Assembly: GCA_027065695.1 (NCBI GenBank)
Contig: JAMONP010000024.1
Span: 1-43,763, forward strand
DNA from: Desulfuromonadales bacterium
GTDB lineage: Bacteria > Desulfobacterota > Desulfuromonadia > Desulfuromonadales > BM103
Direction: 5' to 3'
DNA: 43,763 nucleotides
Shown: positions 1 through 43,763 of the stretch, in pieces
Position numbering within the stretch: the stretch's first letter is position 1
Layout of the letters: every line of letters begins with the position of its first letter
Notes under the pieces: generated by a model
The model's database searches: none
Told to the model about the DNA's origin: nothing
What the model saw: only the letters and a program-made list of their open reading frames with translations
Made by a program: the position numbers and the translations under genes

Positions 1-80
1 GTGAAGTGGGCAAAGTTCTCGGCCCGGTCAAAACTCAGTTTGGCTACCATCTGATTGAAATTACCAATCGCACAGATTAA
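1..80 (+). CDS. Parvulin-type peptidyl-prolyl isomerase, C-terminal end only
   Basis: The frame entering from the left edge ends at TAA 78-80 and reads VGKVLGPVKTQFGYHLIEI followed by TNRTD. The GPVKTQFGYHLI stretch is the characteristic last strand of PpiC/parvulin rotamase domains, which isomerise Xaa-Pro bonds. Only about 25 residues are present, so it cannot be told whether this is a stand-alone small parvulin or the end of a larger SurA/PrsA-like protein. A hairpin follows closely and could terminate this gene. Confidence 0.75.
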   Translation, partial: EVGKVLGPVKTQFGYHLIEITNRTD

Positions 81-111
81 ATGGCCGCAAGATTGGCAAG
101 CAAGGGAGCAA

Positions 112-139
112 GGGGGACACCCATTTTTGGGTGTCCCCC
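112..139 (+). terminator. Perfect 12-bp stem hairpin after the isomerase gene (terminator or REP-like element)
   Basis: GGGGGACACCCA (112-123) and TGGGTGTCCCCC (128-139) are exact inverted repeats around a TTTT loop. The position just after the isomerase stop suits a terminator, but there is no clear U-tract after the stem. The symmetric G/C-rich shape also resembles a REP-type extragenic palindrome. A degenerate relative lies at 5181-5204. Confidence 0.6.
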
Positions 140-259
140 GGTGAAAACCTTTTGTCTGTCGTGACTTATTATGTCGCGAACCAAAGCTATATCAAGATTG
201 TACCTCCAGCGCAAAATAAGTTACAATTCTCAACCGATTCGGCAGGGACGGCACCAATT

Positions 260-1444
260 ATGTACAATAGTGCAACAATGAAACCTTATAAAAAATACAG
301 GCTGATCGATCTTTTCTCCGGTTGCGGAGGGATGACTCGCGGCTTTATTGATACAGGGCGTTTCAAGCCTGTCTTTGCCAACGATTTTAACCGCCTTGCT
401 ATAGAGTCCTACCAAGCCAACTTCGACCGAAAGTGTACACACACCGTTTTGGGTGACATCATTGCTTTGCTGGATAACAACGGCCATACGATTCCTGCAG
501 CCGACATCGTTATCGGTGGCCCTCCTTGCCAGGGTTTTTCTCTTCTCAATAAAAAACGTCAGGGTGATCCAAGACGTTCTTTGTGGTTTCAATTTATGCG
601 AGTCGTTGAACTTTCCGGTGCTCGCGTTATTGTCATGGAAAACGTCAGACAACTACTCACTTCACCGGAGTGCGTAGAGATTCTGAACACGCTGAAAAAA
701 CTTGGATTTAAATACATCCAAAAAAGAGTTCTGAATGCGGCCAACTATGGTGTCCCGGAAATGCGTTTCAGAACAATTATTATGGCCGCAAAGGACAACC
801 ATATCTCCTTACCGCACCCTTCGCATTGCGATCCTGCAAAGCTCCACGATTTAGAACCGAACTTGCTGGGCACACTGCTTCCTCGACCTTGGAACAATGT
901 AAAATCAGCAATTGGGGATTTGTCAGAACCCGTAGGCACAGAAATCAGGACGCAGCCTTCTCCCTTGGACTTGCATTTCGGCAGACAACCAAAGCCTGTA
1001 AGTTTTGAAAGATATTTAGCTGTGCCACCCGGAGGCAACCGGTTTGATCTGCAGCGCAACAGACCGGATATTACCCCTGCTTGCTGGATCAATAAACCCT
1101 CCGGTAGTACCGATTTGTTTGGACGTCTGTGGTGGGACCGTCCATCGGTGACAATACGTACAGAGTTTTTCAAACCGGAAAAAGGGCGTTATCTACATCC
1201 TGATCAGCACCGTCCAATCACTCATCGTGAAGCTGCTCGGATACAGTCTTTTCCCGATGATTTTGTTTTCAAAGGCTCCAAAATTGAAATAGCCAAACAA
1301 ATAGGCAATGCTGTCCCACCGCTTTTGGCTAAAGCCATAGGTTTTGAGGTTATCCGCTCTCTCGAAGGGCAGACAGACTCTTGTTATGTAAAGGAAACCG
1401 AAACCATCTATCAGCAGATAGCTGCTGTAAAAGTCGCGGTGTAA
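260..1444 (+). CDS. DNA (cytosine-5-)-methyltransferase (Dcm/M.HpaII-like), modification half of an R-M pair
   Basis: It transfers a methyl group from S-adenosylmethionine to C5 of cytosine in DNA. The C5-methyltransferase motifs appear in order: DLFSGCGGMTRGF near the N-terminus (motif I, SAM binding), GGPPCQGFS around residue 90 (motif IV with the catalytic Cys), VMENVR (motif VI), RFRTIIMA (motif VIII), and C-terminal REAARIQSFPDDF and KQIGNAVPP (motifs IX and X). The target-recognition region lies between VIII and IX. The frame is open back to a GTG at 131, but that codon lies inside a hairpin stem, so the ATG at 260 (or the one at 278) is the better start. The next gene, an HNH nuclease, begins four bases after the stop, which suggests one transcription unit. 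By eye the gene is more A+T-rich than the core genes to the right, consistent with acquisition. The recognition sequence cannot be read from this. Confidence 0.93.
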   Translation: MYNSATMKPYKKYRLIDLFSGCGGMTRGFIDTGRFKPVFANDFNRLAIESYQANFDRKCTHTVLGDIIALLDNNGHTIPAADIVIGGPPCQGFSLLNKKRQGDPRRSLWFQFMRVVELSGARVIVMENVRQLLTSPECVEILNTLKKLGFKYIQKRVLNAANYGVPEMRFRTIIMAAKDNHISLPHPSHCDPAKLHDLEPNLLGTLLPRPWNNVKSAIGDLSEPVGTEIRTQPSPLDLHFGRQPKPVSFERYLAVPPGGNRFDLQRNRPDITPACWINKPSGSTDLFGRLWWDRPSVTIRTEFFKPEKGRYLHPDQHRPITHREAARIQSFPDDFVFKGSKIEIAKQIGNAVPPLLAKAIGFEVIRSLEGQTDSCYVKETETIYQQIAAVKVAV

Positions 1445-1448
1445 TTTT

Positions 1449-2366
1449 ATGGCATTGGAGAAGGCACAGTTGAAACAGCAGTTGATTCAATTGCTGACTG
1501 CTTTTGAGACCGGATCAAGGACAGACTTGCGTACACAGGTTTTGTCTCTATTGCCGATATGGGACTCGCTCAAAGAACTTGGAACTTCTTTGATCCCAGC
1601 TGATATGGCCAGATCAGCAAGAGATCGTATTTTGTTTTACCTGCAACAGTACCCATGTCAAATAATTTCACATAAAGAAATTATGATCGTTGCAGGTATC
1701 AGCGAGTGGGCCAGACGTGTGCGTGAATTGCGCGTTGAATTTGGTTGGGCAATAATGAGCGGGACAACTGCACGTGAAATGCAGGAAGCTGGCGAACTGG
1801 TTAAAGTGCCGGATTGTTCAGAGATGAGGCCGGAAGACTATATTCTGATTAATGAACATCAAGACAAAGAAGCTGCTTATCGCTGGAATGTTGCCAATGA
1901 GATTCGTAAAAGCGCAGGTGGCACAAAAGCGCATATCCTGGAATATTTACGTCGGAATGTCGGTAATCCTGTGAACGGTGAAGAGCTGAGATATGTTGCG
2001 AACAACACCACTGAATGGGCACGACGGGTAAGAGAACTGCGAACCGAAGACGGTTGGCCGGTCAGATCGCGACAGAACGGGAGGCCTGACCTTGCTGTCG
2101 GTGTTTATGTCTTGGAGGAAGACCGGCAAGCGTCAGCACACGATCGTAAAATTGATGATCGCGTGAGAAGAGATGTTCTGGTCAGAGACAGGTACTGTTG
2201 TGTGGATTGCGGTTGGACTCGCGAGCAATGGAATGCTGATGACCCTAGATATCTCGAATTGCACCACATGGAACACCATATTGATAAAGGCAGCAATACT
2301 GTTGAGAATTTAAAAACACTCTGTAATGTTTGTCATGATGTTTTACACAGGAAGAGCAACGACTGA
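1449..2366 (+). CDS. HNH endonuclease with duplicated N-terminal module, probable restriction partner of the methyltransferase
   Basis: This 305-aa protein carries a C-terminal zinc-finger-type HNH nuclease at about residues 238-300. CCVDC (250-254) and LCNVCHDVLH (291-300) supply the CxxC pairs, LHHMEHH (271-277) supplies the catalytic histidines, and ENLKTL carries the Asn. Ahead of it are two copies of a roughly 50-residue alpha-helical module. Each contains the identical decapeptide EWARRVRELR (residues 86-95 and 189-198), followed by GW and preceded by an ILxYL helix, which looks like a duplicated winged-helix DNA-reading unit. The gene starts four bases after the methyltransferase stop, the usual tight layout of a type II restriction-modification pair. 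HNH and the pairing are seen directly. A role as the cognate restriction enzyme, and the DNA-binding role of the repeats, are inferred. A solitary McrA-like, methylation-dependent nuclease is the main alternative. Confidence 0.85.
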   Translation: MALEKAQLKQQLIQLLTAFETGSRTDLRTQVLSLLPIWDSLKELGTSLIPADMARSARDRILFYLQQYPCQIISHKEIMIVAGISEWARRVRELRVEFGWAIMSGTTAREMQEAGELVKVPDCSEMRPEDYILINEHQDKEAAYRWNVANEIRKSAGGTKAHILEYLRRNVGNPVNGEELRYVANNTTEWARRVRELRTEDGWPVRSRQNGRPDLAVGVYVLEEDRQASAHDRKIDDRVRRDVLVRDRYCCVDCGWTREQWNADDPRYLELHHMEHHIDKGSNTVENLKTLCNVCHDVLHRKSND

Positions 2367-2695
2367 GTTTTAAAAAATCCGGCATGTGCTTATTTGAAAT
2401 TCAACAGTCAGCAGTTTTCTCAACTTTCCCATATCTTTGGTTTCGCACTGTCAGACTATCAGAACCTTCCATCCCAACCTTTCAAGTTAACGGCAGCTTT
2501 CGGCATCTCTATTGACATTTTGTGCGAACTTTTTGCCAAAAAACCGTGTTTATTTTTGGGGTAGAAGCATATTTCAGCCGAGATGTCTGTGCCCGTAGCA
2601 CCCGTGGACAAAAACGACGGTACGATACTTAACGAGCGTGATGTCGGGGCTACCGGGTAAGCTTTTTCGGTGCAAACGGAAACGTAACCCCATAG
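2367..2695 (+). other. Gene-poor stretch between the HNH gene and the nuclease remnant
   Basis: I see no convincing gene here. A frame of about 55 codons is open from near 2397 to a TAG near 2565 but lacks a recognisable family or a good ribosome site. The segment from about 2585 to 2695 has stops in all forward frames. It could be the eroded 5' part of the nuclease remnant that follows. Confidence 0.4.
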
Positions 2696-3156
2696 AGCGC
2701 ATCAGAGATCGAGTCAATATTTGTTAGGTGGGTTCAAGCTTCACCGGCGGTAACAATGTGGGATACGAAGAGCAAGGAAACCATATACGAATTCCCCAAC
2801 GACCATTTCAACCAATTCAGGCGCTACATACATAACTCAACCGAGCGGGTGAATTGTTTTATGGTGATTGCTCCAGAGATTTCAGATAAGGCTGAAGAAA
2901 ATGCCTATCGGCTTAAGACTCAATCTGGAACGGATACGGATCTGTCGCTTATTAGTGCTGATGATCTTAAATGGGTTGCAGAAAGCTGGGGCTCATATTC
3001 AAGCAATAGCAAGTTTTCTCTGGATATTTTTAATTTTACTGGAGTTCTTGGTCAAGGGAGTTTGAAGAAAAGGATGAAGATCTTTTTGAAGTAAACTTTG
3101 CAACAAGTCAAACCCCAGACAATTTGGATTTTAAATCTGTGGAAATCTTGAGGTAA
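2696..3156 (+). pseudogene. Frameshifted C-terminal remnant of a PD-(D/E)XK restriction-type nuclease
   Basis: The frame open from 2696, with an ATG at 2756, contains MWDTKSKE, then YEFPNDHFNQFRRYI, then CFMVIAPEI and LISADDLKWVAESW. This matches the second half of PD-(D/E)XK nuclease cores such as the FokI cleavage domain: a hydrophobic strand ending in DxK (here Asp-Thr-Lys), a helix ending in RYI, a core strand, and a late helix with a leucine-rich DL. The frame ends at 3094 with a basic, unlike tail. The overlapping frame reads EFEEKDEDLFEVNFATSQTP and ends in FKSVEILR before TAA at 3154-3156, which looks far more protein-like, so a frameshift lies near 3043-3061. The N-terminal half with the PD motif and any recognition domain is absent. 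It is therefore called a broken gene. A sequencing error could explain the frameshift but not the missing N-terminus. Confidence 0.55.
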
Positions 3157-3158
3157 TC

Positions 3159-3371
3159 ATGAGGCAAAAAAGATTGTTGTGGAGATCTGGAAAAGACAAA
3201 TTGAACAACGGCCAAAGAGATTACTTTGGAACCAAAGAAAAAATTCCTCCGCCAATTCCAGAAACGATTCTTCCTGCGTTTCCATATGCCTTTCATCCTT
3301 GGGACTACGATCGCAACCGGAATGCTCAACAGGAGGAACAGCACATAAGGCTTATCCCGTCAAACGCATGA
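3159..3371 (+). CDS. Small protein of unknown function (70 aa) next to the nuclease remnant
   Basis: The ATG lies two bases after the TAA that closes the shifted frame of the nuclease remnant, and AGG sits six bases upstream, so it could have been translated with that gene. The protein is basic at the start (MRQKRLLWRSGK) and has a Pro/Phe-rich middle (KIPPPIPETILPAFPYAFHPWDYD). No signal peptide, membrane segment or family motif is recognised. Another frame of similar size overlaps it (3179-3403), so coding is not certain. The tight spacing and sensible residue composition favour this frame. Confidence 0.35.
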   Translation: MRQKRLLWRSGKDKLNNGQRDYFGTKEKIPPPIPETILPAFPYAFHPWDYDRNRNAQQEEQHIRLIPSNA

Positions 3372-3403
3372 ATCCCACTTTTAACATCCTGACTGTCTAT
3401 TGA

Positions 3404-3542
3404 GGTTTTCGACCAAGCAGGGATATTTCAATTATCTTTCGACATTTTTATGTGGTTTTCGACCCCGTCTTCATATATAGTCAATTTCGACTAAAATGAT
3501 ATTTATCTAGCCATATTCGACTTTAGCGAACGGTTTTCGACC
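3404..3542 (+). promoter_or_regulatory. Phased array of six TTCGAC boxes running into the fic start codon
   Basis: TTCGAC occurs at 3408, 3438, 3458, 3486, 3516 and 3536, all in the same orientation, with spacings of 30, 20, 28, 30 and 20 bases. Boxes 1, 3 and 6 share the longer form GGTTTTCGACC, and the last one ends at base 3542, directly before the ATG at 3543. The second trio repeats the 30/20 spacing of the first, offset by 78 bases. Box 4 sits in a small palindrome (TAGTC-AATTTC-GACTA, 3479-3492). Near-multiples of about 10 bp place the boxes on one face of the helix, as expected for cooperative repressor binding. The function is inferred. Confidence 0.65.
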
Positions 3543-5102
3543 ATGGAACTGCAACTTGACGACCTTGCCTACTTTCAGGACGACCCAATTCCCGAAAACA
3601 CGCAACTGGTCGGCTGGTCGGCTCTGGTACATGGGCTGGAGGTCGCAGCGCCGGTTCGAAACCTCTGCTGTGTTTCCAGCCGACATGTCAAGAACAGTCA
3701 GCGACTGGAGGGTCACTGGCGTATTTTTGACAAACGCTACGCACCGGCAGCAACAGCCATTGACCATTTGGCTTTTGCCATGCGTCATGAGGAGATCGAC
3801 CTGCTGATCCTGAAAAGGGCCTTGGATCGAATTCCACCGAATGAATTGTGCCATTTTATCAAAGCAACCCCCACAGGAGCCCTCACCCGCCGCATCTGGT
3901 TTTTTTATGAAACCCTGACCGGCCGACAGCTTGATCTCGCTGATGCGCCCAATGTTGCCGCCGTTGATGCACTTGATCCACGAAACTACATCACCGGACC
4001 AATCCGTCAGTCGAGTCGGCACCGCGTACGTGACAATCTTTTGGGCCAGGGCGGGTTTTGTCCGATCGTCCGCAGAACCGAAAAAATACAAACATTGATC
4101 GAGCTTGAGCTGGCAGATCAGGCCGCCAGCACGGTCGGGCGAACCGGGGCGCGGTTATTGGCCCGTGCGGCAAGTTTTATGTTGCTTGCCGACAGTAGGG
4201 CCAGTTTCGAGATTGAGGGGGAACGGGCACCGCAAAATCGCCTGGAACGTTGGGGCCGGGCGGTTCTGGAAACCGGGAAACGGCCGCTCAACCAAACCGA
4301 AATATATCGCCTGCATCGTATAATGACCGGAGACGATCGGTTTACCCGGATCGGTTACCGAAACGATGGGGTCTTTCTTGGGGAACGTGATCATAACAAC
4401 GATCCGCTACCGGAATTTATCGGTGCACGCCCGGAGGATGTGCCCGACCTCATGCTGAGTCTGAACAACTGCAATAACCGCATGCGGGGAACAGACATCG
4501 ATCCGGTCATTCAGGCTGCAATTTTAGCTTTCGGCTTTGTCTTTATCCATCCCCTGGAGGATGGCAACGGGAGGCTGCATAGGTGCCTCATCCATCACGT
4601 TTTGACGGAACGCCACTTTGCCCCGCCGGGCATGGTCTTTCCGGTCTCGAGTGTCATGCTGGACCGCATTGATGAATACCGCAGAACCTTGCAGAAACAT
4701 ACCGGACCGCTGATGGATTTTATCGAATGGACAGCGACTGCAGATAAAAACGTCGAGGTCTTGAATGATACGCTTGACCTCTACCGCTACTTTGACGCCA
4801 CAGATGCTGCCGAATTCCTTTACACCTGCGTCAAAAGGACCATTGAACATGATCTGCCAAAAGAAATTTCCTATTTACTCGCCCATGACGTCGCCATGGA
4901 AGAGATTATGAAAATCGTGGAAATGCCGGATCGGCTTGCCGGAAACCTGATTCATTTCGTGCGTCAAAATGATGGGTCATTGTCAAACAAGCGCCGCAAG
5001 AAGGAATTTTCCGCTCTGACCGATAAGGAAGTCAAGACTGTAGAGGAGATCATTCAACAGGCCTTCAAAGAGTACGCAGCAGGCTTCAACCACGAGCAGT
5101 GA
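3543..5102 (+). CDS. Fic-family protein (AMPylase, self-inhibited class II type) with a long N-terminal domain
   Basis: Fic enzymes transfer AMP or related groups from nucleotides to hydroxyl side chains of target proteins. The core motif HPLEDGNGRLHR (residues 336-347) matches HxFx(D/E)GNGRxxR, with Leu replacing the usual Phe. SFEIEG (221-226) fits the inhibitory (S/T)xxxE(G/N) motif and lies N-terminal to the core, as in class II Fic proteins, where the Glu blocks productive ATP binding. At 519 aa the protein is long. About 200 residues precede the inhibitory helix (including RRIWFFYETLTGR and DPRNYITGPIRQSSRHRV), and a helical C-terminal region of about 150 residues follows the core. No separate antitoxin gene is seen, consistent with built-in inhibition. 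The start is fixed by ATG 3543, which abuts the last TTCGAC box. No ordinary ribosome site is visible, so translation may be weak or regulated. A target or defence role is inferred from the neighbouring R-M genes. Confidence 0.9.
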   Translation: MELQLDDLAYFQDDPIPENTQLVGWSALVHGLEVAAPVRNLCCVSSRHVKNSQRLEGHWRIFDKRYAPAATAIDHLAFAMRHEEIDLLILKRALDRIPPNELCHFIKATPTGALTRRIWFFYETLTGRQLDLADAPNVAAVDALDPRNYITGPIRQSSRHRVRDNLLGQGGFCPIVRRTEKIQTLIELELADQAASTVGRTGARLLARAASFMLLADSRASFEIEGERAPQNRLERWGRAVLETGKRPLNQTEIYRLHRIMTGDDRFTRIGYRNDGVFLGERDHNNDPLPEFIGARPEDVPDLMLSLNNCNNRMRGTDIDPVIQAAILAFGFVFIHPLEDGNGRLHRCLIHHVLTERHFAPPGMVFPVSSVMLDRIDEYRRTLQKHTGPLMDFIEWTATADKNVEVLNDTLDLYRYFDATDAAEFLYTCVKRTIEHDLPKEISYLLAHDVAMEEIMKIVEMPDRLAGNLIHFVRQNDGSLSNKRRKKEFSALTDKEVKTVEEIIQQAFKEYAAGFNHEQ

Positions 5103-5180
5103 ACCGCAGGACCCACAAAATATGCTCCTTGCAGGTAGCCCAGGTACGATCTGGTCAAGAAGCAGTAGCCATTGGAGGTC

Positions 5181-5204
5181 GGGGACACACACAATGGGTA
5201 TCCC
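5181..5204 (+). repeat. Degenerate relative of the 112-139 palindrome
   Basis: GGGGACACACACAATGGG followed by TATCCC resembles the left-hand hairpin (GGGGACACCCA...TGGGTGTCCC) but is imperfect. It lies in the 174-base gap between the convergent fic and M48 genes, so the two related elements bracket the accessory block. The relationship is by eye and may be coincidence. Confidence 0.3.
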
Positions 5205-5276
5205 GCGGGCCACTTTAAATTGCATGATTGCAACCCTGCGGCCTCCTATCGTGTCAATGGAACTCCAGGCAGACCG

Positions 5277-6818
5277 TTAACGGGCAACCTTTGCACCAAT
5301 AATACCGGCCTGCAACGTCTTGATCTGCTCCGGAGTCAGCTTTCCCGTCAAACCGAGATCAAAGATCTTTCGACTTCCGGCAGTGACCGTACCCTGTAAT
5401 TTGCGTTGCAGCTTCTGCACCTTACCGTCAGCATTTCTAGCTTGAAGGATCAGCACAATCTTGTTGATATCTCTCGGCGTCGGATTGCTGACCTGCACCA
5501 CGATTCTACCCTGGGCGTCTTGCCCCGCTCTGACCTTGATATATTTGGCAGGATTATCTTGCAGATCCAGATCCACCAGTGAACCGTAGGCCTTCTGACC
5601 TACTTCGCCCTCGCTGCCCACCTTGACAAAATACGCCTTGGCCTCATTGAGGCGACCAGCCTTTTGAGCCAGATTGCCAAGCGAGTTATAAGCATCACCA
5701 GTAGGCAGAAGTTCGACGCTACGCTCCAGATCAGACTGGGCCTGCATGTTAAGCTGCAACTGTTCTTCCACCTTGCCTCGCTGCAAATAGTAGTAAAAGA
5801 AGTTCGGATTCAGCTTGGTTGCCTTGTAGTACTGCTGTAGCGCTGGCTTCAACCGGCCTTTCTCCTGTTCCACATCGCCCTTTAGCCCATAGAAGAGAGC
5901 CTCTTTTGGCTCCATGCTGATGGCTCGTTGCGCCAGCCTCCCGGCTTTTGCAATTTCATCCTTGGTGAGCGCCTTGCGACCCTTATCATAGGCCTCGTAA
6001 GCTGGTTTGGTTTTGAGCAGGTGGGCAATTTTGGCACGATAACGCGCGACCCCTAACTCGCCGCCCTTGGGCATTGTCGCCGCCAGTTTGATATTGTTTT
6101 GCACACGTTCCTGAGACGGCGGATGACTGGCAAAAAGACCCGTTATCCAGTCTTGTTGCTTGCCTTCTGAGAGTTTGACAAAAGTACGTTGAAGGTTGAC
6201 GGCTCCCTGCGGGTCATAACCGGCACGCACCATATACTGCATACCGTATAAATCTGATTCACGTTCAGCATCGCGACCATATTTCTGGGTGATCAGTTGC
6301 GCCCCGAGGCCCGCGCCCATCTGAGCTAAATTTGCATAACTGGTCCCCTGGGTAGCAAGAGCGGCACCTGCGGCACCAGCTTGTAGCAACATCCCTTTCG
6401 ACATGCTCTGGGCACCATGTCTGGCTGCTGCATGCACGATCTCATGACCAAGCACGGCTGCCAGCTCAGCTTCGCTCTGCAACTCTGTCAACAGGCCACG
6501 GTTGATGGAAATTTTGCCACCTGGCAGCGCCCAGGCGTTTGGTACGGAGCTGTTCAATACTTTAAACTCATAGGGTAGTTTGCGATCACTAACCGCGGCC
6601 AGCTTCTGTCCCACCTGACTCACATAGGCGGTCAGCTCGTGATCTACAACGTAATCGCCCCCCTGAGACTGACGTGCTGGCGCATACTGCTCCTCGCCAA
6701 TGGCAATTTCCTGTTGTTCACTGACCAGACTTAACTCATTCCTGCCAGTCACCGGGTTGACTGCACAACCAGCGAGGAGAGCAAACATTGCCCAAAGTAA
6801 TAGTTGTCTTTTCACCAT
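5277..6818 (-). CDS. M48-family zinc metalloprotease lipoprotein with TPR repeats (BepA/YfgC-like)
   Basis: This is a probable periplasmic or outer-membrane-attached protease for quality control of outer-membrane protein assembly, the known role of BepA-type M48 proteins. The N-terminus MVKRQLLLWAMFALLAGC is a lipoprotein signal with the lipobox LAGC (Cys18). Zinc ligands lie in GHEIVHAAARH (HExxH at 125-129), with the third ligand expected in DAERESDLYG near residue 185. The substrate-groove segment VPNAWALPGGKISINRGLL precedes the active site. TPR-like helices fill about residues 270-400, followed by a C-terminal beta-rich domain of about 90 residues. Length (513 aa) is normal for the family. 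An AAGGA ribosome site precedes the ATG. It is transcribed alone and converges on fic. Confidence 0.92.
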   Translation of the reverse strand: MVKRQLLLWAMFALLAGCAVNPVTGRNELSLVSEQQEIAIGEEQYAPARQSQGGDYVVDHELTAYVSQVGQKLAAVSDRKLPYEFKVLNSSVPNAWALPGGKISINRGLLTELQSEAELAAVLGHEIVHAAARHGAQSMSKGMLLQAGAAGAALATQGTSYANLAQMGAGLGAQLITQKYGRDAERESDLYGMQYMVRAGYDPQGAVNLQRTFVKLSEGKQQDWITGLFASHPPSQERVQNNIKLAATMPKGGELGVARYRAKIAHLLKTKPAYEAYDKGRKALTKDEIAKAGRLAQRAISMEPKEALFYGLKGDVEQEKGRLKPALQQYYKATKLNPNFFYYYLQRGKVEEQLQLNMQAQSDLERSVELLPTGDAYNSLGNLAQKAGRLNEAKAYFVKVGSEGEVGQKAYGSLVDLDLQDNPAKYIKVRAGQDAQGRIVVQVSNPTPRDINKIVLILQARNADGKVQKLQRKLQGTVTAGSRKIFDLGLTGKLTPEQIKTLQAGIIGAKVAR

Positions 6819-7175
6819 TGAAGATCCTTTTCGCTACGTGCCACTTCATGCATTGAATTGATGATGACCACAGTTTTAATACTCTACTGGAGGTATCGAG
6901 AGACGTAATGCAGATTTTAACATTCATAATGGGAGTACACAAATTTTAAGCAGAGGTTAAACCAATTAACGGGCTGAAATCAACTAGGGTATCCTCGGAC
7001 TGTGGATTGTTTTTATAGAGAATGTCCATATTGGACGTGTCTCATTTAGAGCATTGATTGTGTTGTGGGGGAATAGTATCTTCATGGTCTTTAGAGTTAA
7101 TTCCTCAGTTCATAACCAGTGTAACTTGGCAGAGGCTAATTTGTGTAGATTTCTGATCAGAGGAGTGTTGGAAGC
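6819..7175. other. Intergenic region between divergent M48 gene and cytochrome remnant
   Basis: It must hold the M48 promoter on the minus strand and the former cytochrome promoter on the plus strand. The only structure noticed is a short palindrome GTCCA-TAT-TGGAC at 7024-7036, a possible operator. No gene is supported here. Confidence 0.4.
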
Positions 7176-7676
7176 ATCAAAAACTCATTATCTTAGCTGT
7201 AGCCATACTCGCGGTACTCTCTGGCTGTGTCGAATCCAGCAAGGACTTGTCTGGCTTTGAGGCTAAACGTTAACAATCATTAGTTGTCGAGCGTGGCCGT
7301 CAAGTAGTTAAAACCATGGGGTGCAATTCTTGTCATACCCCAGACTTCATGATAAAGAGAGCTAACATCCCGGAAGAAGACTGGTTGGTCGGTGGCACCC
7401 TCGGTTTCCGCGGGCCCTACGGTACGGCGTACCCTACTAACCTCAGACTCTTGCTTAACAACATAACCGAGGATGAGTGGCTGGTTCTCGCTAAGCAAAT
7501 GCGCAAGGATTCACCAATGGCTTGGATTATGCTGTCTAAGGCAGTGGATCAGGACCTGCGAGCGATCTACGCATTCGTTAAGCATCTGGGGCCGAAAGGA
7601 ACCCCAGTACTTAAGTCGTTTACCAGCAGGAGTTATACCGAAAGCCCAATATGTGGATTACCCCGATCCACGTTAA
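7176..7676 (+). pseudogene. Decayed lipoprotein c-type cytochrome
   Basis: Three frames together spell one small exported cytochrome. First, LIILAVAILAVLSGC is a lipoprotein signal, followed by VESSKDLSGFEAKR. Then RGRQVVKTMGCNSCHTP carries the haem site CNSCH, and WLVGGTLGFRGPYGTAYPTN and RAIYAFVKHLGPKGTPV follow. The last part is PAGVIPKAQYVDYPDPR and its stop (7674-7676). Three lesions are visible. The expected start after AGGAGTG reads ATC at 7176 and one base seems missing, putting the signal out of frame. An in-frame TAA at 7271-7273 separates signal from haem domain. A frameshift near 7600-7620 moves the C-terminus to another frame. The intact gene would have been a monohaem periplasmic electron carrier; its partner is unknown. 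Confidence 0.8.
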
Positions 7677-7700
7677 AGACAGAGGTATGGGACGTGAAGT

Positions 7701-9623
7701 TTAAATCTTCTTCAACAATCCCTTCAGTTCTGTAAACTCCTGCATAGTCAACACCCGGTCACGGAAAATCGCACCGTAATAAATCCGGGCAAATTGACGA
7801 CACTCTTCATTATCAAGCTGTTCACCGATTTCCACCAGGCCGGACCCAGGTAACATCACCTCATAACCATAGCGTTTTTTAAGTCGACGGCGGAACTCTT
7901 CGAGCAGACGTGCCTCTTTTGATTTCCGTCGCAAAGAAAAGACCACAACAACCAGTATCGCACCGCCCAACACCGCACCGGTAATTTCCCGCCAATCCTC
8001 TGGAGCACGCACTGAACGGAGATTGCGCAAACGAGTACCAGCCTCACGGAAAATCGATATCTGTTGTTGCAGGTCGAAGACAACCACTGCCTGCACCCAA
8101 TGATAATTAAGGCTGTCGGCTAATTGCCGCAGAGCGTTCAATTGCCCCTGATCGCGCATTCCCAGGGTTGTTTCCGCGTTGATGGCCCATTGGCTGGGAT
8201 CAATGCGCTGCCAGCGATTATCAGCAGTCAAGATTTCAACCCAAAGATGAGCGGCTTCTTCAGTCACCAGGTAATAGCCGCCCAGTGGGTTGTAATCACC
8301 GCCATAGTAGCCGCCTACCAGCCGTGAAGGGATGCCTGCAAGCCTGGCCAGGGTAATATATGCCGAGGCAAAAAACTCACAATAACCTCGCTTCTTTTCG
8401 AATAAAAAAGAGTCAATCGCATCAGGTCCTGACGGCAGGTCGTCCAGAGCATAGCTGAGTTCCTGATTGCGGAAAAAGTCGGCCAGGGTATTGATCCTTA
8501 CGCTCAGATCTTCACTCTGGTTGCGAATCTCGGTAGCCAGCTGACGTATGCGTGGCGAAACATGCTCTGGCGGCTTAAGATAAAACTCTCGATCCACCTT
8601 ACCAGCCACCCGCAGGCTGGCACCGGGGCTGGCCCGTACCTCAAAACGAAAACGGCGATTAATTGCACTGCGGGCGACAAACATCTGATCAACCGTTTGC
8701 TCTTTACGCACTCCTGAGACCAGTATTGGCCGATCCAGAGTCATCAGGTAGCGATCAGTACGCGGTTCCGGATAGATCATGAAAATCACCGTAGCGGGGC
8801 CCTCAACCTGGCCGTTGCCTTCCACTGGAGGCTTTTTACGCACCCAGCGCCCCTGCTCTGACTGGTTGAGAACCAGCGCCCGCCAGTAGCGATCTCGCGG
8901 AGCCAGTTCAGGACCTTCCGCGCGAAAAGCAAGAGCCTTGACTGTTGATATCTGCGCAAAGCTTCCCGGCTGCACCGTCTCGGCAAGACCGACTTTACCC
9001 TTGGCGGCAGGATTGAGAAAATTCCAGAGCGGATGACTGGTCCTCGGCAAAACCACGAAAAAGGCCATCATCAGCAATAAAGAAACGGCGGGCAGGATAA
9101 GGCCGATCTTGACCAGCTTTTTCAAATCCGGGCGCGTCATGGTCATATTTTTATCGGTGACATAGACGGTCAGAAGAACCAGCCCGAGGATGACGCCGAA
9201 AACCAGCAGAACCAGGTAAAGAGCAAAGCCGATTCCCAGATGAATCAGGGAGGATCCCGCCAGGATAAAGAGTGCCAGAACAAAAATCTGCAGATAATCG
9301 CGGCCCTCTTTGGGCGTCAGCAAGCGTACGATCATCAGCACCACCATGGCATGCACGACTGGTATGGCAACTTCTGCGCGAGTGATCTGGACAGCATAAA
9401 AGGCCATACCAGCGAGCGCCACCAGGGTGGCGAGCCAGGTTGGCAGCGGGTAGTGCTCGCGACGATCGCACCAGAAGCCGAGGGGGATCGCGAGTAGCGC
9501 AACCGGCAGCAACGGCCGATCGAGGTAAGCCAGTATCGGTCCCATGCAGAGCAGGGCAACGACACCGGAAAGGATATCAAGGAGTCTTTTGATCCTGACC
9601 ATAATGTGCCCGATCCTGGCCAT
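7701..9623 (-). CDS. Membrane-anchored transglutaminase-like protein (TgpA type, DUF3488 plus transglutaminase core)
   Basis: Hydrophobic helices fill residues 15-195 in a DUF3488-like block. A periplasmic transglutaminase-like domain follows with the triad Cys415 (RGYCEFF), His459 (EEAAHLWVEI) and Asp475 (RIDPS). One further helix lies near 545-562, before a cytoplasmic tail. Family members with this layout are probable periplasmic transamidases or peptidases, and the substrate is not known. It is the third gene of a moxR - DUF58 - transglutaminase operon, a very common trio thought to form an AAA+ chaperone/metal-insertion-linked system. Two start codons (9623 and 9602) are copies of each other created by a 21-bp duplication, and both overlap the end of the DUF58 gene. 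I list the longer form. Confidence 0.9.
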   Translation of the reverse strand: MARIGHIMVRIKRLLDILSGVVALLCMGPILAYLDRPLLPVALLAIPLGFWCDRREHYPLPTWLATLVALAGMAFYAVQITRAEVAIPVVHAMVVLMIVRLLTPKEGRDYLQIFVLALFILAGSSLIHLGIGFALYLVLLVFGVILGLVLLTVYVTDKNMTMTRPDLKKLVKIGLILPAVSLLLMMAFFVVLPRTSHPLWNFLNPAAKGKVGLAETVQPGSFAQISTVKALAFRAEGPELAPRDRYWRALVLNQSEQGRWVRKKPPVEGNGQVEGPATVIFMIYPEPRTDRYLMTLDRPILVSGVRKEQTVDQMFVARSAINRRFRFEVRASPGASLRVAGKVDREFYLKPPEHVSPRIRQLATEIRNQSEDLSVRINTLADFFRNQELSYALDDLPSGPDAIDSFLFEKKRGYCEFFASAYITLARLAGIPSRLVGGYYGGDYNPLGGYYLVTEEAAHLWVEILTADNRWQRIDPSQWAINAETTLGMRDQGQLNALRQLADSLNYHWVQAVVVFDLQQQISIFREAGTRLRNLRSVRAPEDWREITGAVLGGAILVVVVFSLRRKSKEARLLEEFRRRLKKRYGYEVMLPGSGLVEIGEQLDNEECRQFARIYYGAIFRDRVLTMQEFTELKGLLKKI

Positions 9624-10476
9624 AATGAGCCAGGGCCTGTAACAGGAGAAGTTTATGTTGCTGACCGCAAGCGGGCGGGAGTTTCAGGCTGCCAGCTTTT
9701 AAACCAACCGGCCAACCGTCGCGCAGCCAATGTGTCACCAGATAGCTGGCATGACGCAGGCGCTGCTCTACGCTTGAACCTGGCAATTCTGCCAGGTCGA
9801 GCATAACTGGCTTGCGCGTAGCCGCAGAAAGTTCTTTGACCTTGAGACGGTCGTGACGGGCCGAGAGTTTCCAATGAATCGATTTGAGCGGTTCACCACC
9901 CTGATAGTCCCTGATGCGGTTAATATCGCCTTCGTAGCCTTTCTGCCAGTTCTGCTGAGTTCCCTGCCCACCTCCAGGAGCAATCTGGCGTAAATCCGGG
10001 CAAGGCTGCGGTGCCGGGAAAACCGTCACCTCCTGATCAAGCGTCAGGCCCTGTGAACGAATGAAAAAATTAACCGGGAAGCGTGATCGCAGAGTCACCT
10101 CAGGCAGCTGTTGCCGGCCGCGGCCGGCAAGCGTGATCTCCAGGCTTTTCTGCCGACCCTGTTGTGGATCCACCAAGGGGAAAAAAAGCGGTTTATCTGC
10201 AACCATGATTTCCATGAGAAAGATCGGCAGCCAGCGTCGTCGGTTGATGAGCTCAATGCCGAGCAACGTTGGCAAGCCATCATAAATTTCATCAGCAGGG
10301 AGAAAGCGTACATCGATTCTGCCCAGATTCCATTTGCCCAGCACGCCGGAAACAGACATAAAGCCAAGCAGTGCAGAAACCAGCAGGTAGAGGAGATTGT
10401 TCCCCGTGTTGACGGCCGCGAAACCGAGCAGCAAGGTGATGAGGATATAAATAAACCCGGCACGGGTCAGCTTCAG
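9577..10476 (-). CDS. DUF58 domain protein with N-terminal membrane segments
   Basis: The C-terminal half carries the DUF58 signature YEGDINRIRDYQGGEPLKS followed by IHWKLSARHDRLKVKE, which forms part of a von Willebrand A-like fold. The N-terminus KLTRAGFIYILITLLLGFAAV is a membrane helix followed by a second one. A conventional start choice would be TTG at 10434, but this cuts the first helix. The homologous opening LKLTRAGF begins at a CTG (10474-10476) whose last two bases form part of the TGA stop of moxR, so coupled initiation at CTG is proposed. The protein ends in a duplicated heptad (HYGQDRA, HYGQDQK). It sits between moxR and the transglutaminase gene and overlaps both, so the three are surely co-translated. 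Its molecular role is not established. Confidence 0.88.
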   Translation of the reverse strand: MKLTRAGFIYILITLLLGFAAVNTGNNLLYLLVSALLGFMSVSGVLGKWNLGRIDVRFLPADEIYDGLPTLLGIELINRRRWLPIFLMEIMVADKPLFFPLVDPQQGRQKSLEITLAGRGRQQLPEVTLRSRFPVNFFIRSQGLTLDQEVTVFPAPQPCPDLRQIAPGGGQGTQQNWQKGYEGDINRIRDYQGGEPLKSIHWKLSARHDRLKVKELSAATRKPVMLDLAELPGSSVEQRLRHASYLVTHWLRDGWPVGLKAGSLKLPPACGQQHKLLLLQALAHYGQDRAHYGQDQKTP

Positions 10477-11414
10477 ACCAAAGGCACCGGATTTTCTTCG
10501 AGCAGCGACAGCAGGATCTCCTTACGATCAAGGGCTTCATTTTCCAGACGCATAATCAAGCGATGGGCGCACACCGGCAGGTAAAGGGCTTTAATGTCTT
10601 CAGGAATGACATGGTCACGGCCATCAAGAAAGGCATGGCTGCGCGCGATTTCTGCCAGGCTGATGGCGCCACGTGTGGAAATACCCGCCAACAGCATCGG
10701 GTGTTCGCGGGTGGCTGCTACCAGACGATAGATATAGGTTATGATTTTATCCGAGAGCTGCACTTCTTCACGAATCGCCTGACGCGCCCGCAGCAGCTCC
10801 TCACGGCTTATCAGTGGTTTGATTTCCCGAATCCCCTCGCGAATGCTGCCACTCTGGATGATTTTCTTTTCCATCGCTTCCGGCGGGTAGCCAATCCCGG
10901 TGGTGATCAGAAAACGATCAAGTTGGGATTCGGGTAACGGGTAGGTGCCAACCTGCTCAACCGGGTTCTGCGTAGCAATCACCATAAACGGATCGGGCAG
11001 ACGATAGGTCTTGCCTTCGATGGTGACACGGTGCTCTTCCATCGCCTCAAGCAGGGCACTTTGGGTTTTCGGCATGGCCCGATTAATCTCGTCAGCCAAC
11101 AGCAGGTTGTTGAAAACCGGACCCTTGATAAAATTGAACTGGCTCTTTTCGCGATCAAAGATTGACAGGCCGGTAATATCCGATGGCAAGAGGTCGCTGG
11201 TACACTGGATGCGCCCGAAAGAGAGTCCCAGAGCGTGAGCGAGAGCCAAGGCCAGGGTGGTCTTGCCGAGTCCCGGGATGTCTTCAAGTAGCAGATGGCC
11301 TCCAGAGAGCAGCGACATCATGGCCAGCTTGACGGCCTTGACTTTGCCTTGCAGATATTGATCAGAAAGGGTCTCAATTACATTCAGGACCGGAGTACGT
11401 GGATCATTTGACAT
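10473..11414 (-). CDS. MoxR-family AAA+ ATPase
   Basis: An ATP-driven chaperone-like AAA+ protein of 313 aa. Walker A is LEDIPGLGKTT (residues 43-53), Walker B LLLADEINRAMP (104-115), sensor 1 ATQNPVE (147-153), and LDRF (165-168) carries a conserved Arg. The helical lid fills the last 100 residues. MoxR proteins are known to mature or activate VWA/DUF58-type partners, and the next gene encodes such a partner. The ATG at 11414 has an AAGGAG about 14 bases upstream. This is the first gene of the operon and is divergent from folK, so the 166 bases in between hold both promoters. Confidence 0.95.
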   Translation of the reverse strand: MSNDPRTPVLNVIETLSDQYLQGKVKAVKLAMMSLLSGGHLLLEDIPGLGKTTLALALAHALGLSFGRIQCTSDLLPSDITGLSIFDREKSQFNFIKGPVFNNLLLADEINRAMPKTQSALLEAMEEHRVTIEGKTYRLPDPFMVIATQNPVEQVGTYPLPESQLDRFLITTGIGYPPEAMEKKIIQSGSIREGIREIKPLISREELLRARQAIREEVQLSDKIITYIYRLVAATREHPMLLAGISTRGAISLAEIARSHAFLDGRDHVIPEDIKALYLPVCAHRLIMRLENEALDRKEILLSLLEENPVPLV

Positions 11415-11580
11415 AGTGGTAAAACAGCTCCTTATAGGGTGTTTGCATCCGTAACCTGAATCAACGAGGCTACTACTCCAGCATTATATCAGATAATACC
11501 AGGAAGTGCTGTTGACGCCCATCGGTCACTATGGTTAAATTCCCTTGGGTATCGGATTCTCCTGGGAGTGTTTACATATT

Positions 11581-12078
11581 ATGAATACAGCCTACCTCGG
11601 GCTTGGTAGCAACCTTGGCAATCGCCTGGCTTTCTTGCGCGGTGGTCGCGACACACTGGTCAACCAGCCCGGGATTGAACTTATCGAGGCCTCCGGGGTG
11701 TATGAAACTGAAGCGGTTGGTGGTCCTGAGGGCAATCCTCTCTTTCTAAACACCGTCCTGAAAATTCAAACCTCTCTTGAGGCCAAGCAACTCCTTAAAG
11801 CCTGCCTTGCCGTTGAGAATGAATTCGGTCGCTCCCGGCCAGCTATATGGGCTCCACGGACACTTGATATTGATATCCTGTTTTACGCGGACCAGGTCAT
11901 TTGTGAAAAGCGCCTGACTATACCGCACCCCAGGCTTCAGAAACGAGATTTTGTCCTAGCTCCCTTGATGGAAATCGCTCCTGACTTCAAGCATCCACTG
12001 CTTGGTCAGACAATCACCGAACTGGCTGCAGGCAGTGCCGGTGTTGCTGCACTCACACCACTGCGCACAATCTGGTAA
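11581..12078 (+). CDS. folK: 2-amino-4-hydroxy-6-hydroxymethyldihydropteridine pyrophosphokinase
   Basis: It transfers pyrophosphate from ATP to 6-hydroxymethyl-dihydropterin in cytoplasmic folate synthesis. The signature YLGLGSNLGNR opens the protein, followed by GVYETEAVGG, GNPLFLNTV and the catalytic loop RSRPAIWAPRTLDIDILFY, then PHPRLQKRDFVLAPL. The 165-aa length is normal. The frame is open to a GTG at 11545, but family alignment and the GGGAG upstream favour the ATG at 11581. The next ORF starts 6 bases after the stop. Confidence 0.96.
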   Translation: MNTAYLGLGSNLGNRLAFLRGGRDTLVNQPGIELIEASGVYETEAVGGPEGNPLFLNTVLKIQTSLEAKQLLKACLAVENEFGRSRPAIWAPRTLDIDILFYADQVICEKRLTIPHPRLQKRDFVLAPLMEIAPDFKHPLLGQTITELAAGSAGVAALTPLRTIW

Positions 12079-12083
12079 TTGCT

Positions 12084-12335
12084 ATGCTGGTTCGACTTCT
12101 TCTCTGGCTCATTGTCGGTTTTCTGGTTTACACGGTCTTTCAGGCCATTAAGCAAGCACTGCTGAAACCGCCTGCTCCACCACCTGAGAAAACTTCTCGC
12201 GGTGAGGAAATGGTCCAGGATCCTGAGTGTGGAACCTATGTACCGCGCAGCGATGCAATAAAGCTCCAGTCCAAAGGGGCGACTCGCTATTTCTGTTCGA
12301 GCGAGTGTCGTGACAAATACCAGAGACGTAGCTGA
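12084..12335 (+). CDS. Small membrane-anchored metal-binding-like protein (PP0621/YHS-like)
   Basis: An 83-aa protein with one N-terminal membrane helix (residues 3-23), a proline-rich linker (KPPAPPPEK) and a cytoplasmic or periplasmic knuckle: QDPECGTYVPRSDA (Cys49), then TRYFCSSECRDKY (Cys71, Cys75). The DPxCGxYV...YFCSxEC pattern is that of PP0621-family or YHS-like short domains, possibly binding a metal. It begins 6 bases after folK and is probably co-transcribed. Function unknown. Confidence 0.8.
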   Translation: MLVRLLLWLIVGFLVYTVFQAIKQALLKPPAPPPEKTSRGEEMVQDPECGTYVPRSDAIKLQSKGATRYFCSSECRDKYQRRS

Positions 12336-12388
12336 GAGCTGCATAAATATTCGCAGACTAAGTAACTGTTCAGCTAACGACTAAATAG

Positions 12389-12464
12389 TGTCATTCCCGA
12401 GGGTGTAATCGGGAATCCAGACTTTGACCCCATGGATCCACGATAGAACCCTGCGGGGATGACA
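12389..12464. repeat. MITE-like palindromic extragenic repeat (76 bp)
   Basis: The ends TGTCATTCCCG (12389-12399) and CGGGGATGACA (12454-12464) are inverted with one mismatch. The left arm contains its own hairpin ATTCCCGA...TCGGGAAT, and GGATCCACGATAGAACCCTG lies in the right arm. Elements of this shape, with TGTCATTCCCG-type ends, are dispersed in many bacterial genomes. It sits in the gap before the transaldolase gene and encodes nothing. Confidence 0.65.
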
Positions 12465-12538
12465 GACCTTATTTACCTATAGCTCAGATTTTCCCGAATA
12501 GTTTCAACATTCATTTAAACATTTAAAGGAGTTGATAG

Positions 12539-13189
12539 ATGAAGTTTTTTATTGATACAGCTGATGTTAAAGAAATCGCCGCGGCCAACGAACTAGGGTT
12601 GGTTGACGGTGTAACCACCAACCCGTCGCTGGTCGCCAAAAGTGGTCGGGATTTTCACGAAGTCCTCAAGGAGATTATAGCCTTGGTCGATGGGCCAATT
12701 TCAGCTGAAGTGGTTGCGACTGATGCCGCTGGTATGGTCAGTGAAGCCGAAGTGTTGGCAGAGCTCGATCCGGACAAAGTCGTCATCAAGCTGCCGATTA
12801 CTGCCGAAGGGCTCAAAGCGACCAAGGTATTGACTCAAAAAGGGTTGAAAACCAACCTGACACTGATTTTCTCACCGCTCCAGGCTCTGCTCGCCGCCAA
12901 GGCCGGGGCAACCTACGTTTCGCCATTCGTTGGTCGGCTCGATGATATCGGTCACGATGGTATGGAAATCGTCGACCAGATCCGCACCATTTTCGATAAC
13001 TACGGCTATGCCACCGAGATCATCGTCGCTTCGGTGCGCAGCCCGCAACATGTCCTGCAGGCAGGTCTGATGGGCGCTGATATCTGTACCATTCCTTACG
13101 GTGTGATGCTGCAACTGGCCAAGCATCCGTTAACCGATATTGGTCTGGAGAAATTTCTGGCTGACTGGCAGAAGCATGTGGATGGATAG
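12539..13189 (+). CDS. tal: Transaldolase, short (TalC/Fsa-like) subfamily
   Basis: It catalyses dihydroxyacetone transfer in the pentose phosphate pathway (or fructose-6-phosphate aldol cleavage in close relatives). The 216-aa length is that of the short subfamily. [13 protein letters not shown] and [14 protein letters not shown] open the barrel. The Schiff-base lysine is Lys84 in [10 protein letters not shown], followed by [31 protein letters not shown] and [17 protein letters not shown] sits 8 bases before the ATG. It is a single-gene unit between an extragenic repeat and a terminator. Sequence alone does not separate transaldolase from fructose-6-phosphate aldolase activity. Confidence 0.93.
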
Positions 13190-13220
13190 TGCTGACGCTT
13201 TGGCATAGGGTTAATTGAGT

Positions 13221-13254
13221 AAGAGGGGCCGCGATTGTTTCGTGGCCTCTTTTT
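13221..13254 (+). terminator. Rho-independent terminator of the transaldolase gene
   Basis: AAGAGGGGCC and GGCCTCTT pair across a GCGATTGTTTCGT loop region with a small bulge, followed directly by TTTT. It lies 31 bases after the stop. Confidence 0.8.
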
Positions 13255-13340
13255 GGTGTGTTCTGGGTTTTTGTCTAAAATCAAAAGCAAGACTGGTGGT
13301 TCTCGCTTTCACGATTGTGCTGAAAATTAAAATCAACACC

Positions 13341-13425
13341 GTCGGGTCGCGTCCCGACAGACGCCATACTTTTTACAACGCCAAAGAAAGTTACCCGGCT
13401 GTCGGCAGGGACCGACGGTCTTGAC
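13341..13425. repeat. Hairpin-bearing extragenic repeat remnant
   Basis: GTCGGG-TCGCGT-CCCGAC (13341-13358) is a perfect 6-bp-stem hairpin. It is followed by CAGACGCCATACTTTTT, CGCCAAAGAAAGTTACCC and a second inverted pair around GGCTGTCGGC and GACCGACGG. The CCCGACAG...GCCAAAGAAAGT combination resembles dispersed extragenic repeats of proteobacteria. It fills the non-coding gap between tal and the RND gene. Confidence 0.4.
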
Positions 13426-13483
13426 TTTTGTTTTTATCAAAAAACATCACAGCAGACCACACCCCAGCATACACAAACGATAC

Positions 13484-15976
13484 TCATATATTTCCATTGC
13501 CATCAGGACCAAAAGGCCGCAAAAGAATAATCAACCGTGGCAGAAGAGTCAGCGCAGCCAAAAGGGCAATGAGCATAGCCAGTCCGGTGAGCAGCCCGAA
13601 GTAGATGCTCGGAATAAAATTGGAAATCATCAGGACTGAAAAACCGATGATGATTGATATCGAGGTGTAGTACATAGCGTAGCCAATGCTGGCATGGCAA
13701 CGATGCATCGCCGCGATATAGTCCTTATCCTGCTGATACTCACGCGCGAAGCGGTAAATGTAGTGAATGGTGTCGTCGACAGCAATACCGACGCTGATGG
13801 CCGCGATGGTAATCGTCATCATGTCGAGGGGGATGCCCACCCAGCCCATAAAGCCCAGAACGGTGCCAACCGACAAGAGGTTGGGAAAGATGGCGATGAG
13901 GGCGATCTTCAGTGAGCGAAAGAGAATCAGGAACATCAGCATCAGAGCCGCGACAACAGCTCCCAGAGTCTGAATCTGGGAGGTGAACAGACTTTGCAGC
14001 ATGTTGTTATACAAAAGCAACAGTCCGGCAAGCCGCACACGATCCGGCTCAAAGCCGAGATCCTGTGTCATCCCTTGTTTGATGGTCTGCAGTAGCTCAT
14101 TACGCCGCAGCGACTTTTCCGAATCCCTCACCCGCAGGGCAAAACGCACCTGATTGTGTTCCACGGAAACGTAAGGGCTAAGGATGATCCGGCGATAGGC
14201 TTCGGGTAGCTCATTGTAGATCAGGGCCAGTTGGAAATTGTCGAGATTCTGACCATCGTTGAGCCGGCGTCCGACCTTGAGCATTGTCCCCAGGGAGAGC
14301 ACCTTGCCGGTTTCAGGCAGGGCATCGAGATAGTCGTGAACCGCCTCGACGCGCGCCATCCGCCGATCGGTGAACCAGTACTGGGCCTCCCCTTTTTCTG
14401 CTTCGAAGTCCGCTTCCAGCTCTTCGAAGATTTCCTCCGGTTCCTCGCTGACAGTCTCTGCCGGAGGATTATCCTCAGCTTCGAAATCGATTACTACCTC
14501 CAGCGGGGTTGTCCCGCCAAGCTGTTCGTCGATGACCTTCATCCCCTGATAAATCTCCGTTGACTCTCTGAAGTAGTCGATAAAACTATTTTCCACTACC
14601 AGGCGGGATACACCAATGACGCTGCCAATCAACAACAGAGTGCTCAGCACCAGAATCGTGCCGCCACGTGCTTCGGTAAAGAGGCTCAGAACCCTGGTGA
14701 AAGACATGCCTATATCGCAGACTAATGGCACTCGTTCAGGAAGCATCATCAACAGTACGGGAAAGAGCAGAAAGGTCAAAATGAGCGACACGGCAATCCC
14801 GGTGCTCATCATCCAGCCAAAGTTGATGACCGGCAGGATGCGGCACAGTATCAGGGAACTGAAACCTGCCACCGTGGTAAGTACCGCGAAGGAACAGGGC
14901 CTGGCCATGGATAAAACGGTCTCAAGAACCAGTTGTCGCTGACCGACCCCGGGGCTTTTGCAGATGAGCTCCCGGTAGCGAACGATCAGGTGGATCACGA
15001 TCGCCATGGTGATAATCAGCTGCAGGGAGATGAAGTTGGAAGAGATGACCGTGACTTCCCAGCCGAACACCCCCAGCAGACCACATGTGGTTACAACCGA
15101 AAGGGCGCTACAGAGTAGCGGAAGAACGACCCACTGCAGTTGCCTGAAGATCAACCACAGAATCAGCGCCAGCAGGCTGAGGACGCTGAGACCAAACACC
15201 ATCAGATCACTCTTGATGAAGCTGACCAGATCGTCGGCAATCATGCTGATTCCACCCAGAAAGAGCTCAGCATCTCCCCGGTGGGCTGCCATGACGGCCC
15301 TGACTTCGGCGATATTGCGGTGCTGCTTGACTCGCATTGCGTCGCGGTGGGTCTTGAAACGGTCCTGGACAGCGCTGAGCTCGGCACTTTCTTCTACTGA
15401 CAACGGCATTGTTTCAGACTGCTGTCGCAGTTCGTTGCGTCGTTTAAGCAGTTTTTTGAAAAGTATGTCGTCTGGCAGGTTCACCTGCAGAGCCGTGGTG
15501 CGCAGATCCGGGCTGACCAGAAGATTGCGGTAGATGGGACTGTTCTGGAACTCTTTGCGGGCCAGCTCCATGTCAACTCCAGGGGACTCTAGAGTCTTAA
15601 GATCACGAACCAGCTCCTTGATCGGTCGCGGTGGACTTTCCAGCAGCGGGACATCGAGAATGGAGGTCACCGATGCCACCCCATCGAGGGCTTCAAGCTC
15701 GTCGCGCAAGTGCGCCAAGTCGGCCAGGACCTCAGCGGAGAAAAGGTCCTTGCTGGGGATGTAGGAGATGATCAGAAAATCAGTGCTACCGTAGCGGTCA
15801 TTAACCAGGCGGGTGAATTGCAGATCCTTGTCGCCCTCAATAATCAGAGTTTCGGCCGAGGCATCGATCTCAAGCTTGCGCGCCTCATATCCTAAGATAG
15901 CGACCGCCAGCAGAATCACCAGCAGAGCAGTCTTCGGATAGGCAAGGAGGAGCTTGTCGTAAAAGAATCTCAGCAT
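13484..15976 (-). CDS. RND superfamily (MMPL/HpnN-type) envelope transporter, partner of MlaC
   Basis: An 830-aa inner-membrane permease with the duplicated RND layout. Helix 1 lies at residues 16-30, followed by a periplasmic domain to about 255, five helices to about 410, helix 7 near 428-445, a second periplasmic domain to about 665, and five helices to the end. AVDDTIHYIYRF in the second half matches the proton-relay region GxxxDY/DD of the superfamily. MMPL-type members move lipids or hydrophobic compounds. Its start codon overlaps the mlaC stop (TAATG), so coupling to the periplasmic lipid carrier is strong. An unusually acidic insertion (about residues 495-530, rich in Glu and Pro) lies in the second periplasmic domain. 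Lipid as substrate is inferred from mlaA and mlaC. Confidence 0.9.
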   Translation of the reverse strand: MLRFFYDKLLLAYPKTALLVILLAVAILGYEARKLEIDASAETLIIEGDKDLQFTRLVNDRYGSTDFLIISYIPSKDLFSAEVLADLAHLRDELEALDGVASVTSILDVPLLESPPRPIKELVRDLKTLESPGVDMELARKEFQNSPIYRNLLVSPDLRTTALQVNLPDDILFKKLLKRRNELRQQSETMPLSVEESAELSAVQDRFKTHRDAMRVKQHRNIAEVRAVMAAHRGDAELFLGGISMIADDLVSFIKSDLMVFGLSVLSLLALILWLIFRQLQWVVLPLLCSALSVVTTCGLLGVFGWEVTVISSNFISLQLIITMAIVIHLIVRYRELICKSPGVGQRQLVLETVLSMARPCSFAVLTTVAGFSSLILCRILPVINFGWMMSTGIAVSLILTFLLFPVLLMMLPERVPLVCDIGMSFTRVLSLFTEARGGTILVLSTLLLIGSVIGVSRLVVENSFIDYFRESTEIYQGMKVIDEQLGGTTPLEVVIDFEAEDNPPAETVSEEPEEIFEELEADFEAEKGEAQYWFTDRRMARVEAVHDYLDALPETGKVLSLGTMLKVGRRLNDGQNLDNFQLALIYNELPEAYRRIILSPYVSVEHNQVRFALRVRDSEKSLRRNELLQTIKQGMTQDLGFEPDRVRLAGLLLLYNNMLQSLFTSQIQTLGAVVAALMLMFLILFRSLKIALIAIFPNLLSVGTVLGFMGWVGIPLDMMTITIAAISVGIAVDDTIHYIYRFAREYQQDKDYIAAMHRCHASIGYAMYYTSISIIIGFSVLMISNFIPSIYFGLLTGLAMLIALLAALTLLPRLIILLRPFGPDGNGNI

Positions 15977-16593
15977 TAATCAGTGCCCAACTGGTTGTCA
16001 GGCGCAGGAATGACAAAGACGCCATCGGTCTTGAGCTTTTCGAGCAGGTCGTCGACGGTCCCCTCTATGAGGACTCCGTTGAATTGTGAACGGTAAGTCT
16101 GTATAACGCTCACCCCGCCGACCTCCACGTCGTAGATCTTCCACCCCTTTTGGGAGCGGTAAAATTTGTAGAGCATCTCGATGCGACTGTCCTTCGAAGC
16201 CAGAGTGGTCGACATATGGACTTTTTTCCCTTTTGCCGAGGGCTCCCCGTAGAGAATTTTCTCGTCGGAAAAAAGATCGAGTTTATCGAGGTAGGAGTTC
16301 TGCAAGCGCTTGATGAAAAGGTCAGAGAACTCCGCCTGTTGCTCCGGGCTCAGTGTAGACCAATGTTTTTTGCCCAGGCTCAACTTGGCCATGGTCTTGT
16401 AATCGAAGATCGGTGCGATGATATCGGTGATCTGTTCATTCCTGCGTGCTTTGTCCAGCCCTTTGTCTTGCAGTAGCACCACCACGGCGTCAATCTTATC
16501 CTTGAGCAGGGCCCGGACCTCGCCCGCAGCATCAGCCTGGACCGGCGTGACAAAAAGGAGCACACAAAGGATAGTAAAGAAAATATTCCGCAT
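15976..16593 (-). CDS. mlaC: MlaC-type periplasmic phospholipid-binding protein
   Basis: MlaC carries phospholipid across the periplasm between an outer-membrane MlaA complex and an inner-membrane transporter. The 205-aa protein starts with a signal peptide (MRNIFFTILCVLLFVTPVQA, cleavage after Ala20). The Ttg2D/MlaC fold follows: IIAPIFDYKTMAKLSLGKKH, LSPEQQAEFSDLFIKRLQNSY, KGWKIYDVEVGGVSVIQTYR, FNGVLIEGTVDDLLEKLK. It lies 2 bases after mlaA and overlaps the RND gene by one base. The usual MlaFEDB ABC genes are not present here, so the RND protein is the likely membrane partner. Confidence 0.94.
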   Translation of the reverse strand: MRNIFFTILCVLLFVTPVQADAAGEVRALLKDKIDAVVVLLQDKGLDKARRNEQITDIIAPIFDYKTMAKLSLGKKHWSTLSPEQQAEFSDLFIKRLQNSYLDKLDLFSDEKILYGEPSAKGKKVHMSTTLASKDSRIEMLYKFYRSQKGWKIYDVEVGGVSVIQTYRSQFNGVLIEGTVDDLLEKLKTDGVFVIPAPDNQLGTD

Positions 16594-16595
16594 TT

Positions 16596-17399
16596 TTACT
16601 CCTCAATCTGTTTAATTCTGCGCTGCTCGTAACCGTCTCTGAGGAAGGTGTAAAGGTCTATGGCGTCCTTCTTCAGGCTCTCGTACTCGCCAATGTGCAG
16701 AGAGGTGCGATTCACTTGTCTGTATGCACGCACACCCAGTTCAGCGTTTGAATCGTCTATGTAGCTGACCGGGTCGAGGTAATAGTCGGGGATGAGACCG
16801 AGAGTGTCGCGCAAGTTAGACGGCCCCAACAGCGGCAGAACTATGTGAAAGCCGCCACCGACCCCGTAATGACCCAGGGTCTGACCGAAATCCTCAGGGT
16901 AGGCCTGCAAACCGAAGCGGTTGGCTGCCGGGTCGCCGAAGCCCAGCACCCCGACAGTTGTGTTAATGCCGAAGCGTGCCAGTTCGGTGCCAGCCCGTTT
17001 CACTTTGAGCTGCAACAGGTTGTTGACAAAACGTCCCGGCATCAACAGGTTGTTAAAAAAACGTCCCACCGCCAGGCGTCCACCTGCGGGGACTACGAAA
17101 CGATACCCCTGGGAAACCGGCTTGAGCAACCAGAAGTAAAACTTATCGTTGATCTGGGTCATTAACCGGTTGTAGCCACTCAGCGGGTCAATGGGTGGTT
17201 CTGTGTCCGTCACTTCAAACTCGTCCTCAAGCTCGAACCCGTCTTCATCCGCCTGCGTGACAACAGAATCTTGCTGTGCCTTAGCATCTGCAGATTTGTG
17301 GATAGTTACGGAGTGCGTTGCGCAGCCACCCAAAAGAACCGCTAGAAGAGTCAGGAGAAACAGTAGCTTAGCAGAGGCTGCATGAGTGGTGTGTTTCAA
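16596..17399 (-). CDS. mlaA: MlaA/VacJ outer-membrane lipoprotein
   Basis: MlaA forms a ring in the inner leaflet of the outer membrane and extracts or inserts phospholipids. The family pattern is clear: DPLSGYNRLMTQINDKFYFW, RFFNNLLMPGRFVNNLLQLK, ARFGINTTVGVLGFGDPA, EDFGQTLGHYGVGGGFHIVL and PLLGPSNLRDTLGLIPD. The frame is open to 17495, but a TTG at 17397-17399 gives a compact lipoprotein signal (KHTTHAASAKLLFLLTLLA then VLLGGC), so I choose it. GGGGG lies upstream of it at a suitable distance. A linker rich in acidic residues (EDGFELEDEFEVTDTEPP) precedes the core domain. It is the second gene in a minus-strand operon leading to mlaC and the RND permease. Confidence 0.92.
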   Translation of the reverse strand: MKHTTHAASAKLLFLLTLLAVLLGGCATHSVTIHKSADAKAQQDSVVTQADEDGFELEDEFEVTDTEPPIDPLSGYNRLMTQINDKFYFWLLKPVSQGYRFVVPAGGRLAVGRFFNNLLMPGRFVNNLLQLKVKRAGTELARFGINTTVGVLGFGDPAANRFGLQAYPEDFGQTLGHYGVGGGFHIVLPLLGPSNLRDTLGLIPDYYLDPVSYIDDSNAELGVRAYRQVNRTSLHIGEYESLKKDAIDLYTFLRDGYEQRRIKQIEE

Positions 17400-17564
17400 G
17401 GAGTACCCCCACTTTTGTCTAAGAAAGTTGTTGCCCTGAACATCTTGTGCAACGAGATGAAAGCTGCAACGAGACTTGAAGACCAACATAAGCACTGCCC
17501 CATCTTACCGTATGGCTGAGGTGGTTACTGCTATTTACCTTTGCCACAAGAAGCGGCAGCCCTC

Positions 17565-17786
17565 CTACGCATGACGACCCAACAACAACTTGCCCAGGAT
17601 AAGCAGAAGCGGTGCCCCGTGCATGCAGAGATCAAAAATATCCACCGGCCGACCCAACTGACCATTTACCAGCATACGCAATTTTTCCAGAAGGTGTGGC
17701 TCTGGCATAAAAGGTGCCAGACCCAACAAAAGCGCAGCAGGGATTAGGAACATCCAGGGAAGTTGTTCAAAAAATTTGTATATCAT
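17565..17786 (-). CDS. Conserved small membrane protein (73 aa), upstream of mlaA
   Basis: Two hydrophobic segments, LPWMFLIPAALLLGLAPF (9-26) and MHGAPLLLILGKLLLG (55-70), flank a conserved-looking loop: MPEPHLLEKLRMLVNGQL, then RPVDIFDLCMHGAP. I recognise this pattern from small unannotated proteins that often accompany transporter genes, but no function is known. It is followed on the same strand by mlaA after about 165 bases, so it may be the first gene of that operon. Confidence 0.72.
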   Translation of the reverse strand: MIYKFFEQLPWMFLIPAALLLGLAPFMPEPHLLEKLRMLVNGQLGRPVDIFDLCMHGAPLLLILGKLLLGRHA

Positions 17787-17903
17787 CTATTTTATTCATC
17801 CGCTCCCGCTGGACGGACCGGTCATTATCATGCACAATTGGACAGTTCCGTTAAACGAAGCAATCCATTATATTAAATTTTACCATGGAAAGGTCACTTA
17901 TCT

Positions 17904-18383
17904 ATGAAATTATATCTGATGCAACATGCTCTTGCCTACCCCGCAGAAGAGAGTGCGGAGAGACCTCTCAACCCGGCCGGTATTGATCAGGCAAAAACAG
18001 CGGCGCGCGGCATCAAACGATTCGGCTTGGGCTTTGACTTGATCGTCACCAGCCCCAAGCGCAGATCTCATCAGACTGCAGCCCTGGTTGCTGAAGGTGT
18101 TCGTTATCCTTACAGTGATATTCTGACGACAGAGACAGTCCTGCCAAATCAATCATCACAAGGACTCCTTGAGCTACTGAAGAAAGAACCAACGGCGAAC
18201 AAAATACTAGTGGTCGGCCACCTGCCTCACCTGGCAATGCTTGCCAGTGATCTGATGCAGGGGGGCGAGTTACTAATTGAAAATGCCGGGCTGACCTGTT
18301 TCGACATCTCCGATTTAGATACCCCCGGGTCAAAATCAGCCAGGCTGGAATTTCACCTGACTGCGGAACAACTGGCACATTGA
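17904..18383 (+). CDS. sixA: SixA-type phosphohistidine phosphatase
   Basis: A small (159 aa) histidine-phosphatase-superfamily enzyme that removes phosphate from phosphohistidine in signalling or PTS proteins. The entry motif is YLMQHALAYP, where the usual Arg of the RHG motif is Gln but the catalytic His8 is kept, as in other SixA-like proteins. VTSPKRRSHQTAALVA and the second His in VVGHLPHLAML follow. The ATG at 17904 follows AAAGGTCACT. It is divergent from the small membrane protein and 42 bases ahead of the next gene. Confidence 0.88.
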   Translation: MKLYLMQHALAYPAEESAERPLNPAGIDQAKTAARGIKRFGLGFDLIVTSPKRRSHQTAALVAEGVRYPYSDILTTETVLPNQSSQGLLELLKKEPTANKILVVGHLPHLAMLASDLMQGGELLIENAGLTCFDISDLDTPGSKSARLEFHLTAEQLAH

Positions 18384-18425
18384 CTTTCATACTTTCCTAT
18401 TCATCTTTTTCAGGAGACACCCACA

Positions 18426-18998
18426 ATGATTAAACATGAGCTTTTTTTGACATTCTTTCTTCTGGTGCTTGCCACCGGAACTCTGACAACAAGCGCCCAG
18501 GCAGGAGGCAAAGGTTTTTATCCGGACGGACAGACCAAATGGGAATATCTCTTCCACGATGGCGAAATCAGCGAAGCTAAATGGTACAACGAAGCAGGAC
18601 AGCTGGTCTCCAGGGAGATTTACGCCTCCGGTTCACCGGAAAAAACCGAAGGTTATCGCCCCGACGGCTCCCTGGAATGGCAGGTCCGGCAACTTGAAGA
18701 AAACCATCAAGAGGTCATCCGTTTTGATGAAGCTGGTCAGGCCACAGCCCGCTACCAGACGGTTGATGGACTGCCGGAGGGTGAATACACAACCTTCTTT
18801 GCTGACGGCCAGGCGAAGCAGGCCGTCACCTACCGTCAAGGTATTTTGGATGGCCCCGCTCGCACCTTTTTTAACTCCGGTCAGGTGGAACACGAATTCT
18901 CTTACAGCAATGGTGAGGTGGATGGCACCTATCGTACCTTCTCAGCCGATGGCAAGCTCCTTTCAGAGTACACCTTCAGCGCCGGGAAGCTTCATTAA
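18426..18998 (+). CDS. Exported MORN/YwqK-type repeat protein
   Basis: A 190-aa protein with a Sec signal peptide (MIKHELFLTFFLLVLATGTL then TTSAQA, cleavage near residue 26). It then has six to seven MORN-variant repeats of the YwqK type with the pattern Y-xDGxxxxxxxYxxGxxxG: FYPDGQTKWEYLF, YRPDGSLEW, FFADGQAKQAVTYRQGILDG, FFNSGQVEHEFSYSNGEVDG, FSADGKLLSEYTFSAGKL. In databases such proteins are often labelled antitoxin YwqK, but nothing here supports a toxin-antitoxin role. CAGGAG lies 13 bases before the start. Probably in one unit with sixA. Confidence 0.82.
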   Translation: MIKHELFLTFFLLVLATGTLTTSAQAGGKGFYPDGQTKWEYLFHDGEISEAKWYNEAGQLVSREIYASGSPEKTEGYRPDGSLEWQVRQLEENHQEVIRFDEAGQATARYQTVDGLPEGEYTTFFADGQAKQAVTYRQGILDGPARTFFNSGQVEHEFSYSNGEVDGTYRTFSADGKLLSEYTFSAGKLH

Positions 18999-19103
18999 GT
19001 TACCGTTTTAATCAGATTTATCGTGGAATTGCAATTGATAAAATAGCGTTTTATTTATTTTGATATTGTTGTATAAAGAACATTGCTGTGAAATTTCATG
19101 GCG

Positions 19104-19143
19104 TGTGTTTTAGTTTCTATGGGTGTGTTTTAGTTTCTATGGG
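19104..19143 (+). repeat. Perfect tandem duplication of 20 bp upstream of the DUF1302 gene
   Basis: TGTGTTTTAGTTTCTATGGG occurs twice back to back (19104-19123 and 19124-19143), 31 bases before the DUF1302 start codon. Twenty bases is two helical turns, so a duplicated regulator or promoter site is possible. Confidence 0.85.
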
Positions 19144-19173
19144 CTTGTTTTTCAGTTCACAATGGGAGGTGAC

Positions 19174-21297
19174 ATGATGAATCTGCAAGGAGTAAAGAGT
19201 CACAGTCGGCTGGGTATGGTTCTACCTGTCCTGCTGGCAATGCTTTGGGGAACTCCGGTTGCGGCGTTCCAGTTCGACTTCGGCGAGGTGGAGGGAAGCC
19301 TCGACACGACTCTCTCTTACGGCCTGAGTTGGCGTATGGATAGTCGTGACAAGGACATCATTGGCTTGCGAGAGGGTGGCAATGCCTACTCGACCAACTT
19401 TGATGATGGTAACCTCAACTACGACAACGGCGACCTGATCAGTAATACCACCAAGGTTACCAGTGAACTGGATCTCAAATATAACAACTTTGGCATTTTT
19501 GTGCGTGGTACGGCTTTCTATGATTTTGAGAATGAAGATAGCGACCGTGCGCGGACAGATTTACGTGGTGAAGCTCTCGACCTCGTCGGTAGTGACGCCA
19601 AGCTGCTCGATGCTTACGCATGGTGGAGCTTTGAAGCAGGTGATATGCCTGGTCAGATCCGTGTCGGTGACCAGGTCTTGAGCTGGGGTGAAAGCACCTT
19701 CATCCAGAACGGCATAAATATCATTAATCCCTTTGATGTCGCTAAACTGCGCGTTCCCGGAGCAGAGCTTAAAGAAGGTCTCGTGCCGGTTGGTATGGTC
19801 TCTGCCTCAATCAGTCCAACGGAAAACGTGACCTTTGAAGCTTTCTACCAGTATAACTGGGACAAGGTTGAAATTGATCCTCCTGGTTCCTACTGGAGCA
19901 CTAACGATTTTGTCGGTGACGGTGGTGAAAAGGTCATGCTCGGTTTTGGTGATCTCCCCGATATGGGCAACACCCCAGTGGCAGACACCCTGCTCGGCGT
20001 CCCTCGGGCGACTAACATCTATGCCGATGATGATGGCCAATACGGCATCGCCATGCGTGTCTACGCACCTGGGTTAAATGATACTGAGTTCGGTTTCTAC
20101 TTTATGAATTATCACAGTCGTCTGCCGGTGATCAGTTCCTGGACAGGTGATTATTCAGGCTTACAGGCTGCAGGGGCCATTGAACCGATCGTGGCACCGG
20201 CAATCGTTACCGATTATTTTACGGATCCGGCACCAAACCTAACCAGCATGGTCACCGCAGGCATTGTGGCTGGCGCAACAGCACCAACCCCTGTCAGCAT
20301 CTCAAAGGTACAGGCCGGAGCTATAGCCCAGACGTTACTCTCAATTGATGCGGCATATGGTGGCAACAAGGCGGCGGTAGCTGCTGCTCTTGGAGATCCT
20401 AACAGCGCAGCAACGGCTGCTATGACAAAAGCAGGGACTGGCGCGGCGACTGATGCTTATGCCAAGACCGCCCGTTACCAGGTCGAATACCCGGAAGATA
20501 TCAAGCTCTTTGGGGTGAGCTTCAATACGGTTCTTCCTGATTCTGGGCTTGCCATACAAGGTGAAATCTCACATCGTCAGGATGTGCCACTGCAGATTGA
20601 TGACCTGGAACTGCTGCTGGCCACTCTGGAACCACTTACAATTGCCAGTGCCGGAGGAAATCCTGGGGCTCCACTTGATCCGACTTATTCACAATTTGAT
20701 ACAGTAACGCCACTTGATATCATTATGAACGGCGGTAATTCTGTTTATATTCAAGGGTATGAGGAACTTGATGTAACCCAGGCACAAACCACATTAACCC
20801 AACTGTTCGGCCCCACTTTTGGTGCCGACCAGTTTGTTCTGCTTGGTGAATTTGCGGTAACCTATATACATGATATGCCGAGCAAGAGTAAACAGCGTTT
20901 TGACGGTCCGGGCACACCGACCACTGGCAACCCGAACCATGCTAATCCCGCTTACCCACTGGCAGCGCATCCTGGTAAAGACTCGGAACCTTCTGGTGCC
21001 TTTGCTGACGATACCTCCTGGGGTTATCGTCTGGTCGGTAAACTTGATTATAATAATGCCATTGGTGCCGTCACCCTGTCGCCACGCATTGCCTGGGCAC
21101 ATGATGTTGATGGAACCTCCCCTGGCCCCAGTAGCAACTTTATTGAAGACCGCAAGGCTATCACCTTCGGTCTCGGTGCTAACTACCTGAACAGCTGGAC
21201 AGCCGATGTGAGCTATACGAATTTCTTCGGTGCCGGTCGCTACAATCTGGTCAACGACCGGGATTTCGTAGCCATGAACATCAAATATTCTTTCTAA
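19174..21297 (+). CDS. DUF1302 family outer-membrane beta-barrel protein
   Basis: The 707-aa protein has a signal peptide (hydrophobic VLPVLLAMLWGTPVAAF). It is then rich in alternating polar and aromatic strands of a beta-barrel (DTTLSYGLSWRMDSRDKD, VRVGDQVLSWGES-like stretch IRVGDQVLSWGESTFIQNGI, FEAFYQYNW) and ends in an aromatic residue (NIKYSF), as outer-membrane barrels do. The NPFDVAKLRVPGAELKEGLVP segment is typical of DUF1302. GGGAGGTG ends 3 bases before the ATG at 19174. The gene heads a run with DUF1329, YCF48-like, RND and acyl-CoA ligase genes, so an outer-membrane channel for a hydrophobic compound is inferred. The middle contains a low-complexity Ala-rich segment (about residues 375-440). 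Confidence 0.9.
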   Translation: MMNLQGVKSHSRLGMVLPVLLAMLWGTPVAAFQFDFGEVEGSLDTTLSYGLSWRMDSRDKDIIGLREGGNAYSTNFDDGNLNYDNGDLISNTTKVTSELDLKYNNFGIFVRGTAFYDFENEDSDRARTDLRGEALDLVGSDAKLLDAYAWWSFEAGDMPGQIRVGDQVLSWGESTFIQNGINIINPFDVAKLRVPGAELKEGLVPVGMVSASISPTENVTFEAFYQYNWDKVEIDPPGSYWSTNDFVGDGGEKVMLGFGDLPDMGNTPVADTLLGVPRATNIYADDDGQYGIAMRVYAPGLNDTEFGFYFMNYHSRLPVISSWTGDYSGLQAAGAIEPIVAPAIVTDYFTDPAPNLTSMVTAGIVAGATAPTPVSISKVQAGAIAQTLLSIDAAYGGNKAAVAAALGDPNSAATAAMTKAGTGAATDAYAKTARYQVEYPEDIKLFGVSFNTVLPDSGLAIQGEISHRQDVPLQIDDLELLLATLEPLTIASAGGNPGAPLDPTYSQFDTVTPLDIIMNGGNSVYIQGYEELDVTQAQTTLTQLFGPTFGADQFVLLGEFAVTYIHDMPSKSKQRFDGPGTPTTGNPNHANPAYPLAAHPGKDSEPSGAFADDTSWGYRLVGKLDYNNAIGAVTLSPRIAWAHDVDGTSPGPSSNFIEDRKAITFGLGANYLNSWTADVSYTNFFGAGRYNLVNDRDFVAMNIKYSF

Positions 21298-21316
21298 CCC
21301 AACAGGAGTGAGAATC

Positions 21317-22678
21317 ATGCGTACACATGTATTTTGCTGGATCATGACCCTCGTGCTGGGCGCCTGCCTGGCCGGGCAGTCTCTGGCTGCCATTTCAGCC
21401 GATGAAGTTGCCCGCCTCGGTAAAGACCTCACCCCACTTGGTGCCGAAAAGGCCGGTAATGCCGACGGCACTATTCCCGCCTGGGAGGGCGGCATCACCA
21501 CACCGCCAGCCGGATATAAGGTCGGTGACCACCATCCTGACCCCTACGCTGACGACAAGATACTATTTACCATCACTGCCGCCAACATGGATCAATACAA
21601 GGACAAGCTGACTGTTGGTCATATGGCGATGCTCAAAGCCTACGATACCTTCAAGATGAACATCTACCCGACCCGGCGCAGCGCCGCGTCACCGCAACGT
21701 ATCTACGATGCTACCAAGCGATCAGCAGCCACAGCAGAGCTGGTTAACGGTGGTGACGGTGTGACCAAGACAGTTAACGGCATCCCCTTTCCGATTCCCA
21801 AGAGTGGCATTGAGGTTCTTTGGAATCACTTACTGCGTTACCGCGGCGACGTAGCCGCGCGTAAAATCGCCCAGGCACCGATGACTCGCGGTGGTAAATA
21901 CACTCTGGTTAAATTCGAGGACGAGTTCAGCTTGATCTATTCCCAGGAAGGCATGACCGAGGAAAAGCTCCGCAACCGCATCCTGTTGTTCAAGCAGGAA
22001 GTCACCGCCCCGGCACGTCTGGCCGGTAACGTGCTGCTGGTTCATGAGACCCTCAACCAGGTCAAAGAACCACGCGCTGCGTGGGTCTACAATCCCGGCC
22101 AGCGGCGCGTACGCCGTGCGCCAAACGTTGCCTACGATAACCCCGGCACTGCTTCAGATAGCCTGCGGACCTCGGATCAGTTCGATATGTTCAATGGCGC
22201 TCCTGATCGCTACAACTGGAAGCTGGTCGGTAAAAAGGAAATCTATATTCCCTATAATTCCTACAAACTGCACAGCGACAAGCTGAAGTACAAGGACATT
22301 CTTTTCCCATTGCACCTCAATCCCGACAACTTGCGTTATGAATTGCACCGGGTCTGGGTGGTTGAAGCCACCCTACGTGAAGGTGCCCGCCATATCTACA
22401 AGCGTCGTACCTTATATGTTGATGAGGACTCCTGGCAGATCATGGCCGCAGACATCTACGACAACCGTGACCAGCTCTGGCGCGTTTCTGAAGGTCACTC
22501 AATCGAGTACTACGAGGTGCCGACCTTCTGGACGACCCTCGAGGTTCATTACGACCTGCAATCGGGCCGTTATCTAGCCCTCGGGCTCGACAACGAGAGT
22601 GAGATGTACGACTTCAGTATCAAGCGCACCGACAAGGACTATTCTCCAGGCGCATTACGTCGTTCCGGTCGGCGTTAA
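21317..22678 (+). CDS. DUF1329 family exported lipoprotein-carrier-like protein
   Basis: A 453-aa protein with a signal peptide (MRTHVFCWIMTLVLGACLAG then QSLAA). Family landmarks are LGKDLTPLGAEKAGNADGTI, PAWEGGI, FPIPKSGIEVLWNHLLRYRG, VYNPGQRRVRRAPNVAYDNP, DMFNGAPDRYNW and KLVGKKEIYIPYNSY. DUF1329 proteins are thought to adopt a LolA/LolB-like fold, which would suit binding of lipid in the periplasm. It nearly always accompanies DUF1302, as here, with 19 bases between them. AGGAG lies 8 bases before the ATG at 21317; an in-frame GTG at 21308 is less likely. Transcription probably ends or is attenuated at the palindrome 22 bases after the stop. Confidence 0.9.
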   Translation: MRTHVFCWIMTLVLGACLAGQSLAAISADEVARLGKDLTPLGAEKAGNADGTIPAWEGGITTPPAGYKVGDHHPDPYADDKILFTITAANMDQYKDKLTVGHMAMLKAYDTFKMNIYPTRRSAASPQRIYDATKRSAATAELVNGGDGVTKTVNGIPFPIPKSGIEVLWNHLLRYRGDVAARKIAQAPMTRGGKYTLVKFEDEFSLIYSQEGMTEEKLRNRILLFKQEVTAPARLAGNVLLVHETLNQVKEPRAAWVYNPGQRRVRRAPNVAYDNPGTASDSLRTSDQFDMFNGAPDRYNWKLVGKKEIYIPYNSYKLHSDKLKYKDILFPLHLNPDNLRYELHRVWVVEATLREGARHIYKRRTLYVDEDSWQIMAADIYDNRDQLWRVSEGHSIEYYEVPTFWTTLEVHYDLQSGRYLALGLDNESEMYDFSIKRTDKDYSPGALRRSGRR

Positions 22679-22699
22679 ACCAAGGTTCCCGCATCACCA

Positions 22700-22733
22700 G
22701 CGGCCGGGCCTGTACAGGCCCGGCCGCTTTTTT
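22700..22733 (+). terminator. Strong Rho-independent terminator after DUF1329
   Basis: Bases 22700-22727 form a perfect 28-base palindrome (GCGGCCGGGCCTG at its left, its complement at its right), followed by six T. It lies inside the gene cluster, so the downstream YCF48-RND-ligase genes need their own promoter or read-through. Confidence 0.93.
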
Positions 22734-22773
22734 CCTGGCAGCCGTGACTGATTTTCGCGAGAGATCTTTCATC

Positions 22774-23748
22774 ATGAATACTGTGCTCACACGCCCTCTT
22801 TTTATGCTTGCAACTCTGCTGCCCGGCGTGATTGCATGCCTTCTGTTGCTTGTCGCACCGCTACAAGCCGAAGACGCGTCCGTACCGGCACCAATGGCAA
22901 CAAAATCCCTGTTACTCGACATCCAGAGAATTGACAGCACTCTAATCGCTGTCGGTGAATGGGGGCACATCTTGATCAGCGAAGATAACGGTAAGAGCTG
23001 GCAACAGATGCAGGTACCGAGCCGGGCAACCCTGACCAGCGTCGCCTTTTTTGACCGCCAACACGGACTGGCTGTCGGCCACGACCAGACGATCCTAAGG
23101 ACCGACGACGGCGGGCAAAGCTGGCAAAAAGTCTACGAGGACATTGAGGCCGAACAGCCGCTGTTCGACGTTCTGTATCTCAACGCGGAACATGCCTACG
23201 CTATAGGTGCCTACGGTGCCTTCCTTGAAACCCTCGACGGTGGTAAGAGTTGGAGATATCGCGCCATCAGCGAAGATGACATGCATCTCAACCAGCTCAT
23301 TGTCGATGGCAACCGCTTGTTCATCGCCGCAGAAGCTGGCACACTTTACCGCTCAAACGATAATGGCGAGAGCTGGGAAACTCTGGCACCACCCTACCAT
23401 GGCTCATTTTTCAGTGGGCTATCGCTCGGCGGCGACACTCTGCTGCTATTCGGCCTGCGCGGCAACCTGTTCCGCTCCGAGGATGGCGGTGACAGCTGGA
23501 CCAAGCTCGACTCCGGCACCGAGGCAAGCCTGACTAATATCCTCAAACTCGCTGATAGTACCCTTGTTATCACCGGTTTGGGCGGTGTCCTGTTAGTGAG
23601 TAGCGATGCAGGAAAAACCTTCACTACCCACCAGGAGAACGATCGCAAGGGTTTTTCTGCCCTTATAGAAGCCGCTGACGGCACTCTCGTCACAGTCGGC
23701 GAAGCTGGCATCAAAAGACTTACCCGGGACAGCTTGTCCAGGCCATAG
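22774..23748 (+). CDS. Exported YCF48-like BNR-repeat beta-propeller protein
   Basis: A 324-aa protein with a signal peptide (about residues 1-33, ending LLLVAPLQA). At least six BNR/sialidase-type turns follow: SEDNGKSWQQ, TDDGGQSWQK, TLDGGKSWRY, SNDNGESWET, SEDGGDSWTK and SSDAGKTF. These mark a YCF48-type propeller related to the photosystem II assembly factor. In this gene neighbourhood it is likely a periplasmic assembly or adaptor protein for the RND permease encoded 18 bases downstream. The frame reaches a GTG at 22744, but the signal peptide begins best at the ATG 22774. Confidence 0.87.
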   Translation: MNTVLTRPLFMLATLLPGVIACLLLLVAPLQAEDASVPAPMATKSLLLDIQRIDSTLIAVGEWGHILISEDNGKSWQQMQVPSRATLTSVAFFDRQHGLAVGHDQTILRTDDGGQSWQKVYEDIEAEQPLFDVLYLNAEHAYAIGAYGAFLETLDGGKSWRYRAISEDDMHLNQLIVDGNRLFIAAEAGTLYRSNDNGESWETLAPPYHGSFFSGLSLGGDTLLLFGLRGNLFRSEDGGDSWTKLDSGTEASLTNILKLADSTLVITGLGGVLLVSSDAGKTFTTHQENDRKGFSALIEAADGTLVTVGEAGIKRLTRDSLSRP

Positions 23749-23766
23749 CAAATCAGCGGAGACCCT

Positions 23767-26127
23767 ATGAAACTCGGCCGCCTCATCAACGCCCTGGAAC
23801 AGCTAATCTTCGGCAACCGTCGGATAATCATCGTCCTTTTCGGACTGATCACTCTGTTCATGGCCGTTTCGATAACCAACTTGCGTATCGATGCTGGCTT
23901 CAGCAAGCTGCTGCCGCTCAAACATGAGTACATGCAGACCTTCACCGAATACAGCAAGGAGTTCGGCGGAGCGAACCGTATCGTAATTGCCCTTATGAGC
24001 CGTCAGGGCGACATGTTCACTCCGGAATTTTTCTCCACTCTGGAAAAGGCAACAGACGACGTCTTTTTCATCCCCGGAGTCGATCGTGCTCTGGTCACCT
24101 CGATCTTCACCCCCAATGTGCGCTTTACCGAGGTTATCGAGGATGGTATCGCCGGAGGCAACGTAGTACCTGCGGACTTCCGGCCCAATGCTGAAGGACT
24201 CGACAAGGTTCGCAGAAACATCCTCAAGGCGGGTATTGTCGGCCGTTTGGTTGCCAATGACTTCAGCGGCGCAATCATCAGCGCCCAGCTTCTTGAAATT
24301 GACCCTGGCACCGGCGAGAAGCTGGATTACATAGAAGTCGGCCACCTGCTGGAAGAGCGGATTCGTGACAAGTACCAGAGCGATCAGATTGACGTTCACA
24401 TAATTGGCTTTGCCAAGGTGATCAGCGATATCGCTGACGGTGCCGCGCGCATTATCCTTTTCTTTTTCATCGCTTTCATAGTGACAACACTGCTGGTCTT
24501 TCTCTACACTCGTTCATTCCTGTTGACCCTGATACCGATCTGCTGCTCGCTAATTGCAGTGACCTGGCAACTCGGCCTGTTGCCTTTACTCAGCTATGGC
24601 ATCGACCCGATGGGCCTGCTGGTGCCTTTCCTGATCTTCGCTATCGGTGTCAGCCATGCCGTACAGATGATCACCGCCAACACCGCCGAAATTCGCGCCG
24701 GAGCAGACAACATCACTGCGGCCCGGGCAAGCTTCCGTCAGCTTCTGATCCCTGGCTTTATCGCTCTGGCGAGTGACACCATCGGCTTCGTTACCATCCA
24801 GTTAATCGAAATTCAGGTCATACAGGAAATGGCTGTCACCGCCAGCCTCGGCGTGGCGGTAATCATCCTCACTAACCTGATCCTGCTGCCGGTTCTGCTT
24901 TCCTACGTCAAGACTGGTCGCCGTTACCAGCGTCGGGTCGACGGACAGACCCATATCCTCCGCCCGGTCTGGCGGTTTTTCGAACAAGCTGCTGAGCCAA
25001 AGCCCGCGATCATCATCATCGCATTCTCCCTTCTGCTCCTCGGCTTCGGCCTCTGGCAAGGGGCCGACATCAAGGTCGGTGACATGCATCGCGGCGTACC
25101 GGAGCTACGCACCGATTCTCGCTACAACCGCGACAGCGAGGTGATCACAAACCACTTCTCTATCGGTGTCGATCTGCTCACTGTAATCGTTGAGACAAAA
25201 GCTGACGGCTGCATAGACTACGACATGATGAACGCTATTGATCGCTTCTCCTGGCACATGAAGAACGTCCCGGGGGTGCAGTCGGTCATCAGTTTGCCGG
25301 GGGTTGCCAAGGTGATTAACTCTGGCTGGAATGAGGGCAGTCTCAAGTGGCGAGTCCTGCCGCGCAATTCCGCATCAATGGTGCAGGCCGTCGGCTACGT
25401 ACCGACCAGCAGCGGCCTTTTGAACAGCGACTGTAGCGTCATGCCGGTGATGATCTTCACCACCGACCACAAAGCAGAGACCATTAACAGTATCGTCGCC
25501 GAGGTTAAAAGCTATCGTGCCGACCACGGTAAAGAGGATCTCACCTTCCGCCTGGCAACCGGCAACGTCGGGGTCATGGCGGCAACCAACGAAGAGGTCG
25601 AAGCGGCCCAGGTTCCAATCCTCCTCTATGTCTTCGGCGCTATCATCCTCCTCTGCCTCTACGAGTTCCGCTCGCTCCGCGCAGTGCTCTGTATTATCCT
25701 GCCCCTCGCACTGGTATCAGTACTCGCCTACGCCCTGATGAGTATGCTCGAAATCGGCCTCAAGGTGTCGACCCTGCCGATTGTCGCTCTCGGCGTCGGG
25801 GTCGGGGTCGACTATGGTATATACATCTTCAGCCGCATGAAAAGCTATCTCGACCAAGGGCAGACGCTCCAGAAAGCCTACCTGCACACCCTGGCGATCA
25901 CCGGCAACGGTGTGGTTTTCACCGGCGTTACCCTCGCTATCGGCGTGGCAACCTGGATTTTCTCGCCGCTCAAGTTTCAGGCCGACATGGGAATCCTGCT
26001 GACTTTCATGTTCCTGGTGAACATGCTCGGCGCTATCCTGCTTCTACCAGCCCTGGCATGCTGGCTGCTGAAGGGAAAGACATCTGAAACCATCACAACT
26101 CAGGAAGAATCTATTGATGACGCATGA
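23767..26127 (+). CDS. RND superfamily (MMPL-type) permease of the DUF1302/DUF1329 cluster
   Basis: A 786-aa inner-membrane protein with the 1+5, 1+5 helix layout. Helix 1 is at residues 18-38, the first large periplasmic domain runs to about 225, and helices at 230-380 include GVSHAVQM. A second single helix lies near 415-432, the second periplasmic domain runs to about 615, and the final helices include LGVGVGVDYGIYIFSRM, where the Asp in VDY is the conserved proton-relay residue. GGAGACC precedes the ATG. The end overlaps the acyl-CoA ligase start by 11 bases. Export of a lipid-like compound is inferred from the family and the ligase. Confidence 0.92.
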   Translation: MKLGRLINALEQLIFGNRRIIIVLFGLITLFMAVSITNLRIDAGFSKLLPLKHEYMQTFTEYSKEFGGANRIVIALMSRQGDMFTPEFFSTLEKATDDVFFIPGVDRALVTSIFTPNVRFTEVIEDGIAGGNVVPADFRPNAEGLDKVRRNILKAGIVGRLVANDFSGAIISAQLLEIDPGTGEKLDYIEVGHLLEERIRDKYQSDQIDVHIIGFAKVISDIADGAARIILFFFIAFIVTTLLVFLYTRSFLLTLIPICCSLIAVTWQLGLLPLLSYGIDPMGLLVPFLIFAIGVSHAVQMITANTAEIRAGADNITAARASFRQLLIPGFIALASDTIGFVTIQLIEIQVIQEMAVTASLGVAVIILTNLILLPVLLSYVKTGRRYQRRVDGQTHILRPVWRFFEQAAEPKPAIIIIAFSLLLLGFGLWQGADIKVGDMHRGVPELRTDSRYNRDSEVITNHFSIGVDLLTVIVETKADGCIDYDMMNAIDRFSWHMKNVPGVQSVISLPGVAKVINSGWNEGSLKWRVLPRNSASMVQAVGYVPTSSGLLNSDCSVMPVMIFTTDHKAETINSIVAEVKSYRADHGKEDLTFRLATGNVGVMAATNEEVEAAQVPILLYVFGAIILLCLYEFRSLRAVLCIILPLALVSVLAYALMSMLEIGLKVSTLPIVALGVGVGVDYGIYIFSRMKSYLDQGQTLQKAYLHTLAITGNGVVFTGVTLAIGVATWIFSPLKFQADMGILLTFMFLVNMLGAILLLPALACWLLKGKTSETITTQEESIDDA

Positions 26128-28036
26128 GGAGTCAGCTAACTGGCAACCAAATTCGCCCTCAGTGATTGCTGCCATCATGGCGACCTGTCATAGGTTTCCG
26201 GACCGGCTGGCTTTTATATACCGGGCAGGCGGCAACGAATTGACCGTCGACTACGCCAAATTGCGTGAAGATGTCATCCTCCTGGCCAGGGCCTTTGAAG
26301 AACGCAAAGTTAAACGCAACAGTCGGGTTCTACTTCTCTCCGACAACCGCTATGCCTGGATCGTTACCGACCTGGCGCTCATGGCTCTTGGTGCTATCAG
26401 CGTACCGCGTGGTAGCGAAACACCGACACAGGAGCTTGAGTACATTCTCAGCCACTCCCAATGCACTTTCATTATCGTTGAGACTGAAACCCTACTCTCC
26501 CGTCACCAGGAGATGCTCAGCAACCAAAAAGAAGTAAAAACTGTCTTTCTCATCGAAGGCAGTGATAAACACACGCTCTTCAACAGGATTTATGCCTACA
26601 ACGATATTCTTAAAAACCGCACCATCAGCGATGCTGACTTCAACCACTTTGATAGTCTAGTGGCAAAAATCACCCCGAAGCAAGAACTGACCATCATCTA
26701 TACCTCTGGAACTACCGGCAGCCCCAAAGGGGTGGTTCTGAATCATCGTAATCTTCTCTTCAACACTGAGAAACTACCACCAATCATTGCCATCACGGAG
26801 AAGGATTTATGGGTTTCCATCCTACCCAGCTGGCATATTTTTGAGCGTACCCTGGAACATCTCGCCCTAACTGCTGGAAGTTGCAGTGTCTATTCAAACC
26901 TGAAGAATTTTGCCAATGACCTGGTGACTTATAAACCGACTCTGGTTGCGACGGTGCCGAGGCTTTGGGAGTCCCTCTACAGCAAGGTTCTGGCAACGGT
27001 TACGGCACGCGGCAGCAAAGCTGTCACAGTTTTCAACCTCTTGGTCAAGATTTCTATTCGCTACCACCGTGCCAGGCGCCAGTGGCGTGGGCATCTGCCG
27101 GAGTTCACTAAAAGCAGTCTACCGGTGCGTTGCGGCCGAAAGTCTATTGCACTCGCCCAAATGATCGCCTTGGCTCTTCCCTATCGCCTGGCACAGAAAA
27201 AACTGGCACCGTTACAGGATAAGTTCGGTGGCCGTTTGCGCATGGCCGTGAGTGGCGGCGGCACCCTTCCCGCCTATTTGGAAAGCTGGCTCGATGCTAT
27301 TGGCATCCGCATAGCTAATGCCTACGGCATGACCGAATGCGCACCAGCAATTGCCGGACGTGGTTACAACAGCGAGATTTTTGGAACTCTGGGTCGGCCA
27401 CTTTCCGTAACGGAACTGCGGGTGGTTGACAGTGATGACAAACAGGTCGCTCCTGGAGTAGAAGGTGAAGTGGAAGTGAGGGGACCACAGGTTTTTGACG
27501 GCTATTACGATAATGACGAAGAAAATCGCAAGGCTTTCACCACCGATGGTTATTTCAGGACGGGTGACTTGGGTAAATTGACCATTAGTGGAGAGCTCAT
27601 CCTGACCGGACGATCCAAAGAAATTATTGTCCTCGCCAGCGGCGAGAATATTGACCCCTCACGCATCGAAGGTGCTATCGAGCAACTGCCTTTTGTCAAT
27701 GATGCCGTGCTGGTGGGCCAGGATCGTAAAGGCTTGGCGGCCCTGATTGTGCCGGATTGGGACAAATTGAAAGATTTTATTATGGAGAGGTTCGGTCACT
27801 CAGAAGAGGAAGCCGAAGCTCTGCGTGAAGATCACGCCCTGCGTGATCGGGTCAAAAATGAGATTAACCGGTTGCTGCACGCCAAGAATGGCTTCAAACC
27901 CTACGAAAAACTGCAGAAGATTGATTTTCTCAAGCATGAATTCACTGTTGGTGAGGAATTGACCAATACGTTCAAAAAGCGTCGCTATATCATCGAGCGA
28001 AAGTACAAAGAATTGATAGACAAATTGTTCAAATAG
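26117..28036 (+). CDS. Long-chain acyl-CoA synthetase (AMP-binding, FAA1/FadD15-like)
   Basis: It activates fatty acids to acyl-CoA through an acyl-adenylate in the cytoplasm or at the inner membrane. Motifs in the 639-aa protein are the P-loop IIYTSGTTGSPKGVVLNHRN, VSILPSWHIFERT, the YGMTECAP motif, FRTGDLGKL, and the hinge/adenylation loop LTGRSKEIIVLASGENI. A C-terminal Lys region (ELTNTFKKRRYIIERKYKEL) is typical of the long-chain subfamily. The ATG at 26117, just after a TTG and following CAGGAAG, overlaps the RND gene, so translation is coupled. This ties fatty-acid chemistry to the export cluster: either the substrate is made from acyl-CoA, or imported or recycled fatty acids are activated here. 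Confidence 0.94.
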   Translation: MTHEESANWQPNSPSVIAAIMATCHRFPDRLAFIYRAGGNELTVDYAKLREDVILLARAFEERKVKRNSRVLLLSDNRYAWIVTDLALMALGAISVPRGSETPTQELEYILSHSQCTFIIVETETLLSRHQEMLSNQKEVKTVFLIEGSDKHTLFNRIYAYNDILKNRTISDADFNHFDSLVAKITPKQELTIIYTSGTTGSPKGVVLNHRNLLFNTEKLPPIIAITEKDLWVSILPSWHIFERTLEHLALTAGSCSVYSNLKNFANDLVTYKPTLVATVPRLWESLYSKVLATVTARGSKAVTVFNLLVKISIRYHRARRQWRGHLPEFTKSSLPVRCGRKSIALAQMIALALPYRLAQKKLAPLQDKFGGRLRMAVSGGGTLPAYLESWLDAIGIRIANAYGMTECAPAIAGRGYNSEIFGTLGRPLSVTELRVVDSDDKQVAPGVEGEVEVRGPQVFDGYYDNDEENRKAFTTDGYFRTGDLGKLTISGELILTGRSKEIIVLASGENIDPSRIEGAIEQLPFVNDAVLVGQDRKGLAALIVPDWDKLKDFIMERFGHSEEEAEALREDHALRDRVKNEINRLLHAKNGFKPYEKLQKIDFLKHEFTVGEELTNTFKKRRYIIERKYKELIDKLFK

Positions 28037-28161
28037 CTTCTATTCTCTCGTGATGAGTGACGAAACAGACGTGCGTGATCATTTGAGTGCAGTGGTTGGT
28101 CTTAATTGATCCTCTGCTTGACCTTGCTTTTTTAGTATCAATGCTTATCATAATGTTCAAC

Positions 28162-28195
28162 AAATAATCCCCGCCGCTTGCGGCGGGGATTATTT
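28162..28195. terminator. Hairpin terminator after the acyl-CoA ligase
   Basis: AAATAATCCCCGCCGC and GCGGCGGGGATTATTT form a perfect 16-bp stem around TT. A/T runs on both sides allow termination in either direction. It lies 125 bases after the ligase stop and 100 before tupB. Confidence 0.9.
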
Positions 28196-28234
28196 ATTAG
28201 AATACTGTCGTGTCGGACAATCAAGGCTGAAGCT

Positions 28235-28282
28235 TCTCGCTGCATACCGTAACAACGGCGAGACCTTATTATTCATATATGA
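28235..28282 (+). promoter_or_regulatory. tup leader: small hairpin and TCATATATGA palindrome near the start
   Basis: TCTCGC (28235-28240) pairs with GCGAGA (28258-28263). A perfect 10-bp palindrome TCATATATGA follows at 28273-28282, ending 12 bases before the TTG start of tupB. A/T-rich palindromes in such positions are typical operators. Molybdate/tungstate regulators of the ModE/TunR type would be natural candidates, but this is inference only. Confidence 0.35.
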
Positions 28283-28294
28283 TCGGTAGAAACC

Positions 28295-28981
28295 TTGGAA
28301 TTCATCAGTTCATCCTTACATGCTGCCCTGGTCCTGATTCTCGCTTTTGACAGCGAGGTGGTCCAAGCCATCTGGACCTCCCTGTATACCTCGGGGTGTG
28401 CCATCGTCCTGGCTGCCATTTTCGGTATTCCTGGCGGGCTGCTGATCGGACTCAACAGCTTTCAGGGCAAGAGGCTCGTCATCACAGGACTGAACACACT
28501 GATGGCTCTGCCAACGGTAGTTGTGGGGCTGGTGGTCTATGGGATGCTGAGCCGACAGGGCCCGCTGGGAGACTGGGGACTGCTCTTTACCCCGCTGGCT
28601 ATGATTATCGGTCAAACAATTCTGGCAACTCCGATTGTGGCCAATTACACTCTGGCTGCAGTTAACGGTGCCGACCAGCGTATCATAACCACCGCCATGA
28701 CTCTGGGTGCTGGGGCGCTGCAGTCGGCTTTACAGCTGCTCAAAGAGGTACGCTTTGGCATCATGGCCGCGGTCATCGCCGGCTTTGGCCGGGTGATTGC
28801 CGAGGTGGGTGTGGCGATGATGCTTGGTGGTAACATTCGTGGCTACACTCGTACCATGACCACCTCTATTGCTCTGGAGACCAGCAAGGGTGAATTCGCT
28901 TTCGGCCTAGCCCTTGGTCTGGTTCTCATGACTGTCGCTCTGCTGGTCAATCTGTTTCTCAATCTTCTGCAGCAACGGTGA
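28295..28981 (+). CDS. tupB: Tungstate-type ABC transporter permease
   Basis: A 228-aa inner-membrane permease with about five helices. The EAA-like loop is NGADQRIITTAMTLGAGALQ, and family-typical stretches are FGRVIAEVGVAMMLGGNIRG and TRTMTTSIALETSKGEFAFG, which match TupB tungstate permeases. The start is TTG at 28295 (reading MEFISSSLHAAL), as no ATG gives the first helix in this frame. It is followed after 4 bases by tupC. A periplasmic binding protein (tupA) normally precedes tupB, but none is found in this window, so it must be encoded elsewhere or be missing. Confidence 0.88.
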   Translation: MEFISSSLHAALVLILAFDSEVVQAIWTSLYTSGCAIVLAAIFGIPGGLLIGLNSFQGKRLVITGLNTLMALPTVVVGLVVYGMLSRQGPLGDWGLLFTPLAMIIGQTILATPIVANYTLAAVNGADQRIITTAMTLGAGALQSALQLLKEVRFGIMAAVIAGFGRVIAEVGVAMMLGGNIRGYTRTMTTSIALETSKGEFAFGLALGLVLMTVALLVNLFLNLLQQR

Positions 28982-28985
28982 ATCG

Positions 28986-29669
28986 ATGATGAAAGCTATC
29001 TATACGCTGCAAAATATCCAGCTCAGTCGAGGGACAACTTTCACTCTCCAGGTAGAACGTCTTGAGCTGATGGGCGGGGGTATATATGCTTTATCCGGAC
29101 CCAACGGTGCCGGCAAGAGCACTCTGCTGGGTGTCATGGCGATGCTTATGCTTCCCGACTCAGGGGCATTGCACTTTGCCGGCAAGATGGTATGTGGGAA
29201 AATTTCTGAGCGCAAAAAGTTACGGCGACAGATCACTCTGGTAGAGCAGACGCCCTACATGTTTGAAGGCAACGTTTTCCAAAATCTTGCTTTCGGCTTG
29301 CGTTTGCGGGGAACCCGAGGGAACCAGCAACGCCGCCTCATTGTTCAGGCTCTGGAAGATGTCGGCCTGGGTGGCTTTGATGGACGTAACGTGCGCGAGC
29401 TCTCCAGGGGTGAGACTCAGCGGGTGGCTCTGGCTCGTGCTCTGGTGCTGCGGCCAAAGGTGCTGCTGTTGGATGAGCCGACGGTAAATATCGATGACAA
29501 GAGGGTTTCGGCTTTTGAGGAGTTGCTGATAAAGTTGTCGCAGCAGGGCATGACGATTGTTTTTTCTACTCACGACCCGGACCAACCTGGACGCCTTGGT
29601 GCTGAAGTTATCCGCCTTCGCGAGGGATGGGTGGAGGATGCTCCCGAGAGAGGACTATCCCCAGCTTAG
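28986..29669 (+). CDS. tupC: Tungstate-type ABC transporter ATPase
   Basis: A 227-aa ATP-binding subunit that would energise the TupB permease. Walker A is GPNGAGKST, the Q-loop region TLVEQTPYMF, and the signature motif LSRGETQRVALARAL (Arg-Gly-Glu in place of the common Gly-Gly-Gln). Walker B is VLLLDEPT and the H-loop FSTHDPDQ. The stop codon overlaps the stop codon of xpt on the other strand, so no space is left for a terminator between the convergent genes. Confidence 0.92.
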   Translation: MMKAIYTLQNIQLSRGTTFTLQVERLELMGGGIYALSGPNGAGKSTLLGVMAMLMLPDSGALHFAGKMVCGKISERKKLRRQITLVEQTPYMFEGNVFQNLAFGLRLRGTRGNQQRRLIVQALEDVGLGGFDGRNVRELSRGETQRVALARALVLRPKVLLLDEPTVNIDDKRVSAFEELLIKLSQQGMTIVFSTHDPDQPGRLGAEVIRLREGWVEDAPERGLSPA

Positions 29670-30205
29670 CAAAGCGTTTCTGCCGTCAGTTCCTCCAGGG
29701 TCAATATGGACTCGATGTCTCGCCTGCCTGATTTATTGATAATCACCGCAGCACCAACCAATGTGGCGTCCGCCTGCTCGATAATCTGCTCGATCGCTTT
29801 GAATGTTGATCCGACGGCGAAGAAATCGTCGGCAAACAGCAAGCGCTCACCTTCCTGAATAACCTCATGAGAAACATATAGAGTTGTCGACTCCTCTTTG
29901 GTGAAGGAATAACTTGAGGCAGCGAAGAACTTCGGCATGGTCAGGGGGCGTTTCTTTTTGGCATAGACGAAGGGGACGCCGAGATGTCTGGAAATGGCTT
30001 GTGCGATCATGATGCCGCTGCTTTCTGCGGTAATGATCTTATCGATTTTGTGGTCAGCAAAACGGCTGGCGAGTTCAGTGCCGAGTCGATCAATCAGCAG
30101 GGGATCGACCATGTGATTAAGAAAACGATCCACCTTGATGACCTGGCCGTTGACAGAGCCCTCCTGCTTGATTCGTGCAAGAAGCTCCTTAGCAATGCGG
30201 TTCAT
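29666..30205 (-). CDS. xpt: Xanthine phosphoribosyltransferase
   Basis: It converts xanthine (and probably other purine bases) plus PRPP to the nucleotide in the cytoplasm. The 179-aa protein follows the Xpt pattern: IKVDRFLNHMVDPLLIDRLG, IITAESSGIMIAQAISRHLG, FVYAKKKRPLTM, SYSFTKEESTTLYVS, and the PRPP loop LLFADDFFAVGSTFKA. Its ATG overlaps the stop of the upstream permease gene (ATGA), so it belongs to the nucleoside/purine uptake operon. A salvage step coupled to uptake makes biochemical sense. Confidence 0.94.
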   Translation of the reverse strand: MNRIAKELLARIKQEGSVNGQVIKVDRFLNHMVDPLLIDRLGTELASRFADHKIDKIITAESSGIMIAQAISRHLGVPFVYAKKKRPLTMPKFFAASSYSFTKEESTTLYVSHEVIQEGERLLFADDFFAVGSTFKAIEQIIEQADATLVGAAVIINKSGRRDIESILTLEELTAETLC

Positions 30206-31122
30206 TTGCGATCCTCGCGGTCGTAGGGTTGACCAAGGTTTTCAGGCTGCTGAGAGGCCCCTTTCTGCAGTCGGATAGTAGAGATGACCAGCACCAGAAT
30301 AGTGAAGAAGTAGGGCAGCATCTGCAGGATGTGGACACTGACCGTGGTGCCCATAGCCTGAAAACGCAATTGCATGGCGGTGATGCCGCCGAACAGGTAG
30401 GCACCGGCCAGGGCGCGATAACTCGACCAGGAGGCAAAGATCACCAGGGCTACGGCGATCCAGCCGCGACCGGCGGTCATATTCTCGATCCACATCGGCG
30501 TGGTGGCCAGACTTAAGTAGGCACCGCCAATACCGACAATCCCTGAGCCGATGGTCACTGCCAGGAAACGGGTCAGGGTCACCGGCACGCCGCAGGTGTC
30601 TGCTGCCGCCGGATTTTCACCGACTGTGCGTAACGCCAGACCCCAGCGGGTGTGGTAAAAGAAAAAAGCGATGGCGACTACGAGCAGGAAGCTGAAGTAG
30701 ATCAACAAGTCTTGGTTGAAAAAGGCTTTGCCAACTACCGGTAGTTGGCTTAAACCGGGAATGGCGACACGTTTGAAGCCGTCAATGGTGAGGCCAACCA
30801 TACTGCGGCCAAACAGCGCAGTGATACCGATGCCGAACATGGTCAGAGCCAGGCCGCTGACAATCTGATTGCCGCGCAACTGTACGGTGATGAAGGCATG
30901 AATGCTGCCAGCAAGCAGTGCGGCAACGAAGGCGGCCAGAACGCCAACCAATAACGAGCCGCTCGCCTGGGTGCCAGCAAAGCCAGCGAGAGCACCGATC
31001 AGCATCAAGCCCTCAATTCCGAGATTAATGATACCGGCGCGCTCATTAATAATCGCCCCGAGGGTCGCAAACAGGATCGGCGTGCCCGCCCTGACCGTTG
31101 CATCCAGCAGGATTTCAAGCAT
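30202..31122 (-). CDS. BMP-type nucleoside/purine ABC transporter permease 2
   Basis: A 306-aa permease of about eight to nine helices, in the BPD_transp_2 family. The entry TPILFATLGAIINERAGIIN followed by LGIEGLMLIGA is the family signature of the second permease in simple-sugar/nucleoside (RnsD, YufQ/NupQ) transporters. GENPAAADTCGVPVTLTRFL is the coupling loop for the ATPase. It overlaps the upstream permease by 8 bases and xpt by 4 bases. Confidence 0.92.
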   Translation of the reverse strand: MLEILLDATVRAGTPILFATLGAIINERAGIINLGIEGLMLIGALAGFAGTQASGSLLVGVLAAFVAALLAGSIHAFITVQLRGNQIVSGLALTMFGIGITALFGRSMVGLTIDGFKRVAIPGLSQLPVVGKAFFNQDLLIYFSFLLVVAIAFFFYHTRWGLALRTVGENPAAADTCGVPVTLTRFLAVTIGSGIVGIGGAYLSLATTPMWIENMTAGRGWIAVALVIFASWSSYRALAGAYLFGGITAMQLRFQAMGTTVSVHILQMLPYFFTILVLVISTIRLQKGASQQPENLGQPYDREDRK

Positions 31123-32203
31123 GGTGCCCTCCCCGTACCAGCTTTACGCGATTATGGATAAAAAAGTCGGAGGCCAGCAGAAAGAACAGGATCAGTCCCT
31201 GAAAGGCATAAGCAAAGGCGACCGGCAGTTGCCAGGAGAGTTGCAGACTGTCGCCTCCCACCAGCAACACACCCATCAGAAAGGAAACGATGACCACCCC
31301 GAGGGCGCTGCGTTTGGCCAGCCAGGCGATGATAATCGCCGTGTAGCCGTAACCGGGGGAGATGCCGTGCTGCAGGCGATGCTGTAGACCAGCAACTTCA
31401 CTAAAACCGGCAATTCCGGCAATCGCACCGCTGATAAAGAGCACGGCAAAAATTGCCAAGCCAGTACGCATCCCAGCGTAACGGGCAGCCTTCGGGTTGC
31501 TGCCAATGACTTTGATTTCATAGCCCCAAACAGTTCGTTCCATGAACAGATACATGATCAGAGCGCAGAAAAGCGCCAGGAAGAAACCGCTGTGAAAGCG
31601 GGTGTCAAAAAATTCTGTCAGGCGAGCGGCGTCACTGAATTGGGCCGTCAGAGGGAAGTTAAAACCCTTAGGGTCTTTCCAGGGGCCATAAATCAGATAA
31701 TCGACGCCGAGAATGGCGATGTAATTCATCAGCAGAGTGACGATGACTTCGTTAACCTGCCAACGGGCGCGCAAGAATCCGGCGACACCGCCCCAGAGAC
31801 CGCCAAGGAGGAAAGCCGCCAAAAACATGCAGGTGATCATCAGGGCATGGCTTTCGATACTGGAGAATAGCGCCACAGCTGTGGCACCACAGGCACCCAT
31901 ATAGATTTGCCCTTCGGCACCTATATTCCAGATTTGCATACGAAACGCCAGCGACACTCCGAGACTGGCGAAGATCAATGGCGTTGTCTTGACCAGCGTT
32001 TCCGAGAGACCGTAAGTCGAGCCCAGCGACTCCTTGAAAATTTCGATATAGGCTTGCAGGGGATTGACCCCGGCGGCAAGCAGCAAAAAGCCAGCAACAA
32101 ACAGGGCCACGATAATCGAAATAAGTGGTGCGCTGAAGCGAAACAAGCGCGAGGAGAGCTCACGTTTTTCCGTAACTAATTTTACGCCAGAAGCCAACTT
32201 CAT
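31115..32203 (-). CDS. BMP-type nucleoside/purine ABC transporter permease 1
   Basis: A 362-aa permease. SETLVKTTPLIFASLGVSLA and RMQIWNIGAEGQIYMGACGA match the RnsC/YufP type. IKVIGSNPKAARYAGMRTG is the ATPase-coupling loop, and GISPGYGYTAIIIAWLAK is the late conserved helix. The start overlaps the ATPase gene stop (ATGA). Together with the other permease it would form the heterodimeric channel. Confidence 0.92.
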   Translation of the reverse strand: MKLASGVKLVTEKRELSSRLFRFSAPLISIIVALFVAGFLLLAAGVNPLQAYIEIFKESLGSTYGLSETLVKTTPLIFASLGVSLAFRMQIWNIGAEGQIYMGACGATAVALFSSIESHALMITCMFLAAFLLGGLWGGVAGFLRARWQVNEVIVTLLMNYIAILGVDYLIYGPWKDPKGFNFPLTAQFSDAARLTEFFDTRFHSGFFLALFCALIMYLFMERTVWGYEIKVIGSNPKAARYAGMRTGLAIFAVLFISGAIAGIAGFSEVAGLQHRLQHGISPGYGYTAIIIAWLAKRSALGVVIVSFLMGVLLVGGDSLQLSWQLPVAFAYAFQGLILFFLLASDFFIHNRVKLVRGGHHA

Positions 32204-33708
32204 GCCTGCACCTCGCCGCTCATCAGGAGGCCGATTTCTTCACGGGTGGTCGTCTGTGGATCGACACAACCGACCAGGCGACCACGAAACATGACGACAA
32301 TCTGGTCGGAGAGCTTGAGTAATTCATCGAGATCTTCAGAAATCAAAATGGTACTCATGCCCTGGTTGGCTCCATCGATGACGACCTTGTGAACGTATTC
32401 GGCGCTGCCTATATCGAGACCACGGGTCGGGTAAAGGGCGACCAGAACAGCGGGTTTTTCCGACAACTCCCGGGCGATGATGACTTTCTGGATGTTGCCG
32501 CCCGACAGGTAACGGATCGGGTTGCCGTCCGGGCCTGCCTTGATGGCGAATTGATCGATTTTGGCGGTTGCATTTTTGCGGATGGCGGTGCGGTCCTGAA
32601 AAATCCAGCGACGAAAAGCGCTGGAAGTGAAGTTTTTCATGATCAGGTTGTCATCAACCGTCATATCAGGCGCAATGCCGATACTTTTGCGGTCTTCCGG
32701 GATATGGGCGATACCAGCAATGTAGGAGCTCTTTGCGGTGCTTTTGGTAATGTCCCGGTCACCGGCAAGAATCCGTCCGCTGGCTGCTTCCTTGAGACCG
32801 GTGAGAACCTCAGCGAGAGCTTTCTGACCGTTTCCGGCCACGCCGGCGATACCGAGAATCTGCCCTCGGTAGAGTTTCATATTAAAGTTTTCAAGATCAG
32901 CCAGGCCGCGATCATTGCGTACCGAGAGGTTTTTGATCTCCAGGGCAAGCTCTTCATACTTGCAGGCGGGCTTTATCCACATGGGGATCTGGTCCTCGCC
33001 GATCATCAGCGACGCCAGCCGGCTCTCGTCATACTCTCCTCTCGGCAAGGTGATCAGGCTACGCCCTTTTTTGAGGACGGTGACCCGATCAGAAAGCTCC
33101 ATGATCTCACGCATTTTGTGGGAGATGAAGAGGATACTCTTGCCCTGATCGCGGAGCCTGGTCAGCACCTTAAACAGTCGTGCGCTTTCCTGTGGAGTCA
33201 AGACAGCCGTCGGTTCATCGAGAATCAACAAGCGACAGTCCCGGATTAGAAGTTTGATCAGTTCGATCCACTGCTGGGCGCCGATCGAGAGTTGCCAGAC
33301 CGGGGCGTCCAGATCGAGGTCGAGGTCGAACTCATCTAAAACTTGCTGGATTTTCTGTTTGTACTTTTTGCGCGAAAAGAGGTTGGCAACCCCATCGAGG
33401 GCCAGCAGGATGTTTTCGAAAACCGTGTGAGCCGGAACCAGCATGAAGTGCTGATGGACCATGCCGATGCCCACAGCCAGGGAATCGCGAGGGCTGCTGA
33501 ATTGAATGGGTGAACCGTCAAACAGGATCTCACCACTATCTGGACGATAGAGGCCGGTCAGCACATTCATCAGGGTGCTTTTGCCAGCCCCGTTCTCACC
33601 GAGCAAGGTATGAATTTCACCTGGAGCAATGGACAAAGAGATATCGTCCAGGGCGACAACCCCGGGGAAGGTTTTGCGGATATGTTTGACCTGCAGCAGA
33701 TCGGTCAT
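32200..33708 (-). CDS. BMP-type nucleoside/purine ABC transporter ATPase (two fused ABC domains)
   Basis: A 502-aa protein with two ATP-binding cassettes, as in RbsA/YufO. The first has Walker A LGENGAGKSTLMN near residue 40, signature LSIGAQQWIEL, and Walker B LLILDEPTAVL. The second has the degenerate Walker A GVAGNGQKALAEVL, then IPEDRKSIG, the signature LSGGNIQKVIIAREL, and VALYPTRGLD in the Walker B region. The degenerate second site is usual in this family. It energises the two permeases encoded directly downstream. Confidence 0.95.
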   Translation of the reverse strand: MTDLLQVKHIRKTFPGVVALDDISLSIAPGEIHTLLGENGAGKSTLMNVLTGLYRPDSGEILFDGSPIQFSSPRDSLAVGIGMVHQHFMLVPAHTVFENILLALDGVANLFSRKKYKQKIQQVLDEFDLDLDLDAPVWQLSIGAQQWIELIKLLIRDCRLLILDEPTAVLTPQESARLFKVLTRLRDQGKSILFISHKMREIMELSDRVTVLKKGRSLITLPRGEYDESRLASLMIGEDQIPMWIKPACKYEELALEIKNLSVRNDRGLADLENFNMKLYRGQILGIAGVAGNGQKALAEVLTGLKEAASGRILAGDRDITKSTAKSSYIAGIAHIPEDRKSIGIAPDMTVDDNLIMKNFTSSAFRRWIFQDRTAIRKNATAKIDQFAIKAGPDGNPIRYLSGGNIQKVIIARELSEKPAVLVALYPTRGLDIGSAEYVHKVVIDGANQGMSTILISEDLDELLKLSDQIVVMFRGRLVGCVDPQTTTREEIGLLMSGEVQA

Positions 33709-33716
33709 TGCTACCT

Positions 33717-33757
33717 AAAAGGGGCACGCAGCTCAATCTCACCGCGTGCCCCTTTTT
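33717..33757 (-). terminator. Hairpin between the binding-protein and ATPase genes (attenuator-type terminator)
   Basis: AAAAGGGGCACGC and GCGTGCCCCTTTT pair perfectly around a 14-base loop, with T runs on either strand. It sits in the 63-base gap inside the operon, so it would lower expression of the ATPase, permeases and xpt relative to the binding protein. Confidence 0.85.
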
Positions 33758-33771
33758 ATGAAGAGGTCTGT

Positions 33772-34848
33772 TTACTTGGGAATGGTACCTTGGACACCTT
33801 CGACAAAATAGCTCATGCCGAGGAGTTCGCTATCGCTGTGAGTGCTTCCGGCAGCGACTACAATCTGGCCGTTCTGATCCTTGATCGGTCCGTCAAAAGG
33901 ATGCAGCTTGCCTGATTTGATGGCCGCTGTCTTCTCTTTGACCAGTTGCTTGACATCGGCGGGGACCTTGTCGCTGAGCGGGGCCAAGCGTACCAGATCC
34001 TGCTGCATGCCCCACCAGATTGACTCAGATTTCCAGGTGCCGTCCTTGACTTGCTGGGCGACCTTGGAATAGAGCGGGCCCCAGTTCCAGATCGGAGCCG
34101 TCAGAAAAGCATTGGGGGCAAAGGAACGTGTATCCGAGTTATAGCCAATGACATAGGCACCGCGAGCCTCTGCCGCCTGCAAGGTCGCCGGTGCGTCCTG
34201 GTGCATGGCCAGGACGTCGGCACCGACATCGAGGAGGCTATCGGCGGCGTCACGCTCGATGCCCGGGTCGAACCAGGTCTGGGTCCAGACGACTCGGACT
34301 TGCGCCTTAGGGTTGACGCTGCGCACGCCAAGGGTGAAGGCGTTAATACCACGGATGACTTCGGGGATAGGGAAAGCCGCGACGTAACCGATTACGTCGG
34401 TCTTGGTCATTTTGCCAGCGACGATACCGGAGAGATAACGCGGCTCATACATGCGGCCGAAGTAGTTACCGACATTCTCGGCCGTCTTGTAGCCGGAGCA
34501 ATGCATGAAGACCACGTCCTTGTTGCGTCTGGCAACATCGAGAGTCGCGTCCATGTAACCAAAGCTGGTGGTGAACACCAGGTTGTGTCCTTTACGAACC
34601 AGGCCGGTAATGACCCGGGCCGATTCAGCCCCTTCTGGAACTGATTCGATATAGGTCGAGGGCTCGACGAAAGAGAGGGTCTCCATCTCCTTGCGCCCCT
34701 GATCGTGGGCAAAGGTCCAGCCGGCGTCACCGACCGGGCCGACGTAGATAAAACCAGTTTTGATCTTCTTGTCATTCGCTTCGACAGTTGCGGCAAGCTG
34801 GGGCAGGATCAACATTACGGACAGAGCCATCAATATAAATCTTTTCAT
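33772..34848 (-). CDS. BMP-family substrate-binding protein for nucleosides or purines
   Basis: This is the periplasmic binding protein of the ABC importer. The signal peptide is MKRFILMALSVMLILPQLAA, then TVEA, with no lipobox Cys, so it is soluble rather than a lipoprotein like PnrA/Med. Family landmarks are IKTGFIYVGPVGDAGWTFAH, DQGRKEM, FMHCSGY, YFGRMYEPRYLSGIVAGKMT and WFDPGIERDAADSLLDVGAD. The frame extends to 34896, but AAAGGAAG lies before the ATG at 34848, which gives a normal signal peptide. First gene of the operon, followed by an attenuator hairpin. The presence of xpt at the operon end points to a purine-type substrate. Confidence 0.93.
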   Translation of the reverse strand: MKRFILMALSVMLILPQLAATVEANDKKIKTGFIYVGPVGDAGWTFAHDQGRKEMETLSFVEPSTYIESVPEGAESARVITGLVRKGHNLVFTTSFGYMDATLDVARRNKDVVFMHCSGYKTAENVGNYFGRMYEPRYLSGIVAGKMTKTDVIGYVAAFPIPEVIRGINAFTLGVRSVNPKAQVRVVWTQTWFDPGIERDAADSLLDVGADVLAMHQDAPATLQAAEARGAYVIGYNSDTRSFAPNAFLTAPIWNWGPLYSKVAQQVKDGTWKSESIWWGMQQDLVRLAPLSDKVPADVKQLVKEKTAAIKSGKLHPFDGPIKDQNGQIVVAAGSTHSDSELLGMSYFVEGVQGTIPK

Positions 34849-35113
34849 CGTCGCTTCCTTTTCAAAGAGGGCAGGGTCAGGGCATGTTTTAGTCACCGCA
34901 CTTTTCTACCTTACAGCTGAAACCTTGTCAAACTCAAAACCTTGAGTGACCACCGCGCTACACCGAAAAACCTCAAATAAAGTGACCTCCGATCCGCAAA
35001 TATGATGTCTGCTTGACTGGGCCTTCTTGTCTCACGAGGCACGTGACGTTGCCAAACCGTATACTACGGTGGAATGGTCTGGACAACTTTACTGTGAGCA
35101 TCTGGAAGATATC

Positions 35114-35293
35114 GTGAAAAGTCTCACCCCACTGGTGATTTTTTACCTGATTTCCTATATCCTGTTGATTGCTCTGGTCTATGTCATTCACATACAGAGT
35201 GCTGCCCTGTATATCAAAATGGTTCCTAAAATCTTCAGTATGACCGCCGAAGGAACTTCAAAGAAGTTGGTGGCAGAAGTTGTCACTCGTTAG
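35114..35293 (+). CDS. Small single-pass membrane protein of unknown function (59 aa)
   Basis: The GTG at 35114 follows GGAAGATATC. The product has one membrane helix (LTPLVIFYLISYILLIALVY, about residues 4-24) and a short tail with IKMVPKIFSMTAEGTSKK. The frame stays open to a TTG at 35027, which would add 29 soluble residues without a better ribosome site. No family is recognised. It stands alone between the BMP operon promoter region and the DUF134 gene. Confidence 0.45.
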   Translation: MKSLTPLVIFYLISYILLIALVYVIHIQSAALYIKMVPKIFSMTAEGTSKKLVAEVVTR

Positions 35294-35377
35294 AAGCGTA
35301 TGTCCAGGATGACATTTATATTGATTCTATCATTAGTTTTCTGCCCGTCAGGCAACAGGTGTTTACCCGGATAAGCG

Positions 35378-35680
35378 ATGTCACCAAGACCTAAAAAACC
35401 ACGTAATTGCTGTCATGAACACCCTGCTGGCAGAGTTTTCAAGCCGACATCGACCCCAATGAAGGATCTTGTCTGCGTGATCCTGTTTCTTGATGAGATG
35501 GAAGCGCTGCATCTCTGTGACGGACAGGGGTTGACCCAGGAGGAGGCCGGTTTGCAGATGGGTGTTTCCCGAGGCACTATTCAGCGACTTGTCAGCAGTG
35601 GTCGCAAAAAAATGGTCAATGCTATCGTCAACTGTCATGCGCTGGTTATCGCTGACCCTGATAGTTCGACGCCTTCCTGA
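35378..35680 (+). CDS. DUF134 (UPF0251) family DNA-binding protein
   Basis: A 100-aa helix-turn-helix protein. MSPRPKKPRNC opens it, VFKPTSTPMKDLVCVILFLD followed by EMEALHLCDGQGLTQEEAGL leads into the helix pair, and MGVSRGTIQRLVSSGRKKMV is the recognition helix of the sigma-70 region-4-like fold. The end NCHALVIADP matches the family. Usually the N-terminus of DUF134 proteins has RxKRRRIxxxP; here it is RPKKPRNCCHEHP. Regulatory target unknown; the neighbouring membrane ORF or kinase gene are possible. Confidence 0.85.
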   Translation: MSPRPKKPRNCCHEHPAGRVFKPTSTPMKDLVCVILFLDEMEALHLCDGQGLTQEEAGLQMGVSRGTIQRLVSSGRKKMVNAIVNCHALVIADPDSSTPS

Positions 35681-35791
35681 TGGCTTACTTATTTTCTCTG
35701 ACAAATAACTTGAATCATAGTGGAATTTGCAATATTAATGTATTGTAATGTTTTTCAGGAGGTTCCGTCCATTAACTGCGAGAATTGTTGA

Positions 35792-37150
35792 ATGTGCCTA
35801 TCTAAAAGGTTTAGTCCGGTAAAAAATGTAGGCAAAGTCAGCATTACGGTCTTCTTGATGCTGTTTCTCTCTCTCATTCTTCCATGGGATCTGGTCGTCC
35901 TGGCTCATGAGAAAGTAAGGGCTCTCCCTGCAAGCAGTAATGTTCTCAATCAGTCCTATGATTTCTACACTCTCAGCAAGACCCAGCTGTGGGTCCTTCT
36001 GGGAATCATGACCCTTTCCATGATTGACTTACTTTTCGTCCTGTTTAATTACAGAAGGACCGAAAGGGGCTTGAAGGAAAGTATGGCTCAGACCAAGCTT
36101 TTGCTGAATTCAGCAGCCGAGGGTATTTACGGTCTCGATCTTGAAGGAAACTGCACTTTCTGTAATCCGGCGGGCCTTCGCTTGCTTGGCTTTGAGAAGG
36201 AAAGTGAACTACTTGATATCAACCTGCATCAATTGATTCACCACACACGTGCAGATGGAACGCCCTATCCGGCTGAAGATTGTGTAATTTGCCATGCCTA
36301 CCAACGCAACAGTGAAATTCACTTGGAAAACGAAGTCTTCTGGCGCAAAGATGGCAGCAGCCTTCCTGTCGAATATTGGTCTTATCCTTTACGCCGGGGC
36401 ATACAGACAATCGGGGCGGTTGTCTCGTTCATTGATATCACCGACCGCAAGTTAGTTGAGCAGAAGCTGAAGGCTGCCAACCAGGAATTGGACGCTTTTG
36501 TCTATACGGTTTCCCATGATTTACGGACCCCCATTTCTGCAGTCGTTGGCTATACAGACCTGATCAAGGAAAACTATGCGCATGAACTGAGTAATGAAGT
36601 CCAGGAACTTCTGGACATTATCGTGCAACAGGGCGACAAAATGTCATTATTGGTTGAGGATCTTCTGGCCTTGGCCAGGGCTGGCAACATTGAGCCCCCA
36701 CCAGCAGCGATTGATACCAATGGTGCTCTCAAATACGTACTCACTGAACTGGAATCCGAGATCATGCGTACTGGTGCGAAAGTTGTGGTTGAAGATCTAC
36801 CGGATATTCTGGTGCCGGAATCATTGTTAATCCAGATTTTTGAAAACCTGATTGGCAATGCGTTGCGTTATGCCTGTGCAAACGGAGGGACAATCGAAGT
36901 TGGGGGAGAGCGTACCGGAGGAAAGGTTCGCTTCTATGTTCGAGACCATGGTCAGGGTATTCCCAAAAATGAGCAAAGCAAGGTTTTCGATGTATTCTAT
37001 CGCGGCTCGACGGGGAAAAGTCTAGCCGGAAGTGGCGTTGGACTCGCGACAGTGCAAAAAATAGCTCGTTTATACGGTGGGCTGGCGCAGGTTGAAGACA
37101 CACCAGGCGGTGGCACTACTTTCTGGGTTGAGCTGAATGATGCATCATAA
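35792..37150 (+). CDS. PAS-domain sensor histidine kinase, membrane-bound
   Basis: A 452-aa kinase with two membrane helices (about residues 15-38 and 65-85) flanking a short periplasmic loop. A PAS domain (about 100-215, LLLNSAAEGIYGLDLEGNCT through VSFIDITDRK) comes next, then a dimerisation domain with the phospho-acceptor His in SHDLRTPISAVVGYTD (near residue 242). The ATPase domain has N box FENLIGNALRYA, G1 RDHGQGIP, F box VFDVFYRG and G2 GSGVGLATVQKIARLYGG. No response regulator gene is adjacent, so it is an orphan in this window. AGGAGG lies 30 bases before the ATG, too far to be its ribosome site; GAGA nearer to it may serve. Confidence 0.94.
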   Translation: MCLSKRFSPVKNVGKVSITVFLMLFLSLILPWDLVVLAHEKVRALPASSNVLNQSYDFYTLSKTQLWVLLGIMTLSMIDLLFVLFNYRRTERGLKESMAQTKLLLNSAAEGIYGLDLEGNCTFCNPAGLRLLGFEKESELLDINLHQLIHHTRADGTPYPAEDCVICHAYQRNSEIHLENEVFWRKDGSSLPVEYWSYPLRRGIQTIGAVVSFIDITDRKLVEQKLKAANQELDAFVYTVSHDLRTPISAVVGYTDLIKENYAHELSNEVQELLDIIVQQGDKMSLLVEDLLALARAGNIEPPPAAIDTNGALKYVLTELESEIMRTGAKVVVEDLPDILVPESLLIQIFENLIGNALRYACANGGTIEVGGERTGGKVRFYVRDHGQGIPKNEQSKVFDVFYRGSTGKSLAGSGVGLATVQKIARLYGGLAQVEDTPGGGTTFWVELNDAS

Positions 37151-37155
37151 GCCTG

Positions 37156-37317
37156 GGAGCCTGTCCGACAATCCATGATCGGCTGCAAACCCAGCTGCTT
37201 GGCCCATATTTCAGCTCCTTTTCGGCCCATAGCTATTGCTATGAGCTCTCAAATGAGCCAAAATCTGTTCTCAAACTTCTGGATTTTCGCTTCGACTCTT
37301 ATTGTCGGACAGGCTCC
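37156..37317. mobile_element. MITE-like element with 17-bp perfect terminal inverted repeats (162 bp)
   Basis: GGAGCCTGTCCGACAAT at 37156-37172 is the exact reverse complement of ATTGTCGGACAGGCTCC at 37301-37317. The interior has no coding potential but carries GGCCCATA twice in direct orientation and a small hairpin around CATAGCTATTGCTATG. The size, exact ends and lack of genes fit a miniature inverted-repeat transposable element. It lies between the kinase and tadA genes. No flanking target duplication is obvious. Confidence 0.8.
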
Positions 37318-37354
37318 TAGCCTCTCCCTTTCGTAAAGCACTGAAGAGACACCA

Positions 37355-37843
37355 TTGGACTTATCAACGAATCAGGATACCATCTTCATGCAGGTTGCCA
37401 TTGACGAGGCCGAATTTGCCAGAGCCATGGGCGAAGTGCCGATCGGTGCAGTTGTCGTTTATGACGGCGAGATCATCGGCCGGGGCCACAACCTGCGTGA
37501 AACCAGCAACGATCCGACCACCCACGCCGAGATGATAGCGATCCGCATGGCCGCTGAAAAGATAGGTCACTGGCGTTTACTCGACACCACACTCTATGCC
37601 ACCCTTGAGCCCTGTGTGATGTGTATGGGAGCGATCATTCTCGCCCGCGTACCACGTCTGGTCTATGCCTGCCGCGACCCCCGTGCCGGTGCCGTCGGTT
37701 CCATTTATGATTTTGCAAAAGACGAACGGTTCAATCACCAGGTTGAAGTCACAGAAGGTGTGCTTGGCACAGAGTGCAGTCAGTTGCTAAGTGGTTTTTT
37801 TAAGACATTAAGAGCTGGAAAAAAAATCAGAAAGACATTATAA
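37355..37843 (+). CDS. tadA: tRNA-specific adenosine deaminase
   Basis: It deaminates A34 to inosine in the anticodon of tRNA-Arg(ACG). Zinc and catalytic motifs are HAEMIAI (His and Glu) and EPCVMCMGAIILAR (PCxxC). GEVPIGAVVVYDGEIIGRGH and AGAVGSIYDFAKD are family signatures. Length is 162 aa. A TTG at 37355 preceded by GAAGAG keeps the first helix (QVAIDEAEFARA) complete, whereas ATG 37388 would cut into it, so the TTG is preferred. The tRNA-Ser gene lies 79 bases downstream. Confidence 0.95.
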   Translation: MDLSTNQDTIFMQVAIDEAEFARAMGEVPIGAVVVYDGEIIGRGHNLRETSNDPTTHAEMIAIRMAAEKIGHWRLLDTTLYATLEPCVMCMGAIILARVPRLVYACRDPRAGAVGSIYDFAKDERFNHQVEVTEGVLGTECSQLLSGFFKTLRAGKKIRKTL

Positions 37844-37922
37844 AGGTCCTCCCGTTGCAATACGGTGACTGCTGGCGGGTTAAAACCAAGGAAATAGTTC
37901 ACAAAAACAGAGAAAACCCTGT

Positions 37923-38010
37923 GGAGGGGTGTCCGAGCGGCCGAAGGTGACAGATTCGAAATCTGTTGTAGCGCAAGCTACCGGGGGTTCGAATCCCCCC
38001 CCCTCCGCCA
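37923..38010 (+). tRNA. tRNA-Ser (anticodon CGA)
   Basis: An 88-base cloverleaf with acceptor stem GGAGGGG/CCCCTCC, discriminator G and encoded CCA. The anticodon arm CAGATT-CGA-AATCTG gives anticodon CGA, reading UCG. A long variable arm (TGTAGCGCAAGCTACC) marks a class II tRNA. The T-arm GGGGGTTCGAATCCCCC is canonical. Confidence 0.97.
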
Positions 38011-38013
38011 TAT

Positions 38014-38053
38014 AAAACGAAGGCCCGACCGAAAACGGTCGGGCCTTCGTTTT
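38014..38053 (+). terminator. Strong terminator after tRNA-Ser
   Basis: AAAACGAAGGCCCGACCG (38014-38031) and its exact complement (38036-38053) form an 18-bp stem with an AAAA loop, ending in TTTT. It starts four bases after the tRNA CCA. Confidence 0.95.
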
Positions 38054-38181
38054 AATGCAAAGCCAAAAGTTATTTAAAATACGATGGTTGTTGTCGCCCT
38101 TCCCTGTTGCAAAGTTCCCGGTTTCCTTTATTCTTAATGAGTCTGTCCATTTACCTATAATAACGTGAGTCAAGAATTTCT

Positions 38182-39585
38182 ATGGATGTCCTGAAAAATC
38201 ACTTTGATGTTGTTGTCATCGGTAGCGGTCCTGGTGGTGAAGGCGCTTCGATCATGCTCGCCAAGTCAGGTAAGTCTGTAGCTGTCATTGAAAACCATGT
38301 TCTGGTGGGGGGCGGCTGTACGCATCTGGGGACAATCCCTAGCAAGACCCTCATTCATGTAGTTCGACAGTTCTCCGAGGAGAAGAAAAGCCGCCTCTTT
38401 AATCGAGGCCATCATCATGTGAAGGTGACATTCGACGATCTCATGGCCGCCGTAAAGGATGTGGTTGATCAGCAGGTGCGTGAGCGAGAGGGATTCTATG
38501 AGCGGAATGGCATCGAAGTGATTCAAGGCTTCGCTCGCTTTGTCGATTCGCACAGCATTGAAGTTTCTGACGAGTCAGATAATCATCGCCAATTCACGGC
38601 TGATTATTTTGTTGTTGCAACAGGTTCACATCCCTATCGCCCGGAAGATATTGATTTCAATAATCCACGCGTAGTTGACAGCGATACGATCCTGCAGATG
38701 CGTGAACTGCCCAGCACGCTGACAGTGTATGGTGCCGGCGTGATTGGTTGTGAGTACGCATCGACATTCAAAGACCTTGGGGTGAGAGTCAATCTGATCA
38801 ACACTCGCGAGCGTTTGCTCGAATATCTCGATGAAGAGATCAGCAATGCACTCAGCTACCACATGCGCGATGAACAGGGACTTGTGATTCGCCAGAACGA
38901 GGAATATGAGCGGGTGGAAGTGAGTGAGGCTGGTGTTGTGTTGCACCTGGCCACCGGTAAGGTTATCAAATCTGACATGCTGTTGTGGGCCAATGGGCGC
39001 ACTGGTAATTCCACAGGGTTGGGGCTTGAGGCGATTGGGATCGAGGTTGATCATCGCGGTAACCTTGCGGTGAACGATGCATATCAGACGGCTCTGCCGC
39101 ATATCTATGCGATCGGCGACATTGTCGGCTTTCCCAATCTTGCGAGTGCCGCTTATGACCAGGGGCGCTTCGCCGGCACACATATCGCCGAGGGGCACTG
39201 CGACGAACGCCTGGTCAGGGATATTCCGACCGGCATATATACCTCGCCGGAGATCAGTTGCCTCGGTGGCACGGAACAGGAGTTGACCGAGCAGCGCATC
39301 CCCTATGAAGTTGGCCGCTCTTTCTTTCGCAACCTGGCCCGTGGTCAGATCACGGCTCACAAGGCTGGTATGCTCAAACTGCTCTTCCACCGTGAGACGC
39401 TGGAGATTCTCGGCATCCACTGCTTTGGACACAATGCTGCGGAAATCCTCCATATTGGTCAGGCGATCATGGCCCAGCCGGTGCCATACAACAATATCAA
39501 GTATTTCATCAATACGACGTTCAACTACCCAACCATGGCGGAGGCCTACCGGGTTGCTGCGCTGAACGGCTTTAACCGGCTATAG
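38182..39585 (+). CDS. sthA: Soluble pyridine nucleotide transhydrogenase
   Basis: An FAD flavoprotein that transfers hydride between NADPH and NAD+ in the cytoplasm. The 467-aa protein opens with the FAD-binding motif [20 protein letters not shown]. At the place of the usual disulfide it has [13 protein letters not shown], which keeps one Cys and replaces the other by Thr, the known SthA feature. The NAD(P) site is [20 protein letters not shown], the second FAD contact is [23 protein letters not shown] (shown in part), and the C-terminal dimer domain ends with [17 protein letters not shown]. It stands alone after the tRNA terminator. Confidence 0.95.
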
Positions 39586-39620
39586 ATCTGGAACGAGGGA
39601 CGCGGTACGAGGAAACCTTC

Positions 39621-39644
39621 AACCGTCGAATTGATTCAACGGTT
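39621..39644 (+). terminator. Hairpin after sthA, no T-tract
   Basis: AACCGTCGAAT and ATTCAACGGTT pair with one mismatch around TG. It lies 36 bases after the sthA stop. Without a T run it may be a processing site or a weak terminator. Confidence 0.4.
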
Positions 39645-39742
39645 CAAACAGCGTTCATGGCCGCTTGATTCACTTGTTTTTTATCTCTGATTTGCATAGT
39701 ATCTTGCCAGCCTGATATCCTGCTGAATTCCAAGGAGATAAT

Positions 39743-39823
39743 TTGATATTCTATAACCATCCAGCCGCCCACTGCGGCAGGGATATTTCTGCTCACCAGT
39801 TGCTGAACGGGCTTGCACCATGA
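39743..39823 (+). CDS. Possible 26-codon leader ORF overlapping the rep start
   Basis: AAGGAG (39732-39737) stands five bases before a TTG at 39743. The frame runs 26 codons (LIFYNHPAAHCGRDISAHQL then LNGLAP) and stops at TGA 39821-39823, overlapping the rep ATG as ATGA. The rep start itself has no good ribosome site, so translational coupling through this ORF is plausible. The peptide resembles nothing I know. Confidence 0.4.
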   Translation: MIFYNHPAAHCGRDISAHQLLNGLAP

Positions 39824-41862
39824 GCCTTAATTCTCTCAATCCGCAGCAATTGGAAGCGGTATTGCATACCGAAGGCCCACTGTTGTTACTGGCCGGTGCC
39901 GGTTCGGGCAAGACCAAGGTGATCACCCACCGAGTTGCTCATCTGGTCGGGTCGAAGTGTATTGATCCGAAGCGAGTGCTGGCGGTTACCTTCACCAACA
40001 AAGCTGCGAAGGAAATGCGCGAGCGCGTTGCTGGTTTGGCCGGTCGCAACAAAACAGAACGCATCCAGATTTCGACCTTCCATTCGCTTTGCTGCCGCAT
40101 CCTGCGTGCTGATATCGAACAACTTGGCTTTAAGCGCAACTTCAGTATTTACGGCACCTCTGATCAGCAGCGTCTGATCAAGGATTTGATGAACAATATC
40201 AATGCCGACCACGGTCTTTCGCCCGATGCTATTCTCTGGAAGATCTCCGACGCCAAGAACAGCCTGCTGTCGCCGGAGAAGTTCGGTCCCTTTATGCGCG
40301 GTGATCTTATCGGTGAAATGGCGAAAGCGGTTTATCCCGAATATCAAAAGAGCCTGAAAAGTTACAACGCTGTTGATTTCGACGATCTGATCATGCTGGT
40401 GGTGCGTCTTTTTGATGAGTTCCCCGAAGTCCAGAAGCGTTACCAGGAGCGTTTTCGCTACATTATGGTCGACGAGTATCAGGACACCAATACCGCCCAG
40501 TTCACCCTGATGCAACGGCTCGCTGGCAAATGGGGCAATTTCTGCGTGGTCGGTGATGACGATCAGTCGATATACGGCTGGCGCGGGGCCGATCCAGGCA
40601 ATATCCTTGATTTTGAAAAGAATTTTTCCGGTGCCCGCGTTATCAAGCTCGAACAGAACTACCGTTCCACGGCAAATATCCTCAATGCCGCCAACAAGGT
40701 GATCAAGCACAATCAGAAGCGTAAGGAGAAAGCACTCTGGACCGCCGGTGCCGATGGCGAAAAGATCGGCGTGGTCAGGTGCATTGATGCCGAAGATGAA
40801 GTCCGTGCTGTGATCGAGCGTATCCGCCACAATGTGAACACCAAGCGTATGTCCCACAAGGATCACGCTGTTTTGATGCGCACCAATGCCCAGACTATGG
40901 TTTTTGAGCAGGAGTTGCGATTTGCCAACATCCCCTATGTGCTGATCGGCGGCCAGCAGTTCTTCGACCGCAAGGAGGTCAAGGATGCCATTGCCTACCT
41001 GCGCTTCATCGTCAACCCTTACGACGAAGTCAACCTGCTGCGCATCCTCAACTACCCGCGCCGCGGCATCGGCCGCACTACCGCAGACCTGCTGATTCGC
41101 ACCTCGATTGCCAGCAAGGAGCCGCTCTGGAAAGTGCTTAAAAAAGCGCGCATGATCACGGCGATAAATGCCAGGGCTGCCGATGCTTTGGAGGGTTTTG
41201 TCTCTCTGGTTGAAGAACACAAGCGTTGGTTTCGTAGCGGCGGCAGACTTGCCGGAACAGCAAAAGAACTCTTTGCCGCGATTGGGCTTGAGAATGAGCT
41301 GCGTCGCGACCCGGACTCCCGTGAAAAAATTGAGCGTCGCATCGAGAATGTTCAGGAGGTCATCAACGCTATCGCCACCTACGAAGGGCGTGAGGACAAG
41401 CCGACCTTGTCCGGTTTCCTCGAAAAGGTCGCGCTGCTCGATCGTGACGAACCAGGCTCAGACAGCAAGGAGAAAAAGCTGGCCAAGGACGCCGTGGTGT
41501 TGATGAGCTTGCATTCCAGTAAAGGCCTGGAGTTCCCGCACGTTTTCCTGCCCGGTTTCGAAGAGGGCTTTTTGCCACACAAAAAATCGGTGTCCGAAAT
41601 GGTTGATGTCGATGAGGAGCGTCGGCTCTGTTACGTTGGTATCACCCGTGCCAGGGAGAAGCTGACCATCCTGCATGCCGATGCACGCATGAAATATGGC
41701 AGGGCAGAGCCGCGCGATCTCAGTCGTTTTCTGGCAGAGATCCCTGAAGAGATTCGTCAGGAAGAAGCCAGAGCAGGCTTTCATCTTGCCGAATGTGAGG
41801 GTGGCGGAGAACTCAGTATGTCGGATATGCTTGCCAAGCTGATGGGCGAAGAGGCAGAATGA
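39820..41862 (+). CDS. rep: ATP-dependent DNA helicase of the Rep/UvrD/PcrA family (Rep-like)
   Basis: A superfamily 1A 3'-5' helicase that unwinds DNA during replication restart and repair. Motifs in the 680-aa protein are LNPQQLEAV (Q motif), Ia region LLLAGAGSGKTKVITHRVAH (Walker A near residue 27), TFTNKAAKEM, STFHSLCCRIL, MVDEYQDTNTAQF (Walker B), VGDDDQSIYGWRGADP, LEQNYRST, LMSLHSSKGLEFPHVFLPG and CYVGITRAREKL. The VGDDDQSIYGWRGA and FEEGFLPHKKS forms, and the short C-terminus, resemble Rep more than UvrD. queF starts 4 bases after the stop. Confidence 0.93.
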   Translation: MSLNSLNPQQLEAVLHTEGPLLLLAGAGSGKTKVITHRVAHLVGSKCIDPKRVLAVTFTNKAAKEMRERVAGLAGRNKTERIQISTFHSLCCRILRADIEQLGFKRNFSIYGTSDQQRLIKDLMNNINADHGLSPDAILWKISDAKNSLLSPEKFGPFMRGDLIGEMAKAVYPEYQKSLKSYNAVDFDDLIMLVVRLFDEFPEVQKRYQERFRYIMVDEYQDTNTAQFTLMQRLAGKWGNFCVVGDDDQSIYGWRGADPGNILDFEKNFSGARVIKLEQNYRSTANILNAANKVIKHNQKRKEKALWTAGADGEKIGVVRCIDAEDEVRAVIERIRHNVNTKRMSHKDHAVLMRTNAQTMVFEQELRFANIPYVLIGGQQFFDRKEVKDAIAYLRFIVNPYDEVNLLRILNYPRRGIGRTTADLLIRTSIASKEPLWKVLKKARMITAINARAADALEGFVSLVEEHKRWFRSGGRLAGTAKELFAAIGLENELRRDPDSREKIERRIENVQEVINAIATYEGREDKPTLSGFLEKVALLDRDEPGSDSKEKKLAKDAVVLMSLHSSKGLEFPHVFLPGFEEGFLPHKKSVSEMVDVDEERRLCYVGITRAREKLTILHADARMKYGRAEPRDLSRFLAEIPEEIRQEEARAGFHLAECEGGGELSMSDMLAKLMGEEAE

Positions 41863-41866
41863 GACC

Positions 41867-42697
41867 ATGAACGAATTCGAAGCCAATCTGCCTCTTGGTA
41901 AGGCCACGGTTTACACCTTGGAATACGATCCCGCCCTGCTTTGCCCGATACCACGTCAAATCAAGCGTGACGAGATCGGTCTGTCCGATGACCTGCCCTT
42001 TCACGGTGTGGATATCTGGAACGCCTATGAGCTTTCCTGGCTGACCTCGCAGGGCAAACCGGTGGTGGCCATGGGCGAGTTTCGCATCCCTTGCGAATCG
42101 ACCAACTTGATCGAATCGAAATCAATCAAGCTTTATCTCAATTCTTTCAATCAGACCCACTTTGACAATTTCGAGTCGGTGCGCTCTCTCTTGAGCCAGG
42201 ACCTTGGCGATGCAGCCGGAACGCCAGTGGATGTGCGTTTGCTTGGCGTTGCAGCGTTTGCGGATGGATCACTTGATACCCTGCCGGGGCATTGTATCGA
42301 TGATCTTGACATCAAGGTTGAGAACTACAACCTGGCCCCGGACCTTCTTGAGGGAGCTGCGGATCCTCAACAGCAGGTTGCGGAGACGTTGCATAGCCAC
42401 TTGCTGAAAAGCAACTGCCTGGTGACCAGCCAGCCCGACTGGGGCAGTGTGCTGATTCGCTATGAAGGTGCGAAGATAGACCATGAAGCCCTGCTGCGCT
42501 ACCTGATCTCCTTTCGTCAGCACAACGAATTCCATGAGCAGTGCGTTGAGCGGATCTATACCGACTTGATGCGTTTCTGCCGACCGCAGAAGTTAACCGT
42601 TTATGCTCGCTACACCCGTCGCGGTGGCCTCGATATCAATCCGTATCGTAGCAATTTCGAATATGAAGTGGAGAATTTACGTCTGGCGCGGCAATAG
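41867..42697 (+). CDS. queF: NADPH-dependent 7-cyano-7-deazaguanine reductase, long form
   Basis: It reduces preQ0 to preQ1 in queuosine synthesis. The long (bimodular) form of 276 aa has ESKSIKLYLNSFNQT in the N-terminal half (NADPH-site motif). The catalytic pair lies in KSNCLVTSQPDWGS (Cys184 and Asp191, seven apart as in E. coli QueF). SFRQHNEFHEQCVERIY and VYARYTRRGGLDINPYRSN are family signatures. The ATG follows the rep stop by four bases, so both are probably co-transcribed. No other queuosine genes are in the window. Confidence 0.97.
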   Translation: MNEFEANLPLGKATVYTLEYDPALLCPIPRQIKRDEIGLSDDLPFHGVDIWNAYELSWLTSQGKPVVAMGEFRIPCESTNLIESKSIKLYLNSFNQTHFDNFESVRSLLSQDLGDAAGTPVDVRLLGVAAFADGSLDTLPGHCIDDLDIKVENYNLAPDLLEGAADPQQQVAETLHSHLLKSNCLVTSQPDWGSVLIRYEGAKIDHEALLRYLISFRQHNEFHEQCVERIYTDLMRFCRPQKLTVYARYTRRGGLDINPYRSNFEYEVENLRLARQ

Positions 42698-42824
42698 TTC
42701 TTAAATTCTTTCTGGTTACAGAATAAACAGAAGGGTTAAACCCGAAAAACCTTTGTTTTGATCTCAGCCAGTTTTCCTATAGAATGTTCGAGCCGTTATC
42801 TCTTGTTGGCAGGATTTAAAATTC

Positions 42825-43637
42825 ATGGATAAAGATACTTTGACAGAAATGACCCCCGGTGAGGTCGCCGAGGCGTTAGCCTTTGCGCAGAAGGCAATGC
42901 AAGGTGCAGGGGTCATTGCCTTGCGTTATTTTCGTCAGCCTCTGGAGGTGGAGAACAAACTTTCCGGGGACAGCTTCGATCCGGTGACCTGTGCTGATCG
43001 CTCTGTTGAAGCCTTCCTGCGCGAGGAGCTTGGCCGCCGTTTTCCAGGTTTTGGTGTTATCGGTGAAGAGGACGGGATCACGCCGGGAGATGCGGATATC
43101 AACTGGGTGATTGATCCAATCGATGGCACCAAGGCGTTTATCAGCGGTTTCCCGACCTGGGGCATTCTGCTTGGGTTGCAGCAAAGAGATCGGGTCCTGG
43201 CGGGACTCATGCTTCAGCCCGCGACCGGTGAACTTTTTTATGCCAGTAGAGCAGGCGCTTTTCTGCGTCATAATGGCAAAACAATTACCATACAGACTCG
43301 ACAGAACACCTGCCTTGAAGAGGCCCTGCTCTATTGCACTCACGAGAGCATGTTTGCCAACGAGGACAATCTGGCGAGCTTCAGGCGAGTGGCAGCACAG
43401 GCCCGCCTGCAGCGGTTCGGTGGCGATTGCTATGCCTACTGCATGCTGGCGCTCGGTCAGATCGACCTGGTGATTGAAGACACCCTGCAGCCTTACGATA
43501 TCGTCCCGCTGATTCCAATTATCGAGGCGGCCGGTGGTGTGATCACCGATGGCCAAGGCAACATTCCACTCGCCGGTGGTTTTGTGGTGGCAGCAGCCAA
43601 CAAGCAATTACATGAAGAAGTGATGGCCCTGCTTTAG
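42825..43637 (+). CDS. hisN: Inositol monophosphatase-family histidinol-phosphatase (HisN-like)
   Basis: A 270-aa Mg-dependent phosphatase. Metal-binding motifs are VIGEEDGITPG, WVIDPIDGTKAFISGFPTWG (DPxDGT) and the late Asp in LQPYDIVPLIPIIEAAGG. TKAFISGFPTWGILLGL and FGGDCYAYCMLALGQIDLVI are more typical of HisN histidinol-phosphatases than of inositol monophosphatase or CysQ, so the last dephosphorylation before histidinol oxidation is the likely role. CysQ-like activity remains possible. AGGATTT precedes the ATG. A weak promoter-like TTTTGA-16-TATAGA lies about 45-65 bases upstream. Confidence 0.85.
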   Translation: MDKDTLTEMTPGEVAEALAFAQKAMQGAGVIALRYFRQPLEVENKLSGDSFDPVTCADRSVEAFLREELGRRFPGFGVIGEEDGITPGDADINWVIDPIDGTKAFISGFPTWGILLGLQQRDRVLAGLMLQPATGELFYASRAGAFLRHNGKTITIQTRQNTCLEEALLYCTHESMFANEDNLASFRRVAAQARLQRFGGDCYAYCMLALGQIDLVIEDTLQPYDIVPLIPIIEAAGGVITDGQGNIPLAGGFVVAAANKQLHEEVMALL

Positions 43638-43641
43638 CTAG

Positions 43642-43763
43642 TGTCCCGTGCGGCTAATCCTATCCTTTAATTATGGCCCTTTTGCCCGCTGTCTGCGTTG
43701 CGCCTCTTTGGCTTAACGCACGCTAGGCCTTCATCAGCACGCCTTGACAGCAACCAAAATGTC
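43642..43763. repeat. Possible dispersed repeat reaching the window edge
   Basis: No gene is seen after hisN. The sequence AGTGTCCCGTGCGGCTAATC, CTTTAATTATGGCCCTTTTG and CTGTCTGCGTTGCGCCTC, then GGCTTAACGCACGCTAGGCC, has the look of an extragenic repeat or MITE whose other end would lie outside the window. This is pattern recall, not a match. Confidence 0.3.

Follow-up and report, generated by a model that had tools for sequence, protein, structure and literature searches.

The window analyzed here, a 43,763-nucleotide stretch of DNA from a Desulfuromonadales bacterium (contig JAMONP010000024.1), contains a gene for a Fic family protein (fic). Upstream of fic, the window contains a methyltransferase gene, an HNH gene and an open reading frame of 112 aa (orf112). 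The first two, a C5-cytosine methyltransferase gene followed by the gene for a 305-aa HNH nuclease (positions 131-2366), are probably a restriction-modification pair. The HNH protein has an internal duplication (residues 61-118 versus about 163-221, 41%) and a weak match to HTH_39 below the cut-off.

The fic gene is preceded by six TTCGAC boxes on the plus strand, which start at positions 3408, 3438, 3458, 3486, 3516 and 3536. From box 1 to box 6, the spacings are 30, 20, 28, 30 and 20 bp, and box 6 ends one base short of the fic ATG (3543). The features are as follows.

3408..3413, plus strand: box 1, TTCGAC, trio 1 (from the sequence; kept in relatives L056, L060, L062 and L065)
3438..3443, plus strand: box 2, TTCGAC, trio 1, at +30 (from the sequence and box conservation in relatives)
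3458..3463, plus strand: box 3, TTCGAC inside GGTTTTCGACC, trio 1, at +50 (sequence and box conservation in relatives)
3476..3481, plus strand: TATAGT, a candidate -10 element in the gap from box 3 to box 4 (shared with L056, L060 and L065; suggestive only)
3486..3491, plus strand: box 4, TTCGAC, trio 2 (sequence and box conservation in relatives)
3516..3521, plus strand: box 5, TTCGAC, trio 2, at +30 (sequence and box conservation in relatives)
3536..3541, plus strand: box 6, TTCGAC inside GGTTTTCGACC, trio 2, at +50, in the position of a ribosome site (sequence and conservation)
3543..5102, plus strand: gene for a Fic family protein, 519 aa, PADLOC PDC-S24 (domain and profile matches)

The initial annotation had described six same-orientation boxes with these spacings, forming two trios 78 bp apart, and the coordinates were borne out. 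At the offset of 78 bp, the boxes of trio 1 and trio 2 are identical at 18 of 18 positions and their spacers at 15 of 38; a recent duplication of the trio was rejected on the spacer count.

Fic is the only Pfam domain in the 519-aa product (E 6.2e-13). Residues 20-511 of the protein also match positions 4-492 of the 497 positions in PADLOC profile PDLC04966 for PDC-S24 (E 1.6e-186). PADLOC gives no description for PDC-S24, and the term was not found in the open-access literature searched; the protein is a phage-defence candidate, and an anti-phage role is suggested by this candidate status. The protein falls far short of SoFic, with a score of 29.9 bits against NCBIfam NF046030 (SoFic), for which the cut-off is 550. 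The same genome also has a SoFic-type Fic gene (G000:C98:2021-3067, E 1.5e-116).

In class II Fic proteins, an inhibitory motif, (S/T)xxxE(G/N), precedes the Fic core on the N-terminal side. The window protein contains a motif of this type, S221-FEI-E225-G226, and in an alignment of 43 homologues E225 is invariant and S221 is kept in at least 90%, while the G is lost in the distant rows displayed. The Fic motif itself, HPLEDGNGRLHR at residues 336-347, has Leu in the Phe position of HxFx(D/E)GNGRxxR, the form printed for class II Fic (PMC9755527); H336, D340, G341, N342, G343, R344 and R347 are invariant in the same alignment. The S221xxxE225G motif would fit an autoinhibited class II Fic enzyme.

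In the whole window, TTCGAC occurs 32 times on both strands versus 22 expected, and six of the 32 are in the array. A search of the organism's own genome (3,386,556 bp in 108 contigs) for three TTCGAC boxes with gaps of 8-30 gave four overlapping matches, all inside the array, while the reversed control of the pattern gave one match. By this pattern search, there is no second triple TTCGAC array in the 3.39-Mb genome, and the boxes do not occur at equal density elsewhere in it. Pairs of TTCGAC alone are not above chance in the genome: the pattern TTTCGAC-N10-26-TTTCGAC had three matches, all in the array, and its reversed control also had three.

We then compared the array with the upstream DNA of four close relatives, whose Fic proteins are 93, 92, 82 and 77% identical to the window protein. 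In that order, 36, 36, 36 and 35 of the 36 box bases are kept, as are 76, 75, 63 and 61 of the 99 spacer bases. Further upstream of the array, 66-73 of 134 bases are kept in the four relatives. The retention of the boxes while the spacers drift points to selection on the array. In the wider group around the window (10 of 14 members), at least five boxes match TTCGAY at 5 or more of 6 positions, with shifts of up to 4 nt allowed.

Homologues of the window protein were gathered from genomes, plasmids and viral contigs; those outside the window's phylum came from plasmids and possibly viral contigs only. After eight duplicates or copies of the window were removed by hand and three short matches and five loci without usable upstream DNA were dropped, 87 loci remained, and the 70 that were less than 90% identical in protein made up the nonredundant set. 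Start codons were assigned by script, except for L044 and L062, which were assigned by hand. The stretch from -210 to +60 of each locus was searched for a trio with gaps of 29-31 and 19-21, and the result was compared with 300 dinucleotide shuffles of that stretch. A trio at 0, +30 and +50 was significant (P ≤ 0.05) in 66 of the 70 homologues, 57 of them at P ≤ 0.01, and was without significance in L044, L063, L097 and L101. Homologues thus have iterated boxes on the same ruler, usually with another word outside the window's clade. Among the controls, the test was significant in 2 of 30 SoFic upstream regions, which is about chance, in 2 of 66 stretches from the 3' end of fic and in 3 of 70 stretches of coding sequence. 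With 60 shuffles, the counts were 65 of 70 homologues and 2 of 30 SoFic regions.

The spacing was also scanned over every combination of two gaps between 13 and 45 (1,089 pairs), with the homologues divided by identity to the window protein into group A (n = 14, ≥55%), group B (n = 28, 41-52%) and group C (n = 28, <40%). The pair (30,20) ranked first of the 1,089 in all three groups, with combined z values of 12.7, 15.6 and 17.8. For the 30 SoFic controls, the top pair was (22,41), with a z value of 6.1, and (30,20) was absent from the best 12. The SoFic upstream regions (L104-L133) have a smaller excess of their own, for example at (22,41), perhaps from another operator layout.

That the array arose by chance or by repeat expansion and has no function would agree with the recurrence of short words, including the number of TTCGAC expected in the window and the tie between the pair pattern and its control. 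The triple array is unique, however, the boxes outlast the spacers, the ruler recurs in nearly all homologues and the two trios have unlike spacers, and we give a functionless array a negligible probability. Plasmid iterons were ruled out, since the array precedes fic and not rep and such arrays are found on long genome contigs as well as on plasmids.

Among the 70 homologues, 27 have a putative second trio that passes a score cut-off of 28/42, and in these the distance between trios ranges from 66 to 133. Because the inter-trio distance varies and the within-trio 30/20 spacing does not, the trio is likely the binding unit, with the reservation that the within-trio spacing was fixed to ±1 by construction. 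The proposal in the initial annotation that the array is helically phased stands for the spacings of 20 and 30 bp, which are about two and three helical turns; for the 28 bp from one trio to the next the fit is poorer, and the inter-trio distance varies among homologues. In L098, L083 and L085, the trio words resemble the reverse strand (AGTGAAGAAA, AAAAAGTGTG), while the 30/20 order relative to the gene is unchanged.

In part of the middle group, the trio straddles the start codon and reaches the first codons (about -10, +19 and +39). In L039, L076, L089 and L093, the boxes extend into the coding sequence and the proteins share an FSGPxxxFxE N terminus, a protein motif that may exist owing to the DNA constraint. 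No homologue was found in 50,697 phage records at E 1e-10. IMG/VR contigs hold 12 homologues, and the seven of these among the 70 each have a trio at P ≤ 0.033.

The closest relatives (L056, L060 and L065) retain the TATAGT that lies between box 3 and box 4. The mean best match to TATAAT over 14 relatives was 4.36/6 in the gap between boxes 3 and 4, no better than the 4.29/6 in the gap between boxes 1 and 2, and the promoter scan tool picked another site (3470-3497). TATAGT as the -10 element is therefore suggestive only; it would put boxes 4-6 at and after the transcription start. As the initial annotation had noted, there is no normal ribosome site in the window: the best match to AGGAGG from -20 to -4 is 3/6. 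In the window's group, 4 of 14 members reach 5/6.

If TATAGT were the -10 element, boxes 4-6 would be in the mRNA leader, with box 6 in the ribosome-site position, and the boxes could act there by translational control or RNA structure. An RNA element was rejected, as there was no Rfam match in 2300-5400 and no unusual fold in the leader (3486-3580, z 0.09). Moreover, trio 1 would be upstream of such a leader, and in other homologues the trios lie at other places with respect to the start codon, some of them spanning it. Action in the leader is thus very improbable.

The word in the boxes differs among homologues. Most of the window's group has TTTTCGAC, while TTTTCGAT is found in L034, L037 and L087, a TTTGGCGAC-like word in L038 and a TTTTCCA-like word in L036. 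Many of the middle group have TTTTCATG or TTTTCAGG, with GTTTTGCA in L055, and many of the distant group have TAACTATTTTTCTTG-like or TAATNNTTTTACCA-like words. Within the genus g217, TTTTCAT boxes (L053 and L054) and TTTTACCA-like boxes (L066) accompany different Fic proteins. A Sinorhizobium plasmid with a Fic protein 62% identical to that of the window has TTTTCGACC boxes; the window's nearest named relatives are deltaproteobacterial, with two of three titles naming Geopsychrobacter or Desulfuromonadales. In these examples, the box word appears to follow the Fic protein and not the host.

We then analyzed the correlation between box similarity and protein identity in the 65 loci whose trio was significant with 60 shuffles. 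For the N-terminal region, rho was 0.433, which was reached in 0 of 500 permutations; for the Fic and C-terminal regions, rho was 0.415 and 0.405. Joint descent of the gene and its upstream DNA would also yield such a correlation, and it contributes to the one found here. The partial rho values were 0.18 for the N-terminal region given Fic, 0.10 for the C-terminal region given Fic and 0.12 for Fic given the N-terminal region, and the top subregions were residues 71-130 (0.498) and 451-510 (0.466). Assigning a DNA-binding domain by regional correlation was given up, as the three regions are nearly equal and no domain was singled out. The N-terminal domain, which the initial annotation had put forward as the binder, is accordingly one candidate only.

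Domain searches were also carried out. In Pfam, Fic was the one family that more than two of the 43 members matched; the matches to other families were weak (E ≥ 0.03), and none of the 16 families listed is an HTH family. A profile of the 43 matched 32 PDB sequences at E ≤ 1, and the matches listed cover the Fic core and its immediate flanks. The N-terminal 200 residues of the window protein matched no PDB chain even at E 10, and the C-terminal 125 residues had weak, unrelated PDB matches only. Neither Pfam nor the PDB sequences yielded a DNA-binding match. A search for the N-terminal region across 271 genomes of the class gave 31 matches, of which 29 lay in open frames of at least 462 aa and the other two in short ones (126 and 65 aa); at that sensitivity, no second gene family with the N-terminal region but without Fic was found in these genomes.

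The upstream neighbours were searched for in 20 wider fic loci, 16 with about 8 kb of the upstream side and four (L002, L003, L004 and L032) with 3-4 kb; two pairs among the 20 are the same place. No relative of the methyltransferase, the HNH protein or orf112 was found in these loci (E 1e-3). A narrower check, in which few loci reach 2.1 kb upstream (1 of 87 besides L002-L004), had the same outcome, with one methyltransferase-like match beside a SoFic control gene. In the plasmid records (n = 28, of which five list no feature in the stretch), the annotated neighbours within 0.5-4 kb varied and none recurs regularly beside fic; an AAA ATPase is downstream of fic in two of the records (L033 and L093). 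In these loci, the array goes with fic and not with its upstream neighbours.

It had been suggested that the nearby cytosine methyltransferase could tune the boxes through TCGA. Only 16 of the 70 homologues have TCGA in two or more of the three boxes of their best trio: all 14 of group A, two of the 28 in group B and none of the 28 in group C. With this distribution, and with no relative of the methyltransferase found in the 20 wider loci, tuning by the neighbouring enzyme is not supported.

Control of fic might instead lie with another protein that binds the boxes, for instance an unlinked antitoxin or a regulator of the host. Such a regulator would be compatible with the Pfam and PDB searches, which name no DNA-binding domain in Fic. 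On the other hand, different Fic proteins of a single genus or a single class have different box words, and a related Fic from another phylum again has TTTTCGAC. In the wider loci, the window's neighbours are absent beside relatives, and the annotated plasmids have no regular fic neighbour within 0.5-4 kb. We consider control by another protein unlikely.

The array is probably a private operator of fic that is bound by the Fic (PDC-S24) protein itself for autorepression. We infer from sequence comparison the Fic protein as the binder, repression on binding, the location of the promoter and the relief of repression. Each trio, with its three boxes in one orientation at 0, +30 and +50, would be occupied by a single Fic oligomer. 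Together the two trios would span the promoter region and the expected start of transcription, the leader and, within this clade, also the position of a ribosome site. The Fic protein on the trios would shut off its own synthesis. When the recognition surface of Fic changes, the boxes would change along with it while the ruler stays fixed, and once repression is relieved, as might happen during phage infection, the Fic enzyme would be able to act. The idea of cooperative autoregulation by Fic in the initial annotation is well supported, if indirectly, by the conserved ruler, the variation of the word with the protein and the tie of the array to the gene.

Several known systems resemble parts of this proposal. 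CccR, a class II Fic protein of Yersinia pseudotuberculosis, is an autorepressor that binds the promoter of its gene close to the -35 and -10 elements (PMC9755527). The window Fic would be like CccR in class and in self-repression, the latter being proposed from sequence for the window Fic. However, CccR uses a C-terminal HTH to protect a 46-nt inverted repeat with 10-bp arms and a 26-nt spacer (PMC9755527), while the array in the window consists of two trios of direct repeats, all six on the same strand, and the Fic protein is larger, its N-terminal region being unannotated. RptR silences a defence island, its own locus, through short repeated promoter sites to which it binds cooperatively (PMC12255303). 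Unlike the window Fic, RptR is a separate small repressor, with three 9-bp direct repeats that hold the palindrome TAGCTA, and its site is reported as highly conserved (PMC12255303), in contrast to the diversified boxes of the Fic family. SoFic is an anti-phage class II Fic protein that is neutralized by the small protein AS1 (PMC12249575).

In BstA, a defence protein has a cognate short DNA element, aba, that overlaps the gene start, and the variants are specific (PMC8585504). BstA is regarded as belonging to a different protein family, and the available text describes aba as a 63-bp self-immunity element with no 30/20 ruler (PMC8585504). By analogy with aba, the array could be a cognate DNA element that holds Fic inactive, a DNA antitoxin or self-immunity element, with autorepression secondary. 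Two trios for one gene would fit such an element, as would the diversification of the words with the protein, which parallels that of BstA variants with their cognate aba (PMC8585504), and the activity of another Fic protein, CbFic2, is induced by DNA binding (PMC10628234). The position before the gene, however, is explained more simply by autorepression, and we regard a primary role in self-immunity as quite unlikely. In a doubtful extension of the same idea, the trios would keep Fic in store on the fic promoter, oligomeric and silent, and loss, degradation or titration of the array in infection would free both new synthesis and active enzyme. If the array were a DNA antitoxin, the diversification of the boxes would make each Fic protein answer only to its own copy.

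A self-repressing Fic protein is thus already known in CccR, while the ruler with diversified boxes appears, on limited evidence, to be new. The 30/20 ruler is not described in the available text of the reports on CccR, RptR, BstA, CbFic2 and SoFic, and no report of a conserved ruler with diversified boxes was found in the open-access literature, as judged by titles and the beginnings of abstracts.

The ruler helps to place the start codon and control region when these fic genes are annotated, and it bears on the silencing of class II Fic proteins that are encoded by single genes. If autorepression through the array is correct, the combinations of Fic protein and box word that occur in nature (a significant trio in 66 of 70 homologues) would be a ready-made data set for the recognition of DNA by protein residues, and a Fic defence candidate of several phyla would have a built-in, self-specific switch.
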